A stretch of 64,000 nucleotides of DNA, taken from NCBI GenBank assembly GCA_029262235.1, contig JAJCZU010000003.1, forward strand, positions 567,990-631,989. The letters are read 5' to 3'. Under the pieces are notes generated by a model. That model made no database searches. It was not told the DNA's origin and saw nothing but the letters and a program-made list of their open reading frames with translations. Positions 1 through 64,000 of this stretch are shown one piece after another (the stretch's first letter is position 1; each line of letters opens with the position of its first letter). The position numbers and the translations under genes are program-made. This stretch comes from Candidatus Eiseniibacteriota bacterium. GTDB lineage: Bacteria; Orphanbacterota; Orphanbacteria; Orphanbacterales; Orphanbacteraceae.

Positions 1-1440
1 ACGGGCGAAGGACGCATCGCTCTTGACGGCCACGTCAGCACGAGCGAAATCGGTTCGCACGTAAAGAGCAAGATCGATCGAACCGTCGGGAAGGGTGTGA
101 TTCGCGTCGATGTCGATGCGCCGGATCGCCGGGGCGGAACCGACTGCGGTGAGAAGAATCGTCGCCTTCGTCGAGAGTGAGTCGAGTGGCCCGTTCGACT
201 CGAATGTCAGCGATCCGGTAACGGGCGGAAGTGAATCTGAAGCGCTACCGAGCAGGGGCGCGAGTCCGCGGAGGCTCGTGATGGCGACACGACCGCGGCC
301 ACCCGCCATTCCGTCCCGCAGGCCGAACGAACCGCGCGCATCGATGCCGTCGAGCGAGAGCGTGATGCTGTCGGCGCGCACATGATTTTCGCCCCACAGG
401 ATCCGCGCATCGAAGTTCCGAATCCAGTCGTTCGGTCCGGCGCTCGCCGTGACCGCGCCCGCACCATCCGCGGCGGACCACTGTCCGTCGAGCGTGAACG
501 GAAAGCCCGCGAGATCCGGAACGCTCGCGAGCGACGGGCCGAGGGGCGCGTAGCCGCGTAGCCTTTCGACGTCGGGCATGTCCCCGCGAAAGTCGAAGCG
601 GACCGGGGACGCCCGATTCGCGGCATCCCACGCTACCGTGCCTTCGATCTGCGTGTTCCCCGCCGCGCCGTTCGCGTCGATCTCCCGAAGGGTGATCGCA
701 TATTCGCCGGCCGGTTCCTCCAGGATTTCGACCCGAAGCCGATTGTCAGGCGCGATGCCGATTACGGCTTCGAAAGCGGTAGGCGCGTTCCTGCTCACGG
801 CGGCGCTCGCCGCTTCGAGGCGCCACACGCCGTTCTCGTCTTCCGCGCTGAGTTCCTGGAGCACGATTGCGGGATCCGTGCCGGCGCGATTGTCAATCGC
901 CGCCTGCATGTGGAAGTTCACGATTTTTGCGCCGCCCAGATCGAGCGCCGTCCCCGAGATCGTAAAACTGCCCAGGCGCGCCGACGGGATGTCCTCGATC
1001 GCGCCGGACCGCAGCGGGAAGAACAGGCTCCTCTTGTGCGGCGGGGGCGGGTCGTGGTCGCTGTCCGGCGCGAACGCCTGCTGTAGTCGAACCAGGTCGA
1101 GAGCGACGCCGGTGATTCTGACCGATTCGATGTTCAGATCGCGCCGCAGAAGAGAAGAGACCTGGACCAGAACGGCGGCTGTGTCCGCCGCGAACAGTGT
1201 GTCGGCATCCTCCGTCATGGAAACGTTTTCGAATACGATCGATCCGAGCGCGGGCCACCGGACACTTTCAACGTGAAGTTCCGCTGTGAGTTTGCCCGCA
1301 ATCCGCTCGATAAAGTACCGCAGCAGCATCGTGCGCGGAGTCTCGAGCCCGATCGACAGAATTCCCGTCAGCAGAAGCGCGATCGCAAGAAGCGAAACGA
1401 CGGCGAGGGCCCGCTTTCCGATACGCAGAAAACTCGTCAT
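1..1440 (-). CDS. TamB-like inner-membrane/periplasmic protein, N-terminal part (runs off the window)
   Basis: The minus frame from the ATG at 1440 stays open to base 1, giving at least 480 residues with no stop. It starts with a short basic segment and one hydrophobic helix (about residues 8-30, rich in A, V, L). A long beta-rich region follows, with recurring patterns of the AsmA/TamB type. TamB proteins span from the inner membrane to an Omp85 partner and help assemble outer-membrane proteins or move lipids. The gene just upstream is an Omp85/TamA-like protein that ends 8 bases before this start, which is the classical tamA-tamB order. The C-terminal domain that defines the family lies outside the window, so the name rests on the N-terminus and the context. 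Confidence 0.75.
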   Translation of the reverse strand, partial: MTSFLRIGKRALAVVSLLAIALLLTGILSIGLETPRTMLLRYFIERIAGKLTAELHVESVRWPALGSIVFENVSMTEDADTLFAADTAAVLVQVSSLLRRDLNIESVRITGVALDLVRLQQAFAPDSDHDPPPPHKRSLFFPLRSGAIEDIPSARLGSFTISGTALDLGGAKIVNFHMQAAIDNRAGTDPAIVLQELSAEDENGVWRLEAASAAVSRNAPTAFEAVIGIAPDNRLRVEILEEPAGEYAITLREIDANGAAGNTQIEGTVAWDAANRASPVRFDFRGDMPDVERLRGYAPLGPSLASVPDLAGFPFTLDGQWSAADGAGAVTASAGPNDWIRNFDARILWGENHVRADSITLSLDGIDARGSFGLRDGMAGGRGRVAITSLRGLAPLLGSASDSLPPVTGSLTFESNGPLDSLSTKATILLTAVGSAPAIRRIDIDANHTLPDGSIDLALYVRTDFARADVAVKSDASFAR

Positions 1441-1448
1441 GCGGGCAC

Positions 1449-3230
1449 TCAAAACGGATGCCCCACGATCGCGTGAAAAACAGAGCGGTTTTCGGTGTCG
1501 TCCAGTGTCGTGAGTCTGTAAGCCCAGTCGGCACGGACCGCCCCGATGGGCGTCCGAAAGATCAGGCTCGGTCCGGCGGCCGCTTCCAGTTCGTCGGCGC
1601 GTACTTCGTCCCGTTCGGCCCAGACCTGGCCGGAGTCGACGAAAAGAGCGCCGCCTACGATGCCCGCAATCGGGAAGCGCCACTCGAGCGACGCCTCGAA
1701 CAGCGCCTCGCCGCCGAGCGGAGAACCGTCACTGTCTTTCGGGCCCAGTTTCCGTCGCTGGAATCCGCGCATCGAATACGCGCCGCCCGCGTAGAAACGC
1801 TTGTTCGGCAGGAGGTCGTCTGACCCGGTCGTCGGACCTGCCGCGCCGACGGTAAGGCGCCCGGCGAACACGGTTCCGCCGGCAGCGCGATACATCGCCC
1901 CGGTGGAAGCCGCGGCAAGGAAATGGCTCTCGGAGAGCGCGCCGGGAAGGCCCCACTCCATATACGACTCCCAGCGGGAACCGCTTGTCGGGAAGAGCCG
2001 GTCATCCGCGGTGTTCCGGTCGTTCGAGAATCGCATCGTTGTCAGAAGGCCGTCCCGGCCGCTGAACGCATCGGGATCATCGGACTTTTCCTCGACCTGT
2101 ACGTCGCTCACGGAAAGCGCGGCCGTGCGTGTGCTGAACAGTGACGGCCGCCGACGGATCGTCAGCTCGCCGCCGGTTTCGCGTAATCCATACGATTCTT
2201 CATCCTCGCGCTCGCTCTTGATCGAAACGGCCGCATAGTTGCGCGTGCCGAACAGCGTATGCGTCCATGTGGAGAGTCGTCCGCTCTGAAGGAAGCGCGA
2301 GAACGTACCCGAAATCGAGCCGCCTCGTCCGCCCCGGAACAAGTTGCGATGTTCCCACCGGGCGCGGGAGCGCACGCCTTCGTCTGTCCAGAATCCCAGA
2401 CCCCATTCGACCGAGCGCGGTTTTCGTTCCGTGAGTTCGGCGACGAGATCGATCTCGCCCGGTCCCACCGAGTCGATCCGAACGCGTACGAGCCGGAAAA
2501 GGCCGAGAAGGCGGAGGTTCGTCGATGCTTCTTCGACAACGGTGGGGTGATAGCGGGAGCCGGAGCGGATGTTTACCGTCTGCGTCACGACAGGAACGAG
2601 ATCGTCACGGATCCCGGGGGCCGAGACGCCACGAAACGAGTACAGATCTCCTGCTTCTGCACGAAACGTAACGGAGACGGAGCGCGCGCTGCCGGGCTCG
2701 ACGCTCCAGGCCACCGTCGCGAACGCATGGCCGCGCTCCCTGAGCCGGCGTTCGATGAGAACCGCCGTGCTCTCTGCCGCGCTCTCACGGAAGACGGCGC
2801 CTCGGACAAGCGGCAGGTTCGCGCGCGTTTGCCCGGCCGCGGAAGGGGATCCGATGACGTCGAGTGCGCCGACGAGCACCGGCTCCCCGGGATCGATGCG
2901 AAGCACGATGCGCACGGTTCGCTTCTCGCGGCGGGGTTCGTACTCCGGCGTAACGCGTGCGGCGGGGTACCCGTTTCGCGCCAGGAAGAGTCGCACGCGG
3001 GCGAGGTCACCCTCGAGCACGCGCGCATAGAATTCCACGCCGGCAGTGAGGATGAGCCCGCGACGAATCGCATCGAGGTCTTCCGGAGCCCCGCTTACTT
3101 CGAGCGACGAGACTTTCCAGCCACGAAAATCACTTGCGGTCCACGCGGCCGCGTATCCCGTCTGCGCGACGAGGAGCAGCAGAAGGAGCAGCAGAAGAAT
3201 CAGTAGGTTCTTATGTATCACGGTGGTCAC
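1449..3230 (-). CDS. Omp85/TamA-family outer-membrane assembly protein
   Basis: About 593 residues. A signal peptide with an unbroken leucine run (LILLLLLLLLL) ends near a YAAA site. POTRA-like repeats follow, then a C-terminal 16-strand-type barrel region. The barrel holds the family's RGF motif (GGAYSMRGF) and ends in a terminal Phe, as expected for a barrel insertion signal. Omp85 proteins insert or secrete proteins through the outer membrane. I placed the start at the GTG at 3230 (GTG 3221 is also possible). The frame is open further upstream, but that would overlap the preceding gene by 83 bases and bury the signal peptide. It lies 22 bases after the serine hydrolase and 8 bases before the TamB-like gene, so the four genes probably form one operon. 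Confidence 0.85.
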   Translation of the reverse strand: MTTVIHKNLLILLLLLLLLLVAQTGYAAAWTASDFRGWKVSSLEVSGAPEDLDAIRRGLILTAGVEFYARVLEGDLARVRLFLARNGYPAARVTPEYEPRREKRTVRIVLRIDPGEPVLVGALDVIGSPSAAGQTRANLPLVRGAVFRESAAESTAVLIERRLRERGHAFATVAWSVEPGSARSVSVTFRAEAGDLYSFRGVSAPGIRDDLVPVVTQTVNIRSGSRYHPTVVEEASTNLRLLGLFRLVRVRIDSVGPGEIDLVAELTERKPRSVEWGLGFWTDEGVRSRARWEHRNLFRGGRGGSISGTFSRFLQSGRLSTWTHTLFGTRNYAAVSIKSEREDEESYGLRETGGELTIRRRPSLFSTRTAALSVSDVQVEEKSDDPDAFSGRDGLLTTMRFSNDRNTADDRLFPTSGSRWESYMEWGLPGALSESHFLAAASTGAMYRAAGGTVFAGRLTVGAAGPTTGSDDLLPNKRFYAGGAYSMRGFQRRKLGPKDSDGSPLGGEALFEASLEWRFPIAGIVGGALFVDSGQVWAERDEVRADELEAAAGPSLIFRTPIGAVRADWAYRLTTLDDTENRSVFHAIVGHPF

Positions 3231-3252
3231 TATATAGGAAAACCGGGCGGGG

Positions 3253-4212
3253 TCAGCGTGTGTCGGGGGGCTCGGGCGCCATGAGGTCTTCGACGACCGG
3301 CAGCAGGTCCCGCAGGATCTGCTCTCCGTTCTCACTTTCGACCATCCCTACGAGAATGTACCGCCGCCATTGAACGCCCAGCACGAGCACGGAATCGGAG
3401 TGCCACTGCTTCCACGTACCCGACTTGCGGAAGATCCGCGCAAGCGGCGCCCTCTCTTCGATCATGTGCACGAATTTGTGATGCACGCCCGGATCGGCGA
3501 GATGAGCCAGGATCTGGCGAGACCGATCAGGTGAAATGATGCGACCGTACGCAAGCATATAATAGAGACGACATACCTGCGTGACCGTCGCGGCGTGCGA
3601 CAGGCCGAGAATCGGGTCGGGGTGACGGCCTCCGGTCTTCGCGTACATCTTCCCGACCCAGAGGCCGCCTCCGCGCTCCGGATCGTAGAGTTCGTATTCG
3701 GGCGACCGCAGCACTTCCTCGATCGTGTCGAATCCTACGCGCTCAATCATGCGCGTTGCGGCCGCATTGCTCGAGACACGAATCATCTGGTCCATGTCTT
3801 CCGCGACTTCGGGCGTCAGTGCGATAAGACCGCGGTCGATGGACTCGTATGCGGCGAGCAGAATCGCGACTTTGGGCAGGCTGGCCGCGTACATCATCGT
3901 GTTCCCGTTCACGCGGGCAAAGCGCGGGCCTGCGGGATCACTGAGATCGACCACGCCCACGGCGAGTTTCTTCGCACGCACGAGTTTGTTCCATTCCGGG
4001 TTCGCTTTGAGAACCGCATCGAGTTCCTTCTGGAATGAAGGATCGAGCTGATCGTAGAGCGGGACCCAGTTCGAATCCGCTATGGTAAACGGGACATCCG
4101 CGTCAAAAGAAGGGGGAGGGGCGTCTTCGGCTGCGGCACTCGAAACGGCGAGCGCGAGCAGCAGCGCCAGGGCCCCGAAGAAGGTCATTCGATTCCGGTT
4201 TTGATTTTTCAT
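3253..4212 (-). CDS. Secreted serine hydrolase, class A beta-lactamase/PBP fold
   Basis: 319 residues with a signal peptide ending near SSAAAE. The penicillin-recognition motifs are present: SLPK (SxxK nucleophile), SSN (SxN) and KSG (KTG box, in FRKSGTW). Family members are beta-lactamases or DD-peptidase-like enzymes acting in the periplasm; the substrate here is unknown. The ATG at 4212 sits inside the TGA stop of the transporter gene (ATGA overlap), so translation is probably coupled. A second protein of the same superfamily, at 8698-10047, is coupled in the same way on the other arm of the divergent cluster. An antibiotic-resistance role is not implied, because the context is envelope assembly. 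Confidence 0.85.
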   Translation of the reverse strand: MKNQNRNRMTFFGALALLLALAVSSAAAEDAPPPSFDADVPFTIADSNWVPLYDQLDPSFQKELDAVLKANPEWNKLVRAKKLAVGVVDLSDPAGPRFARVNGNTMMYAASLPKVAILLAAYESIDRGLIALTPEVAEDMDQMIRVSSNAAATRMIERVGFDTIEEVLRSPEYELYDPERGGGLWVGKMYAKTGGRHPDPILGLSHAATVTQVCRLYYMLAYGRIISPDRSRQILAHLADPGVHHKFVHMIEERAPLARIFRKSGTWKQWHSDSVLVLGVQWRRYILVGMVESENGEQILRDLLPVVEDLMAPEPPDTR

Positions 4213-5651
4213 TGAGGGATGATCCTCCGATACTCACGCCAGAGATGATACGCCAGGTATGTCCAGACCAGAACGAGCAGGATGTTGAAAATGAGATAAT
4301 CGCGCGGCTCGGCGCCGAGCATCCTCGTACCGATCAGAATCGTGAGCGCCGCGAAACCGTCTCCGAGACGAACGAAGAGCGTGTCCACGGCGGACTTCGC
4401 CTTGTAGATCATGGCGGGGGTGACCGGCAGCCAGAGGAGCTGCCGTGCCGTGTTGTTGACCGAGTAGTTGGCGGAATTCTCCGCGATCTTGATCACACGG
4501 ATCACCGCCAGCGCCGGCACCAGCGCCATCAGCGAGTACGCGAGCAGGGAAACGAACGGCGTCAGGAACAGCAGAGTGCGAAAGCCCCCGTACTTGAGAA
4601 AGCGAGAGACGAAGAACGCCTGGATCACGAGCGCGGATATGTTGACCCAGAAATACAGGCTCCCGTAGAACGCGGTAATGGTGGATTTGCGGTAATTGCT
4701 GAGTTCGGCCGCATCGACGATTCCCGCGTTTGCGGCTTCGTGTTCGATCGAATCGTTGATCACTCCGAACAGGATGTTGTCCCCGTTCGTGACGGTCCAT
4801 GTCATCGTGATCGCAAGCAGAGCGGCGTACACGATATAGCGGTTGCCGAAGATGATTTCGAAGACACCTTCGTCTCCCGGGGCGGCGGGGCCGTCCGGCT
4901 CTTCAGCGTCTGCTTCCGCCGTGGTCGTCGTTTCGCCCCGCTTTTCGGCGAGTCCCGTGAGATAGGTCGCGAGTCCGAGCGGAATGACGGCGAGGAGAAT
5001 GAGATGGTACGGGTCGAGCGTCCCCGATCGCGTGAATTCCGAAATCCACGACCCCATGGCACCGCCCGCGGACGCTCCGATCGCGATCATGGGAAACAGG
5101 CGCTTGCCGCGTCCGAAGCGATAAAAGTCGGCGGCGAACGCCCAGAACTGTGCGACGATCGTGACTCCGAAAATGCCGACCCACAGGTAGAAGGCGATGC
5201 CGGCAAACGCATCCCAGCCGCGGGCCACATCGGCGGGGCGCATGATCCAGAAGAGGATGAGATTCGCGCAGAAGAACAGCGAAACGTACGTGACGAGCTG
5301 CAGGCGGTTCCAGGAGCCGGCCGCACGCGCGTAAAGAGGAACGATCACGAGCAGCAGAATGCTCTGGGCGAAACTCGAGTACGCTTTCAGTTCGATCTTG
5401 GAGAGACCGCCGACGTCCGAAACGGCCAGCCACCCTTCCCGGATCGGCTTTACGAGATAGTAGGCGGTCAGCACGAGGAAGACGTTCACCAGCAGGATGA
5501 GACCGGTCGTGCCCTCGCCGGACCGGACGTCAGTAAATGCGCGCAGAAGCCGGTCGATGATGCCGGAGCGGGGAGAGGCGCTGTCGTGTTTGGAAATCGT
5601 CACAGGCACTCTCACGAAATAAATGATGGGCGCAGGCAGGTTATGTGACAT
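4209..5651 (-). CDS. Npt1/Npt2-family nucleotide (ATP/ADP) translocase-like transporter
   Basis: 480 residues with about 11-12 hydrophobic helices. The sequence resembles the bacterial NTT/AAA family (ATP:ADP antiporter type) rather than mitochondrial carriers, for example a KPIREGW segment after the first helix and a charged acidic loop (rich in E, D, T, A) in the middle. Classical members exchange ATP for ADP in intracellular bacteria. Homologues in free-living bacteria are common, and their substrates are mostly untested. I chose the ATG at 5651; an in-frame GTG at 5666 is possible. The start lies 29 bases from two palindromes shared with the divergent dikinase-like gene. The stop overlaps the next start (ATGA). 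Confidence 0.8.
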   Translation of the reverse strand: MSHNLPAPIIYFVRVPVTISKHDSASPRSGIIDRLLRAFTDVRSGEGTTGLILLVNVFLVLTAYYLVKPIREGWLAVSDVGGLSKIELKAYSSFAQSILLLVIVPLYARAAGSWNRLQLVTYVSLFFCANLILFWIMRPADVARGWDAFAGIAFYLWVGIFGVTIVAQFWAFAADFYRFGRGKRLFPMIAIGASAGGAMGSWISEFTRSGTLDPYHLILLAVIPLGLATYLTGLAEKRGETTTTAEADAEEPDGPAAPGDEGVFEIIFGNRYIVYAALLAITMTWTVTNGDNILFGVINDSIEHEAANAGIVDAAELSNYRKSTITAFYGSLYFWVNISALVIQAFFVSRFLKYGGFRTLLFLTPFVSLLAYSLMALVPALAVIRVIKIAENSANYSVNNTARQLLWLPVTPAMIYKAKSAVDTLFVRLGDGFAALTILIGTRMLGAEPRDYLIFNILLVLVWTYLAYHLWREYRRIIPQ

Positions 5652-5677
5652 CGGAACCGCCCGCACAGTCTACGATC

Positions 5678-5716
5678 ATGCTGGCGATTGTGCCAGTATG
5701 CTGGCGATTGTGCCAG
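5678..5716. promoter_or_regulatory. Tandem palindromic operator between divergent genes
   Basis: A 19-base sequence (ATGCTGGCGATTGTGCCAG) occurs twice without change, at 5678-5696 and 5698-5716, with a 20-bp period. Each copy contains an inverted repeat, CTGGC-N6-GCCAG (5681-5696 and 5701-5716). A lone GCCAG half-site follows at 5724-5728. The pair sits in the 101-bp gap between the transporter start (5651, minus) and the dikinase-like start (5753, plus). Two sites about two helical turns apart would put bound dimers on the same DNA face, which suits cooperative repression or activation of both arms. No regulator gene is in view. Confidence 0.65.
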
Positions 5717-5752
5717 CCGGTTCGCCAGCTTCAGTGAAGAGGGGGGGCACTC

Positions 5753-8701
5753 ATGTCAGGCAGGACTTTGGTCGGTTTCATTCTCGCAGTCATGACCGGG
5801 GGAGCCGGCAGCGCGCAAGCGGCGCCACCGCTCCTTGAACCGGTTCACCCCGATTCGCTCATTGTCGCGCGTGAAATCGTGCAGAGAATGAAGACGGGCG
5901 ACCGGGGCCCGTACAAACGGATTCGCTGGTACTGCAAGGACGGCGCCGTGCTGGCGCCCGAGCCTTATGCGTGCGTCGAGCATGGCGGGGGGCATCAGTA
6001 CGCGGAGTATTCCGCCGATCGGGAACGCCTGGCGCGCATGGGGTGGTCGGTCGGTACGATCATTACGGCGTTGACGCCGGAAGAGTACCTTGCGCCTGCG
6101 GGGCGCCGTTACCGTTTGCGCCAGTTGCCCGTCGAGCGATACCTGACCGACGTCGACGACGGCTGGGTACTTCGGAAGGCGCAGTTCTATCGCGGGCGCG
6201 TGCAGATCGAAGACGAGGAGTACTTCGGGCAGCAGTTGCTTCAGTCCGTTCTCGCCGACCGGGAATTCGTCGCTTCGCATTTTCTTCTGATACGGGAACT
6301 CGTGCGGGCCGTGCCTCACAGCAGAGGGGGGGACAAGACGCGGAGCGTGCGCAGGATCGCGCAGGAAATCGCCGAGAAAGATCCGACGTTCGAGAAACTC
6401 AGGGTCAAGATTCATACGAATCCCGCGTTCGAAGATGTGGCCGCCGTCAAGCGCTGGGCGGACGCCGCCTCGGCCCGCAGCGCAGCGCCGGAGCTGATCG
6501 CGTCCGCGAAGACGCTCATGAGCGATCTGACGGCGCTCCACGGTCCGGCCGGACGCAAGGCGAGGCTCGAGTCGCTTGCCAGGCGCATCACGCGCAATCC
6601 GATGATCGGGATCGATGCCGACATCGGACGTGTTCTCGCCGGAACGCCCGCGGCGCGCATTGCCTCGCTGGGCAGAACCCTCCGTCTCGTGCGGGAGGCG
6701 GTCGAACGTTCCGACGCGCCGGAGGCTTCGCTCGACCTTCTCGATCTTTCGCTCGAGATCGAGGACGAGCTCACGAGTTCCGGTCTTGAGTACTTGCGAA
6801 CGGGCGACGGCACGCGGCGCAGTTCGCTCGAGGTCGTTTCCTCGCTTGCCGCCGGTGCTTTCGGTGCGGGCCTGCTTTCCGAAGGGGAGCGCCTTGCGAT
6901 TACGATGCCGGTCGACAACCTGCTCGCGGCTCAGTCGATCAGCCCCGCGGAGTATCTCGCCGCGCTGCAGCCGCTTCGCCGCGCCGGTGGCTGGGCGCTC
7001 GGGACCGTACGTTTCACGTTCGCCGAGGCGCTCACGCGTTTCAAGGAACTGGAGCCGAAGTCCTCGTTCTTTCCCGACGATGTGCTCCGAGGTTCGTCCA
7101 TGCTGGTACTTGCGGATCTGACGAACCGCCTGCTGACGGACGCGGAGGAATGGAACGGCGTGAAGCATCGCATTCTCGGCGAAGCGATGAGTCGCGTAGT
7201 CGGCCTGAACCCCGGGCTCGCCGCCGGCAGGCTGCGCGTTCTGACCGCGGCCGAACTCGAGCATCCGGTCGTCGATCCGAAGGAGATCGTGGTGCTCCCC
7301 GAGACGATTTCCGAACTGGGGCCGGTGGCCGGCATTCTGACGCTGGCGGAAGGCAACATTCTTTCTCACATTCAGCTGCTGGCGCGAAACCTCGGGATTC
7401 CGAACGCGACACTGTCGCCGGTTGCGCGCCGCCGGATCGCGGAAAGCGACGGCATGGATGTCGTGCTTGCCGTCGGAAGCAACGGCGCGGTTGTTCTTTC
7501 GCTGGCGCAGGATCTGCCGGCGGATGCGGCGAACGTAATGACCCGCACCGCGGTGGAAACGGCGCAGAACGCGGCCGTCAAGATCGACGCGCCGGCGCCG
7601 GATCTCGGCGTGCGCCGTCTCGTGCCGCTCAGGGAACTGAGGTCCGCGCTGTCCGGGAAGGTCGTGGGGCCGAAAGCGGCGAATCTGGGTGAGCTTGCGA
7701 AAATCTTTCCGGAGTACGTCGCTCCCGCGATCGGCATCCCGTTCGGGATTTATGCGAACGAAGCGATGCGTGCCGCCGATCCCGCTCCCGCCCGTCTCAA
7801 GAAAGCGTTTCAATCGCACCGCGCGGGCGCGCTCAGCGACTCGGCACTGGCGGCCGAAGTCGAAAACGTGCGTGTTTCGATCGCGGGACTCACTCTTTCA
7901 AGCGAGCTGCGGGACGAGATTCGCAAAGCCATGGCGCGGGACTTCGGCCCGGCCGGAACATACGGCTTCTTCGTGCGGTCCGACACGAACGTCGAGGATC
8001 TTCCGGGGTTCACCGGCGCGGGGCTTAACAAGACGATCCCGAATATCGTCGATCAGGAACGCCTCTGGACGGCCATTCCGGAAGTCTGGTCGTCGCCTTT
8101 CACGGCGCGCGCGATGGCGTGGCGCGGACGGATCCTGACGCGCCCCGAAGAAGTGTACCCTTCCGTGCTGCTCATGAAGAGCGTGGCCGCCGAGAAGTCG
8201 GGCGTGATGGTAACGGCGGACATCATTCACCGGGGAGAAGGGCTCACGATCGCAACCGCATGGGGCGTGGGCGGCGCCGTCGACAATGAGGCGGCAGGGA
8301 CCGTCGTGATCCGCCCGGACGGTTCGGTCGAGACGATCGCCGAAGCGAAGGCGCCCTATTGCCGCAGGCTGGCAGCAGCCGGCGGGCTGGAATGGGTCGA
8401 GGCGACATCCGGCCCGGTCCTGACGGAGCAGGATCGTGCGCAGCTCGTGAAGCTTGCCGCGGTCGTCGAGTCGCGACTCGTCAGGGAGAAAGGACCGGAC
8501 GGCGATCCGTTGCCGTGGGACATCGAGTTCGGATTCGAACGCGGCGAGCTCCGACTCTTTCAGATACGCCCCCTGATCGAACGCGGTCAGGTGAAAGCCG
8601 ACCGCTTCGTACGCGCGTTCGATTCCGGTGCGGTGCGCACGGAGGGCCGCGTCGATCTGGACAAACCACTTCCCAGGTTCGAATCGGGAGCGTCACCATG
8701 A
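5753..8701 (+). CDS. Secreted PPDK/water-dikinase-like protein with phosphohistidine domain
   Basis: 982 residues. A signal peptide (cleavage near AQA-A at about residue 24) comes first, then about 450 residues I do not recognise. Next is a phosphohistidine swivel domain around residues 520-570 (ILSHIQLLARN, His present). The C-terminal 350 residues are an ATP-grasp PPDK_N domain: GPKAANLGEL near 643, FFVRSDTNVEDLPGF near 742, and a closing EFGFERGELRLFQIRPL. The His domain precedes the ATP-grasp, as in plant glucan/phosphoglucan water dikinases and opposite to PEP synthase, and the SDTNxEDL motif is also water-dikinase-like. There is no PEP-binding C-terminal barrel. The Sec signal suggests activity outside the cytoplasm, which is odd for an ATP user. 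RBS GAAGAGGGGG precedes the ATG, and the stop overlaps the next start. Confidence 0.75.
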   Translation: MSGRTLVGFILAVMTGGAGSAQAAPPLLEPVHPDSLIVAREIVQRMKTGDRGPYKRIRWYCKDGAVLAPEPYACVEHGGGHQYAEYSADRERLARMGWSVGTIITALTPEEYLAPAGRRYRLRQLPVERYLTDVDDGWVLRKAQFYRGRVQIEDEEYFGQQLLQSVLADREFVASHFLLIRELVRAVPHSRGGDKTRSVRRIAQEIAEKDPTFEKLRVKIHTNPAFEDVAAVKRWADAASARSAAPELIASAKTLMSDLTALHGPAGRKARLESLARRITRNPMIGIDADIGRVLAGTPAARIASLGRTLRLVREAVERSDAPEASLDLLDLSLEIEDELTSSGLEYLRTGDGTRRSSLEVVSSLAAGAFGAGLLSEGERLAITMPVDNLLAAQSISPAEYLAALQPLRRAGGWALGTVRFTFAEALTRFKELEPKSSFFPDDVLRGSSMLVLADLTNRLLTDAEEWNGVKHRILGEAMSRVVGLNPGLAAGRLRVLTAAELEHPVVDPKEIVVLPETISELGPVAGILTLAEGNILSHIQLLARNLGIPNATLSPVARRRIAESDGMDVVLAVGSNGAVVLSLAQDLPADAANVMTRTAVETAQNAAVKIDAPAPDLGVRRLVPLRELRSALSGKVVGPKAANLGELAKIFPEYVAPAIGIPFGIYANEAMRAADPAPARLKKAFQSHRAGALSDSALAAEVENVRVSIAGLTLSSELRDEIRKAMARDFGPAGTYGFFVRSDTNVEDLPGFTGAGLNKTIPNIVDQERLWTAIPEVWSSPFTARAMAWRGRILTRPEEVYPSVLLMKSVAAEKSGVMVTADIIHRGEGLTIATAWGVGGAVDNEAAGTVVIRPDGSVETIAEAKAPYCRRLAAAGGLEWVEATSGPVLTEQDRAQLVKLAAVVESRLVREKGPDGDPLPWDIEFGFERGELRLFQIRPLIERGQVKADRFVRAFDSGAVRTEGRVDLDKPLPRFESGASP

Positions 8702-10047
8702 TCCGAAGTTATCGAGCCGGGAGACCGGCCTTCCTGTTTCTGATTGCGGCCGGCGTTTTCTTTCTGACAAACGCGCCGTCGTTCGGTTATCCGCTCGACG
8801 GATTCGAAAAAATGAGCATCGGCCGTCTCGACGCCTACGCGAAGATTCAGGCAGGGGGAAAGGGGACGCTGCTTCCTCCGGGCGCTCTTCTCCCTTCGAG
8901 CGCGATCCGTCTGCATCTCGCCGAGACCAGTCCCGACTGGGAGCTGACGGAAGCGGCGAAAGACCCCGTGCTGCAGAGCGCGATCGAGTCGCTCTTTCGC
9001 GGACGCGATCCCTCCTACGCCATCACCGTGATCGATATCACGGATCCTGACAACATCGCATGGGCGGGCCTTCGCGAAGACCGGGCGCAGCTCCCCGGAA
9101 GCGTCGGCAAGATCCTCTGCATGACGGCGCTGTTCGACGGGCTGGCGCGCGCGTTTCCCGACACGCTCGACCGCGCGCGCGTGCTCAGGGAAACGGTCAT
9201 CGAAGCGACCGACTGGGTCATGTGGGATTCGCACAAGGTCCCGCATTACGATGCCGCATCCCGCGTGAACCGTTTTGCGACGATCACTCCGGGAAACCGC
9301 TTCAACCTCGCCGAGTGGATCGACCATATGATTTCGTCCTCCGCCAACTCGGCCGGTGCAACAGTCTGGAAGGAAGCGATTCTGCTGCATCACTTCGGCG
9401 CTTCCTATCCGCCTTCGCGCTCGGAAGAAGTCGACTTTTTCGCGCAAACTCCGAAGAGCGAACTGCAGGAGCTGCAGCTTGCCGTGATCCGCGAGCCGCT
9501 CGCAAGGGCCGGTATCGACATCAGCCAGGTGCAGCAGGGGACGATGTGGACGAAGGGGGGGCAGCAGAAGATTCCCGGCGTGCAGTCGTTCGCGACGCCG
9601 CGCGAACTCGCGCGTATCCTTCTCCGCATCGAGCAGGGGCGTCTCGTCGATTGCTGGTCATCTCTGGAAATGAAAAAGTTTCTCTACATGACGAAGAAGC
9701 GGTACCGCTATGTCTTCGCTCCCGAGCTGCACGAATCCGCCGTCTACTTCAAAAGCGGCTCGTTCTACAAGTGCAGGGAGGAAGAGGGCTTCGCGTGTGC
9801 GAAGTACAAGGGAAACGTGACGAACATCATGAACTCGATCGCGATCATCGAGTCGCCCGCGGCGCCGGGCCCCGACCAGAAGGTCTATCTCGTTGCGCTT
9901 ACATCGAATGTCCTTCGCCTGAACTCGGCCTGGGATCACTCGCGGATCGGGGCCGCGATCGACCAGGCGATTCGCACGCGAAAAGGGGTGACCATCGATT
10001 ATTCCGGGGGAAATCGCGAACAGGAAGAGGCGGGGCGGGGGGACTGA
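8698..10047 (+). CDS. Secreted serine hydrolase, beta-lactamase-like (second copy)
   Basis: 449 residues. The ATG at 8698 overlaps the TGA of the dikinase-like gene (ATGA), giving a clear start and probable translational coupling. The N-terminal segment is a signal peptide or anchor (FLFLIAAGVFFLTNAPSFG). The superfamily motifs are SVGK (SxxK), SSAN (SxN) and KSG (YFKSGSF). It is longer than usual, with an insert of roughly 100 residues between the first two motifs. It shares the start of its domain (VIDITDPDN) with the 3253-4212 protein (VVDLSDPAG), so the two are probably related. The substrate is unknown; peptidoglycan or an ester is possible. Confidence 0.75.
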   Translation: MIRSYRAGRPAFLFLIAAGVFFLTNAPSFGYPLDGFEKMSIGRLDAYAKIQAGGKGTLLPPGALLPSSAIRLHLAETSPDWELTEAAKDPVLQSAIESLFRGRDPSYAITVIDITDPDNIAWAGLREDRAQLPGSVGKILCMTALFDGLARAFPDTLDRARVLRETVIEATDWVMWDSHKVPHYDAASRVNRFATITPGNRFNLAEWIDHMISSSANSAGATVWKEAILLHHFGASYPPSRSEEVDFFAQTPKSELQELQLAVIREPLARAGIDISQVQQGTMWTKGGQQKIPGVQSFATPRELARILLRIEQGRLVDCWSSLEMKKFLYMTKKRYRYVFAPELHESAVYFKSGSFYKCREEEGFACAKYKGNVTNIMNSIAIIESPAAPGPDQKVYLVALTSNVLRLNSAWDHSRIGAAIDQAIRTRKGVTIDYSGGNREQEEAGRGD

Positions 10048-10165
10048 CCGAAGCCCGCCGGATCTCCCCGATGCCTGCTTTTCGAGCCCTCGGGCAGTCG
10101 AAGAGGCGATATTCCGGCCCTGCTGGCTCGTACTCTGTTTGTATAGAAAAAAGATAGACAAAAAC

Positions 10166-10194
10166 TTGACAGATCCCTCTCGTGCATGTACATT
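10166..10194 (+). promoter_or_regulatory. Sigma-70-type promoter of the fasciclin gene
   Basis: TTGACA at 10166-10171, a 17-base spacer and TACATT at 10189-10194. The -35 box is perfect and the -10 box matches four of six positions. The start codon lies 74 bases downstream, after a purine-rich RBS (GAAGGAGAAAG). The surrounding sequence is unusually AT-rich for this window. Confidence 0.65.
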
Positions 10195-10267
10195 CTCCTC
10201 TGTCGGCGGCAACTTCGCCGGCATATCCAATCGGCAATCGATAACGGAAACGAAGGAGAAAGAAACC

Positions 10268-10792
10268 ATGAGACGGAACAAGGGAATGATCGCAGCGGCA
10301 GTCGCTCTTCTGATCGGCGGCGCCGGCATCTCGCAGGCCCAGGCGGCGGACATCTACGATACGGCGAAAGAAGCCGGGGCGTTCACGATCCTGCTGACGG
10401 CCATCGACGCGGCCGGTCTCGAAGAGACGATTCGGACCACGGAACTGACGGTCTTCGCCCCGACGGATGAAGCCTTCCAGGGCCTGCCGGCGGGCACGAT
10501 CGACAAGCTTCTCGCCAACACGGACCTGCTCACGGAGCTCCTGACCTACCATGTAGTGGTCGGCACTGTGGAAGCCAAGGACGTCGTACAGCTCAAAGAA
10601 GCCACGACGTTCCAGGGTGAGAACGTCAAGGTCAGCACTCCGGCCGGCAAATCCGTCCGCATCAACAACGCTACGGTCGTGACGGCCGATGTCGCGGCGG
10701 ACAACGGTGTCATTCACGTCATCGACAAGGTACTGATGCCGAAGAATTTCATCGGCAAGCTGAATAAGACGAACGCCGAAGCCAGGTACTAG
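10268..10792 (+). CDS. Secreted fasciclin (FAS1) domain protein
   Basis: 174 residues: a signal peptide ending near AQA-A, then a single FAS1 domain. Recognisable family blocks are TVFAPTDEAF near residue 61, a TYHVV block near 94, and a closing VIHVIDKVLMP. FAS1 domains mediate adhesion and surface interactions. The length is normal for a one-domain bacterial family member. The gene is monocistronic, with its own promoter at 10166-10194, a strong RBS and a GC-rich hairpin downstream at 10828-10853. It is probably well expressed. Confidence 0.92.
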   Translation: MRRNKGMIAAAVALLIGGAGISQAQAADIYDTAKEAGAFTILLTAIDAAGLEETIRTTELTVFAPTDEAFQGLPAGTIDKLLANTDLLTELLTYHVVVGTVEAKDVVQLKEATTFQGENVKVSTPAGKSVRINNATVVTADVAADNGVIHVIDKVLMPKNFIGKLNKTNAEARY

Positions 10793-10827
10793 ACAGTATC
10801 CGGACACCACGCGATGTCTGCTGCGCC

Positions 10828-10853
10828 GCGCCCGGTCCACCAGGACCGGGCGC
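10828..10853 (+). terminator. GC-rich hairpin after the fasciclin gene
   Basis: A perfect 11-bp stem (GCGCCCGGTCC/GGACCGGGCGC) with a 4-base loop (ACCA), starting 35 bases after the stop codon. There is no T-tract after the stem, so it is a possible terminator or 3' stabiliser rather than a textbook intrinsic terminator. Confidence 0.5.
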
Positions 10854-10951
10854 CTGTTCGACGTGAACGCGGATTCCGAACTCGGGCGACCAGTCGCTCA
10901 AGATGTTCGGTGGCTGCTGCAGCGGCGCGTTCCAGCAGTTCGGATCCAGGC

Positions 10952-13900
10952 CTAACGGATCAGGACGAGCTTCGTTACGACCCGCTCATCGCCGGCACGA
11001 AGCACTCCGAAGTAGACGCCCGACGGGGCGTCGCTTCCGCCGGTGCGCTTTCCCTGCCATGCGAACTGATGCGTGCCGGCGGGCAGGTACGCGTTGACGA
11101 GCCGCGTCACGAGGGCACCCCGCGCGTCATGGATATCGAGCCGCGCGTGCCCGGCTTCCGCGAGCGCGAATGAGAGCGTCGTAGTCGGATTGAACGGATT
11201 CGGTACGCCCGCCAGGGTGAGGGGCCCGGCCGGAGGCACTTCGCCCCCTGCTACATCGGTGACCGTGCTCCTGAAAACAGGGCCCATCACTTCGACCCCG
11301 CCCGCCTTCAATTCACCCTGCAGGTAATACTCGCGGTCCGATGGCGCGTTCGCGTCTACGTATTCGAACGTGACTTCGCCGCTCAATTCGGAAACATCCT
11401 CGAGCATCAGCAGCTCATACTCATCGTCCGGAATGCGACCGCCGACCAGATGCATGCGCAGGAACCGTGATGCGTTCGCTACGGTCCAGTCCACACGAAC
11501 ACCGGCCTGCTCTTCGACCGGATTGATCGTGCCGACCGGCTGCGACGGTGGCGGCACGGGCAGGAAGTACTGGCAGAGCGGGCTTCCGCAAACCGTAATC
11601 TCGCAGTTCCGCGTCACGGTGCTGTAGTTGTCCTGCAGCGTCACGGTGAACGGATACTTGCCGACCCCCGCGCTGGTTGTCCCCGTTACGAGCCCCGTGA
11701 CCGGATTGATGTCGAGGCCGGGCGGGAGGCCAAGCTGCGACCAGGTGAACGGGGGGTATCCGTCGTTTGCCTTGAACCGTGAAGGGGCCGTGTATGCCCT
11801 GTTTCGCCTCGCGAGAGGCAGCGGGCAAACCGGTTTGCTGAAATCGATTGAAACGAGCGCGCTGCATTCCGCGTAGGTGCCGCAAACCCCGTGAGGTTCG
11901 GTGAATGTGACCGTCTCGAGGTCGGTCGAGAAATACGCGGACTCGGGCCCGTGCAGCAGGAAGCCGACGCACGGTCCGGACGTGACTTCGTAAACGAGCG
12001 AACCGAGCGTAGCGGGGAACGTGACCGGGTTCGAAAGCGAGAAGTCGGTCGACTGCGCAAGCCAGCACTGCATGCGCGGGTAGAGGGCCGAAAGGCTGTC
12101 GGGAACGTTCTTCGGCTGCAGCGGAATGTCTGTCCATCCGGCGGGCGTGTTGTAGGCGAACGTATCGATCAGCACGGATTCGGAATCGATGGCGCAGAAT
12201 GTGCACCCCCAGCTGTAGGTCGACGAGAAGCCGGCGATGAAGAGATCGAGCGTGTCCACGGTACCGATCGAATCGAAGAGCGTGCCCATGTCGATGGCGG
12301 GATCGCATATCATGTCGCCGTCGCGGTCGAGCCCGAGGAAACTCGGCCCGATCGTAACTTCGCAGTTCGTGATGTCCGCGAGTCCGAGCTGGTCGACGGC
12401 CGATACGACGAACGCGAAAGTGCCGGCGCTCAGCGGAGTTCCGCCGATTTCCCCCGTTGCGGAATCGATGTCCATCCCCGCGGGCAAACCCGCCTGCGAC
12501 CACGTGTAGGGGGGCCACCCGCCGCTCGCCGAGAAAACAGATCCGGCAGGGTAGAGTTCGTTCGGGTCAGAGTCCGGAAGCGGGCACGCCGGAGTGTTCT
12601 GGTGGATCGTGAGCGAATCAACGACGAGGATCGAGCAGTCACGCGATGCGGAGTCGCCCTGATCGGCAACCGTCACTGTGAACGGAAAGTTGCCGACCGT
12701 GTTCGGCGTGCCGGAAAGCTCCCCGGTTGCAGTCCCGATCGTAACCCCCGGCGGAAGTCCGGATGCCGACCATGTGATCGGGGGAATGCCCGCGAACGAT
12801 TGAAAGACGTAGCCCGCGGGGATCGGCAGGGCACGCACCGCGAAGGGCAGGGGGCAGGCCGGATTCAACGTGTCGATCGTAACGGCGAACCCGGCGGCGA
12901 TCGCGCAGGCTCGTTCGTCTGTGATTCCGAGAGAATCCGTAACGGTAACGGTGAATGCGAAGTATCCGGTTTCGTTCGTCGTGCCGCCGATTTCGCCGGC
13001 CGGGGAAAGGGTGAGCCCCGCGGGCAATCCGTCGGCGGACCAGACGTGCGGCGGAATCCCGCCCGCGGCCTGGAAGACCGTGCCGGCAGGGTAGGGCACG
13101 CCAGGGGTCGCGATCGGAATCGGGCACGCGGGCTGGAGCGTGTCGATCGCGAGATCCGCGATGACCCGAAGGCTGCATGTGCGCGACGCGATCGATGCGA
13201 AACGCTTCCCTTCCGAATCGGCCACGTTTACTGTGAATACGAATTTGCCGACTTCCGTGGGAGTGCCGATCAAGAGCCCGTTGTCCCCCTGCACGACCAT
13301 TCCCGCGGGAAGTCCGGTGCCCGACCAGACGAAGGGCGGAACGCCCCCGATGGCCAGGAACTGTACGTTCTGCGGATACGGAACCGAGAGGGCGCCGGGC
13401 GGAACGGGGCAGGCGGGGTCGAATGGATCGATGGCCACATCGGCACCGACGACGAGTGAGCATGCGCGCGCCGCCTGAGCGCCGACACTGTCGGTCACCA
13501 TCGCCGTGAACACAAAACTGCCCATGACCGACGGCGTGCCGACGATTTCACCCGTTGCCGCATCGATGTCGAGGCCGGCCGGCAGCCCGGACTGTGACCA
13601 TGTATGCGGGAGAACGCCCCCGGCCGCCACGAACGTGACCCCGCCCGGATAGACGTCGCCCACGTGACCGGGCGGAACAGGACAGAGGGGGGCGAACGGA
13701 TTGACGGAAAGCGGCACGCCGCACGGTTGGTTCGCGCATACGTCCTGCGGGTTCGTGAAGAGGACAGACTGGAAATCGGTTGTCAGGTAGCCGCTCTTCG
13801 GTCCGTGAATCAGGAAGCCGACGCATGTGTCCTGGGCAACTTGATATGAAATGCTGCCGAGGCGGGCCGGCAGCCCGATCGGACTGCTGAGGTTGAAGTC

Positions 13901-14287
13901 GACCGCTTGAGCAAGCCAGCACCTGGCCTTCGGGAACAGGCCGCTGACCGCCGCGGGGACAGCGTCTTCCAGCAGGTTGATCGTCGTCCAGCCGGCCGGT
14001 GTTTCATAGAGAAAAGTGTCGAGGATCACGGAGTTCGAGTCGATCGCGCAGAACGTGCAGCCCCAGCTGTAAGTGCTGTCCGCGGCATCGATGAACAGAT
14101 CGATCGTATCGCGCATGCCTGCCGTTGCGCTCGCGATGCCCATGTCCGACGGCGCGTCGCAGGCCAGGTCGCCATTGCGGTCGAAGCCGATGAAACTCGC
14201 AAATGCACTGGGACAGAAAAGCGCGATCGACAGAAAGAAGGCGAGGCAGAAGAGGGGGACGGGATCGTGCCGTTTACCGCAATTCAT
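10952..14287 (-). CDS. Large secreted protein with six putative Ig (He_PIG) repeats, a duplicated N-terminal domain and a C-terminal sorting domain
   Basis: 1111 residues. A signal peptide ends near SAFA. Next is an unrecognised domain of about 160 residues containing a YSWGCTFCAIDS block and a DRNGD motif. Then come five tandem repeats of about 90 residues of the putative-Ig/He_PIG type (consensus core PPxxWSxxGLPAGL, then TGEIxGTP), a second copy of the 160-residue domain, a sixth repeat, and a linker. The C-terminal 80-residue FlgD-like domain has PNPFNPTTTLSF and GVYFGVL. This ending is typical of surface or secreted proteins in FCB bacteria. Each repeat carries a conserved CP pair and a late Cys, so disulfides are possible. 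The start is supported by GGAG 8 bases upstream. Confidence 0.88.
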   Translation of the reverse strand: MNCGKRHDPVPLFCLAFFLSIALFCPSAFASFIGFDRNGDLACDAPSDMGIASATAGMRDTIDLFIDAADSTYSWGCTFCAIDSNSVILDTFLYETPAGWTTINLLEDAVPAAVSGLFPKARCWLAQAVDFNLSSPIGLPARLGSISYQVAQDTCVGFLIHGPKSGYLTTDFQSVLFTNPQDVCANQPCGVPLSVNPFAPLCPVPPGHVGDVYPGGVTFVAAGGVLPHTWSQSGLPAGLDIDAATGEIVGTPSVMGSFVFTAMVTDSVGAQAARACSLVVGADVAIDPFDPACPVPPGALSVPYPQNVQFLAIGGVPPFVWSGTGLPAGMVVQGDNGLLIGTPTEVGKFVFTVNVADSEGKRFASIASRTCSLRVIADLAIDTLQPACPIPIATPGVPYPAGTVFQAAGGIPPHVWSADGLPAGLTLSPAGEIGGTTNETGYFAFTVTVTDSLGITDERACAIAAGFAVTIDTLNPACPLPFAVRALPIPAGYVFQSFAGIPPITWSASGLPPGVTIGTATGELSGTPNTVGNFPFTVTVADQGDSASRDCSILVVDSLTIHQNTPACPLPDSDPNELYPAGSVFSASGGWPPYTWSQAGLPAGMDIDSATGEIGGTPLSAGTFAFVVSAVDQLGLADITNCEVTIGPSFLGLDRDGDMICDPAIDMGTLFDSIGTVDTLDLFIAGFSSTYSWGCTFCAIDSESVLIDTFAYNTPAGWTDIPLQPKNVPDSLSALYPRMQCWLAQSTDFSLSNPVTFPATLGSLVYEVTSGPCVGFLLHGPESAYFSTDLETVTFTEPHGVCGTYAECSALVSIDFSKPVCPLPLARRNRAYTAPSRFKANDGYPPFTWSQLGLPPGLDINPVTGLVTGTTSAGVGKYPFTVTLQDNYSTVTRNCEITVCGSPLCQYFLPVPPPSQPVGTINPVEEQAGVRVDWTVANASRFLRMHLVGGRIPDDEYELLMLEDVSELSGEVTFEYVDANAPSDREYYLQGELKAGGVEVMGPVFRSTVTDVAGGEVPPAGPLTLAGVPNPFNPTTTLSFALAEAGHARLDIHDARGALVTRLVNAYLPAGTHQFAWQGKRTGGSDAPSGVYFGVLRAGDERVVTKLVLIR

Positions 14288-14441
14288 GATGACGCTCCGC
14301 TATCGACTGGATACCCGTCCTGACCTCGATAGTTTAGCACTTAATCGAAACGCGTGCAAATGCGTGCGCCCGGGAGCGGTGTGGAGCATCGGGCGGGAGT
14401 GATTCCTGTGGCTTCACCATTCCGCGCGTGCACCGGAACTC

Positions 14442-14450
14442 TGATACAAT
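14442..14450 (+). promoter_or_regulatory. Extended -10 promoter candidate
   Basis: TG-A-TACAAT (TG at 14442-14443, hexamer 14445-14450) lies upstream of the alpha/beta hydrolase gene. No convincing -35 box is seen at 16-18 bases. It would give a leader of about 68 bases to the GTG start at 14525. Confidence 0.4.
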
Positions 14451-14524
14451 AGCAGGGGGGGCATGTGACGATTCGCCCGCAACGATGCGCCTGCAACACA
14501 TATCCGATTGAGGGAGCCATTTCC

Positions 14525-16786
14525 GTGAACAGAATCACTTTGTCCGTTTGCGCCGCGACGATCATTGCCATTGGTTCGCTTGCCGGGATCGCACGAGCCG
14601 CCGATGAGGTCCCGCTGCGTGCCGGTGCGGGCCTGCTGTCCGCGCTGGAGAACATCGAGCCCGCGTATATTCCGAGCGGCATTCTCTACGACCGCGTGCT
14701 TCCGCTTTCGCGCGTCGAAGAACACGACGGAACGAGTTTCGAGCCGGTGAGCTGGCGCCGGTGGAAGCAGATCGTGCATGAAATGCAACGGGCCCAATCG
14801 GAAGGAACCCCGATCGCAGGCCAGGACGCGATCGACCGCGCCGCGGCTTCGGCATCGAGAGGCGGCACGCCGGTTTCGGGCCGGTTCGGGGAAGCGATTC
14901 CCGTCGGCATTCTGAACTTCACGTATGACCGGTTCACGGAGAACGCGTTCGAATCGGGGGCGGCACGGATCGACGGCGAGGTCGTGGCCATCACGCGCCC
15001 GAGCGCTTTCGAGTCGCGGCGCGCGTTTGCTGTCGCCCCTGCGCGCGGGCGTACGTATCGCGGCGAGCAGGTCGTGTTTCAATTCGATCCTGCGCTCTTT
15101 CTGACGAACGGCGCGGCCCGGCCGGTTACGATCGACGCAGACTTCGGAGACGGCGCCGGCGAGCGCACGTTCGATTTCGGCGAGGAAGTCGTCGTGCGCT
15201 ACGGGTCAGTCGGCACGAAGACGGTTCGCGTCAGCGTATCCTTCGATGACGGCACGCAGTGGTCATCGGCGTTTCTTTTTGACGTCATCACGCTGGTGGC
15301 GCCGCTTCCGAACGACACGCTCTCGATCACGGCAACGATTCCGTACAACGGCGAGTTCGCGGGCGGCGAGGCCTACGTTTACCTCGCGCCCGCTCACTCG
15401 CAGATCACGCAGCCCGTGGTAGTGATCGAAGGTTTCGATATCGACAACAGCCTGAACTGGGATGAGTTGTACGCGCTGCTGAACGACGAGAACCTGATCG
15501 AAGATGCGCGCGCGCAGGGGTTCGACCTCGTCGTCATGAACTTCGCGGATGCCACCGATTACATTCAGAAGAATTCGCTCGCGGTCGTCGAGTTGATCGA
15601 ACAGGTGCAGGGAGTCGTTTCGCCGGGGACCACGTTTCCGCTGATCGGCGCGAGTATGGGCGGTCTTTGCGGACGCTATGCGCTCTCCTATATGGAAACG
15701 AACGCGATCCCCCACAGCGCGCGCACGTATATCTCGTTCGACACGCCGCACAACGGCGCCAGTATTCCGCTCGGTATGCAGTACTGGCTCGATTTCTTTT
15801 CCGGGCAGTCGGCCGAAGCCGCGACGCTGCTGGCGAGCCTCGATCGGCCCGCGGCGCGCCAGATGCTCGCGTATCATCACACGACTCCGCCCGGGGCGAC
15901 CGGCGCCAGCGATTCGCTGCGCGGCGCCTTCGATGCGGAACTCGCGTCGCTGGGCGATTATCCCGCCACCACGCGAAACGTTGCAGTCGCGAACGGAAGC
16001 GGCGCGCAGGCAGGGCAGGGATTCGCGGCGGGTGATCAGGTCATCTTCTGGGAGTACGACAGTTTCCTCGTCGATATACGCGGCAACGTGTGGGCTGTAC
16101 CGGACGGCGGGCCCTCGCAGATCCTGCAGGGCGAAATCAATCTCATTCTGCTTCCTTCCGACATCATGGACGTGAGCGTTTCGGGAACCCTCCCGTACGA
16201 CAACGCGCCGGGCGGATCCCGGAACTCGATGGCGCAGATGGACGCGACCGAGGCGCCGTACGGAGACATCATCGCGCTTCACGACGACCACTGCTTTATT
16301 CCGACGATCAGCGCGCTCGACCTCGCCACATCCGATCTCTTCTACGACATTGCCGGCGAACAGAATCTGCTTTCGATGACGCCGTTCGACGCCGTCTACT
16401 TTCCCGTAGCGAATCAACCTCATGTGGACGTGACCACGGAGAACAAGGCGTGGCTGCTTGATGAACTCGGCCAGATGCCGACCGGAGTCGCCGGTTCTTC
16501 GATTCCCGACGTGCTCGCGCTCGACCAGAACGTGCCGAACCCGTTCAACCCGACGACTTCGATCTCGTATTTCGTGCGCGAGGCGGGTTACGTGAATCTG
16601 GCGGTGTACGATGCGCGTGGCGCGCGGGTTACGGTTCTCGTGAACGAAACGCGGCCGGCCGGGGCAAACCGGACGACATGGGACGGAACGAACGAGCGTG
16701 GTGAAGCCGCAGGGTCGGGCGTTTACTTCTACCGGCTCACGGGACAGGGTGCCGGGGTGACGCGCAAGATGGTGCTCGTCAAATAG
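14525..16786 (+). CDS. Secreted alpha/beta hydrolase (lipase/esterase-like) with C-terminal sorting domain
   Basis: 753 residues from the GTG at 14525, chosen because GAGGGA lies 9 bases upstream and a signal peptide begins there. The frame is open back to 14465. After an N-terminal beta-rich region, the alpha/beta-hydrolase core shows a nucleophile elbow GASMGG (GxSxG), a DTPHNGA block and a late DDHCF histidine, consistent with a Ser-Asp/Glu-His triad. The C-terminal 80 residues are a FlgD-like domain (VPNPFNPTTSISY, GVYFYRL). It probably hydrolyses esters or lipids outside the cell; the substrate cannot be read from sequence. Confidence 0.85.
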   Translation: MNRITLSVCAATIIAIGSLAGIARAADEVPLRAGAGLLSALENIEPAYIPSGILYDRVLPLSRVEEHDGTSFEPVSWRRWKQIVHEMQRAQSEGTPIAGQDAIDRAAASASRGGTPVSGRFGEAIPVGILNFTYDRFTENAFESGAARIDGEVVAITRPSAFESRRAFAVAPARGRTYRGEQVVFQFDPALFLTNGAARPVTIDADFGDGAGERTFDFGEEVVVRYGSVGTKTVRVSVSFDDGTQWSSAFLFDVITLVAPLPNDTLSITATIPYNGEFAGGEAYVYLAPAHSQITQPVVVIEGFDIDNSLNWDELYALLNDENLIEDARAQGFDLVVMNFADATDYIQKNSLAVVELIEQVQGVVSPGTTFPLIGASMGGLCGRYALSYMETNAIPHSARTYISFDTPHNGASIPLGMQYWLDFFSGQSAEAATLLASLDRPAARQMLAYHHTTPPGATGASDSLRGAFDAELASLGDYPATTRNVAVANGSGAQAGQGFAAGDQVIFWEYDSFLVDIRGNVWAVPDGGPSQILQGEINLILLPSDIMDVSVSGTLPYDNAPGGSRNSMAQMDATEAPYGDIIALHDDHCFIPTISALDLATSDLFYDIAGEQNLLSMTPFDAVYFPVANQPHVDVTTENKAWLLDELGQMPTGVAGSSIPDVLALDQNVPNPFNPTTSISYFVREAGYVNLAVYDARGARVTVLVNETRPAGANRTTWDGTNERGEAAGSGVYFYRLTGQGAGVTRKMVLVK

Positions 16787-16801
16787 CTTCACCATGCCGA
16801 G

Positions 16802-17047
16802 TCAGCGCGGCGAATCGACCGACGTTGCTGCCGGCGCGCGCGCGGGAAGATGCCGCGTGTCGCCGCCGTGGCTCGTAAGGCAGTACCCCCCCAGACTCAC
16901 GATGGAGGTCGCGACCACCGTTCCGGTGAACAGCACGAGCATCACCAGAGCGAGCACGCGACGCCGCAGCGTGAGCCTGCGGGGCACAGACGAGAAGTCC
17001 CCGGGAAACTGCGTGATTCCGATCGAGTCGACGTGTGGCGTTTTCAT
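16802..17047 (-). CDS. Small single-pass membrane protein, hypothetical
   Basis: 81 residues: a polar N-terminus, a basic stretch (RRLTLRRR), one hydrophobic helix (about residues 32-53) and a short polar tail. Codon usage is GC-rich at third positions like its neighbours, which supports it being real, but no good RBS precedes the ATG. It fills most of the 371-base gap between two rightward genes and runs opposite to them. A partly matching stretch (encoding a DSIGIT motif) occurs again on the minus strand just upstream, near 17095-17120, which may be a remnant of a duplication. No family recognised. Confidence 0.4.
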   Translation of the reverse strand: MKTPHVDSIGITQFPGDFSSVPRRLTLRRRVLALVMLVLFTGTVVATSIVSLGGYCLTSHGGDTRHLPARAPAATSVDSPR

Positions 17048-17145
17048 ATCCGATATACGAATGCGAAGCCGCGCTGTGACGCGTCAGGGAGTTCTGTGAT
17101 ACCGATGCTGTCGACACGACATGCCCGGTCCGCGCCGATCCGGTC

Positions 17146-17151
17146 TATAAT
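17146..17151 (+). promoter_or_regulatory. -10 box immediately upstream of a start codon
   Basis: A perfect TATAAT at 17146-17151 is followed by 6 bases and then the GTG at 17158 (ATG at 17161). A transcript would start at or next to the start codon, so the mRNA may be leaderless. No -35 match is seen. Similar spacing occurs at 27980-27997 and 52873-52887. Confidence 0.5.
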
Positions 17152-17157
17152 GAAGGG

Positions 17158-18522
17158 GTGATGACTACCCGAGCGCGACAACGACAATGGCAGCGGCGCC
17201 CCTGCACCGCAATGCTGTGCCTGCTGCCGGCACTGGCTTTCTTCACGCGACCCGCCCATTCCGCAGAGTTCGTCGATGGCCTGACGGACGATGTCGGGCT
17301 CTTCAATTCCATCGCACTCGATTCGGCGGGATTTCCGCACTGCAGTTACTATGACAATACGAAGCAGGATCTCCGTTATGCGTCGCGGGAGTCAGGCTCC
17401 TGGGTGACAGAACCTGTCGATACGCTGAATAAGGTCGGGCTTCATACATCGCTCGCCATCGACGGCACGGGCAATCCACACATCAGCTATTTTTACGACG
17501 CGACGGACAATTTGCGGTACGCGGTGAAGATTGCGGGCGTCTGGGCCCTCGAAACGGTCGATGTTGCCGGGAATGTCGGGTTCAATACGTCGATCGCTCT
17601 CGATGGGTCGGGCCATCCCCGCATCAGTTATCATGACGCTTCGAAGGGCGATCTCAAATTCGCGGAGAAGAACGCGGGAGTCTGGAGCATTGTCACGGTC
17701 GATTCGCTGCAGACGACCGGATCCTACACGTCGCTTGCATTGAACAGCGCGGGCGAACCCTCCATCAGCTATCACTCCGGATTCCCGAGTCGCAATCTGA
17801 GATTCGCGACGCGATCGGGTGGGGCGTGGACAACCGAGACGGTGGACGCGCCGGGAACGGTCGGCCTTTATACCTCGCTCGCGCTCGATGCCGCGGGCGA
17901 ACCGCACATCAGCTATTACGACGCCACGAACGGCTGGACCAGGTACGCGTTTCGAGACGCGGGCGCCTGGACGATCGAGGTCGTCGACTCGGCGTCGGCC
18001 GCCGGTTCCACCACGTCGATCGCAATCGATGCGAATGGCGCCCCGCTCATCCTCTACAAATCGGGAACGACGCCCACGCTCCGGCTGGCGCGGCGCCTGA
18101 ACCAGATCTGGTCTTCGGTGGTTGTCGAGCCGGGCCCCCACGACAGCGGCACGTACGGCTCGCTTGCACTCGATGCATTCGACTCCCCGCACATCGCTTT
18201 CTACGACGGTACAGAGGGCGCGCTCTATTACTCTACGGTCGTGGTGACGAGCACGGCTTCGGCCTCGCCGTTCTCCGGGATCACGTTCGAAGCGCGGCCG
18301 AACCCCGCCGTGGGCGGAAGAACGACGATCGTCTTCCCGCAGGCAGCGGGGCGCGCGGGCGGTGTCGAAATTTATGACCTGCGCGGCCGGCTGGTCCGGA
18401 CGCTGGGATCCGGCGCGTCGTGGGAGGGAAGGGACGACGCAGGGCGCCAGGTGCCGGCCGGCGCCTACTTCATTCGATTGCCCGGTCGCACGGAGACGAG
18501 AAAGATTCTGGTTCTGCGGTAG
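17158..18522 (+). CDS. Secreted repeat protein (probable beta-propeller) with C-terminal sorting domain
   Basis: 454 residues. A basic N-terminus and signal peptide end near AHSA. Seven or so repeats of about 47 residues follow, with the pattern TSLALDxxGxPHISYYDATxxxLRYA then GxWxxETVD, which fits blades of a propeller. The last 75 residues are a FlgD-like domain (ARPNPAVGGRTTIVF, PAGAYFIRL). GTG 17158 and ATG 17161 are both possible starts; GAAGGGG lies just before them but is very close. Function is unknown; such proteins are usually surface-exposed or released. The gene converges on the 18533-19492 gene with only 10 bases between stops. Confidence 0.8.
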   Translation: MMTTRARQRQWQRRPCTAMLCLLPALAFFTRPAHSAEFVDGLTDDVGLFNSIALDSAGFPHCSYYDNTKQDLRYASRESGSWVTEPVDTLNKVGLHTSLAIDGTGNPHISYFYDATDNLRYAVKIAGVWALETVDVAGNVGFNTSIALDGSGHPRISYHDASKGDLKFAEKNAGVWSIVTVDSLQTTGSYTSLALNSAGEPSISYHSGFPSRNLRFATRSGGAWTTETVDAPGTVGLYTSLALDAAGEPHISYYDATNGWTRYAFRDAGAWTIEVVDSASAAGSTTSIAIDANGAPLILYKSGTTPTLRLARRLNQIWSSVVVEPGPHDSGTYGSLALDAFDSPHIAFYDGTEGALYYSTVVVTSTASASPFSGITFEARPNPAVGGRTTIVFPQAAGRAGGVEIYDLRGRLVRTLGSGASWEGRDDAGRQVPAGAYFIRLPGRTETRKILVLR

Positions 18523-18532
18523 CCTGCGCGTT

Positions 18533-19492
18533 TCAAGCTGCCGATTCCTCCTCGCGCTGTTCCTGCCACTCGATGGCGAGGTTCACGATCTCTTCCGATG
18601 CTTCCTGAACGATTGCTTCGAGTTCGGGGGACTGATTCGCCGCCGCGGCATGGCAGGCATTCACCTGCTCCAGGACCGCACGGCAACCGTCCACGACCGC
18701 GAGAACCCACTCGCTCGCCCATTTGTCCGCAGAACCGGAGATGACGTACAGCTCTTCACGCGGGGTTGCAGCACAATCGGAGTCCCCGCTCTCCGAACTC
18801 CCCGTGCTTTCTGCGCTGTTGGCCGAAACTCCGTGCTGAGCTTCCCATGCATCGACCTCCGTAATTGCGGCGTCGCATTCCGTGCACCAGTTCTCGAATG
18901 AACTGCTGAGCGAGGAGAGTTCCACTTCGGCGTTTCCGACGGAACGAACGGCCGCCGGGCTCGGGGGATTGCCGAGCGAGGGCAGATTGTTCAGCGCACC
19001 ACGAACCTGGCTCATGTGTTTCTGAATGGAGCGCGCCCGTTTCGCGATCTTGTGGAGCGTGTGCAGATCATCCTGGATGTCGCGCTTCTGAATCTTCTTC
19101 AGCGTACCCTTCGCCTGCGCGGTGATTTTGCGCCTGGCGCCGGACGCGACCTTGCCGGTGCGCGCCGCAATCCTGCTGGAATCGTCCCGCAGTCGCGTGC
19201 GCAGCTTGCCGAGCCTGCCCGAGAAACGCGGGAAGGCTGTTTTCGCCTCGGCGGTGCGGAACGAGGTGAGAGGCTTGTCGTTTCGAATCAGGCCTCCGAT
19301 CCTGGAATTACGAACCCCGGCATGACGGGCAGCCGAGCTCGCGATTCGTTTGCAGAGGGACTTTCCGCCTGTGATTGCCTTCCCGGCTTTCTTCACCACA
19401 GTCAGCTTCCTGGCCACCTTGATAACCCGGCGCGAGGTGGCGAGCACTTTTGCTACGCCCAATGCAGTCGCTGCTCCTACTGCCATTTTCAT
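18533..19492 (-). CDS. Hypothetical protein, basic N-terminal half and acidic C-terminal half
   Basis: 319 residues from the ATG at 19492, chosen because GGGAG lies 5 bases upstream; the frame is open further but reads like non-coding sequence. Residues 1-130 are very rich in Lys, Arg, Ala and Ser (GVAKVLATSRRVIKVARKL). A probable coiled coil follows around 145-175, and the C-terminal third is acidic and helical. There is no signal peptide. I do not recognise a family. The charge pattern could suit nucleic-acid or membrane-surface binding, but this is speculation. A tiny Lys-rich protein is encoded divergently 264 bases away. Confidence 0.65.
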   Translation of the reverse strand: MKMAVGAATALGVAKVLATSRRVIKVARKLTVVKKAGKAITGGKSLCKRIASSAARHAGVRNSRIGGLIRNDKPLTSFRTAEAKTAFPRFSGRLGKLRTRLRDDSSRIAARTGKVASGARRKITAQAKGTLKKIQKRDIQDDLHTLHKIAKRARSIQKHMSQVRGALNNLPSLGNPPSPAAVRSVGNAEVELSSLSSSFENWCTECDAAITEVDAWEAQHGVSANSAESTGSSESGDSDCAATPREELYVISGSADKWASEWVLAVVDGCRAVLEQVNACHAAAANQSPELEAIVQEASEEIVNLAIEWQEQREEESAA

Positions 19493-19655
19493 CGTCTCCC
19501 GTCCGGGCGCGGACGCCCTGCTCGTGTGTTTCCCGGCGCTGCGGCCATTGCCGAGCTGTGTTTCTATCCAGGGAAACACGTTCTCGAGCGGGAAGGGGCA
19601 GAAATATCTTCCGGCGTAGAGCGCACTCCGCCCCTGGTTTCGGCGGGATACTCCA

Positions 19656-19684
19656 TTGCATTCGCAATCGGATCTCGCTACGAT
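19656..19684 (+). promoter_or_regulatory. Possible promoter of the Lys-rich small gene
   Basis: TTGCAT at 19656-19661, a 17-base spacer and TACGAT at 19679-19684; each box matches four of six consensus bases. It lies 72 bases upstream of the ATG at 19757. Weak but correctly spaced. Confidence 0.3.
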
Positions 19685-19756
19685 CCTGGCAGAACTGTGG
19701 TCGATGACCCACTGACGGCAACCGAGCCTGCATGGCTCAAAGGGAAGGACAAACGG

Positions 19757-19861
19757 ATGGCCAAGGACAAGGACGCTCGCAAGAAGGACCCGAAGAAGAA
19801 GGCGGAGAAGACGCTCAAGGAAAAGAGAGCGGATAAGAAATCGAAGAAGTCGAAAGGCTGA
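19757..19861 (+). CDS. Lysine-rich 34-residue protein
   Basis: Starts MAKDKDARKKDPKKKAEKTL and ends with a KKSKKSKG tail; nearly half the residues are Lys, with Asp, Glu and Ala between. A strong RBS (GGGAAGGA) lies 8 bases before the ATG, which is the main support for translation. There are no hydrophobic segments, and the peptide should be fully disordered and strongly positive. It resembles histone-like or ribosome-associated basic tails only in composition. It is encoded divergently from the basic hypothetical protein at 18533-19492. Confidence 0.5.
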   Translation: MAKDKDARKKDPKKKAEKTLKEKRADKKSKKSKG

Positions 19862-19978
19862 TCCGGATCGCGTCTTTTGACGTGTCTTGAGCGTCAACTG
19901 ATTGAGTGAACCGTGCGCTCTGCCCGAAGCACGGTACTGTTGCCCTTCTCCAGGGCGACCGGTATGGCCGCGGTGCTT

Positions 19979-20983
19979 TTACGACCGCGTTTGATCCCAC
20001 GTGCGCAACTGGTGCATGTAGTTCGCACGGAAGAGCACCTGCGGATCGGGGCAGGTCCGTATCGTCATGCTGCCCCTCATCTGCGCTAGTGACCGGTATT
20101 CCTTCTCTTCCATCCAGATCGTCATCTCGGACTTGATGCGCGCGAGATTGTCGATGCCCTTCTGATAAAGCGAGGAGACCATCTGCACCGCGGAGGCGCC
20201 GCTCATGATCGCTTTCACGGCATCCTCGGCCGTGTGCACGCCGCCCGTCACGGCAAGTTCCGTGGACTCGAGCGTGCCGGACAGAATCGCGAGCCAGCGG
20301 AGGCGGAGCAGCAGTTCCCGCGAATCGGAAAGCTTGAGGTCCGACGCGAATGCCAGCTCCTCGACGTCGATGTCGGACTCGAAGAACCGGTTGAAGAGAA
20401 CGAGGGCGTCGGCGCCCGCCGTCTCGAGCTGCCCGGCGAAGTGGGGAAGTGCGGTATAGAACGGCGACAGTTTCACCGCGAGCGGAATCGCGATCTGGTC
20501 CTTGACTTCACGCACGATCGTAACCGAACGCCCCTCGATTTCGCCTGCCGAGAGATGAGCCTCGGTTACTACATTATATAGATTCAGTTCGAGCGCGTCG
20601 GCGCCCGCCTCGGCCAGCAGGCGCGCGTACTCGAGCCAGCCGCCCCGCGTATAGCCGTTCAATGACGCGATCACGGGAATGTCGACGGCGTCCTTCACGC
20701 GGCGCACACGTTCGAGGTACGCGTGCGGCCCGATGACGAACTCTTCGGGCTCGACGAAATACGAACTCGCTTCTCCGTGCGAATTCGCGTGTGAGTCCGT
20801 GGAGTGCAGCGTGGCGAGCGATTCCAGATGAATCTCCTCTTCGAAGAGTGAAGGGAGCACGAGCGCGGCCGCTCCCGCGTCCTCCAGTCTTCGTGCGCCG
20901 TCCGGCGTTTCGGTGAGAGGACTCGCCCCGGCAATGAAGGGATGCGGCAGGTCGAACCCGAGATACGTCGTCGACAGATTCAT
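19979..20983 (-). CDS. Dihydroorotate dehydrogenase-like flavoprotein
   Basis: 334 residues, an FMN-binding TIM barrel related to PyrD and PreA. Visible features are the N-terminal block LSTTYLGFDLPHPFIAGASP, an ALELNLYN strand-end, a KLSPFY strand and a GGVHTAEDA phosphate-binding region. It lacks the iron-sulfur extension of PreA. This DHOD-like subgroup is often found beside PFOR genes, as here: the PFOR stop lies 2 bases before this ATG, and GGGGGAG in the end of the PFOR gene serves as RBS. It is therefore probably redox-coupled to PFOR or ferredoxin rather than part of pyrimidine synthesis; that role is an inference. Confidence 0.88.
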   Translation of the reverse strand: MNLSTTYLGFDLPHPFIAGASPLTETPDGARRLEDAGAAALVLPSLFEEEIHLESLATLHSTDSHANSHGEASSYFVEPEEFVIGPHAYLERVRRVKDAVDIPVIASLNGYTRGGWLEYARLLAEAGADALELNLYNVVTEAHLSAGEIEGRSVTIVREVKDQIAIPLAVKLSPFYTALPHFAGQLETAGADALVLFNRFFESDIDVEELAFASDLKLSDSRELLLRLRWLAILSGTLESTELAVTGGVHTAEDAVKAIMSGASAVQMVSSLYQKGIDNLARIKSEMTIWMEEKEYRSLAQMRGSMTIRTCPDPQVLFRANYMHQLRTWDQTRS

Positions 20984-20985
20984 GA

Positions 20986-24564
<3,579 letters not shown>

Positions 24565-24667
24565 GGCAACTCCACGGATGTCGGCGATTCCCTCTTGAAT
24601 TGTACAGGATTTCGCCACGCGCGGCACGGGGTCAATTGGCAGAAGCGGCCGGGGGTTCGGTTTCTAC

Positions 24668-25351
24668 CTACTCGGAAGCCTCGCACGAAAAGCCGGCCCG
24701 GATCGCGTCGAGGTCATCCCAGACGGCGTGATCGACATCCTGAGGCGACAGAGCGAAGAACACGACCAGGCGTTCCTGTGCGGGACACGGGAATACGTCG
24801 CCGCGAATATGAAGCGTTACCTGTTCGAGGGTGACGAACGGGTCGAACGTCTCGGCAACGCCGGAAAACGATGCGCCCTCGTTCGCTTCGATGGAAGACG
24901 CAAAGTGCGCTCCGCTGATATCGAGTTCGCGCGATTGCGCGACGGCGTCGGCCAGCCCCTGGAAATAGGAATCGAGATAGATCGAAAGCGAGTCGGCGTC
25001 GGTCTCGCTGTCCAGGTTCACCCACCAGATGAACGCGTAGCTCCAGAACTGTTCGCTGTCGGCATCGAACATGCCGGGCGAAAAGCGCAGTTCCTCCAGG
25101 CCCTCGTACGGAAGGTCCGGCGCGAAACCGAGGGGGAACGGAATCGTCTCCGTGCGCCACCCCTCGGGAACGGGCATCGAGAAGGGGAGTTGGATTTCCG
25201 GTTCGATAGCCGCCGCGGCAGTGTCTGAGGTCGCTGACTCTTCGGCGACCGGGGGCGTCGCATCTTCGTCGGCGCGGGAAACGGCCGGCGACAGCGCGCC
25301 GAGCCCCAGGAAAATGGCGATGGGAATCGAAAGGACCAGGTTCGGCTGCAT
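24668..25351 (-). CDS. Secreted hypothetical protein
   Basis: 227 residues. A signal peptide (ending near SRA-D) is followed by a Pro/Ala/Glu/Thr linker and then a compact domain of about 170 residues rich in acidic and aromatic residues (EQFWSYAFIWWV), with two Cys near the C-terminus. A good RBS (GGAGAAGGAT) directly precedes the ATG. I do not recognise the family. It stands alone between PFOR and the HPP gene on the same strand, with about 100-base gaps on both sides. Confidence 0.75.
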   Translation of the reverse strand: MQPNLVLSIPIAIFLGLGALSPAVSRADEDATPPVAEESATSDTAAAAIEPEIQLPFSMPVPEGWRTETIPFPLGFAPDLPYEGLEELRFSPGMFDADSEQFWSYAFIWWVNLDSETDADSLSIYLDSYFQGLADAVAQSRELDISGAHFASSIEANEGASFSGVAETFDPFVTLEQVTLHIRGDVFPCPAQERLVVFFALSPQDVDHAVWDDLDAIRAGFSCEASE

Positions 25352-25444
25352 ATCCTTCTCCGCTCTCGTGAAATGGAAGATGTGATTCTGAAGATTAGCA
25401 CAAAGGGGATCCGCGTTCGCAACACTCGCCCCGCAGGGAAAGCG

Positions 25445-25999
25445 CTACATGAGATCCATCAGGCTCGACTTGCAGAGTTCCTTGATCCCGCAGATCGTCA
25501 GAATTCCGAGCAGAACGACGGCCACCGTAAGCAGATCCCATTCGTTCAATACGAAGCCCAGCGCGAGACCCGCCGCGGGAGGGTGTTCCGTATCCGTGAT
25601 GACCATGATGAACATCGCGATGCCGGTAGCGATCGCGGCGAACGCGATGCTCTGGTCGATCCCGAGGAGCGCGGGGGAGAGGTTTGTCGATGCCGTATTC
25701 AGAAACGAAAACGCGCACCCCGTGAGAGTGCCGACAACATATCCGCCGACGAGATAGCGGGGACGCGCGCGCTCCCGCCGCGGCATCGTGAACACGATGA
25801 AACTCGTGGCCCCGAGCGCCGCGATCAGCACCGTTTGCTCGAACGCGTCGAGCAGCGTAAGGGTCAGAAAGATCGCGACCATTGCCGCCACGCATTGAAA
25901 CACGTACCGGCCCGCATGGTGGCGAAATTTCGGATCCAGAAATCGCCAGGAACGCCGCGCTTTCGTCTCCGCATTCAATGATGTCGTTCGTGTGCCCAT
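25445..25999 (-). CDS. HPP-family integral membrane protein
   Basis: 184 residues with four to five transmembrane helices and the signature DTEHPPAAGLALG, which contains the His-Pro-Pro motif that names the family. A basic cytoplasmic N-terminus (TKARRSWRF) precedes the first helix. Some HPP proteins in cyanobacteria and plants are nitrite transporters, but most bacterial members are untested. The length is typical for the family. No clear RBS is seen at the ATG. Confidence 0.85.
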   Translation of the reverse strand: MGTRTTSLNAETKARRSWRFLDPKFRHHAGRYVFQCVAAMVAIFLTLTLLDAFEQTVLIAALGATSFIVFTMPRRERARPRYLVGGYVVGTLTGCAFSFLNTASTNLSPALLGIDQSIAFAAIATGIAMFIMVITDTEHPPAAGLALGFVLNEWDLLTVAVVLLGILTICGIKELCKSSLMDLM

Positions 26000-26148
26000 C
26001 TCATACGAAGTTTCGGCTCAGGCAGGATCGGCCCCGCGTGGTCCGATGCGTGCCGGGGGCCACCGGGGGAACCCGTGGCTCTTTGTGGGAAGGATAGTCA
26101 GGAGATACGGCGATTTTCGGGTGATCTCAGGATTGATCTCCGGGCGAT

Positions 26149-27918
26149 CTAGCGAAGGGTGTCGTCCCCGGTACCGGGGACGGTCAGTTCGTCGAACGGC
26201 CCGGTGAGTTCGTCGAACCGATAGAGAAGGATCGTTTTCCCGACGCGCGCCACCGGTTCGTGCCGCTCCAGCCAGAGATACCCTCCGCCGCCCTTGGACT
26301 TGAGCGAACAGAGACTGATGGCGACCCATCCCTTCGCGGGCGTGTCCGGTTCGAGTTCGTGCACGGCCCGGGCCAGGTCGTGCTTCGCGAGATCCGTTCG
26401 CCCGAAGTACGCGATCGTGAGTTCGTCGATCGCACGCTCATGGCACGCGTCGCGCAGCCTGTGAAGATCCTGCCCCCAGTCGAGATCGCTGTTCACGAGA
26501 ATCCTTTCGGGATGCGAACCGGCGAGCTCGTTGAAGTACGAAAGATAGTCCGGGTGCGCCCGCGCTGTTCCGATCAGGAGCCAGAGCAGAAGCGCGCCCG
26601 CCAGAAGCCTGCCGAAGGGGCGCCGCGCTGTCGATTTCCAGAGTACTGCCGCGCCGTACCCCCCGACGATGGAAAGAAGCGGATAGATCGGAAGAACGTG
26701 GCGGAGTCCGATATTCACGTTGCTCGCCATTCCGAGAGCCAGAACCGTGCCCGCGAAAAGCAGGGGGCCGGCCCGTTCCCATGGCCTTCGTCGTGCGCCG
26801 GGGCGCAGCGTGTGTGCGGCGCCCGCGATGGCCAGCGCGAGAAACGGAAGAGGCGATTTTAGGAGAAGGCCCACGGGAAAGAAGCGCCAGTCGGACGATT
26901 TCTTGATTTCCCCGAGCAGGTAGGAGAAATGCCCCCGTCTGTTCTTCTGTACGAGCGTCGAAAGGCCGTTGCGAAGTTCGGGGATGTACGGAATCGGAAG
27001 TTCGAGTGCCGTGTACACGACCGAACGAACAGGCCCGGGCAGGCTCAGCTTTTCGTCGAGTGCGCTGTGCGGGCGATCCGCTTTCGTCGTGATCTGAAAC
27101 GTGCGGGCCCCGTAAGCTCCCCAGAGCACCAGCACGACGGCGCATGCGGCGACCGCGAAACCGCGCGCGATAGCGCGGGCAGACGGAAGCCGCTCGCCCG
27201 CCCACCAGCGCCACACCTGCAGGACGCCCGCGCAGGCCGGGAAGTAGAGTAGCGCCGAAAACTTGGAAGCGATCGCAAGGCCGGCCGCGATGCCGAACAG
27301 CAGGCCGCGCCCGATCGTGGGCTTTGCGAGCCAGCGGGTCCAGGCGAACAGCGCAGCGATGAAAAGAGAGGTGAAGATCATGTCCGTCGTGGCGACGCCG
27401 GCGTGTGCTAGAGCTACAGGTGCATTCGTGTAGAGAACGAGCGCGAAGAAAGCGGCCCCGTCCCCGGCAGTCGCCCGTGCCCAGAGCCAGAGGCACAAAG
27501 CGCCGAGCGCGAAGAACGGCAGTACGCCGAGCCGCGCGAGCGTGAGCTCCCGTTTGTACAGTCCGCGCCCGTGCAGAAGTGCGATCCCCTCATCGTACAT
27601 ACGCGGGCCATGGTCGAAGCGCGCGCCGTCGATCCACAGCAGCATTGCCGTCATCATGCGTGCAAAGGGCGGGTGCAGGTTTTCGTACTGGTACGTGCGC
27701 GTGGCGAGAAGCTCCATGCCCGCGGCGATGTGAGCCGGTTCATCGTACGTATGACTCAGCACGCCGTACGTCAGGATGATCCGTGCCAGTGCGATCGCGA
27801 TCAGAACGACGGCCGCGGTCAGGGCGAGAGGTCGGGGAGGACCGGGAGTCGTGAGTGGGCCGGGAGGGCCGGGAGTGGGAGATCCGTGCGACGATGAGCT
27901 CGTGAGGAGTGGTGCCAT
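26149..27918 (-). CDS. GT39/PMT-like membrane glycosyltransferase
   Basis: 589 residues with about ten transmembrane helices. The first extracytoplasmic loop has the acidic motif typical of GT-C enzymes (HTYDEPAHIAAG) and a nearby NLHPPF. Family members move sugars from polyprenyl-phosphate donors to proteins or lipids in the periplasm. The N-terminus is a Pro/Gly-rich tail (GPPGPLTTPGPPRP) encoded by low-complexity DNA. The start at 27918 is the ATG after GAAGGAC. The last codons contain a 20-bp palindrome (26163-26182) and a small direct repeat (FDELTGP/FDELTVP), so the C-terminus may have been extended by an inserted element. Confidence 0.82.
   Translation of the reverse strand: MAPLLTSSSSHGSPTPGPPGPLTTPGPPRPLALTAAVVLIAIALARIILTYGVLSHTYDEPAHIAAGMELLATRTYQYENLHPPFARMMTAMLLWIDGARFDHGPRMYDEGIALLHGRGLYKRELTLARLGVLPFFALGALCLWLWARATAGDGAAFFALVLYTNAPVALAHAGVATTDMIFTSLFIAALFAWTRWLAKPTIGRGLLFGIAAGLAIASKFSALLYFPACAGVLQVWRWWAGERLPSARAIARGFAVAACAVVLVLWGAYGARTFQITTKADRPHSALDEKLSLPGPVRSVVYTALELPIPYIPELRNGLSTLVQKNRRGHFSYLLGEIKKSSDWRFFPVGLLLKSPLPFLALAIAGAAHTLRPGARRRPWERAGPLLFAGTVLALGMASNVNIGLRHVLPIYPLLSIVGGYGAAVLWKSTARRPFGRLLAGALLLWLLIGTARAHPDYLSYFNELAGSHPERILVNSDLDWGQDLHRLRDACHERAIDELTIAYFGRTDLAKHDLARAVHELEPDTPAKGWVAISLCSLKSKGGGGYLWLERHEPVARVGKTILLYRFDELTGPFDELTVPGTGDDTLR
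26163..26182. repeat. Perfect 20-bp palindrome at the end of the GT39 gene
   Basis: CGTCCCCGGTACCGGGGACG is exactly self-complementary and lies 11 bases before the stop codon of the glycosyltransferase. Immediately upstream in the gene are two similar stretches of about 18 bases containing AGTTCGTCGAAC. It could be a REP-like element or a cruciform/terminator hairpin; with no loop and no T-tract it is not a standard terminator. Confidence 0.6.
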
Positions 27919-27979
27919 GTCCTTCAGAATAGCACCGTGGCCCCATACGGCCGAATGCGATTCCGCCTGTTTCCGGGTG

Positions 27980-27988
27980 TGATAGAAT
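27980..27988 (+). promoter_or_regulatory. Extended -10 box upstream of the kinase-TPR gene
   Basis: TG-A-TAGAAT at 27980-27988. The hexamer ends 8 bases before the ATG at 27997, so the transcript would have only about 2 bases of leader. There is no RBS in this space, which fits leaderless initiation. Confidence 0.45.
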
Positions 27989-27996
27989 CCGAACAA

Positions 27997-30357
27997 ATGA
28001 GTTCCGAAGAACACAAGAAGCGTGTGCGCGCCCTGTTCGATGTGGTGATCGAGCTCCCCCCGGAAAAGCGGGAACTCTATCTGGAACTGCAGTGCGCCGG
28101 AGAGCCGGAAGTACGCCGCGAACTCGACGAACTCATCCACCATGACAGCGCCACGAAAGAGATTCGGGTCGAACCCGTACTCGACCGCATGCATCCGCAG
28201 GAAGACCCCGCACAGATCGACAAATACAAGATCCTCGGCCGTCTCGGCGAAGGAGGTTTCGGCGATGTGTTCGAAGCCGAGCAGACGGAACCGTTCCATC
28301 GCAAAGTCGCCATCAAGGTCGTGAAGGCGGGGATGGACACGCGCGCCGTACTCGATCGGTTCGAGGTCGAGCGTCAGTCACTTGCGCACATGAGCCACCC
28401 CGGCATCGCCCAGGTCTTCGACGCGGGTGTGACCGACCGCGGTCGATCTTACTTCGTGATGGAACTCGTCGAGGGGCAGTCGATCACTCAATATGCCGAC
28501 AGCCACAAGCTTGCAATCTCCGCGCGCCTCGACCTGTTTCGGAGCGTGTGCGACGCGGTGCGCCACGCGCATCAGCGCGGAATCATTCATCGCGACCTCA
28601 AACCCTCCAATATTTTAGTCACGAAGGAAAACGGAAAACCTCTCGTCAAGGTCATCGACTTCGGTATTGCCAAAGCGACGGGCGGCGGGCTCTCGAACGA
28701 AACGATGTTCACGGAAGAGGGGCAGTTCGTGGGGACGCCCGAGTACATGAGCCCGGAGCAGGCAGTCATGCGGGGCGACATCGATGTGCGTACTGACGTC
28801 TATTCGCTCGGCATTCTGCTCTACGAAATGCTGACGGGAACATTGCCGTTCGACGCGAAGACGCTTCGCTCCTCGAGCATTGCCGGGATTCAGGAGATCA
28901 TTCAGAACGAGAGCGCGAGGAAGCCGAGCACGAAAGTCCAGGGAGACGGCTCGACAGAGCGGGCCGCGCAGAGACGCACGAATCCGGCGCGCCTCGCCCG
29001 GGACCTTCACGGGGATCTTGACTGGATCGTCCTGAAGGCGCTCGAGAAAGATCGCGATCGGCGGTACGAGTCCGCGAGAGCTTTCGCCATGGACATCGAA
29101 CGGTACGACCGTGACGAACCGGTCGAGGCGGGCCCCCCGAGCATCGCCTATCGTGCGCGCAAGTTCGCGAAGCGTTACCGGGTTCCGCTCGCGGTAGCGG
29201 GCATCGTTCTCGCCAGTATCGGATACGCGTTCTTCGAATCGAACAGGCAGCGCGTTGTTGCGGAACGCGCGCTGGAAGAAGCCGAGGAGATGACCCGATT
29301 CCTGACGGGTATGCTGAGCGCCGTCGACCCGCGCCAGGAAGGTAAGGACGTCACGGTGCGCGCCATGCTCGAAGAGGGTGCGAAGACCGTGCGCGAAGAT
29401 TTCGCGGAGAAGCCGCTGGTCAGGGCGCGTTTGCTCTTCTCGATCGGAAGAGCGTTCCACGGGCTCGGCCTCTTTCAGGATGGTCGCCCGTTTCTCGAGG
29501 AGGCGGTCGCGATCCGCGAGGACCTCCTGGCCGACAATGATCCGGATCTCGCATTTACCAACAACGTGTTCGGGATGACGCTGTTTCAGCTCGGGGAGAT
29601 TCCCGAAGCGCGTCAGCACTACGAGCGTGCGATCGATGTCTGGCGCAACGCCTACGGGGAAGAGCATCAGAACGTGGCGACGGCGCTGAACAATCTGGGA
29701 AACACGTACTGGGCGACGGGCGAGTACGACGAAGCGCTTCCCATCATGCGTATGTCCCTTGCCATCCGGGAGAAAGTGCGCGGCCCCGATCACCTGGATG
29801 TCGCGCAGTCGCTGAACAACCTCGGCGCGCTCGCCGCCACGAACGGCAACTTCGCCGAGTCTGCGGAATACTTCGAACGCGCTCTCGTGATTCGCGAAAA
29901 GCATCTGCCGCCGGACCACCCGGACATCTCCCAGACGATTTACAATATCGGTACGACGAAGATGCTGGCGGGCGACCACGCCGGGGGCGTTCCGTTTTTC
30001 GAGCGCGCGCTGGCCGTACAGGAGAAGACGCTCGGGCCGAAACATGTCGAAGTCGCGCTCTCCGTCGGGGCACTCGCGAATGCCATGAGCCTTGCGGGGC
30101 AGTATTCCGAAGCGGACGCGCAGTTCGACCGCAGCCTCGCGATCCAGCGGGAAGCTCTCGGGCCCGAGCACGCGGACGTGGGGCGCACGCTGGCCGCCTA
30201 CGGCTATCACGAAAGGCGCAAGGGGAACCCGGCGAAGGCGAAACAGTACCTCGAGCAGGGGCTGCAGCTGCTCGAGAAAGCGGGTCAGCAGGACCACGAT
30301 GACGCCGTGAAGGCGCGCCGGGTGCTCGCCGAAATCGAGGCCGGGCCGCACTCGTAG
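27997..30357 (+). CDS. Ser/Thr protein kinase with C-terminal TPR repeats
   Basis: 786 residues. The kinase domain (about 78-370) has a Gly-rich loop GEGGFG (84-89), Lys107, HRDLKPSN (198-205) and DFG (221-223), so it should be active. A single transmembrane helix (about 396-413) puts the C-terminus in the periplasm. Residues 430-780 are TPR repeats of the kinesin-light-chain type (ALNNLGNTYWATGEYDEALP). It resembles the kinase at 35199-37994 in architecture and sequence, including a shared LSAVDP/MSAVDP block after the helix. Such receptors are common in FCB, Acidobacteria and Planctomycetes. The start ATG at 27997 has no RBS. Confidence 0.93.
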   Translation: MSSEEHKKRVRALFDVVIELPPEKRELYLELQCAGEPEVRRELDELIHHDSATKEIRVEPVLDRMHPQEDPAQIDKYKILGRLGEGGFGDVFEAEQTEPFHRKVAIKVVKAGMDTRAVLDRFEVERQSLAHMSHPGIAQVFDAGVTDRGRSYFVMELVEGQSITQYADSHKLAISARLDLFRSVCDAVRHAHQRGIIHRDLKPSNILVTKENGKPLVKVIDFGIAKATGGGLSNETMFTEEGQFVGTPEYMSPEQAVMRGDIDVRTDVYSLGILLYEMLTGTLPFDAKTLRSSSIAGIQEIIQNESARKPSTKVQGDGSTERAAQRRTNPARLARDLHGDLDWIVLKALEKDRDRRYESARAFAMDIERYDRDEPVEAGPPSIAYRARKFAKRYRVPLAVAGIVLASIGYAFFESNRQRVVAERALEEAEEMTRFLTGMLSAVDPRQEGKDVTVRAMLEEGAKTVREDFAEKPLVRARLLFSIGRAFHGLGLFQDGRPFLEEAVAIREDLLADNDPDLAFTNNVFGMTLFQLGEIPEARQHYERAIDVWRNAYGEEHQNVATALNNLGNTYWATGEYDEALPIMRMSLAIREKVRGPDHLDVAQSLNNLGALAATNGNFAESAEYFERALVIREKHLPPDHPDISQTIYNIGTTKMLAGDHAGGVPFFERALAVQEKTLGPKHVEVALSVGALANAMSLAGQYSEADAQFDRSLAIQREALGPEHADVGRTLAAYGYHERRKGNPAKAKQYLEQGLQLLEKAGQQDHDDAVKARRVLAEIEAGPHS

Positions 30358-30403
30358 TCACGAGCGGATGCTCACCAGTGCGATCACCGGGAAACGGGCG
30401 CCC

Positions 30404-30448
30404 GAGAGCCCGGAGAGCCCGGAGAGGCCGGAGAGGCCAGAGAGGCCA
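30404..30448. repeat. 9-bp tandem repeat, five copies
   Basis: Five consecutive 9-base units with consensus GAGAG(C/G)CC(G/A) lie 47 bases after the kinase stop. A similar purine-rich GGGAGGGCC-type stretch (27836-27890) encodes the Pro/Gly tail of the GT39 protein on the other side of the kinase gene. The array can vary by slippage. No coding role is apparent. Confidence 0.75.
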
Positions 30449-30482
30449 GGAGGGCGTTTGCCGCCGCTTCCGTGCATTTCCT

Positions 30483-30512
30483 GTTGAGTTACCGCAATGT
30501 TTCCGCTATAGT
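30483..30512 (+). promoter_or_regulatory. Sigma-70-type promoter
   Basis: TTGAGT at 30483-30488, an 18-base spacer and TATAGT at 30507-30512, about 70 bases upstream of the secreted protein gene at 30583. Both boxes are close to consensus. Confidence 0.55.
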
Positions 30513-30582
30513 AATGATGATTCATTCCTGCCCTCAGTCTGAATTCCAGTAAGAAAAATTGGAGCACCAGGGAGAAACATCA

Positions 30583-31290
30583 ATGGAAAGAAAGCGATCG
30601 TATCGGTACACACTTGCCGTATTGGGCCTCTGTGTCGCGTTCTGCGCGATGCCGGGCGTTTCTGAAGCGGCGACGGTGACCTACCAGCTTCACAGCCATC
30701 CAGACGGGAATCAGAATCCCCCGCCGTATGGCCTCCGCCTGAACGGCCTGTTCGGGGGGGGAGCTTACACGTTCGACTTCGACTACACGAGCATCACGGA
30801 AGATGCCGACGTGAAGCTCGAGTACGATGACGTGACGGAGGAGATTCATATCTTCGGCCGCGCCTACGGCGGCAAAGATGCCGGGACGGATTACGATCCC
30901 GGATTGTCCGGATGGGTGGACATCGATTTCACGTACCGTGCCAACGTCGTGAACGGCGACACTCCTTCGGGAGGCGCCGGTCCGGGTCTGTATGTGGATC
31001 CGGAAGACCTCACCAACAACGGCACTGTGACGCTTGACGGCTGGGGCGGCAATGCCGTGCTCGCTATCAACGACAAGCAGGGTGCCAACCCGTACTCCTT
31101 CGGTTTCGATAACGACATCGATTCCAAAGGGAACGCGGGGATCATGAACGACCCGAACATCTTCTCGGGATCGGGCTGGGTGCAGGGCGTCGACATTACG
31201 GACGGCGACTGGATCTTCACGGGCGAACTGCTGACGCCGAGCGCGACCGAGACGGCCAGCTGGGGCAGCGTGAAGGAACTCTTCCGCTAG
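30583..31290 (+). CDS. Secreted hypothetical protein resembling the N-terminal domain of some PEP-CTERM proteins
   Basis: 235 residues with a signal peptide ending near SEA-A. The mature start contains HSHPDGNQNPPPYGLRLNGL, a pattern I associate with secreted proteins that elsewhere carry a PEP-CTERM sorting tail, but here the C-terminus has no PEP motif or hydrophobic tail. The body is rich in Asp, Gly and aromatic residues and is probably a beta-sandwich. The RBS GGGAGAAA lies upstream of the ATG. The gene has its own promoter and a strong intrinsic terminator, so it is monocistronic. Function unknown. Confidence 0.78.
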   Translation: MERKRSYRYTLAVLGLCVAFCAMPGVSEAATVTYQLHSHPDGNQNPPPYGLRLNGLFGGGAYTFDFDYTSITEDADVKLEYDDVTEEIHIFGRAYGGKDAGTDYDPGLSGWVDIDFTYRANVVNGDTPSGGAGPGLYVDPEDLTNNGTVTLDGWGGNAVLAINDKQGANPYSFGFDNDIDSKGNAGIMNDPNIFSGSGWVQGVDITDGDWIFTGELLTPSATETASWGSVKELFR

Positions 31291-31315
31291 TCTGTGACAG
31301 ATTGCATTGCAGAAG

Positions 31316-31345
31316 AGGCTCGGACTTCGGTCCGGGCCTTTTTTT
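31316..31345 (+). terminator. Intrinsic terminator with UUCG tetraloop
   Basis: A 10-bp stem (AGGCTCGGAC/GTCCGGGCCT, one G-U pair) closed by TTCG and followed by a run of seven T (31339-31345). It lies 25 bases after the stop of the 30583-31290 gene and is the clearest terminator in the window. Confidence 0.92.
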
Positions 31346-31389
31346 GTGCGATTGTTCGGGGGCAGGGCCGGGGCCCGTTCTTGCGAGCC

Positions 31390-32196
31390 TCAGCGGGCGA
31401 CGACGATCAGAACGGACCGGCGTACGTTATCGGCGAGAGCTTCGAGCGACTGCTCCTGGCTCGTGATCGAATGCGCGGGCTGAAGTTTGTCCGGAAGCGA
31501 CTCGAGCAGGCGCTGCACTTCCGCAATCTTGACGGCGATGTTCAGGTTCGGCAGCAGGATCGGTTCGTCGAGGCCGGGGTTCCGCACCGCGAGCATCGAC
31601 GAAATGACGCCCACGACTTCGCCCTTCAGGTTGAGCAGGGGACCACCGCTGTTCCCCGGCTGGATCGGGAGCGACGTCTGGTAGTGGAAAGGGTCGTCGT
31701 TCAGACCGTTCGTACCGCTGATGATTCCCTGCGACACTTTGGGGGAACGACCCATGACGTCGACGCGTGGGAATCCCACCGTAAACACGCTCGCGCCGAG
31801 GCGCGAACCGATGTCCGCCATCGGGAGGCACGTGATCTGTTCACCGCTCTTGATCGCGAGAAGCGCGATGTCGAGTTCCTCGTCGATCAAAACGACGTTC
31901 GCTTCGTATTCGACCCCCGTGTCCGCTACGAGAACGATGTCACCCGTTTTCGCGATGATGTGCCATGCCGTGACCGCATATCCGGGCGCAACGGACCACG
32001 CGGTTCCGGTCGCGAGATTCGCGTTCTCCATCTTGTTGTGGGCCGGCAGCTCTGTCGCAAGGGGTTCGGGGACGGGGTCATCGGCCCGTGCGGGGCCACC
32101 CGTCATGATCAGGGCGAGGGTCAGCCCCGTCGCGGCCCATCGTGTGATAAGCGGGCCGTTGACTGCAGGGGCGTGAGACTGCCTCTTCTGGATCAT
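31390..32196 (-). CDS. Trypsin-like (S1C-type) serine protease, secreted
   Basis: 268 residues with a signal peptide or anchor ending near ARA-D. The chymotrypsin-fold triad is visible: His in VTAWHII, Asp in ELDIALL, and Ser in IQPGNSGGPLL. There is no PDZ domain, unlike DegP/HtrA, so it is a minimal protease. It probably acts in the periplasm or at the surface. The start at 32196 is the ATG before the signal sequence; the RBS is poor. It lies 59 bases downstream of the nucleosidase gene on the same strand and may be co-transcribed. Confidence 0.88.
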   Translation of the reverse strand: MIQKRQSHAPAVNGPLITRWAATGLTLALIMTGGPARADDPVPEPLATELPAHNKMENANLATGTAWSVAPGYAVTAWHIIAKTGDIVLVADTGVEYEANVVLIDEELDIALLAIKSGEQITCLPMADIGSRLGASVFTVGFPRVDVMGRSPKVSQGIISGTNGLNDDPFHYQTSLPIQPGNSGGPLLNLKGEVVGVISSMLAVRNPGLDEPILLPNLNIAVKIAEVQRLLESLPDKLQPAHSITSQEQSLEALADNVRRSVLIVVAR

Positions 32197-32255
32197 GCTC
32201 GAAGTTTCGGCTTGCAGGGGATTTCCTTGAGTTTTCGTGCGGGGGCGTCCTCGGA

Positions 32256-33074
32256 TCAATCGAGTCCGGCAAGCACGGCCATAGTGATGCGGGCCGCATT
32301 CTCCGATGCGAGGGCGGCGTAAGTGCGGAATTCGTTCTGCGCCCCTCCCTGCGCGCGATCCGAAACGGAGCGCACGGCCAGAAACGGGATGCGCCTCGTG
32401 TGAGCCACGCGCGCGATCTCCGAAGTCTCCATGTCGACAGTCATGGCGGAGAAATGATCGTATATCCACGATGTCTGCTCTTCGCTGCTGATGAACCGGG
32501 CGCCCGTGACCCCGTTTCCGCCGACATCCACGCGCGGGGTGTAAGTGAGGCAGTCGCCGAGGCGAGGACAGATCACCATCTGCGGCTTCCTGACCGATCG
32601 CGCGACGGCGACGAGTTCCGGACAGGCGGGGTACCATTTCGTTTCGTCGTTCATGAGGCCGACGTCATGTCGCGTCCAGCGCTCGGCGATCGAAACGTCT
32701 CCGATTCGAAGCGTCGGATCGATTCCTCCTGCCACGCCCGAAAACAGAATCGCGTCAGGCATGAACGCGTCTACGAGTGTTTCGGTGGAAGTGACGGCCC
32801 CCTCGAGCCCCACACCCGCGAGCGAGAGCACCACGTTTTTCCCCGCGAGTTTTCCGTGATGAAACAGAACGCCTTCCACGATCGTGGTCTCCGAGACCGC
32901 GGTGGCCTCGAGCAGGAACGAAAGCTCGACCGGCATGGCGGAAACGATGGCGTAGAGCGGAGGATCGTCCGCGTTCGCGATCCAGTCAGGGATCGTGTTC
33001 GTCGGCCCCGAACAGGCGGCAAGGAGCAGCGGGATTGCGAAGACGTAAAGGATCAGCGAAGAAAGACGGCGCAC
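32256..33074 (-). CDS. MTA/SAH nucleosidase-like phosphorylase-superfamily lipoprotein
   Basis: 272 residues. The GTG at 33074 has GGAG 6 bases upstream and starts a lipoprotein signal with lipobox LAAC. The rest is a complete PNP/UDP-phosphorylase-fold domain of the MTAN type: AMPVEL near the start of the domain, SGVAGG, VDMETSEIARVA (the residues binding ribose and catalysis) and VRSVSDRA with the catalytic Asp. MTAN cleaves methylthioadenosine and S-adenosylhomocysteine and is normally cytoplasmic, so a lipid-anchored, extracytoplasmic form is unusual. The inserted GDCLTYTPRVD region is longer than in standard MTAN. The substrate may differ. Confidence 0.82.
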   Translation of the reverse strand: MRRLSSLILYVFAIPLLLAACSGPTNTIPDWIANADDPPLYAIVSAMPVELSFLLEATAVSETTIVEGVLFHHGKLAGKNVVLSLAGVGLEGAVTSTETLVDAFMPDAILFSGVAGGIDPTLRIGDVSIAERWTRHDVGLMNDETKWYPACPELVAVARSVRKPQMVICPRLGDCLTYTPRVDVGGNGVTGARFISSEEQTSWIYDHFSAMTVDMETSEIARVAHTRRIPFLAVRSVSDRAQGGAQNEFRTYAALASENAARITMAVLAGLD

Positions 33075-33155
33075 GGCAGCTCCTGCAGAAGGGGGAGGAT
33101 GTGCCTTTCGGTTCCCTTTCAATATAGCACGCGTTCCCGTGAACATTCCGGCGCG

Positions 33156-33191
33156 CCTGGAACAAACACGAAGCCTGGAACAAACACGAAG
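33156..33191. repeat. Exact 18-bp tandem duplication
   Basis: CCTGGAACAAACACGAAG occurs twice back to back at 33156-33173 and 33174-33191, in the intergenic region between the nucleosidase gene and the disordered protein gene, directly next to a terminator-like hairpin. No coding function is evident. Confidence 0.8.
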
Positions 33192-33224
33192 CGAGGGACG
33201 AACCTCATGGGCGCGTCCCTCGCT
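33190..33224 (-). terminator. Terminator hairpin for the 33246-34508 gene
   Basis: A perfect 11-bp stem (AGCGAGGGACG/CGTCCCTCGCT) with a 13-base loop, 21 bases past the stop of the minus-strand gene. The following minus-strand sequence is T-rich but interrupted (TTCGTGTTTGTT). Confidence 0.6.
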
Positions 33225-33245
33225 CGTTTCGATTCGGGCAGGAAC

Positions 33246-34508
33246 CTACTGCGCTTCGGGCGCGATGCCTCCCGCGTCTTTCGCGCGCTTCGCGGCGGCC
33301 GCGATCTCTTCTTCAGTCGGTGCGTATACACCGCCTTCGCCGTAATTCCCCGTGTACGTTTCCGAATCGACGTGTGCGTATTCGCCCGCGGGCCCCTGTA
33401 CGTTGTCGCCCGGGTTGACTTCGGATCCGGCCTTCGCTTTCATTTTCATCTGCTGATACTGGTCCGTGAACTCGCGGGCGACGTCCGGTCCGCCCTCGCT
33501 TTCCGGCGTGCGGTCTTCGGTCGCGCCGCCGTTCCCCTTTTTCGCGGCGTTCGTAACTGCCGTCGAGCCGTCAACGTTCGTGCCGCCGGATTCCTTCGCG
33601 GCCTCCGCCGCCTGCTCGATGCGTTCCTTCTCGCCGAGGCCCGTGCTCTCGGCGCCGGCGTTCGCGTCGAGTTCCGCGTCGATCTGCTCTGCCGCTTCCT
33701 GCGTCGGCGTTTTGCCACCGGCCGCGGCTTTGCCGGATATCAGATTCGAGAAACCTTCCTTGACCGTGTCCTTGAAGTCGTCCGTCCAGTCGCGCTCTTC
33801 CTCTGGCCCCTTTGCTCCCGGGTCGACTCCCCCCGTCTCCGCGCCCGGCGTATCGTTTGCCGGCGGCTGGCTGCCGTCCGTGCCGGGGCCCTTGCCGAGC
33901 TCCTCCGACACCGCGCCTGCCCACCGGTTCGCGCCCTCGAAGTCGCCATTGGCCGCCGCTTCGAACGCCTTCTCCTTGTAAGCGTCGATGGTCCCCTGCA
34001 CATGCGGGGGCAGCTTTCCCGCTGCGCTGCGATCCATTCCCGCGTGCGGGTTTCCGATCCCCGTCTCCATCGTGCCGACATCGGCGTCGCCGCCGCGCCC
34101 GTCGCTGTACTTGCCAGGGCCGCTGAATGCGAGATCGCCTCCGGCCGGTCCGTGATCGGGGCGCAGCGCCTCGTCCACCTTGTACTCCTGAGCAGGGCCG
34201 GCCGGCATCTGCGCGCCGCCCGGCAGGTGGGCGCTCGTCTCGGGTTTGGCGCTCGAGGGCAGCTGCCCTTCGCCCACTCGAGCCTGGTGTTCCGGTTTGA
34301 CCGCGTCGCGCTCCGTTTCGCGGGCTGCTACGCTGACAGGCGGCTTGATGAGGCTCGTCAGTCGGCTGTTCATCGACTTCGTGAGCCCTTCCGCAGCCGC
34401 CGACATGCTCTTCTGCGGCGGAGAATCGTTCTTCTTCGCCTTGTTCTTTGCGGTGTCCTGCGTCTCGCTGCCCGCCTGATACGTGTTTCTGTTTCCCGTG
34501 ACCTTCAT
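33246..34508 (-). CDS. Disordered low-complexity hypothetical protein
   Basis: 420 residues dominated by Gly, Ala, Glu, Asp, Lys and Pro, with no Cys, hardly any hydrophobic residues and no signal peptide. It should be mostly unstructured, perhaps with a helical stretch near residues 170-205. The start at 34508 has AAGGAG 8 bases upstream. It is divergent from the ECF sigma factor/kinase operon across 116 bases. Repeated motifs of the GxxGPGxxG type occur but not as a strict tandem repeat. No family recognised; effector-like or envelope-space-filling roles are only guesses. Confidence 0.7.
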   Translation of the reverse strand: MKVTGNRNTYQAGSETQDTAKNKAKKNDSPPQKSMSAAAEGLTKSMNSRLTSLIKPPVSVAARETERDAVKPEHQARVGEGQLPSSAKPETSAHLPGGAQMPAGPAQEYKVDEALRPDHGPAGGDLAFSGPGKYSDGRGGDADVGTMETGIGNPHAGMDRSAAGKLPPHVQGTIDAYKEKAFEAAANGDFEGANRWAGAVSEELGKGPGTDGSQPPANDTPGAETGGVDPGAKGPEEERDWTDDFKDTVKEGFSNLISGKAAAGGKTPTQEAAEQIDAELDANAGAESTGLGEKERIEQAAEAAKESGGTNVDGSTAVTNAAKKGNGGATEDRTPESEGGPDVAREFTDQYQQMKMKAKAGSEVNPGDNVQGPAGEYAHVDSETYTGNYGEGGVYAPTEEEIAAAAKRAKDAGGIAPEAQ

Positions 34509-34624
34509 GATCGTTCTCCTTTTCCGGTATACTCTCGATACCCGGTTCGTGGTTTTGACCACTACGCGTCGTTCCGGAGTGAAATACGACAGGCAGCCCG
34601 CGCTTTTTTTCGAAAGTTGCGCCT

Positions 34625-35206
34625 TTGCCGGACTCGAACGACATCACGCGGATGCTGCACGACGCGAGCGGTGGCTCGCGGGCGGCCGCAGACGAGCTCC
34701 TTCCCGTCGTTTACGACGAATTGCGCCGGCTCGCCCAGAGCCGGATGGCCGATGAGCGGGGCAACCACACGCTCCAGGCGACCGCGCTCGTGCACGAGGC
34801 GTATCTGAAGCTGGTCGATCAGACCCGTGTGGTCTGGCAGAACCGGGCGCACTTTTTCGCCGTGGCCGCGAAGGCGATCCGGCGCATTCTGATCGACCAC
34901 GCCCGCGCGAAGCGAAGCGCCAAGCGCGGCGGCGACGACGCCCCCCTTTCTCTCGACGATGCCCTCACGGTTCCCGCGTCATCCGGCGATCCCGGTCTCG
35001 ACTTTCTCGCTCTGCACACCGCTCTCGAAAAGCTCGCACTCGAAGACTCCGTGAAGGAACAGGTCGTCGAACTCCGTTTCTTCGGGGGGCTCACAGGAAA
35101 AGAGACGGCGGAAGTGCTCGGTGTCGATCCGCGCACCGTCGACCGCTACTGGCAGTACGCGCGCGCCTGGCTCTACCGCGAACTCACGGAGGGCGCCGAT
35201 GAGTGA
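34625..35206 (+). CDS. ECF-type RNA polymerase sigma factor (Sig-70_X6 subgroup)
   Basis: 193 residues from a TTG at 34625 (ATG 34652 is less likely because it would remove the first helix). Region 2 contains LLPVVYDELRRLAQ and LVHEAYLKLVD, and region 4 contains LRFFGGLTGKETAEVLGVDPRTVDRYW, an HTH that binds -35 elements. This subgroup (TIGR02999-like) commonly sits beside kinase-TPR genes in several phyla. The stop overlaps the start of the kinase gene by 8 bases, so the two are co-expressed and the kinase probably controls the sigma factor or its regulon. No anti-sigma factor is present. Confidence 0.92.
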   Translation: MPDSNDITRMLHDASGGSRAAADELLPVVYDELRRLAQSRMADERGNHTLQATALVHEAYLKLVDQTRVVWQNRAHFFAVAAKAIRRILIDHARAKRSAKRGGDDAPLSLDDALTVPASSGDPGLDFLALHTALEKLALEDSVKEQVVELRFFGGLTGKETAEVLGVDPRTVDRYWQYARAWLYRELTEGADE

Positions 35207-37994
35207 CGACCCAGGGCGCCCGTTCGCGGCCGATCTCTTCGCGAAGGCGATGGATCTCGCACCTCACGCTCGTTCCGCGTGGCTGATAGAAGCGTGCGCG
35301 GGGGACGACACTCTTCGTGCGGAAGTCGAATCTCTTCTCGCAGCTCACCGGAGCGCCGCGGACTTCTTGAACACACCGCCGTTCGATGCCGACCTCGGCG
35401 CGCACGAATCGATTGCTCCGGAAGACTTGTCCGGGCGCACGATCGGTTCGTACCGTCTCGTTCGCATGCTCGGCTCGGGCGGAACGGGCACGGTGTATCT
35501 CGCGGAAAGGGCGGATGCCGAATTCGAGAAGCACGTCGCGGTCAAACTGATCCGGCGCGGCATGGATACCGACCACATCATTGCGCGCTTTCAAAACGAG
35601 CGCCGGCTGCTCGCCGCGCTCGAACACGCCGGCATCGCGCGCATGATCGACGGCGGTGTCACGGAAGACGGACGCCCGTATCTCATTATGGAGTACGTAG
35701 AGGGTGTTCCGATCGACCGATACTGTGATACGCACGATGTTTCGCTCCGCGAGCGCATCGCCCTCTTTCGCACTGTGTGCGACGCGGTGCATCACGCCCA
35801 CAGAAACCTCATCGTTCATCGCGATATCAAACCGGGAAACGTCTTCGTGAGCACGTCCGGCGAAGTGAAGCTTCTCGACTTCGGCATTGCGAAGGTGCTC
35901 GACGTGGAAACGGGCGCGGGCGAAGCTTCGAGCGGCGGCGTTACGGTAACGGGCCTTCGCATGATGACGCCGCGCTATGCGAGCCCGGAGCAGGCGACCG
36001 GGCAGCCGATCACGACTGCGACAGACGTCTATTCGCTCGGCATCGTCCTTTACGAACTATTGACGGGAACACGCCCTTACGATCTGGCCACGGGTTCGGC
36101 TGCCGAAATCGAGCGTGTGATTCGTGAGGAAGATCCCGCGCGTCCGAGCGCGGCGCTCGAGAAGCGTCTGCGTGATGCGCGTGATCAGGGCGCGTCACGG
36201 CGCGCGCGCGCACTCACCGGAGACCTCGACAACATCGTGCTGAAGGCGATGAGCAAGGCGCCACCTGACCGGTACGGGTCGGCGGAACAGTTTGCGGACG
36301 ACCTGGGGCGGTATCTCGACGGGCTTCCCGTCAGCGCGCGCGCCCACACCCTTCGCTATCGCGCTGCGAAGTTTCTGCGCCGGAATCGCGCTCTTGCTGT
36401 GGCAGGCGCGACCGTGTTCGTGCTTCTGGTCGGCGCTACGGCTATCACCACGACGTTGTATCTGCGATCCGAGCGCGCTCTCACCGAGGCAGAGTCACAG
36501 CGACGCAAAGCGAATCGTGTGAGCGAGTTTCTGCAGGAGCGCATGAGCGCCGTCGATCCGGTAGAGACGCAGAGCGGTGATGAAGTGACCGTTCGCGAGC
36601 TCCTGCGCGAGGCTGCGGATCGGATCGAGCAGGATCTCGGAGAAGACCCCGACGTAGCGGCCGCCATGCACAGAACGATCGGCAATACGTACAAGAATCT
36701 CGGGGACTACGCGAAGGCGGAAGAGCATCGTCGCGCGGAGATCGCGTTGCTCGAGCCGATGTTCGCGGATGACGCGCCCGCGCTCATCGATGCGCGGCTC
36801 GCACTCGGCCGCGTGCTTTTCGAACGCGGAGAGCATGCCGCTGCGGAGAGCCTGTTTCGCGAACTTCTGCCCCTGGTCGAAAACGACGACTCGGAAGCAG
36901 GGCGGGCCCTTGTTGCGAGCGTCTACCGTGACTTCGGCGACGTTCGCATGGCACGAGGCGCTTACGAGGAAGGACGCGAGTGGCTCGAGCGGGGACTTGC
37001 GCTTCGCCGGGCGCTTCCGGGAGAACGAGACGAAGAGCTTGCCGGCGATCTCAACTCGCTCGGTCTGCTGCTCGTGCGCACGGGCAACTATGAGCCGGCC
37101 GTCACGCACTTTCAGGAAGCCATCGAACGCATGAAGAACGTCCGGGGCGATCACCATACGTTCATCGGGCAGATCGAGAACAACCTCGGCTGGGGATACG
37201 GGCACCAGGAACGGTGGGAAGAAGCGCTCCCTCACTTCCGCGAGGCGCTTGCGAACTATGACGGCGTACTGGCGAACGACCACCCGTTCGCGCTGATGGC
37301 GAGAGGGAACTTTGCGCAGGCCTTGCAGTCGGTGGGGGACTGGGAAGAGGCCGAGCGCGTGTATCTTGAAGTGATCGCGGGTTTTCGCTCGCGATACGGA
37401 GACCGGCACGCGAATGTCGGTCACGCACTCAACAATTACGCGATGATGGTCGATCGCCGGGAAGATCATGATGCCGCCGCCGCTCTTTATCGCGAGGCGC
37501 TCGGCATTTACCGGGAGCAGCTGGGTGACGACCACCCGTACGTGGCGGTAGCCAGGCACAATCTGGCGGGAGTGCTTCGCTCGGCAGGCCAGGGCGCGGA
37601 GGCGGAGAAGGAGTGTCGCGCCGCGCTTGCGCTGCGGAGACGCATTCTGCGGGCGGGCCACCCCGACATTGCCCGCTCGACCGAACTCCTCGGCACTCTC
37701 CATACGGACCGTGGTGAGTTTCGGGAAGCCGAGCCGCTGCTGAACGAGTCCTTCGCGATCCGGAAGGAAGCCTTACCCGCAGGCAACGCCGTTACGGCCT
37801 ACAGCGAACTTCTTCTTGGACTCTGCCTCTTCGAACTCGGTCGAACGCAGTCGGCCGAAGAACATCTTGCGCGCGCCCGGGAGGACCTTCTTGCGGCGCA
37901 CGGGGAAGACGACGCCCGTACGCTGCAGGCCCGCGCCGCGCTCGATCGTCTTCGCAACGCCGAGCCGCCCGTCGGAAACGGGGAGACCCGTTAA
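35199..37994 (+). CDS. Ser/Thr protein kinase with C-terminal TPR repeats (partner of the ECF sigma factor)
   Basis: 931 residues. The kinase domain has a Gly-rich loop GSGGTG (92-97), Lys116, HRDIKPGN (207-214) and DFG (227-229). One transmembrane helix lies near 390-415, and about 500 residues of TPR repeats (SLGLLLVRTGNYEPAVTHFQ) lie beyond it. The ATG at 35199 overlaps the sigma factor gene by 8 bases. The last repeats are followed by a short charged tail. Its arrangement with the sigma factor suggests a sensing module: outside signal, TPR, kinase, sigma. Only the gene order supports this, not a proven interaction. Confidence 0.93.
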   Translation: MSDDPGRPFAADLFAKAMDLAPHARSAWLIEACAGDDTLRAEVESLLAAHRSAADFLNTPPFDADLGAHESIAPEDLSGRTIGSYRLVRMLGSGGTGTVYLAERADAEFEKHVAVKLIRRGMDTDHIIARFQNERRLLAALEHAGIARMIDGGVTEDGRPYLIMEYVEGVPIDRYCDTHDVSLRERIALFRTVCDAVHHAHRNLIVHRDIKPGNVFVSTSGEVKLLDFGIAKVLDVETGAGEASSGGVTVTGLRMMTPRYASPEQATGQPITTATDVYSLGIVLYELLTGTRPYDLATGSAAEIERVIREEDPARPSAALEKRLRDARDQGASRRARALTGDLDNIVLKAMSKAPPDRYGSAEQFADDLGRYLDGLPVSARAHTLRYRAAKFLRRNRALAVAGATVFVLLVGATAITTTLYLRSERALTEAESQRRKANRVSEFLQERMSAVDPVETQSGDEVTVRELLREAADRIEQDLGEDPDVAAAMHRTIGNTYKNLGDYAKAEEHRRAEIALLEPMFADDAPALIDARLALGRVLFERGEHAAAESLFRELLPLVENDDSEAGRALVASVYRDFGDVRMARGAYEEGREWLERGLALRRALPGERDEELAGDLNSLGLLLVRTGNYEPAVTHFQEAIERMKNVRGDHHTFIGQIENNLGWGYGHQERWEEALPHFREALANYDGVLANDHPFALMARGNFAQALQSVGDWEEAERVYLEVIAGFRSRYGDRHANVGHALNNYAMMVDRREDHDAAAALYREALGIYREQLGDDHPYVAVARHNLAGVLRSAGQGAEAEKECRAALALRRRILRAGHPDIARSTELLGTLHTDRGEFREAEPLLNESFAIRKEALPAGNAVTAYSELLLGLCLFELGRTQSAEEHLARAREDLLAAHGEDDARTLQARAALDRLRNAEPPVGNGETR

Positions 37995-38057
37995 TTGATG
38001 GGGAATCGGCCGCAACGTGTTAGTTTTACTGTGAAACATGCAAACAAAGGAGCGCTC

Positions 38058-38645
38058 ATGTCTGACGATCCGAAAGATACGGGAATGGATGCGAACGAAA
38101 GTGCGGGGCAGGGAGGAGCCGACGAAGGGAAAGCGGCACCCGTAAACGAGGCTGCCACACCCGGCGCGACCCCCACCGCGAGTGCCGGCTCGACGGGCGC
38201 ACCGAAGAAGGCCGATCCCGTGAAACGCTTTCTCGCCGTGTTCATCGACGGCCTGATCGCCGCCATGATGTCTCTGGTTCTGGGAGTCGTGATTCCGGTG
38301 CTCGGATTCTTTCTCGGCGCTCTGCTCGGCGCGGCCTACATGCTCGTGCGCGACGGATTGACGCTCGAGTTCATGGACCAGCGATCGCTCGGCAAGAAGC
38401 TGCTCAAGCTTCGCCCGGTCCGACTCGACGGCAGCCGTCTCGATCTGAACGATTCGATGAAGCGCAACTGGGTCTTCGCTGTGCCGAACGGTCTGCAGGC
38501 GATTCCGATCCTCGGGCAGATTCTCGGCAGCCTGCTCGGTATTGTGCTGGGCATCGTCGAGTGCATCCTCGTGCTGACGGATCCCGAGGGACGCCGGTGG
38601 GGCGACAAGCTCGCGAACACGCGCGTAATCGAAGTCGACGAATAG
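38058..38645 (+). CDS. RDD-family membrane protein
   Basis: 195 residues. A disordered N-terminus of about 55 residues (rich in Ala, Gly, Asp, Thr) precedes the RDD domain, whose first helix starts with VKRFLAVFIDGLIAA (Arg and Asp of the signature) and whose later part holds SLGKKLLKLRPV. Three to four transmembrane helices are visible. RDD proteins are of uncertain role; some act in ion transport. The start at 38058 has AAAGGAG upstream. It follows the kinase gene by 63 bases and precedes ytoQ by 12 bases. Confidence 0.85.
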   Translation: MSDDPKDTGMDANESAGQGGADEGKAAPVNEAATPGATPTASAGSTGAPKKADPVKRFLAVFIDGLIAAMMSLVLGVVIPVLGFFLGALLGAAYMLVRDGLTLEFMDQRSLGKKLLKLRPVRLDGSRLDLNDSMKRNWVFAVPNGLQAIPILGQILGSLLGIVLGIVECILVLTDPEGRRWGDKLANTRVIEVDE

Positions 38646-38657
38646 AGGGCGCGGGGC

Positions 38658-39110
38658 ATGAAGACGTGGACCGTTTATCTGTCAGGCGAAGTGCATACGA
38701 ACTGGCGTGACGAGATCGAAGCCGGCGCGCGCGCGGCGGATCTCGCGGTCACATTCACCGCGCCTGTCACGAATCATGCGAACAGTGACGATTGCGGCGC
38801 TGCGATTCTCGGCGCCGAGCCCGACCCCTTCTGGCATGACCACAAGGGTGCGAAGATGAACGCGATTCGCACGCGCACGCTTCTCGAAAGCGCGGATATC
38901 GTCGTGGTTCGTTTCGGCGACAAGTATCGACAGTGGAACGCGGCTTTCGACGCGGGCTATGCGGCCGCGCGCGCCAGGCCGCTTATCGTGCTACACGATC
39001 CTGAGCATCGCCACGCGCTGAAAGAGGTCGACGCGGCGGCGTACGCGGTGGCCGAATCGCCCGACCAGGTCGTTCGCATTCTGCGCTACGTGTTGACGGG
39101 CGCGCTGTAG
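38658..39110 (+). CDS. ytoQ: YtoQ family protein
   Basis: 150 residues that align along their full length with Bacillus subtilis YtoQ as I recall it: VYLSGEVHTNWRDEI, FTAPVTNHANSDDCG, a FGDKYRQWNAAFDAGYA block and a LKEVDAAA segment. The family has a nucleoside 2-deoxyribosyltransferase-like fold, but no activity is established. It is cytoplasmic. It lies 12 bases after the RDD gene, probably in the same transcript, and its stop is 14 bases from the convergent secreted-protein gene. Confidence 0.88.
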   Translation: MKTWTVYLSGEVHTNWRDEIEAGARAADLAVTFTAPVTNHANSDDCGAAILGAEPDPFWHDHKGAKMNAIRTRTLLESADIVVVRFGDKYRQWNAAFDAGYAAARARPLIVLHDPEHRHALKEVDAAAYAVAESPDQVVRILRYVLTGAL

Positions 39111-39124
39111 GGGACGACTGCGCG

Positions 39125-40180
39125 CTACTTGATCAGAGTAAATTTGCGTGTCACGGTCTCGTGCTGCGTTTGGAGCTGCAGAAAATAGACGCCTGACGGC
39201 AGCGTGGAAGTGTAGGGAATCGCGTGTATCTGCGCGGGGAGCGGCGCGTCGCGGAGAAGCGTTTCCTCGAGCCGGCCGCGCGCATCGTATATCCGGAGCG
39301 ACACGGGGCCAGGCTCGCGGAGATCGATCGAGAAGGTCGTGGCCGGGTTGAACGGGTTCGGGGCCACGTGCAGCGTGCTGACCGTGCGCGGGACGCCGGT
39401 GTCGGTCACTTCGGTCGGAACCGGGTACTGATTGATCCATAAATCATCCAGGAAGATGTGCGAAGTGCCGGACTGATTGTAGATGTCGGCCGCAAAGCTC
39501 CCTGCCGTGTTCTGGAGCGCGGGCGAGGAATCGAAATCGTCGATCGTCCACGCGGCGGGTTCCGTGTCCGTCTCGGGCCACACTTTCGCCTGCAGCCGCG
39601 TCGTGCCTGCGTCGAACTGCGTGACACGAAAGCGAAGACGATAGCGCGTATCGTTCTGCAGACCGCCCGCGACCGGATTGTAGCCGGTCGAGAACTGTGT
39701 CTCGACTCCGTTCAGCTCCCGCCAGAGACCGAGGTCCTCGGGCCACCCCCAGCCGCCTTTCAGGAACATCGCGTACCCCTGCCCGAACGGGATCGTGTCC
39801 TGAAGCGACCCGCCGTTCTGCCTTACATAGAATCCGAAACCCTGCTGCGCGACGTTCTCGAACTCGATCGTAACCTCGACCTCCACGTCCGTCTCGGAAA
39901 AGCCCGGCAGAATCATGCGCGCCACCTGGGCGGTGTTGCCGTTCATGCGCCCGCGGTTCGACTGCAGGTCGTGCACCGTCACGATCGAGGTGGAGGCATA
40001 CCACGGCGAGGGCCAGTCCGATCCGTCGGGACCGTCGAAACTCTCCGCGTACGGAAGCTGGGCGAAAGCGGACGTCGCGCCATTCAGAATCGCCATGCAC
40101 GCAACCAGCGAAGCAAAAAGCAAACAGTGGCGCGCGGAGGAGGCGGTGCGCTGAAACAGGCTGATGTTCATGTTCATCAT
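39125..40180 (-). CDS. Secreted LamG-like beta-sandwich protein with C-terminal sorting domain
   Basis: 351 residues with a signal peptide ending near AFA-Q. Residues 40-250 look like a concanavalin/LamG-type jelly roll (ESFDGPDGSDWPSPW at the start, GFGFYVRQN in the middle, HIFLDDLWINQ at the end), which often binds sugars. The last 80 residues are a FlgD-like domain (APNPFNPATTFSIDL, SGVYFLQL). Two ATGs are adjacent at 40180 and 40177; AGGAGG lies about 14 bases upstream, a little far. A TATAAT overlaps the first ATG, probably by chance. Substrate unknown. Confidence 0.85.
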   Translation of the reverse strand: MMNMNISLFQRTASSARHCLLFASLVACMAILNGATSAFAQLPYAESFDGPDGSDWPSPWYASTSIVTVHDLQSNRGRMNGNTAQVARMILPGFSETDVEVEVTIEFENVAQQGFGFYVRQNGGSLQDTIPFGQGYAMFLKGGWGWPEDLGLWRELNGVETQFSTGYNPVAGGLQNDTRYRLRFRVTQFDAGTTRLQAKVWPETDTEPAAWTIDDFDSSPALQNTAGSFAADIYNQSGTSHIFLDDLWINQYPVPTEVTDTGVPRTVSTLHVAPNPFNPATTFSIDLREPGPVSLRIYDARGRLEETLLRDAPLPAQIHAIPYTSTLPSGVYFLQLQTQHETVTRKFTLIK

Positions 40181-40354
40181 TATAGACTAAAATACCTCCT
40201 TTTCGGGCACGCGTCCCCGCACGCCGGTTCGTTGCCCCGATAAACTGCAAGTCTCATACCGTCATCCGTCCTGACAGGGTCAGAATCGTGCGGGAGGAAC
40301 CTTGGGCGCCGCAAATACTCCCTTCGAACGATTGAACGAAAGGACCGGGATCTC

Positions 40355-41236
40355 ATGAAACGCGTCTTATGCTTTCTCATTGCCGTATTCTCCGCCGCCA
40401 CTCTGCTCGCCGTGAGTGCGGGCGCCGATATCGTCGAACCGGGCCGCCGCTACGCGGGCGAAGTGATGCTCGAGTTTCCGGCGATCGGCGCGTCCTTCAC
40501 GCTGCCGGCAGGATGGATCGCGGTTCTGCCGGAGGGCGCCGAACTTCTCATCATGCAGAACGAGGCGACCGGCGCGTATCTGTTCGCGACCGGAGACGAA
40601 ATGACAGTTGCCGAAGCGCTGGGCGTCATGGGTGCGCCGATCGATCTCGGAGACGGCGTCGTGCTGAAGCCCGAGGGTGACGTGACGCGCGACGGAAACC
40701 AGCTGCGAAACGTGTACGCGGTTTCCGGCGGGGAGGGGCCGCTGTTCGGGTACGTGAACACGATCATCGGTGATGCCGGCATCGGCGTTTCGTTCGTCGG
40801 GATCGGTCCTCCCGATGACACCGAGGCGCTCAAGAGCGTCGTGGAGCGCGTCGGCCGTTCTCTCTCACTGGTTCCGGTCGCGCCGGTCGCGCAGGCGCAG
40901 CAGGGCGGCTCCGGTACATGGCAGGACGAACTCGCGGGCCGCAAGCTCACGCACTTCTTCACGCGAACGGGATACACGGAAGAGGACTACATGTGGCTTT
41001 GCGCGGACGGCCGCTTCTATCACAGCACGCAGGCCGGTGGATTCGGCGGCGGGGCGAGCGGAGCGTTCGCGTCCTCGTACGGCGGGCGATGGAGCGCGAC
41101 TGGCGATGCGGGCGCAGGCACGCTCGTCCTTCGCTACAACGACGGCCAGTCCGCGACGTACGCGCTTTCATGGGACGGCACGAAGCTGTTCCTCGACGGA
41201 AAGCGATACTTTCGCGAGGCCACTGACTGCCGCTGA
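40355..41236 (+). CDS. Secreted two-domain hypothetical protein
   Basis: 293 residues with a signal peptide (ending near SAGA). The first domain (about 35-170) is a compact alpha/beta region of the kind seen in secreted proteins of unknown role. A Gln/Gly linker (AQAQQGGSG) follows. The second domain (185-293) has GRKLTHFF, WLCADGRFYHS and a repeated Gly-rich loop, and resembles a small lipocalin-like beta barrel found in secreted proteins of FCB bacteria. AAAGGA upstream acts as RBS. The gene converges with the TonB receptor, with 12 bases between stops. Function unknown. Confidence 0.78.
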   Translation: MKRVLCFLIAVFSAATLLAVSAGADIVEPGRRYAGEVMLEFPAIGASFTLPAGWIAVLPEGAELLIMQNEATGAYLFATGDEMTVAEALGVMGAPIDLGDGVVLKPEGDVTRDGNQLRNVYAVSGGEGPLFGYVNTIIGDAGIGVSFVGIGPPDDTEALKSVVERVGRSLSLVPVAPVAQAQQGGSGTWQDELAGRKLTHFFTRTGYTEEDYMWLCADGRFYHSTQAGGFGGGASGAFASSYGGRWSATGDAGAGTLVLRYNDGQSATYALSWDGTKLFLDGKRYFREATDCR

Positions 41237-41248
41237 CGCCGCGCGTGA

Positions 41249-43663
41249 TCAGAACCGACTCGTCAGGCTCACCCCGAGCGACGGCAGGATCGTGAACCAC
41301 ATTTCGTCGTCGCGCACCAGTTTCTGTCCCCCGCCCGGTTCCGAAAGCCGGAAGTAATCGTATCCGAACACGTTCGCGTGATTCGTCATGTTGACGAGTT
41401 CCGCGAAGAAGCGCACGTCGCCGTGCTTCGTGCGGAAATCCTTCGTCGCGCGCATGTCGAGCCTGTGATAGGCCGGCAGGCGCGACCCGTAGATCTCGAT
41501 CGGACGGATCGTGAAGTCGGGCTGCCCTTCCTCGTTCGTAATCGGCACGAGTTCCTCGAGCGTCCCCGGCCAACCCGTATGAAACGCGTACGACGTGTTG
41601 ATCGACCAGTTGCGCGAGAGCCGGTACGTGCAGTCGAGGTTGAGCGCGTGGCGCTGATCCTGCGGGTTCGGATGCGTCCTGTCGTAGACGAGCTCCGAGG
41701 GATCGTTCACGTTGTCGATCCGGCTCACTTCCTCCTCGGCCAACGAATATGCGTAGCTTCCGCGCATCATCACACGCTCGCTCAGTCGCTGGTCGTAATA
41801 GAATTCGACGCCCTTGCCTGTCGTGCGATCCGGATATACGAGAATGCGATCTTCATTCGTTTCGGGGAAGACGTCGATCCCGCCTTTCCAGCCGCGGTAC
41901 ACGGGGCGCAGGTCCGTGCCTTCCTTCGTATACGCTTCGATCCGCAGCGTCGCGCCGTTCGCGAACAGCTGTTCGAAGCCGGCCGTGAACTGCTCGCTCT
42001 TCTCTGATGAATAGTAATCTTCCTGCCCGTTCAGGAGCGCGAGGTCCTGAATCCCCTGAATCTGGCGATAGATCCCCCAGCCGAGGCGCACGCGGCTCGA
42101 CGGCGTGAGGTCGAGCAGCGCGTTGACGCGGGGGCTGACGTCGCTGTCGCCCGTATACGAGGCGCGGTCGTGGCGCACACCCGTTTCGAGCGTGAACGCA
42201 TCCCACGGCCGTACGCGGTTCGAGAAATAGAGCCCGAGCGTCGTGCCGTCGCGGTTGTAGTTCGTTTCGGTCACGACGGGAAAGTAGCCGATGCTGTCGG
42301 GCGTCGAGTCTTCCGGATGCTGGCTGACGGAATTACGAAACGTATAGTCGGTCGTGAAGCGTTTGCAATCGATGCCCGCCTGAAAGAAGAGCCGCGGCAT
42401 CGGTTCGAAGAGCCAGTCCTGCTTCGCGCCGAGCACGTTGTAGTCATGCTTGTTCGATACGGAGTACAGCTCGCCCGGCATTTCCGTGAAGTATTCGGAA
42501 CCGCTCCGGTCGCGCGTCACGAGACCCGCGGAGAGCAGGCTGCGCACGATCAGGGCGTCCGAGAACGTGGAGCGCAGCGTGGTCCAGACGTAGGAGTTGC
42601 CGTACGTGTTGTTCGCGAGTTCCTGTGTCTTGATCGAGTCCTGAAAACCGGCCGTGGCCTGGGCGTCGAACGTGTAGGAATCGCCGGCGTGGAGCGCGTG
42701 CAGCGCGATGGTGTGCGACGTGTTCAGGTCGTACTGCACCTTCGAAAACAGATCGTAGTAAGTCGGGGAGGGGAGGTCGTTCTGATTGACGATCTTGAAG
42801 ACGAGGTCGAGATACCCGCGGCGCCCCGAAACGAACCAGGAGCCGCGGTTGTCGGCAAAGCGCCCTTCGGCGAGTGCCCGCGCGTTCATGAAGCTGATGC
42901 CGACGCTGTAACGCTTCTGATCGGCCGGCGGCCTGCGGGAAGCGATGTCGAACACGCCGCTGCGCTTGTTGCCGTACTCGGCCGGAAATCCGCCGGTAAG
43001 AAGCTGCACGCCCTCGATCGTTTCGACATCAATAATGCTGATGGCGCCCTCGTTGAAATCCTTCAGGTGATACGGCTCGTAGATTTCGAGTCCGTCGAGC
43101 AGGATCAGCGTTTCGTCGTGCCGGCCGCCTCGAATCGAAAAATGCGCGTTGTAATCACCGGACGAAAGCCCCGGCATCCGGTTCACGGCACGGAACACGT
43201 CTTCGCCGAGCTGCGGCACGAGCTGCATCTCGGCGCGGCTCATGGTCTTCCGCGCGGAGGGACGGCCGTCCATGAACGAGAATGCACCCGGACTCACGGT
43301 AATCTCCCGCAGGCGGAACACGTGCGGGGCGAGGCGGACGGTTGTGGGAAGACCGCCGACGCCATCGGGCGCCCGCACGAACTCCACGTTATAGGAGGCG
43401 TGGCTGATCTGAAACGTGAGCGCGCCCTCGGGCAGGCCGGCGAAAGTGAACGAGCCGTCGCTTCCCGTGATCATGACGCGCGCCGTCCCTTCGAGCAGCA
43501 CATCCGCATGGGGCACGCCTTCGCCCGTGCCGGCGTCGACCACCCGTCCGCTCCAGGAAGCCGTCTGCGCCGCGGCTCCCCCCGCGAGGAGCGCGAGCGC
43601 CGCCGCGACCGCGAAGATCGCCCCCGGCATGGTCAGGGGGAAAGAGCTTGATTTCGCCATCAT
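41249..43663 (-). CDS. TonB-dependent outer-membrane receptor with N-terminal regulatory-like domain
   Basis: 804 residues. A signal peptide (ending AAA-Q) is followed by a carboxypeptidase-regulatory-like domain (VVDAGTGEGVPHADVLLEG, SDGSFTFAGLPEG), a plug domain (about 140-260; FSIRGGRHDETLILLDGLE and GGFPAEYGNKRSG) and a 22-strand-type barrel ending in Phe. It imports a substrate across the outer membrane using TonB energy. The substrate cannot be told, and no TonB/ExbB genes or substrate-processing genes adjoin it. Start 43663 has GGGAGG 8 bases upstream; the adjacent ATG at 43660 is equally possible. Confidence 0.93.
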   Translation of the reverse strand: MMAKSSSFPLTMPGAIFAVAAALALLAGGAAAQTASWSGRVVDAGTGEGVPHADVLLEGTARVMITGSDGSFTFAGLPEGALTFQISHASYNVEFVRAPDGVGGLPTTVRLAPHVFRLREITVSPGAFSFMDGRPSARKTMSRAEMQLVPQLGEDVFRAVNRMPGLSSGDYNAHFSIRGGRHDETLILLDGLEIYEPYHLKDFNEGAISIIDVETIEGVQLLTGGFPAEYGNKRSGVFDIASRRPPADQKRYSVGISFMNARALAEGRFADNRGSWFVSGRRGYLDLVFKIVNQNDLPSPTYYDLFSKVQYDLNTSHTIALHALHAGDSYTFDAQATAGFQDSIKTQELANNTYGNSYVWTTLRSTFSDALIVRSLLSAGLVTRDRSGSEYFTEMPGELYSVSNKHDYNVLGAKQDWLFEPMPRLFFQAGIDCKRFTTDYTFRNSVSQHPEDSTPDSIGYFPVVTETNYNRDGTTLGLYFSNRVRPWDAFTLETGVRHDRASYTGDSDVSPRVNALLDLTPSSRVRLGWGIYRQIQGIQDLALLNGQEDYYSSEKSEQFTAGFEQLFANGATLRIEAYTKEGTDLRPVYRGWKGGIDVFPETNEDRILVYPDRTTGKGVEFYYDQRLSERVMMRGSYAYSLAEEEVSRIDNVNDPSELVYDRTHPNPQDQRHALNLDCTYRLSRNWSINTSYAFHTGWPGTLEELVPITNEEGQPDFTIRPIEIYGSRLPAYHRLDMRATKDFRTKHGDVRFFAELVNMTNHANVFGYDYFRLSEPGGGQKLVRDDEMWFTILPSLGVSLTSRF

Positions 43664-43846
43664 GAGTCGGCCTCCCGGGGTTTGCATGGAACTGCTGGGG
43701 AAAATGGTACGCAGGAAGCATGAGAATTGCGTGAAAGAAGCCGAAACGGACGAAACAAGATCCGTAGAGAGCAACGAAGGCCCAGCACAACGATCGCGTG
43801 CGGGAATCTACCCGCGCGAGCCCGACCACTTAATTCGGAGGCACTC

Positions 43847-46800
43847 ATGCACAATCCCCGCACCAGTCCCGAGAGAACCGTTCTCGCAGGGATCCGGATC
43901 TTCGCCATTCTTCTCGCCTGCTTCTTCTTGACGACGCTCGCAACGACGGGCTCCGAGGCGAGCAGGATCGCGCCCGATTCGGAACCCGCAGCTTCCTTCG
44001 AGCCCGCCTGGGAGAGTGATCCCTGGATTCGTCAGGCTCGATCCGGCGCGACGCCGCTGCGAGCCGCCTCGCATTCCGCGCGCATTCATCTCGCATCCGG
44101 CTATACGATCGATCCGGGTGCTCCGGATCCCCTGGCCGCGGTTCCGGCGAGTCGCAAGACCGAAACGCCGGCCGGCTCGGCGCGGGGGCACTTCCTCGTG
44201 CAGTTCGACGGACCCATTACGCAGGAAGACAAGGCGAGGATTGAACGCGAGGGGGGGCGCGTCCTCTTCTACGTTCCTGAATACACGCTGCTGATTGAAG
44301 CAGGGGGCGACGATTTCGCTCGGATTACGGACGGCCCGCGCGTGCGCTGGGGCGGTCACTTCGCTCCCGCCTTCAAGATGAGCGACCGTATCCCGGCGCA
44401 CGCCAAGGGTGTCAGCGAGTTCTCGGTTCTCGTATTCCCGAGCGGATCGATGGACCTCGTGAAGTCCGAGGTCGCCAGTCTGGGCGCTACGATTCGTGAG
44501 GAATCGGACAACGGGATCAACAAGCTCTTTCGGATCGAAATGGACGCTGCGCGCGCGGCGGAACTGGCGAAGCTCGAAGCGGTCGCCTGGATCGAGCCGT
44601 ACGTCGCGCCGCAGCTCCTGAACGACCTTTCGCAGTGGGTGTGCCAGACCGACGTCGTGGATGATCGCCGTGTATGGGACATGGGGATCCGGGGCGCGGG
44701 ACAGGTCATCAACGTTCTCGACAGCGGTATCCGCACTTCGCATCTGCAGTTTCTCGACTCGAGCGTGCCGCTTCTCGACTTCGGCGACTACCCGACGCAC
44801 CGCAAGGTCATCGCGTACAAGAAATCGACCGAATCCCCGAACATCCTGTTCGGCGACGAAGGGATCAACGTCTGGCACGGCACGCACGTGTCCGGCACCG
44901 CGGCCGGCAGTGACGATCCGAACGGCGACGTCGACCTTCGCGACGGAAACGCCAAGGACGCGAAGATCTACTTCCAGGACGGTGGCGGGGCCCAGGAAGG
45001 GATCCTGCTGCAGATCGACCTGAACAACGTGTTTATTCACCCGTACAACGGAAACGCCGGCGGTGTCGCGCGCATCAGCAGCAACAGCTGGGGCGGGTCC
45101 GTCGCGGGCGCCTACGATCTTTTCTCGATGACGGCTGATCAGTTCATGTATGAACATCCTGAGTTTCTTCTCTGCTTCGCGAACGGAAACGACGGCTCGC
45201 CGATGACGGTGGGGAGCCCCGCTACCGCGAAGAACGTGCTGTCTGTCGGCGGCACCCAGAACGGAACGAGCGCGAATCTCATCTACAACTCGACGAGCCG
45301 CGGTCCGACGGCGGACGGCCGCTTCAAACCGACGATCTGCGCGCCCGGCCAGAATGTGTGGTCGGCGAACGGTGGGACCGACGCGGCGTACTGGCCGCTT
45401 TCGGGAACGAGCATGGCAACGCCGGGCGCGGCGGGCAGCGCGGCGCTCGTGCGCCAGTATCTGACGGACGGGTGGTATCCGACCGGCGCGCCGGTGCCGG
45501 CAAACGCGATGGCCACTCCTTCGGCGGCACTCGTGAAGGCGATGCTCGTGAACAGCGGGCAGAACGACGTTTCGGGCTTCACGTCGCCCGATTACAACAT
45601 CGGCTGGGGGCGCGTGAACACGGACGACGTGCTGACGTTTCCCGGTGACTCGCGCAAGCTCGCGGTCGTCGATCATACGCAGGGACTGCTGACCGGCGAG
45701 TACGTCGAGTACCAGGTCGAAGTCGCGAACGGCACGATCCCGCTCAAGGTGTCGCTCGTCTGGACGGACTACCCGGGCAGCCCGCTCGCCACGGTGCAGC
45801 TCGTGAACGATCTCGATCTTTCGGTTTCTGACGGCATCACCACGTACAAGGGCAATCGATATTCCGCCGGACAGTCTGTTGCTGGCGGCGCGCACGACTC
45901 GCTGAACGTCGAAGAGAACGTGCGCGTGAACGCGCCGTCGGCGGGAACCTGGACGATTCGCGTCGACGCGTCGAACGTCCCGTTCGGGCCTCAGGACTTC
46001 GCGCTCGTCGTTACGGGCGGGCTCGCGACCGATGTCGCTCTCGTGACCCTCGACCGTGCGGTCTACGGCGCGGGTGACCATCTCGCGATGCGCGTTGTCG
46101 ATCTCGACGCTGCGGGTTCGTCGGTCGACGTCGCGGTTACGAGCGACACCGAACTCGGCAATGAAACGGTGACCTTGAACGGCGGGAACGGCGTGTTCCA
46201 GGGCACGTTCCCCACCGCGGCCTTTGCCTCGTGGCTCGGCGATGGACAGCTTTCGGTCAGTCACGGCGACGAAGTGACCGTGACGTACGACGCCAGTTCG
46301 AAGAGCGGCACGCTGGTGGCGACGGCGCACATCAATATGAACGGCCCGGTGCTTTCGGGCGTCGCCGTGGAAGAGGCCGGGCAGACAGCGGCCACGATCG
46401 TGTGGTCTTCTTCCGCGCCTTCGAATTCGAAGATTTACTACGGGACGACGCCGGCGCTCGGCAGCGAAAGCGCGGTCGATCCCGCTCTGGTCGCCGCGCA
46501 TCGGATCACCGTGAACGGCCTTACGGCCAATCAAACCTACTACTACGATGTGGAGTCGGCGGACAATCAGGGCAATACCGTGCGCGACGATAACGGCGGC
46601 GGTCATTATACGTTCACGACCAGTGGCAAGAAGGACGTGCTGCTCGTCATCGGCGACGCGACGTTCGACCTGCGCTCGTACTACGAGGACGCGTTCGGAA
46701 GCGCGGGCTGGTCGTACAACGTCTGGGAAGGGGCGGCCGCGAGTACGCCGTTCGTGGGTGACGAAAACGCCGGGCTTGCCTCGTACAAGGCGGTCATCTG

Positions 46801-48319
46801 GCAGGTCGGCTCCGAACAGTACCCGCCGTTCACCGACGCCGCGCGCGATTCGCTCGTGCGATACAACGACGTGGGCAGCCGGTGGACGTGTTTCTCCCAC
46901 GACGTCGCATGGGACTTCAGCGATCCGAGCTCACCGGACTTCTCGGTCGATCGCAAGGACTGGTTCGAGACGGAACTCCATGCCGTTTATGTGGAAGATC
47001 CGGGTACGTGGGGGACGAACGTCGGGTATGCGGCCGATCCGATCTCCGGCGCGTACACGGGCGGAATTTCCTACACGGCGCACCGGTCGGGCGCGGCGGG
47101 TGACGAGGTGCTCGGGCAGGCGGGTTCCGGCACGGTCGCCGACGCCTGGCAGAACGACGACATCGTGCCCGGCCCGGTCGCGATTCGCTGGACGGGGGGC
47201 GGCCCCGTGGGGAGCCCGGGCGAATCGATCTGGTCGGGAACGGCCAACAAGTTCGTCGGCAACTTCTACGAATGGGTCGGTCTGAACCGCAGTACGTCGA
47301 ACGATGTTGCGCGCGCCGATGTACTCGACAAGACGTTGCAGTGGCTGATCGGCCACGATCATCCGGATGTCGCGCTGACATCCGCCACGGGCGGCGAAAC
47401 GTATACAGGCACATCGGCATCCATCGCATGGACGGAGTCGGTCGATGCGGGACTCTCCGCGGCCGCGCGTCGCATCTACTACAGCGACAACAGCGGCTCG
47501 GGGTGGACGCTGATCACGGGGAGCGCCGGACCGAGTCCCTACAACTGGGATATCAGTGCGATCCCGAACGGCGCGCAATATCGCGTACGGATCGAAGTCG
47601 AAGATGACGGCGCACCCGTTCTGGCGGGGTCGGCTTCTTCCGGGGCCGACTTTACGATCGATCGTCCCGGCGGTGATACGCGCGGACCGATCGTCCAGGC
47701 AGGGTCACCCGTCGTCGATCCGAATCCGATGTACGTCGTTACGAGTTCGGCATTCACCGCTACGGTCAGTGACGTGACGACGGGGAACGCCAACGTGACC
47801 GCAGCCGAATGGTCGTCCGGTTCGACGCCGGCACCGGCCGGCAGCGGAGCGGCGATGAGCGGTGCATTCGGTTCGCCGACGGTCTCCGTGTCGGCGACCG
47901 TGCCCGGTTCGTCACTCGGCGCGGGCTACGACACGCTCTGGGTGCGCGGGCAGGACGCGAACGGGCAGTGGGGCGCCGCCGCCTCTCTGCGGGTGATCGT
48001 GACAAGTGATCCGGCAACGGATGTCGCCGGTGGCGTACCGACGCGTCTCGCGCTGCACGGCAATCGGCCGAACCCGTTCAATCCGACGACCGCGATTGCA
48101 TTCTCCGTGCCGGGGGATGCGCGCGTTACGCTCGACGTTTACGATCTTGCGGGACGTCGCGTGAAGACGCTCGTCGACCGTAGCATGAGCGCCGGCAATC
48201 ACACCGTGAACTGGAGCGGAGTCGATGACGCGAACCATCCCGTGGCAAGCGGCATCTACTTCTACCGACTTCGATCGGGGGCGGAGGAAGCCGTCGGTCG
48301 CATGATCCTGATTCGCTGA
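43847..48319 (+). CDS. Secreted subtilisin-like (S8) protease with C-terminal sorting domain
   Basis: 1490 residues with a clear RBS (CGGAGG) and signal peptide. A propeptide-like region (about 90-230, HFLVQFDGPI) precedes the S8 catalytic domain: Asp near 291 (NVLDSGI), His near 346 (HGTHVSGT) and Ser near 522 (GTSMATPGAAG). A pre-peptidase-like beta domain follows (LVWTDYPGSPLAT), then a fibronectin-like domain (IVWSSSAPSNSKIYYG), a region of unknown fold (800-1200) and a FlgD-like C-terminal domain (RPNPFNPTTAIAF, SGIYFYRL). It is an extracellular protease, probably surface-anchored or secreted and self-processed. It is transcribed divergently from the TonB receptor. Confidence 0.93.
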   Translation: MHNPRTSPERTVLAGIRIFAILLACFFLTTLATTGSEASRIAPDSEPAASFEPAWESDPWIRQARSGATPLRAASHSARIHLASGYTIDPGAPDPLAAVPASRKTETPAGSARGHFLVQFDGPITQEDKARIEREGGRVLFYVPEYTLLIEAGGDDFARITDGPRVRWGGHFAPAFKMSDRIPAHAKGVSEFSVLVFPSGSMDLVKSEVASLGATIREESDNGINKLFRIEMDAARAAELAKLEAVAWIEPYVAPQLLNDLSQWVCQTDVVDDRRVWDMGIRGAGQVINVLDSGIRTSHLQFLDSSVPLLDFGDYPTHRKVIAYKKSTESPNILFGDEGINVWHGTHVSGTAAGSDDPNGDVDLRDGNAKDAKIYFQDGGGAQEGILLQIDLNNVFIHPYNGNAGGVARISSNSWGGSVAGAYDLFSMTADQFMYEHPEFLLCFANGNDGSPMTVGSPATAKNVLSVGGTQNGTSANLIYNSTSRGPTADGRFKPTICAPGQNVWSANGGTDAAYWPLSGTSMATPGAAGSAALVRQYLTDGWYPTGAPVPANAMATPSAALVKAMLVNSGQNDVSGFTSPDYNIGWGRVNTDDVLTFPGDSRKLAVVDHTQGLLTGEYVEYQVEVANGTIPLKVSLVWTDYPGSPLATVQLVNDLDLSVSDGITTYKGNRYSAGQSVAGGAHDSLNVEENVRVNAPSAGTWTIRVDASNVPFGPQDFALVVTGGLATDVALVTLDRAVYGAGDHLAMRVVDLDAAGSSVDVAVTSDTELGNETVTLNGGNGVFQGTFPTAAFASWLGDGQLSVSHGDEVTVTYDASSKSGTLVATAHINMNGPVLSGVAVEEAGQTAATIVWSSSAPSNSKIYYGTTPALGSESAVDPALVAAHRITVNGLTANQTYYYDVESADNQGNTVRDDNGGGHYTFTTSGKKDVLLVIGDATFDLRSYYEDAFGSAGWSYNVWEGAAASTPFVGDENAGLASYKAVIWQVGSEQYPPFTDAARDSLVRYNDVGSRWTCFSHDVAWDFSDPSSPDFSVDRKDWFETELHAVYVEDPGTWGTNVGYAADPISGAYTGGISYTAHRSGAAGDEVLGQAGSGTVADAWQNDDIVPGPVAIRWTGGGPVGSPGESIWSGTANKFVGNFYEWVGLNRSTSNDVARADVLDKTLQWLIGHDHPDVALTSATGGETYTGTSASIAWTESVDAGLSAAARRIYYSDNSGSGWTLITGSAGPSPYNWDISAIPNGAQYRVRIEVEDDGAPVLAGSASSGADFTIDRPGGDTRGPIVQAGSPVVDPNPMYVVTSSAFTATVSDVTTGNANVTAAEWSSGSTPAPAGSGAAMSGAFGSPTVSVSATVPGSSLGAGYDTLWVRGQDANGQWGAAASLRVIVTSDPATDVAGGVPTRLALHGNRPNPFNPTTAIAFSVPGDARVTLDVYDLAGRRVKTLVDRSMSAGNHTVNWSGVDDANHPVASGIYFYRLRSGAEEAVGRMILIR

Positions 48320-48332
48320 TTCTCGATTCGGT

Positions 48333-48369
48333 GGCCGCCGCGCGCGCTTCAAACTGCCGCGCGGCGGCC
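48333..48369. terminator. GC-rich hairpin between convergent genes
   Basis: A perfect 12-bp stem (GGCCGCCGCGCG/CGCGCGGCGGCC) with a 13-base loop, between the subtilase stop (48319) and the methyltransferase stop (48409). Neither side has a continuous T-tract. It probably serves both genes as a shared 3' hairpin. Confidence 0.55.
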
Positions 48370-48408
48370 GACCGCTTTCTGTTATTCGCTCAGACTGTGA
48401 CTCGCGTA

Positions 48409-49359
48409 TCAGGCCCCCGCGGGGAGCAGGCACGCTTTCGCAATCGCTTCCACATGACGATGGTCGGTTCCGCAGCAGCCGCCGACAACGGCGAGCCTGC
48501 GCAGCTTCTTTCTGATCTCCCGATACTGCGCGCCGAGTTCGACGGGATTGCCGTCGTCCAGAACCTCGCTTGCGTCGAGTTCCTCATGGCTCATGCAGGA
48601 AGCATTGGCGCGAAGCCCGCGAATACGATCCGTCCACGAAGCGCCTTCATCCATCGTGGACTCGAAGTGAGTCGGATGCGCGCAGTTGATCATGTAGTAA
48701 GCCGGCCCGTCGGCTGTACGCCGGTCGACTTCCTCGATCGCGGCCCGCAGGCTTTGCCCGGAGGGAAGGCGACCGTCGGTTTCTACCGTGAATGAAACCG
48801 CAACCGGGAGCCCCGCTTCGCGCGCCGCGTGTACGATTCCAACGGCTTCCGGCACGTTCGTCATCGTGAGCGCGCCTGCCATGTCCGCGCCCGCCTGGCG
48901 AAAGGCCGCGATCTGGGGGCGATGATAGGCCGCGGCTTCCGCCGGTGTCATCGTGGTATCCGCCACGTACCCGTCCCCGCGCGGGCCGATGCATCCGCTG
49001 ATCACGACAGGCGTCACTTCACTCGCGAATTCCGCACGCACCTCGCGCAGCAGGCGAATCGAGTCACGGTTCGCTTCGGCGAGCGCTTCCTCGGAGTAGC
49101 CGAGCTGCGCTCCCCAGTCCGGGTTCGCGCGCCACGTGACGCTTTCGAGCACGATCCCCGTACCGTGACGCCTGGCGATGTCGATATAGAGCGCGAAGTA
49201 GTCCCGCAGCCGTTCGCGCCCCCCCGGACGCTTCAGGAGATCGAATGCGGCGAAGGCGGGGAGTTCGATCCCGTCGTGAAAAACGAGCGTCGTTTCCAGG
49301 CCGCCGTCGGTCAGTAAGAGTCCGCCCGCAAGCTGTGGCAGGCGATTCGAGTCACTCAT
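48409..49359 (-). CDS. Homocysteine S-methyltransferase family protein
   Basis: 316 residues of the Hcy-binding TIM barrel family (MmuM/YitJ N-terminal type). Signature blocks are LLTDGGLETTL at the N-terminus and the zinc ligands Cys in MINCAHP and the Cys pair in VGGCCGTDHRH. It should transfer a methyl group to homocysteine, with S-methylmethionine or SAM as likely donor, in the cytoplasm. The start was placed at ATG 49359, about 10 bases after AAGGAG; ATG 49368 is too close to that RBS. It links functionally to the ahcY operon 7 kb away but shows no copy of that operator upstream. Confidence 0.9.
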   Translation of the reverse strand: MSDSNRLPQLAGGLLLTDGGLETTLVFHDGIELPAFAAFDLLKRPGGRERLRDYFALYIDIARRHGTGIVLESVTWRANPDWGAQLGYSEEALAEANRDSIRLLREVRAEFASEVTPVVISGCIGPRGDGYVADTTMTPAEAAAYHRPQIAAFRQAGADMAGALTMTNVPEAVGIVHAAREAGLPVAVSFTVETDGRLPSGQSLRAAIEEVDRRTADGPAYYMINCAHPTHFESTMDEGASWTDRIRGLRANASCMSHEELDASEVLDDGNPVELGAQYREIRKKLRRLAVVGGCCGTDHRHVEAIAKACLLPAGA

Positions 49360-49495
49360 GATACCCATGCTCCTTCTCGTATGGTTCGGAGCGCGATCAG
49401 CCGCGTTCCTGTTCTCTACTGACAGATACGCAGGAAGGAACCCGAGCCCGCCAAAGAAAATGGCGGCTCGAAAGCGGGTGGGTTAGGATAGGTCC

Positions 49496-50653
49496 ATGAA
49501 CCGGCCTCTGCTTTTCCTGCTGCCTCTCCTGATCGCCGCCTGTCCGGTCGCGGCAGGACCTCTCGACGGGATGACACTCTCCTGGACATACGATTCGGGC
49601 GGCTGAATCTTCGTTGCGCCCGAAGTTTCGGGCGACCGCGTCTATATCGGGTCGTGCTCCGGCCGATTCGTCTCGCTCGATCTCGCGACCGGCGAGCCGA
49701 TCTGGGAATACGACATCGTTTCGGACGGCGCGCAGAATTTCCACGGCGACATGATACTGAACGACACCCGCGCAATCGTGCCGACAGACGGGCAATCCGG
49801 GTTTATCTACTCGTTCGATCTCGCCACGGGTGAACCTACCTGGAAGTTGAGCGCGGGGAGCGGAGTCGCCGTCGATCTCGTTGAACACGATGGTCGCGTG
49901 TACGCATTCACGCTGCAGAGCGAAGTGATCGCACTCGACCCGGCCGATGGCGCGATCATCTGGCGCCGCGCGTTCCACAGGGAGGGGGCGATCCATCGCT
50001 TCATGGGACTCGTTCCCGGGGTCGCCGGTTCGATACTGGTGGTCGGCTGTCTCGACGGTTTCGTGCGCGCTCTCGATCGGGAAAACGGCGAAACCGTCTG
50101 GGAGCGTGATGTCGGCGCCGGCGTTACGAGTTCCGTGCTCGCCGCCGGAGATGTCGTCGTCACAGGAACGGTCGATTCCACGTTCCACGCGTTCGCGGTT
50201 GCGGGCGGCGACACGGTACGCTCCGCGAAAGCGGACGGGGAGCCGCGTGGCAAGCTCGTGGCGCTCGACGGAAAGGGTTCGTTCGCGGCTTTTCTCGCAC
50301 GGAACGCGTGGGAGGGACGCATCACGCGATGGAGCCCCGATCTCGTGCGCGAATGGGTCGCGCTGCCGCCGAACGGATCCGCGTGGATATCGCAGCGTCC
50401 CTACCTGCTTGGTGAACAGTGGATCCTGGCCGGCACGTCAAGCGGTGTGATCGGAGTGATCGACATCGATTCCGGCGAGCTCGTACAGGAGTTCGCGGTC
50501 GAACCGGAACACGACTGGGACGGCGACGGCCTGCGGTCGTTCGGCTTCACTGAGAGAAAGCTGTTCGTCGGTTCCGTGCGCGGAGTGCTCTACTGCTACG
50601 ATCTTCCGGTCGAAAAAAAAGGCCGGCCTCCTGAAGAGACCGGCCTTCGTTAG
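49496..50653 (+). pseudogene. PQQ-like beta-propeller lipoprotein gene interrupted by an in-frame TGA
   Basis: The ATG at 49496 starts a lipoprotein signal (LLIAAC lipobox) and a first strand (SWTYDSGG), then a TGA at 49604-49606. The same frame continues without further stops to 50653 and encodes a PQQ/BamB-like propeller, beginning with a perfect blade (DRVYIGSCSGRFVSLDLATGEPIW). The first ATG after the stop, at 49751, lies inside a blade and has no RBS, so a real restart is unlikely. TGA is a normal stop in this genome. Most likely TGG (Trp) or CGA (Arg) mutated to TGA, or the base is a sequencing error. If read through, it would be a 385-residue outer-membrane-anchored propeller. Confidence 0.75.
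50613..50647 (-). terminator. Intrinsic terminator of the M13 peptidase gene
   Basis: On the minus strand, a 12-bp stem (AAGGCCGGTCTC/GAGGCCGGCCTT, one G-U pair) with a 5-base loop runs into eight T. It starts 34 bases after the peptidase stop. It lies inside the last codons of the convergent propeller gene. Confidence 0.9.
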
Positions 50654-50680
50654 CTGGGCATCGCGCCCCGCAACCACATT

Positions 50681-52756
50681 CTACCAGATATGAACGCGCT
50701 CTTCCGGCGGCAGGTACATCGGGTCGCCGGGCTTCACGTCGAAAGCGGCGTACCACGCGTCGATGTTACGCACGATTCCGTTCACGCGAAACTCCGGCGG
50801 GCTGTGCGGATCGGCCGAAACACGGGTCAGCATGGTTTCGTCGCGCATCTTGCCGCGCCAGATCTGGGCGTAGCTCAGGAAGAAGCGCTGGTCGCCGGTC
50901 AGGCCGTCGAGAACGGGCGCTTCCTGCCCCTTCAGGCTGAGCTTGTACGCGTGGTAGGCGATCTCGAGGCCACCGAGGTCGCCGATGTTCTCGCCGAGCG
51001 TGAGCTCTCCGTTTACGAACACGCCTTCGAGCGGGCTGTACCCGTTGAACTGGGCAACGAGCCTGTCGGCCTTCCCTTTGAACTTCGCTTCGTCTTCCGG
51101 TGTCCACCACTCGCGAAGGACGCCGTCCCCGTCCGACTTCCGACCCTGGTCATCGAAGCCGTGCCCGATTTCGTGCCCGATTACCGCGCCGATGCCGCCG
51201 TAGTTGACAGCGTCATCCGCGTACGGATCGAAGAAGGGCGGCTGCAGAATGGCAGCGGGGAAAACGATCTCGTTCAAGCCGGGATTGTAGTAGGCGTTCA
51301 CCATCTGCGGCGGCATGTGCCACTCGCCCCGATCGATCGGTCCGCCGAGTTTCGCCCGATCGTATTCGTATTTCCACTCGGCCGTACGGTTCACGTTGCC
51401 GACGAGGTCGCCGGGCATGACCTTGAGCGCGGAGTAGTCCTTCCACTTGTCCGGATACCCGATTTTTACGGTGAACTTCGCAAGCTTCTCGCGTGCTTCC
51501 ACTTTCGTTTCTTCGGACATCCATGCGAGGTTGTCGATCCGCTCCTCGAACGCGACGATCAGGTTTTCGACAAGCCGGTCCATGCGGTCTTTCGACTCCT
51601 GCTTGAAGTGACGCTCCACGTAGAGCTGGCCGACGCTCTCGCCCATGCCGCGGTTCATCAGGTTCACGAAACGCTTCCAGCGCGCCCGCTGTTCTTTCGC
51701 CCCGGTCATGGCCGTTGAAATGAAACGGAACTGGGCTTCATCGAATTCTCTCGGCAGAAGCTGTGCGTTGCGGCTGACGAGCGATGCCTTCATGTACGCC
51801 TGCCACGTGGGGATCGGCGTGTCTGCGAAGACCTTCGCCATGCCCGTATACGCGCTCGGCGTCTCGATTACGAAATGCGTCTCGTCGGCAAGTCCGAGGC
51901 CGGCGAGATACACTCCCCACGGGAAACCGGGGGCGGACTTCGCGAGTTCATCGGGAGTCATTACATTATAGGTCTTGTCCCGGTCGCGTGTTTCCGCACG
52001 TTCCCAATGCGCTTCGGCGAGATTCGTTTCGAGCGCGATCACGGTATTGGCGCTGGCCTCCGGGTCCTTGTCGTCGATCAGCATGAAAACGTCAGTGAGG
52101 TACTCGCGATAGCTCGAGAGCGCTTTCTGGAAACGCTCGTTTTCCGTATCGAGATAGTAGGAACGGTCGGGCAGCGTGATTCCGCTCTGATCGAAGTGGG
52201 CGCGGTAGATTTCCGGATTCTTCGAATCCTGGTCGACGTAGTAGGTGAAAGGCGACTGCCTGCCGGCGCGCGCTCCCGCGGCGAGATGGCGCGCCACTTC
52301 TTCGTACGAAGACAGTTTCTCGATGGCGGCCAGCGAGGGCGCGAGAGGTGCGAGACCGTTCCCTTCGATCGACTCCTCGTCGAGATAGTCTTTGTAGAGG
52401 GTGCCCACTTTGAACATGACGCTGTTCGGATCGACCTGCGCGCCAGCGGATTCGTCGAGGATCTTCTTCACGTTCTCTTCCGATTCGATCCGAAGCTGGT
52501 AAAACGAACCGAACGACGAAAGGTCTTCGGGAATTTCATATTCGCGAAGCCATGTTCCGCTGGCGTGCTGGAAAAAATCCTCGCCGGGGGAGACAGCCGG
52601 ATCGATCGCGTCGAGTTCGATGCCCCAGTTTCCCAGTTTCGCCTTGCCGGATTCGCCGGGGATGATATCGGCCGCGAGCGGGCCGGGGCTGCCGAGCGAC
52701 AGCACGGCGCAGACGAGCGCGCCCCCCGCGATTCTCTTCATGATCGGATCGTTCAT
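50681..52756 (-). CDS. M13-family zinc metallopeptidase (neprilysin/PepO-like), secreted
   Basis: 691 residues with a signal peptide (ending LAA-D). The gluzincin motif HEIGH with its downstream ENIGDLGG (third zinc ligand Glu and Asp) is complete, and the substrate-binding NAYYNPG and a late RVNG motif (FRVNGIVRN) are present. These enzymes cleave short peptides outside the cytoplasm. The length is normal for the family. The C-terminus ends HIW rather than the CxxW of the mammalian enzymes. ATG 52756 has GGGAGAG 7 bases upstream. It is monocistronic, with a strong terminator at 50613-50647. Confidence 0.94.
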   Translation of the reverse strand: MNDPIMKRIAGGALVCAVLSLGSPGPLAADIIPGESGKAKLGNWGIELDAIDPAVSPGEDFFQHASGTWLREYEIPEDLSSFGSFYQLRIESEENVKKILDESAGAQVDPNSVMFKVGTLYKDYLDEESIEGNGLAPLAPSLAAIEKLSSYEEVARHLAAGARAGRQSPFTYYVDQDSKNPEIYRAHFDQSGITLPDRSYYLDTENERFQKALSSYREYLTDVFMLIDDKDPEASANTVIALETNLAEAHWERAETRDRDKTYNVMTPDELAKSAPGFPWGVYLAGLGLADETHFVIETPSAYTGMAKVFADTPIPTWQAYMKASLVSRNAQLLPREFDEAQFRFISTAMTGAKEQRARWKRFVNLMNRGMGESVGQLYVERHFKQESKDRMDRLVENLIVAFEERIDNLAWMSEETKVEAREKLAKFTVKIGYPDKWKDYSALKVMPGDLVGNVNRTAEWKYEYDRAKLGGPIDRGEWHMPPQMVNAYYNPGLNEIVFPAAILQPPFFDPYADDAVNYGGIGAVIGHEIGHGFDDQGRKSDGDGVLREWWTPEDEAKFKGKADRLVAQFNGYSPLEGVFVNGELTLGENIGDLGGLEIAYHAYKLSLKGQEAPVLDGLTGDQRFFLSYAQIWRGKMRDETMLTRVSADPHSPPEFRVNGIVRNIDAWYAAFDVKPGDPMYLPPEERVHIW

Positions 52757-52872
52757 AGTTTCTCTCCCAGTCATCGTCGTTTCAGGTCGGTAAGTGGCAC
52801 GGAGCCGGATTCGAGTGGTGCAGCAAAGAATCGTAGCATACAGAACGCGTGTTTATCCATCCCCGCGGAAGT

Positions 52873-52880
52873 GCTACATT
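52873..52880 (+). promoter_or_regulatory. Extended -10 box abutting a start codon
   Basis: TG-C-TACATT, hexamer 52875-52880, ends exactly 6 bases before the ATG at 52887. The predicted transcription start is the A of the ATG, so this would be a leaderless mRNA. There is no RBS. Confidence 0.5.
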
Positions 52881-52886
52881 GCCAGC

Positions 52887-54128
52887 ATGTTAAAGCTCTT
52901 CGTCATGAACGTTACGGGGCTCGATTCCCGGTGGATCCGCCCCGAAACCATGCCGTTTCTGGCCGAAGCGCGTTCCCGCTGCCCGGCGCTTACTCTTCGA
53001 AACTATCCCAGCAACGATATTCTGCCATCGATTCTGACCGGAACGTATCCGCCGGAGCACGGAATCTGGGGCGTGCGCCTCAAGGAGGAGCAGCCCGCGG
53101 GGGCGGGCGCCGGCATCATGCCCGACTTTCTGGCAACTTCGGCCCAGTGTCTGCGCCACTGGATCACGGGCGAGTTCGATCTGAGCGCGATCCCGCCATG
53201 GCGTCGCAACCGATTCGAGATCACGCGGAGCAAGTACCGCCGTTTTGCAAGGCCATGGGACGTGCTCTCCGAGATCGGCGGGTGCGTTTCGGTCATGGGG
53301 GCTGTCGGGCGTGACCAGACCCGCTACCAGTTTCGCAGTCCGTCCGACCCGGTGAGGGAAGTGCTTCCCGACTGCGCGAACGGCGACGTGGCTCTCGACT
53401 GGCTCGAACTGTACACGATCAACCGCATCCAGCAGTGGTACGCGGATTCCGTGCGCGTCGGGCGCTGGTACGGGAAGGTCGATGCGTTCGTGAAGGCGGC
53501 CTGCGAGAAGTGTGCGAAGAACGGTGTCCTGCCCGTTCTCGTGAACGAGCACGGCCACGAGCCCGTGCGACGCAACATCGACCTGCGCGCCGCGCTGAAG
53601 AAATCGGGGCTTTCCCGCGACGAGTATTCGTATTTTCTCGAGCTTCCCATGGTGCGATTCTGGTTTCATACGGAGCGTGCCAGGGAAACGATCGGGAAGC
53701 TGCTCGGCGAAATGGAAATGGTGCACGTGTTCCGACACGACGAAATGGCACCGCTCAATCTCGATTTCGGGGGCACGAGCTACGGCGAACTCTTCGGGTT
53801 TCTAGAACCCGGCAACATATTCTTTCCGCATGATTTCCATCACCCGCTCGGTAATTTCTATCTCGGTCTCGGCGACAGGAAGCAGTGGCCGCGCATTATG
53901 GACGCCAGGCAGCGGAGCAACTGCGGCTACCTTCCCGGCAACGACTGCGAGAAAGGGATCTTCCTCGTGTTCGACGAGTCGCTGCGCGTGACGGCCGCTG
54001 CGGGAGAGCCGGTCAAGTCCGGCACCGTGATCGACGTCGCGCCCACGCTGCTTTCCCTGCTCGATGTGGCGGCGCCGGATACGATGAAGGGTACGGTTCT
54101 TTGCGCGCGGCCGGGCTCTGTAGCATAA
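52887..54128 (+). CDS. Alkaline-phosphatase-superfamily (phosphodiesterase-like) protein
   Basis: 413 residues without a signal peptide. The nucleophile region is NPP/phosphodiesterase-like (YPSNDILPSILTGTYPPEHGI). Later blocks are NEHGHEPV, where a typical enzyme has a DHG motif, and a C-terminal GTVIDVAPTLLSLL helix seen in this superfamily. The usual first metal ligand (an Asp-Gly pair near the N-terminus) is replaced by NVTGLD, so the metal site may be altered or lost. It opens an operon with two glycosyltransferases (TAATG overlap with the next gene), which suggests a role in making or tailoring an envelope glycan. The substrate is unknown. Confidence 0.75.
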   Translation: MLKLFVMNVTGLDSRWIRPETMPFLAEARSRCPALTLRNYPSNDILPSILTGTYPPEHGIWGVRLKEEQPAGAGAGIMPDFLATSAQCLRHWITGEFDLSAIPPWRRNRFEITRSKYRRFARPWDVLSEIGGCVSVMGAVGRDQTRYQFRSPSDPVREVLPDCANGDVALDWLELYTINRIQQWYADSVRVGRWYGKVDAFVKAACEKCAKNGVLPVLVNEHGHEPVRRNIDLRAALKKSGLSRDEYSYFLELPMVRFWFHTERARETIGKLLGEMEMVHVFRHDEMAPLNLDFGGTSYGELFGFLEPGNIFFPHDFHHPLGNFYLGLGDRKQWPRIMDARQRSNCGYLPGNDCEKGIFLVFDESLRVTAAAGEPVKSGTVIDVAPTLLSLLDVAAPDTMKGTVLCARPGSVA

Positions 54129-55402
54129 TGAGCGTACCCGAATCGCAATCTTCCGGAGGTCCGGTCCCCTTGCATCGAATCGCTGTTCTCGTACTCGTCG
54201 TATTTCTGGCGGCGCTCGGTGTCTGGCGTTCAAGCGTGCGCACCCCCGCGATCGACTATTACCAGTACTGGACCATTGCCGACGCAATGCATGGTGGGGA
54301 GGGGGGGCGCGTGTATGCAGCAGAAGCACGCGGCCGTCTCGGGCAGAAGTACCTGCGTGAAAGCGAAACGTCAGGATCGCCACGCCAGCGGGAAGTCGCC
54401 CGGATGCGAAGCGAGGAACTGCAGGCCGCTTCCACGCCGTTCCTCTTCACGATGTTCGGCCTTTTCCGCACCGGGGACTACGACCGCGATCTCGACCGGC
54501 ACCGCCTCGTTCTGCTGCTGGCCATCGCGGGAACGGTGATTCTGAGCGCGCGCGCGTTCGGCGCATCGTGGACTTTCGCGCTCATTGCGCTTGCCCTGAT
54601 CTACGCGTTCTATCCGCCGGTCCGCCAGGACGTTCGCGACGGCAACGTGAACAGTATCCAGGTGCTGCTGATCGCGTTGTCGGTGTATCTCCTGAGACGC
54701 CCGTCGCCGCCCGATCTGCTGATAGGTCTTCTGCTCGCGCTCGGCGCGGTGTTCAAACCCAATACGGCCCTCACGCCGATCGTGCTTCTCGCGGGACTCC
54801 TGTTCGCCGCGGATCACGCGCGCGCCCTTCGCATGGGGGGCGGGATCGCCCTCGGGCTCGGGGTCGGGTTTCTGTCCGCTGCCGTGTTCGGCGGCGGGGG
54901 CGCGGTCTGGACCGAATGGTTTACGCTGATTCCGAAACTGGAGCAGGAGATGGATGTCGGACTTCGCTGGGGGAACGTGGCGCCCGCGCAGCTGATTCGC
55001 GAGGGGACGGGGTGGATTATCACGCCCGCCATTTCGCTCCTCGGCGCGCTCGGCTTTCTTGTGATCGCGTTTCTGAATCGCGGAGCCGAACGCTACCGGC
55101 GCGACTCGTATCTTTTGCTCGCGTCGCTTCTTGTGCCGCTGCTCTGCGGTTCACTCACATGGACGCATTACTTCATGCTTCTCGTGCCTCTCGTGATCGC
55201 GGTTTCGCTCGCGGAAGGGATGCGGATTTCGGCGCAGATTCTGTTTGTGGCCGCTGTTGTTTCGCTGACAGGAACGAGTGCGCTGATTCAGTTCGGCGTA
55301 ACCGACCCCGCCGTCCTCGGCTGGATAACGGTAGGAGGTCTTGTCGCACTGTTTCTCGCAAGTACGAATATTCCAGGAGAGCCGGCGCATGCTGAACGGT
55401 AA
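54128..55402 (+). CDS. GT87-like polyprenol-dependent membrane glycosyltransferase
   Basis: 424 residues with about ten transmembrane helices. The first loop holds [13 protein letters not shown], the acidic site typical of GT-C enzymes, and a later loop holds the [14 protein letters not shown] block characteristic of the GT87 (DUF2029) family. It should transfer a sugar from a polyprenyl-phosphate donor on the periplasmic side. The ATG at 54128 overlaps the previous stop (TAATG), and the gene overlaps the next one by 14 bases, so the three genes are one operon. Confidence 0.83.
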
Positions 55403-56153
55403 GAAACTGGCGGTCGTCCTGCCCGCATACAACGCGGCAAAAACGTTGCGCGCTACGTACGACAGAATTCCGCACGACATCGTGGATACAGTGATTCTGA
55501 CGGATGACGCAAGCAGCGACACGACGGCCGCGCTTTCCGAGAGCCTCGGCATCCGCACGATCGTGCACGACAGGAACCGCGGGTACGGGGCCAACCAGAA
55601 GACGTGCTATCAGGCGGCGCTCGAAGAAGGCGCCGACATCGTGGTCATGCTGCACCCCGACTATCAGTACGATCCCCGGCTCCTGCGGGCCATGTCGTCG
55701 CTGATCGCGGAGGGTGTGTACGATGCCGTTCTCGGTTCGCGCATCATAGGGGGCGGCGCGCTCAAGGGGGGCATGCCCCGCTACAAGTACGTCGCCAATC
55801 GTCTTCTGACGGCTGCGGAAAACATGGCGACCGGCGCGAAGCTCTCGGAATATCACACGGGGTACCGGGCGTTTTCGCGCGAAGTGCTCGAATCGCTTCC
55901 GCTGATCGAAAACTCGGACGATTTCGTGTTCGACAACCAGATGCTTGCACAGGTGATCTATTTCGGATTCGGGCTCGGCGAAGTGAGCTGCCCGACCTCG
56001 TACCATGACGAAGCTTCCTCGATCAACTTCGGCCGGAGCGTGACCTACGGTCTCGGATGTCTGCAGACCGCGCTCACGTTCGCGCTTGCGAAACGCGGGC
56101 TCAGCTCGTCCCCTCTCTTCCAGAAAAACGGTCGCCGGCTCTCCGGCGCATGA
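55389..56153 (+). CDS. GT2-family glycosyltransferase (DPM1-like)
   Basis: 254 residues, a cytoplasmic GT-A fold: [14 protein letters not shown] at the N-terminus, a TDDASSD nucleotide-binding stretch and HPDYQYDP at the metal site. There are no C-terminal membrane helices. This type often transfers a sugar from a nucleotide donor to polyprenyl phosphate and would feed the GT87 enzyme encoded just upstream. AGGAGAG precedes the ATG within the GT87 gene. A terminator hairpin begins right at its stop codon. Confidence 0.9.
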
Positions 56154-56189
56154 AAAAAGCCCGAACCGCAAAGGTCCGGGCTTCTTCTG
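56153..56189. terminator. Bidirectional terminator between GT2 and ahcY
   Basis: A stem of 11 bp with one mismatch (AAGCCCGAACC/GGTCCGGGCTT, 56157-56183) and a 5-base loop. On the minus strand it ends in six T (56158-56153), serving ahcY. On the plus strand it ends CTTCTTCT, serving the GT2 operon. Confidence 0.82.
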
Positions 56190-56243
56190 ATACTCGCCTC
56201 CGCCCGTGATCAGGCGGGGGTTCCTGCGCGACCGCGCGGTCTT

Positions 56244-57728
56244 CTAGTAGCTGTAATGATCCGGCTTGTACGGACCGTCGACGTTGACCCCGATGTAGTC
56301 CGCCTGCTCCTTCGTGAGCCGCGTCAGCTTCACACCGAGATGATCGAGGTGTAAACGGGCGACTTCTTCGTCAAGCTTCTTCGGGAGCCGGTACACTTTG
56401 TTCTCGTACTTGCCGCGGTTCTTGTTCAGTTCGATCTGCGCAAGAACCTGATTGGCGAACGAAGTGGACATCACGAAGCTCGGGTGCCCCGTGGCGCAGC
56501 CCAGGTTCAGCAGGCGGCCTTCCGCCAGCATCAGTACGCTCTTTCCGCCCGGGAAGACGCAGCGGTCATACTGCGGTTTGATGTTCTTGATCTCGACGCC
56601 GTTCTTTTTGAGGCCCGCCACGTCGATTTCATTGTCGAAGTGACCGATGTTGCCGACGATCGCCTTGTCCTTCATCCGCTTCATCATTTCGTAAGTGATG
56701 ACGTCTTTGTTGCCGGTGGCCGTGATGAAAATGTCCGCGGTTTCGACGACGTCTTCGATCGGCTTCACTTCGTAGCCTTCCATCGCCGCCTGCAGCGCGC
56801 AGATCGGGTCGATCTCGCAGACGATGACGCGCGCGCCCTGGCCCTTGAGCGACTGCACGCACCCTTTGCCGACTTCGCCGTAACCGACGACGACCGCGAC
56901 CTTGCCGCCGATCATGACGTCCGTGGCGCGATTCAGCCCGTCGATCAGCGAATGGCGGCAACCGTAGATGTTGTCGAACTTGTGCTTCGTAACGGAGTCG
57001 TTGACGTTGATCGCCGGGAAGAGCAGTTCGCCCGCTTCTTCCATCTGTCCCAGGCGAAGTACGCCCGTCGTCGTCTCTTCCGACACGCCGCGGATGTCCC
57101 GCGCCATCTTGTTCCAGCGGCCCGGGTTCTTCCCGAGTTCATCACGCAGAATCGTGAGAATCGATCCCCACTCTTCCGGTTCGTTCTCTGCGTCGAAGGC
57201 CGGCACGGCGCCTTTGTCTTCGTACTGCTTCCCTTTATGAATAAGAAGCGTGGCATCGCCGCCGTCGTCCACGATGAGCTCCGGGCCGGTACCGTCCGGC
57301 CACATCAGCGCTTCGTTCGTGCACCACCAGTACTGGTCGAGCGTTTCGCCCTTCCACGCGAATACCGGAATCCCCTGCGGATTCTTGTCGGTGCCGTTCG
57401 GGCCGGCCGCGACTGCCGCCGCCGCGTGGTCCTGCGTGGAGAAGATATTGCAGCTCACCCAGCGCACGTCGGCGCCGAGGTCCGCGAGGGTTTCGATCAG
57501 CACGGCCGTCTGCACGGTCATGTGAAGCGAACCCATCACTTTCGTGTTCGCGAGCGGCTTGTCGCCCGCGTACTGCTTGCGGATCGCCATCAGCCCCGGC
57601 ATTTCGTGCTCGGCGAGTTCGATTTCCTTGCGCCCGAGTTCGTACAGGCTCATGTCGGCAACTTTGAACGGAAGCCGGCCGGCCTGCTTCGCGAGTTCGA
57701 ATGCATGTTGTGTTACGGCAGTACTCAT
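56244..57728 (-). CDS. ahcY: Adenosylhomocysteinase (SAH hydrolase)
   Basis: 494 residues, full length for the long bacterial form. It cleaves S-adenosylhomocysteine to adenosine and homocysteine using bound NAD. Visible are the substrate-binding [16 protein letters not shown]-binding GYGEVGKG and AVVVGYG, the GCRHSLIDG stretch, and the C-terminal KPDHYSY tail that completes the NAD site of the neighbouring subunit. It begins 13 bases after the ArsR-methyltransferase gene and is probably co-transcribed from the promoter at 58709-58751. AAGGAA lies 10 bases before the ATG. Confidence 0.98.
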
Positions 57729-57741
57729 GATTGCTGATTCC

Positions 57742-58695
57742 TTATTCTTTGCTCGCGGTGAATGCGAACAGGTTCGGTCCCTTTGCTTCCGGCGCGGGGG
57801 GGAGCGGCTGAAAGCGCGTCCCGCCGAGTCCGGCTTCGTGACAAATCGTTTCGATTTCTTCCTGCGAGAATCCGAGCCGCGTGTGGCCCATTTCCCGCCT
57901 GTATTGCACGCGATCATGCGTCAGCATGTCGACGATCAGTACCTTTCCTCCCGGCCTGGCGATACGCGCGGCTTCCCGCACGGCGAGCTCGGGGCGATCG
58001 AGATGATGCAGTACAAGCATCAGAGATACGGCATCCGCCGTGCCGTCCGCAAGCGGTACGTGTTCGAGTTCGCCCGCGTGCAGCGTCACGTTCTCGAAGC
58101 GGGCGAGGCGTCGCTCGGCTCCCTGCAGCATGGCGGGGGAGGCGTCGACGCCGATGACTTCACGCACGAACGGCGCCAGTGCTTCGGCAACTGCGCCGGT
58201 TCCGCAGCCGAGGTCGGCCACGGTCCACGATGCGGGCAGCAGTCCGAGCAGCGCGAGGCCGTGAAAGTGCGGCCCGAAGAGCTCGTCGCGCAGCGTGTCC
58301 CAGTCGCCGGCGCTCCGGTCGAAAAACTCGCGCGAACGCGACCGGCGGCTTGCAAGAACGCTGGCCAGTCGTTCACGGTCGACGGCGCCGGCGGAAGATT
58401 CCTCCACGGCTGCCCGCACCATGTCCCAGAGGCCGCGCGCGTCGTGGCCGGGGGCGTCGAGCGTGCGGTGATAGAGGCGGTGCGTACCGTCGGGCCGTGA
58501 GTCGACCCAGTTCCGGTCGGCCAGAAATTTGAGGTGGCGGCTGACCGTCGACTGCGGGAGCTGCAGCACGGCGCAGAGATCGCCCACCGTCAGTTCCTGA
58601 CCCAGAAGCACGAGAATCCGGCTGCGAACGCTGTCGGAAAGCGTCGTCAGATGCTCGAGAATCGGTGTGTCCTTGCCGTTCGACGCAATCGCCAC
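57742..58695 (-). CDS. ArsR-family regulator fused to a SAM-dependent methyltransferase (SahR-like)
   Basis: 317 residues. Residues 1-90 form a winged HTH of the ArsR family ([19 protein letters not shown] recognition helix) without the metal-binding Cys pair. Residues 140-317 form a class I methyltransferase domain ([15 protein letters not shown] motif [12 protein letters not shown] motif II). Proteins of this kind next to ahcY resemble SahR, an ArsR-type regulator of the SAM cycle that responds to SAH. The GTG start at 58695 has AAAGGA 6 bases upstream. The gene precedes ahcY and lies behind a promoter with an operator-like palindrome, so autoregulation is likely. Whether the methyltransferase domain is catalytic or only senses SAM/SAH is unknown. 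Confidence 0.9.
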
Positions 58696-58708
58696 TTAGT
58701 ATCCTTTC

Positions 58709-58751
58709 ATCCGGATATACGGATTATATCGACGGAGGGCAGCCCTGTCAA
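58709..58751 (-). promoter_or_regulatory. Consensus promoter with operator palindrome for the sahR-like/ahcY operon
   Basis: On the minus strand, a perfect TTGACA (58751-58746), a 17-base spacer and a perfect TATAAT (58728-58723). An imperfect palindrome, ATCCG-GATATA-CGGAT on the plus strand (58709-58724, 14 of 16 symmetric), overlaps the end of the -10 box and the predicted start of transcription. A bound ArsR dimer there would block RNA polymerase. This is the only exact double-consensus promoter I found in the window. Confidence 0.85.
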
Positions 58752-58809
58752 CAGGGCGATTCGTGATTTTTCGTGGATCCTGAGGCCGAATTTGTGCGAA
58801 GAGGGGGCG

Positions 58810-59470
58810 TCAGCGGACGAGAGTGACTTTTCCGGTCGATGTCCGGTCTCCGCTCGTCAGCTTCCAGAAGTAGAGGCCCGCGGGCGCCTGGGTTCCGTCG
58901 GCCGTCATCCCGTCCCACTCGAGCTGGGTGGCCGCGCCATCGCGAGGCGGCCGGATCGAGCGGACACGCCGCCCGGCGATGTCGAAGATGTCGAGCGCCG
59001 TAAACGAGGCGGCGCCGGCCGGAATGCGGAAGCGAACATGTGAGCGGGCGGGATTCGGCTCGGCGTGCGAACCGGCGAGTCCCGGGAGGTCGACAGACTC
59101 CCCGTTTTTTGACAGCCGTCACCGTGCTCACGATCGAAATCCGCTGGTCCGCCGCCACGTTCTGCAGAATCGAAGTGCCGCCGCCGAGCCAGTCCACGCG
59201 AACTTCGTCCACGTTTGTAGCGGTGCCGAGTCCGAAATGCGCCTCGGCCGGATCCCGCCCACAACGAACAGATCGGGCCAGTCATCGCCATTGTAGTCGC
59301 CGCATGCCACGCCCCCGGCGATGATTCGCTGCTCCGTGAAGGTGCTGTCGGCGTAGCCGTGGCTGTATGTGAAACCGGCCGATGTGGACGTCGGCGTAGT
59401 TCCATGTGGCGCCGGCAAGAACAGGAACGAGAAGGGCAAGAAACGAAAGACGGAAAGTCACGATGATCAT
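58810..59470 (-). pseudogene. Decayed FG-GAP/ASPIC secreted protein with C-terminal sorting domain
   Basis: Read on the minus strand, the remains of one gene appear in three frames: a signal peptide (MIIVTFRLSFLALLVPVLAG), an FG-GAP/VCBS-like piece (CGDYNGDDWPDLFVVGG), an ASPIC/UnbV piece (HFGLGTATNVDEVRVDWLGG), and an 80-residue FlgD-like ending (AEPNPARSHVRF, AGLYFWKL). Joining them needs one extra base removed near 59386, a large internal deletion at about 59251-59260 that removes the repeat region, and one base removed from an A6 run (plus strand T6, 59105-59110). The normal family length is several hundred residues more. The frameshifts could be sequencing errors, but the deletion argues for real decay. 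Confidence 0.8.
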
Positions 59471-59559
59471 CCTTGATGTTGAGTCGCGTAATCCCTGCGG
59501 ACTTTCAGTTTAGCACAGTTTTCGAGCCCATGAAGTATGCTGGGCCCGGGAGGTGGGAC

Positions 59560-59922
59560 ATGCCGATCATTGATGTTGAAATTGTGAACGATCCCTCGGA
59601 AGCGGAAATCGAAGTTCCGCTGCAGGTTCTGGCGGATGCCATCGGGGGGGCGCTGGGGTCTGAGCCCGGGAGAACGTGGGTCAGGCTGCGCACACTGGCA
59701 ACCTCGCACTATGCCGAAAACCAGGCGTCCGATTCGCCACGGCCCGTTTTCGTTCGCATGTTAAAAGCGAATGCGGGAACGATTGAGGAGCGGCGTCAAG
59801 AAGCGCGTCTGCTGGCCGGCACGATCGCGGGGATCGTGAAACGCCCCGTCGAGAACGTACACATTCTGTACGAGCCGGACGCCCGCGGAAGAATCGCGTT
59901 CGGCGGTAAACTCCTCGACTAA
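59560..59922 (+). CDS. Tautomerase-family protein
   Basis: 120 residues beginning MPIIDVEIV, with the N-terminal Pro that acts as catalytic base once Met is removed. A middle segment LATSHYAEN and a closing VENVHILYEP beta strand fit the 4-oxalocrotonate tautomerase/MIF superfamily. At 120 residues it is of the longer type (one fused pair of beta-alpha-beta units). GGGAGG precedes the ATG. Its TAA stop overlaps the TAG of the convergent symporter gene on the opposite strand (shared CTAA). Substrate unknown. Confidence 0.82.
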   Translation: MPIIDVEIVNDPSEAEIEVPLQVLADAIGGALGSEPGRTWVRLRTLATSHYAENQASDSPRPVFVRMLKANAGTIEERRQEARLLAGTIAGIVKRPVENVHILYEPDARGRIAFGGKLLD

Positions 59923-61589
59923 CCTGCAATCCCGAGCGGGCTGAATACGAACCAGACCACGATCACGAGCGCGACAAGCGCTCCCGTGAGAATGCGCTCG
60001 CCGCTCGTTCCGCCGAGTCGCGTATCGCGATCGAACGCCACTCCTTCGAGCTTCGCGTCGGTCGGCGCCGGAGCGAGCCTGCTCACGGCCGCCAGGATCA
60101 CGCCGCAGATAACGAACAGCACAAGCGCGAAGTGCAGGAAGTTCAGTGAAACGAAACGATCGCCGATCGATCCGGCCGCGAACGTCACGACTCCTTCAGT
60201 TACCGCGTACTCGAGCATGAGCCGCGTGATGCCGAACGCGAAGCCGACCCAGAGCGAGGCGAGTGCGCCCGTCGCGTTGATCCGGCGCGACAGAAGCCCG
60301 ATCAGAAACGCCGCGGCGATCGGGGGCGAGATATACGCCTGCACGCTCTGCAGGTAGCGGAACAATCCGCCGCTTTCCATCATCGTACGCAGGTACGGGA
60401 TCGCGAGCAGGCTGAGCAGAACGAGTACGGCCGTCGAGAGCCTTCCGAATCGCACCACGCTGCGATCCGTGGCGTCCGGCCTCCACTTCTTGTAGAAGTC
60501 CATCGTGATCAGCGTCGACGCGGAGTTGAACACTGAAGACAGCGAGCTCATGAGCGCCGCGAGCAGTGCCGCCAGCATGAGCCCGCGCAGCCCCGTCGGG
60601 AACAGGTGCGTGACGAGCAGCGGCAGCGCGCGATCGCCGTTCTCGGCGAGCGACGGAATCACGCCGCGCAGGCTCAATGAGTACGCGATGATGCCCGGAA
60701 TCACGAACAGAAAAAGCGGCAGTTGTTTCAGGAAGCCGGCGAAGATCGTGCCCTTGCGTGCCTGCTCCAGGTCGCGTGCCGAGAGCACGCGCTGCACGAT
60801 GAACTGGTCGGTGCACCAGTACCAGACCCCTAGAATCGGCGCGCCGAACAGGATGCCCGTCCACGGGTAGTTCGGATCGGACGCGGGGCGCCAGAGGCTC
60901 AGGAACCGCGTGCTCTCGCCGGGCCCCGACTGTTCGAGCGTCTGCATCATCGCGCCCCATCCGCCGAGCGTCTTCAGTCCGAACGCCGTCATCGCGATCG
61001 CGCCCGCGAGCAGAATGAACAGCTGCAGCAGGTCCGTGTAGATCACCGCGCGCAGTCCGCCCAGCATCGTGTAGATGCCGGTCGCCATCACGACGAGGAT
61101 CGCACCCTGCCAGAACGGAACGCCGAGAACTTCGAATACGAGCGCGCCCGCGAAGATCGTGACCGCGATTTTCGTGAGCACGTAACCGAGGATCGAAATG
61201 ACCGAAAGATAAGTGCGCGCCGCGGGAGAGTAGCGCCGCTCGAGAAACTCGGGCATCGTGAAGACGCCGCTCTTCAGATAGAACGGCACGAAGACCCAGC
61301 CGAGCAGAATGAGAATGAGGGAAGCGAGGATTTCGAACTGCGCGTTCGGCATGTGCCCGCGTGCTCCGGCGCCCACGAGGCCGACCACGTGCTCCGAACC
61401 GATGTTCGACGCGAAGAGTGAGGCGCCGATTACGAACCAGCCCGTGTTTCGCCCGGCGAGAAAGTAGTCCGCCGCGCCGCTCCCGGCTCCCGCGCGGCGG
61501 TCGCGGACGGTGACCCGCCAGGCGACTGCGAACACGAGCAGGAAGTACGCAACGAGGATCGTGAGGTCGAACGACGTCAATGCCGGCAT
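59919..61589 (-). CDS. Sodium:solute symporter (SSS family, sugar-type)
   Basis: 556 residues with about 14 transmembrane helices. The sequence follows the SGLT branch: DYFLAGRNTGWFVIGASLFASNIGSEH near the start, the WYWCTDQFIVQRVLSARD helix and the LAALMSSLSSVFNSASTL sodium-site helix. It imports a solute, probably a sugar or related compound, with sodium ions. GGGAGACGCC precedes the ATG. It is monocistronic, with no catabolic genes beside it. Confidence 0.92.
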   Translation of the reverse strand: MPALTSFDLTILVAYFLLVFAVAWRVTVRDRRAGAGSGAADYFLAGRNTGWFVIGASLFASNIGSEHVVGLVGAGARGHMPNAQFEILASLILILLGWVFVPFYLKSGVFTMPEFLERRYSPAARTYLSVISILGYVLTKIAVTIFAGALVFEVLGVPFWQGAILVVMATGIYTMLGGLRAVIYTDLLQLFILLAGAIAMTAFGLKTLGGWGAMMQTLEQSGPGESTRFLSLWRPASDPNYPWTGILFGAPILGVWYWCTDQFIVQRVLSARDLEQARKGTIFAGFLKQLPLFLFVIPGIIAYSLSLRGVIPSLAENGDRALPLLVTHLFPTGLRGLMLAALLAALMSSLSSVFNSASTLITMDFYKKWRPDATDRSVVRFGRLSTAVLVLLSLLAIPYLRTMMESGGLFRYLQSVQAYISPPIAAAFLIGLLSRRINATGALASLWVGFAFGITRLMLEYAVTEGVVTFAAGSIGDRFVSLNFLHFALVLFVICGVILAAVSRLAPAPTDAKLEGVAFDRDTRLGGTSGERILTGALVALVIVVWFVFSPLGIAG

Positions 61590-61685
61590 GGCGTCTCCCG
61601 GTGCGAGAATCGAAGGGGCCGGGTATCGCGGAGGCCCCCGGGACCGGCTCAGGGTAGCATCCCGGCCCGAAATCGACCCTATCTA

Positions 61686-61714
61686 TTGATACGGAACGGA
61701 AACAAGCGTACCTT
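61686..61714 (+). promoter_or_regulatory. Promoter candidate of typA
   Basis: TTGATA at 61686-61691, a 17-base spacer and TACCTT at 61709-61714. The leader of about 38 bases contains a small hairpin, GGGCC-GAA-GGCCC (61734-61746), directly before the RBS (GGAGAAG), which could affect translation. Confidence 0.45.
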
Positions 61715-61758
61715 TTACGATTCGACCAAAACAGGGCCGAAGGCCCGGAGAAGAAACA

Positions 61759-63684
61759 ATGGCACAGAACCACCTGAGAAATGTGGCCGTGATCGCGCAC
61801 GTCGACCACGGCAAGACGACCTTGACCGATCAGCTCCTCTACCAGTGCGGCATGTTCCGCGCCGAAGATCTCGGCAAGCTGGCCGGCGGCCAGCACAACC
61901 TCATCATGGACACCGGCGATCTCGAGCGCGAACGCGGCATCACGATCACCTCCAAGAATGTGGCCGTGAACTACCGGCACAAGGACGGCGCCGACTACAA
62001 GATCAACCTGATCGACACTCCCGGTCACGCCGACTTCGGCGGGGAAGTCGAGCGTGTTCTGAACATGGCCGACGGCTGCCTGCTCGTCGTCGACGCGTTC
62101 GAGGGGCCGATGCCCCAGACGCGGTTCGTACTTTCGAAAGCGCTCGCGATCGGGCTGAAGCCCGTTGTCGTCATCAACAAGATCGACAAACCGAATGCGC
62201 GTCCCGACGATGTCGTGAACGAAGTGTTCGACCTGCTCGGCGAACTCGACGCTCCTGACGAGTCTCTCGACTTTCCGATCGTGTACGCGTCCGCGAAGAA
62301 CGGATGGGCCACGCTCGACATCACGCGTACGGGCGACAATCACCCTGAGACCATCGCCGATTTGTTCGAAGCGATCCTGACGCACGTCCCGGCCCCTTAC
62401 GCCGAAGGTTCCTCGCGTGGCGCCACCGCCGGTTTTTCCAGTGGTACCAAGGCGCTTGCCGCACCGCTTCAGATGATGGTGACCTCGATTCAGTACTCGG
62501 ACTACGTCGGTCGCGTCGCGATCGGCCGTGTCACCGCCGGGCGCATCACCGCCGGGCAGAAGGTGACCGTGATCAATCGTGCCGGCGAAGGAAGCATGCA
62601 GCGAATTCTGAAGCTGCACGTTTTCGACGGCCTTACGAAGAAGGAAGCGAACGAAGTCATCGCCGGAGACATCTGCGCCGTCGTCGGGCTGAACCCGATC
62701 GACATCGGCTGCACGATCGCGTGCCCCGACAATCCCGAAGCCCTCTCCGCGGTCGAGATCGACGAGCCCACGCTCAAGATGACGTTCCGCATCAACGATT
62801 CGCCCTTCGGCGGGCGCGGCCGTTTCGTGACGAGCCGCCAGATCGGAGAGCGCCTCGCGAAGGAACTCCAGTCGAACGTGGCGCTCCGTGTCGAAAAGGG
62901 ACTCACCGATGCCGCGCAGTTTCTCGTTTCCGGGCGCGGCCTCATGCATCTCGGCGTTCTGATCGAAGAGATGCGCCGCGAAGGATACGAGCTTCAGGTC
63001 GGCCGGCCCGAAGTCATCTTGAAGCGGATCGACGACAAACTGCACGAGCCGATCGAACAGCTCGTCGTTGACTGTCCGAGCGAATGTCAGAAGGATGTCA
63101 TGCGTCTCGTCGGAGATCGTCGGGCCGAGATCGTCCGCATGGATCCGAAGGCCGGAGCCGGCGACTACGTGCACATGGAATTCACGATTCCTTCGCGCGG
63201 TCTCATCGGCCTGCGCACGCGCATGCTGACCGCCACTCAGGGACGCGCCGTGATGCACCACAACCTGCTTCGCTACGAACTCGCGCGCGGTGATGTGCCG
63301 AAGCGGAATGCCGGCGTCATGATTGCAAGTCATACCGGGCCCGTTACCGCCTACTCACTCGACCGCCTGTTCGATCGCGGCGACTTCTTCGTCGCGCCCG
63401 GCGACGAAGTGTACGAAGGACAGATTGTGGGCGAGCACTGTAAAAGCGCGAGTCTCGGCGTCAACCTGACCACGAACAAGAAGCTCACGAACGTCCGCGC
63501 TTCGGGAACCGATGATGCGACGAAAGTGAAACCGGCCCGCGAGATGTCGCTCGAAGCGTGTCTCGAATACATCGAAGAAGATGAACTCGTGGAAGTGACC
63601 GGCGAAAAAATCCGCATGCGAAAGACCGTGCTGCGGGAAGGTGATCGCCGACGTGAAGAACGCCGGGCCAAAGCGCCGAAATAA
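61759..63684 (+). CDS. typA: Translational GTPase TypA/BipA
   Basis: 641 residues with the elongation-factor-like GTPase domain: AHVDHGKTT (G1), RERGITITS (G2), DTPGHADFGG (G3) and NKIDK (G4). EF-G-like domains follow, including the FRINDSPFGGRGR block typical of TypA, and a C-terminal domain unique to the family (TNVRASGTDDATKV). It acts at the ribosome during stress and assembly. Relative to E. coli TypA as I recall it, an extra stretch of about 16 residues (SSRGATAGFSSGTKALAA) lies between the GTPase domain and domain 2. RBS GGAGAAG precedes the ATG. Confidence 0.97.
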   Translation: MAQNHLRNVAVIAHVDHGKTTLTDQLLYQCGMFRAEDLGKLAGGQHNLIMDTGDLERERGITITSKNVAVNYRHKDGADYKINLIDTPGHADFGGEVERVLNMADGCLLVVDAFEGPMPQTRFVLSKALAIGLKPVVVINKIDKPNARPDDVVNEVFDLLGELDAPDESLDFPIVYASAKNGWATLDITRTGDNHPETIADLFEAILTHVPAPYAEGSSRGATAGFSSGTKALAAPLQMMVTSIQYSDYVGRVAIGRVTAGRITAGQKVTVINRAGEGSMQRILKLHVFDGLTKKEANEVIAGDICAVVGLNPIDIGCTIACPDNPEALSAVEIDEPTLKMTFRINDSPFGGRGRFVTSRQIGERLAKELQSNVALRVEKGLTDAAQFLVSGRGLMHLGVLIEEMRREGYELQVGRPEVILKRIDDKLHEPIEQLVVDCPSECQKDVMRLVGDRRAEIVRMDPKAGAGDYVHMEFTIPSRGLIGLRTRMLTATQGRAVMHHNLLRYELARGDVPKRNAGVMIASHTGPVTAYSLDRLFDRGDFFVAPGDEVYEGQIVGEHCKSASLGVNLTTNKKLTNVRASGTDDATKVKPAREMSLEACLEYIEEDELVEVTGEKIRMRKTVLREGDRRREERRAKAPK

Positions 63685-63704
63685 AGTAGAAGGTAGTGTG
63701 GCGG

Positions 63705-64000
63705 GCGCGCGAGATGCGGGCGTGCGCGCGTCGTTCGTCACTTCCTTTCGCCCGCTCGACCTGGCCAACTGGCCACCACGGAGGCCTCGCGGGCTCCAGG
63801 AATGTGACTCCGCCGCGCGCGTGTCCCACCCCCACGATTAGATGATGGAAGAGGGGAGTGCGCGCGAGGATGCGCGCGTGCGCGCGTCGTCGTCACTTCC
63901 TTTCGCCCGCTCGACCTGGCCAACTGGCCACCACGGAGGCCTCGCGGGCTCCAGGAATGTGACTCCGCCGCGCGCGGCCCACCCCCACGATTAGATGATG
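63705..64000. repeat. Imperfect tandem repeat of about 155 bp at the window edge
   Basis: Two units, 63705-63847 and 63860-64000, are nearly identical from GCGCGCGA to CACGATTAGATGATG, with small indels (a TTC/TC difference and a GTGTCCC/GGCCC difference) and a 12-base spacer. Each contains TGGCCA-AC-TGGCCA and a hairpin (GGAGGCC-TCGC-GGGCTCC). The second unit stops at the last base, so more copies may follow. I see no convincing gene in this 316-base stretch after typA. Confidence 0.8.

Follow-up and report, generated by a model that had tools for sequence, protein, structure and literature searches.

Four genes, encoding an ADP/ATP-carrier-type nucleotide transporter (NTT), a secreted dikinase-type protein (DIK) and two secreted serine hydrolases of the SxxK kind (BLA1 and BLA2), form a conserved, co-occurring unit in several bacterial phyla. 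The unit was traced from one 64,000-nucleotide stretch of bacterial DNA (the window), for which an earlier note had proposed six co-occurring families. Four of these do belong together, the nucleotide transporter and the secreted ATP-using enzyme each being joined by an SxxK hydrolase, and the two outer-membrane assembly families of the proposal, TamA and TamB, do not share in the association; the unit is one of four genes, not six. An ATP carrier found with a secreted ATP-using enzyme and two hydrolases suggests that ATP is fed outside the inner membrane for chemical modification. We propose that the four proteins may constitute an extracytoplasmic phosphotransfer system, a reading on which we are evenly divided. 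Slightly more tentative is its specific form, in which free-living Gram-negative bacteria would use a dedicated NTT to export ATP to the periplasm, where the secreted dikinase would phosphorylate an envelope or secreted polymer. If true, phosphorylation of the kind known from the secretory pathway or from plastids would, for the first time, have a counterpart in bacteria, one equipped with an ATP carrier of its own.

In the window, the genes are arranged in two arms that diverge from a 101-bp intergenic region (5652–5752). The minus-strand arm consists of NTT, an inner-membrane carrier gene with an ATG start (4209–5651), followed by BLA1 (3253–4212), and the plus-strand arm consists of DIK, which encodes 982 residues (5753–8701), followed by BLA2 (8698–10047). 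Within each arm the two genes share a four-base ATGA overlap, at 4212–4209 for NTT and BLA1 and at 8698–8701 for DIK and BLA2. Both overlaps, along with the gene positions, were read directly in the sequence and agree with what had been noted before.

Scanning GTDB genomes with DIK yielded 112 relatives, of which 80 were kept (L038–L117), and at these 80 loci of named genomes the DIK homologues are nearly full-length. The hosts are mainly Gammaproteobacteria and Bacteroidota, with Zeta-, Beta- and Deltaproteobacteria, Magnetococcales and Acidobacteria also represented, and their genomes are mostly metagenome-assembled, with a few isolates. At the 47 loci that are well covered, defined as having at least 5 kb upstream and at least 6 kb downstream of DIK and including the window, BLA2 is present in 44, BLA1 in 43, NTT in 43 and all three in 42. 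Formosa algae KMM 3553, Lutibacter citreus 1KV19 and Lewinella cohaerens DSM 23179 each have the four genes together. Among the 72 loci where the DNA extends 1.4 kb downstream, BLA2 adjoins DIK on its 3′ side in 66, most commonly through the four-base ATGA overlap, and NTT and BLA1 are neighbours in 51 of the 53 loci that have both. The order of the genes is less constant. DIK> BLA2> NTT< BLA1<, mostly in Bacteroidota, and DIK> BLA2> BLA1< NTT>, mostly in Gammaproteobacteria, are the commonest arrangements, and the divergent NTT/DIK order of the window was seen again in three loci (L040, L080 and L204). Given this variation, the stable units are two pairs, DIK–BLA2 and NTT–BLA1. In each pair, a single SxxK hydrolase accompanies a nucleotide protein. 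Among the 812 other flanking genes, clustering revealed no further recurrent neighbour.

The association extends to genomes in which the cassette is split or the DIK locus is incomplete. Where DIK stands alone or its locus is incomplete, six genomes (L054, L067, L076, L089, L107 and L116) were searched whole, and all six contain BLA2 (>530 bits), BLA1 (>380 bits) and NTT (weakest best match 158 bits), with NTT and BLA1 adjacent in four of them. In some genomes the DIK–BLA2 and NTT–BLA1 pairs lie on different contigs, and at one locus (L065) BLA2 is missing beside DIK. Among 386 sampled genomes, BLA1 exceeds 300 bits in all three that carry DIK and in one other (G178), while a further genome without DIK (G359) has a homologue at 225 bits; counting both of these as exceptions, BLA1 and DIK still co-occur with a Fisher p of 1e-6. 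The BLA1 matches in G389 and G390 each contain one stop codon within the matched frame, so these copies may be interrupted or mis-bounded.

Beyond BLA1 on the minus strand lie a TamA/BamA-like Omp85 gene (1449–3221; Omp85 E 3e-44, POTRA E 1.6e-13) and a TamB/AsmA-like gene that runs off the window (1–1437; DUF748 at 27 bits, below the curated cut-off). Both were rejected as cassette parts: TamA-like genes occur near only two other loci, and not adjacently, and the TamA/TamB pair is a native flank, present side by side and without the cassette in a genome of the same genus (G001). The TamA-like orthologue there is 76% identical, and nucleotide identity to the window is 72% over TamA/TamB and 81% over the gene at 14479–16060. 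Between these conserved flanks, G001 carries unrelated genes that, as judged from their sequence, include a Ser/Thr protein kinase and a TetR-type regulator. The six other genomes of the phylum, drafts of which one is 82% complete, also lack DIK and BLA1. Taking the cassette-free flanks and the absence in relatives together, the window cassette is most simply explained as a lateral arrival beside native TamA/TamB genes, although it may instead have been lost in the relatives. A laterally acquired look, with six relatives lacking the genes, is also what would be expected if unrelated genes were simply held together by horizontal transfer. We regard this explanation as hardly credible, since gene content is kept while order and orientation are reshuffled, the split genomes retain all four genes, and the NTT slot has been refilled repeatedly from different subfamilies.

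This refilling is evident from the NTT sequences themselves. The window NTT alone has no Pfam match, but a profile of its close relatives (A5) matches the solved ADP,ATP carrier 9j3n along its full length with E 2.5e-12 (24–464 on 17–500) and 9j3j with E 3.1e-8. The corresponding profile of gammaproteobacterial cassette NTTs (A6) matches 9j3n with E 1.5e-17, one A6-type member scores 70 bits, above the PF03219 cut-off, and the two NTT types match each other in hhalign with probability 100 and E 3.3e-42. With the profile match covering the transmembrane domain, the cassette NTTs are members of the ADP/ATP carrier (TLC) family (PF03219/TIGR00769). NTTs are rare, being found in 23 of 193 genomes. 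In a tree of 55 sequences, alongside which a wider FastTree was also built, cassette NTTs are spread over several NTT subfamilies and intermixed with cassette-free NTTs; those of the window type cluster with cassette-free NTTs including L139, a second NTT encoded by the genome that contains the window. A single cassette-NTT clade is rejected at a cost of 626 log-likelihood units (p-AU 9e-60). The 55-sequence tree requires five label changes, at least four of them forced by well-supported branches, although some long branches make this count less certain than the rejection of a single clade. Cassette NTTs in Bacteroidota are NTT–HEAT fusions, and three deltaproteobacterial loci (L057, L065 and L081) have a short NTT together with an NTT–HEAT–cNBD gene beside DIK; both architectures resemble fusions described previously (PMC5381601). 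Since cassette NTTs stem from several subfamilies, NTT-type transport itself seems to be selected, and such repeated recruitment argues that transporter function is needed, beyond linkage.

DIK combines a leader peptide with the two catalytic domains of a dikinase, all on the plus strand. The leader comprises residues about 1–23 (5753–5821, ending in AQA before an A) and is followed by a mainly helical N-terminal domain of residues about 30–470 (5840–7162), a putative acceptor domain with a conserved WFCxDG...C motif, in which Cys61 and Cys74 are identical in all 71 DIK sequences. The phosphohistidine (PHis) domain spans residues 471–586 (7163–7510), with His539 encoded at 7367–7369, and the ATP-grasp nucleotide-binding domain spans residues 619–945 (7607–8587). 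In Pfam, PPDK_N matches residues 637–950 of the window protein with E 2.4e-25 and is found in 24 of 24 DIK members, PEP-utilizers being found in 22. An AF2 model of the full-length protein, built from a 71-sequence alignment, has a pLDDT of 91.5. Both catalytic domains of this model resemble those of rifampin phosphotransferase: the ATP-grasp domain matches the ATP-binding domain (5hv1; VIA Z 33.2, rmsd 2.4 over 309 residues) and the PHis domain its counterpart (5fbu; VIA Z 10.9, rmsd 2.7 over 103 residues). No substitution occurs in any of 71 sequences at His539, which lies in an SH motif, or at R742, E748, D749, E925, Q937 or R939. With conserved ATP-site residues in its ATP-grasp domain and a catalytic His in its PHis domain, DIK belongs to the PPDK_N/PHis dikinase superfamily. 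Leader-like N-termini were detected in 59 of 81 DIK proteins, as against 132 of 503 flanking genes, by a crude rule that overlooks some evident leaders. The signal peptide, whose absence from the dikinase of close relatives the earlier note had named as evidence against its reading, is therefore present in most members by this rule.

DIK has relatives in the PEP synthase and rifampin phosphotransferase group, yet it differs from them in that its order is permuted, with PHis before ATP-grasp, in that no rifampin- or PEP-binding part was detected, and in its leader. Rifampin phosphotransferase runs from ATP-grasp through a RIF-binding part to PHis; DIK was rejected as such an enzyme on the reversed domain order and on a score of 72.7 bits against RIF_Ptrans_rph, whose cut-off is 999. 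The plant alpha-glucan and phosphoglucan water dikinases (GWD and PWD) offer another parallel. GWD has an N-terminal substrate part, a phosphohistidine domain and a C-terminal ATP-grasp domain, and DIK shares this order as well as the dikinase residues; plastids, too, use NTT carriers for ATP supply. DIK differs in being bacterial and secreted, in its other N-terminal domain and in its linkage to SxxK hydrolases. No carbohydrate-binding Pfam match was found in 24 DIK members, three of which weakly touch the GWD-specific PF22973 (GWD1_pHisD; best E 0.0095). Searches of viral contigs found no DIK relative, searches of plasmids found partial matches to other PEP-synthase-type proteins only, none covering 80% of DIK, and PADLOC and PHROGs searches gave no match.

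The PPDK_N/PHis superfamily also includes ligases (PigC and RedH) and an antibiotic-inactivating enzyme, which counts against the phosphotransfer model. DIK could accordingly be a secreted ATP-dependent ligase that forms an amide, ester or C–N bond as PigC and RedH do, with NTT supplying the ATP and the SxxK proteins acting as (trans)acylases in the same biosynthesis. SxxK enzymes can indeed be transpeptidases, and the PigC and RedH models score 42–63 bits on DIK. DIK, however, matches PEP synthase more strongly, the PigC and RedH matches are confined to the ATP-grasp domain that these proteins share, and the N-terminal domain of DIK is unrelated by sequence, making this a quite doubtful alternative to phosphotransfer.

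Both hydrolases have the Beta-lactamase2 (PF13354) fold in Pfam (E 1.7e-15 and 1.8e-6), BLA1 with 57 bits against a cut-off of 22. In BLA1, the motifs are SxxK (S111–K114), SSN (147–149) and KSG (263–265), and residues S111, K114, S147, N149, K263, S264 and G265 are invariant in 51 homologues. BLA2 has S135–K138, SxN (215–217) and KSG (352–354), with S135, K138, S215, N217, K352 and G354 invariant in 58 sequences; Cys359 and Cys367 are invariant as well. Its AF2 model (pLDDT 92.4) matches class A beta-lactamases with a VIA Z of about 25 and PBP-A with a Z of 24. Fold and SxxK, SxN and K[TS]G motifs thus place both proteins in the class A beta-lactamase fold. As had been suggested, the two are of one superfamily, sharing these motifs and proving homologous when their profiles are compared (probability 98.6, E 5.8e-16); on their sequences, they are distinct families with no recent duplication. 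The locus counts were made with a separate HMM for each of the two. Candidates for an omega-loop general base (the Glu166 region) are an invariant Asp/Glu at position 199 of BLA1 and E255 of BLA2, the latter acidic in 71% only. By the crude rule, leader-like N-termini occur in 48 of 71 BLA2 and 46 of 61 BLA1 proteins, well above the flanking genes. BLA1 and BLA2 differ from PBP-A and class A beta-lactamases in their low identity (12–19%), in the extra N-terminal segment of BLA2 and in their association with DIK and NTT, and beta-lactam hydrolysis is not indicated.

Two class A folds beside an enzyme whose ATP-grasp and PHis domains have rifampin phosphotransferase as their best structural match could also be read as an antibiotic-inactivation island, complete with an MFS-type exporter. 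We find this very improbable: DIK has a leader and a permuted domain order compared with rifampin phosphotransferase, none of the curated models for beta-lactamases or rifamycin was reached at its cut-off, the transporter is an NTT and not a drug exporter, and the partners remain one-to-one across phyla, unlike resistance genes, which shuffle.

In the phosphotransfer model, the inner-membrane NTT would carry adenine nucleotides across that membrane, the likeliest direction being ATP out to the periplasm in exchange for AMP or ADP (and phosphate) brought into the cytoplasm. The C-terminal ATP-grasp domain of DIK would bind ATP and transfer phosphate to His539 of the swivelling middle domain, from which it could reach an acceptor bound by the helical domain at the N-terminus. 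The reaction would be like that of GWD/PWD and rifampin phosphotransferase, ATP + X + H2O -> AMP + X-P + Pi, or else the activated state might be used to ligate. BLA2, for which the gene overlap makes translational coupling to DIK probable, and BLA1, the partner of NTT, would act on the same substrate, whether part of the envelope or secreted, as acyl-enzymes of the SxxK kind, cutting or remodelling it before or after it is phosphorylated. A location outside the cytoplasm is suggested by the leader peptides, detected by the crude rule, of three partners, the fourth being an integral membrane carrier. ATP export against AMP or ADP is favoured because a conserved ATP site is secreted to where ATP is scarce and the NTT is a known ATP mover, and it is in these genomic partners, suggesting ATP supply to the periplasm, that the cassette departs from known NTTs.

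The direction of transport might nevertheless be the reverse, since characterised NTTs of intracellular bacteria and parasites import ATP (PMC5381601). The NTT would then import external nucleotides or nucleotide-linked breakdown products, while DIK and the hydrolases digest or activate an external substrate, with DIK using the ATP of lysed cells or running in the other direction. That many cassette hosts are Bacteroidota of marine genera would suit such scavenging. We nonetheless consider it unlikely, as the secreted DIK keeps a full set of ATP-binding and PHis residues, the flanking genes include no further recurrent one for nucleotide salvage, and consumption of ATP is the rule among enzymes related to DIK, such as PEP synthase, rifampin phosphotransferase and GWD, while PPDK can run both ways.

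Returning to phosphotransfer with exported ATP, its two premises touch questions already raised in the literature. A 2017 survey described NTTs of free-living bacteria, including HEAT and cNBD fusions, and called the roles of these carriers open, its main text mentioning neither a dikinase nor a hydrolase (PMC5381601), and a 2020 review treated the passage of ATP across the inner membrane into the periplasm as unexplained (PMC7432876). A cassette in which an NTT accompanies a secreted enzyme whose ATP site is intact makes both periplasmic ATP supply and the role of NTTs in free-living bacteria concretely testable. Among open-licence papers on NTTs, dikinases, hydrolases or periplasmic ATP, we found no description of the cassette; its parts are of known families, and the system itself could be matched to no known kind.

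Finally, the earlier note had placed both arms under one shared control region and had taken their separation in close relatives as evidence against its reading. At most loci DIK–BLA2 is convergent or collinear with NTT/BLA1, and, as gene order varies and some pairs sit on different contigs, a shared control region is not conserved. Common regulation as a general feature thus falls, and the functional association of the two arms survives, because all four genes are still present. In the divergent region of the window, no sigma-70-like promoters or terminators were found by consensus. The region holds two tandem direct repeats of 19 bp, ATGCTGGCGATTGTGCCAG, at 5678–5696 and 5698–5716, each containing GCTGGC-N6-GCCAG; a genome-wide operator was rejected, these two copies being the only ones in the 4.47-Mb genome.

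The divergent region between the genes for NTT, the ADP/ATP-carrier-type transporter, and DIK, the secreted dikinase-type protein, contains two tandem 19-bp repeats (window 5678–5716) with an internal inverted repeat, GCTGGC-N6-GCCAG. These repeats are unique within the genome, and possibly represent an operator for a local regulator. Downstream, a fasciclin-domain gene and a gene encoding a 1111-aa secreted repeat protein (window 10139–14287) separate the cassette from the conserved far flank; neither was matched in the corresponding interval of the cassette-lacking same-genus genome G001.

A second NTT gene, this one cassette-free, is present in the window's genome (L148:8853–10178; G000:C2 around 243867) and looks vertically inherited, because its type is also present in relatives G002 and G005 (L150 and L151). 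Two NTT genes from different subfamilies occur in tandem in DIK-less genomes (L124 and L127), where a short-type gene is followed by the type found in Bacteroidota cassettes. At the deltaproteobacterial loci L057, L065 and L081, DIK is flanked by two differing NTT genes, one short and the other of NTT-HEAT-cNBD type, divergent from DIK.

A genome without DIK encodes a 725-aa leader-bearing protein (L017:1174–3351) that is distinct from DIK and has the same domain order, PHis then ATP-grasp. Second copies of BLA1, the secreted class-A-type serine hydrolase paired with NTT, adjoin the cassette at L077, L086, L098 and L114. BLA1 homologues are also found in DIK-less genomes (L202:10965–12071 and L203:9090–10463), near Ser/Thr protein kinase-like genes.
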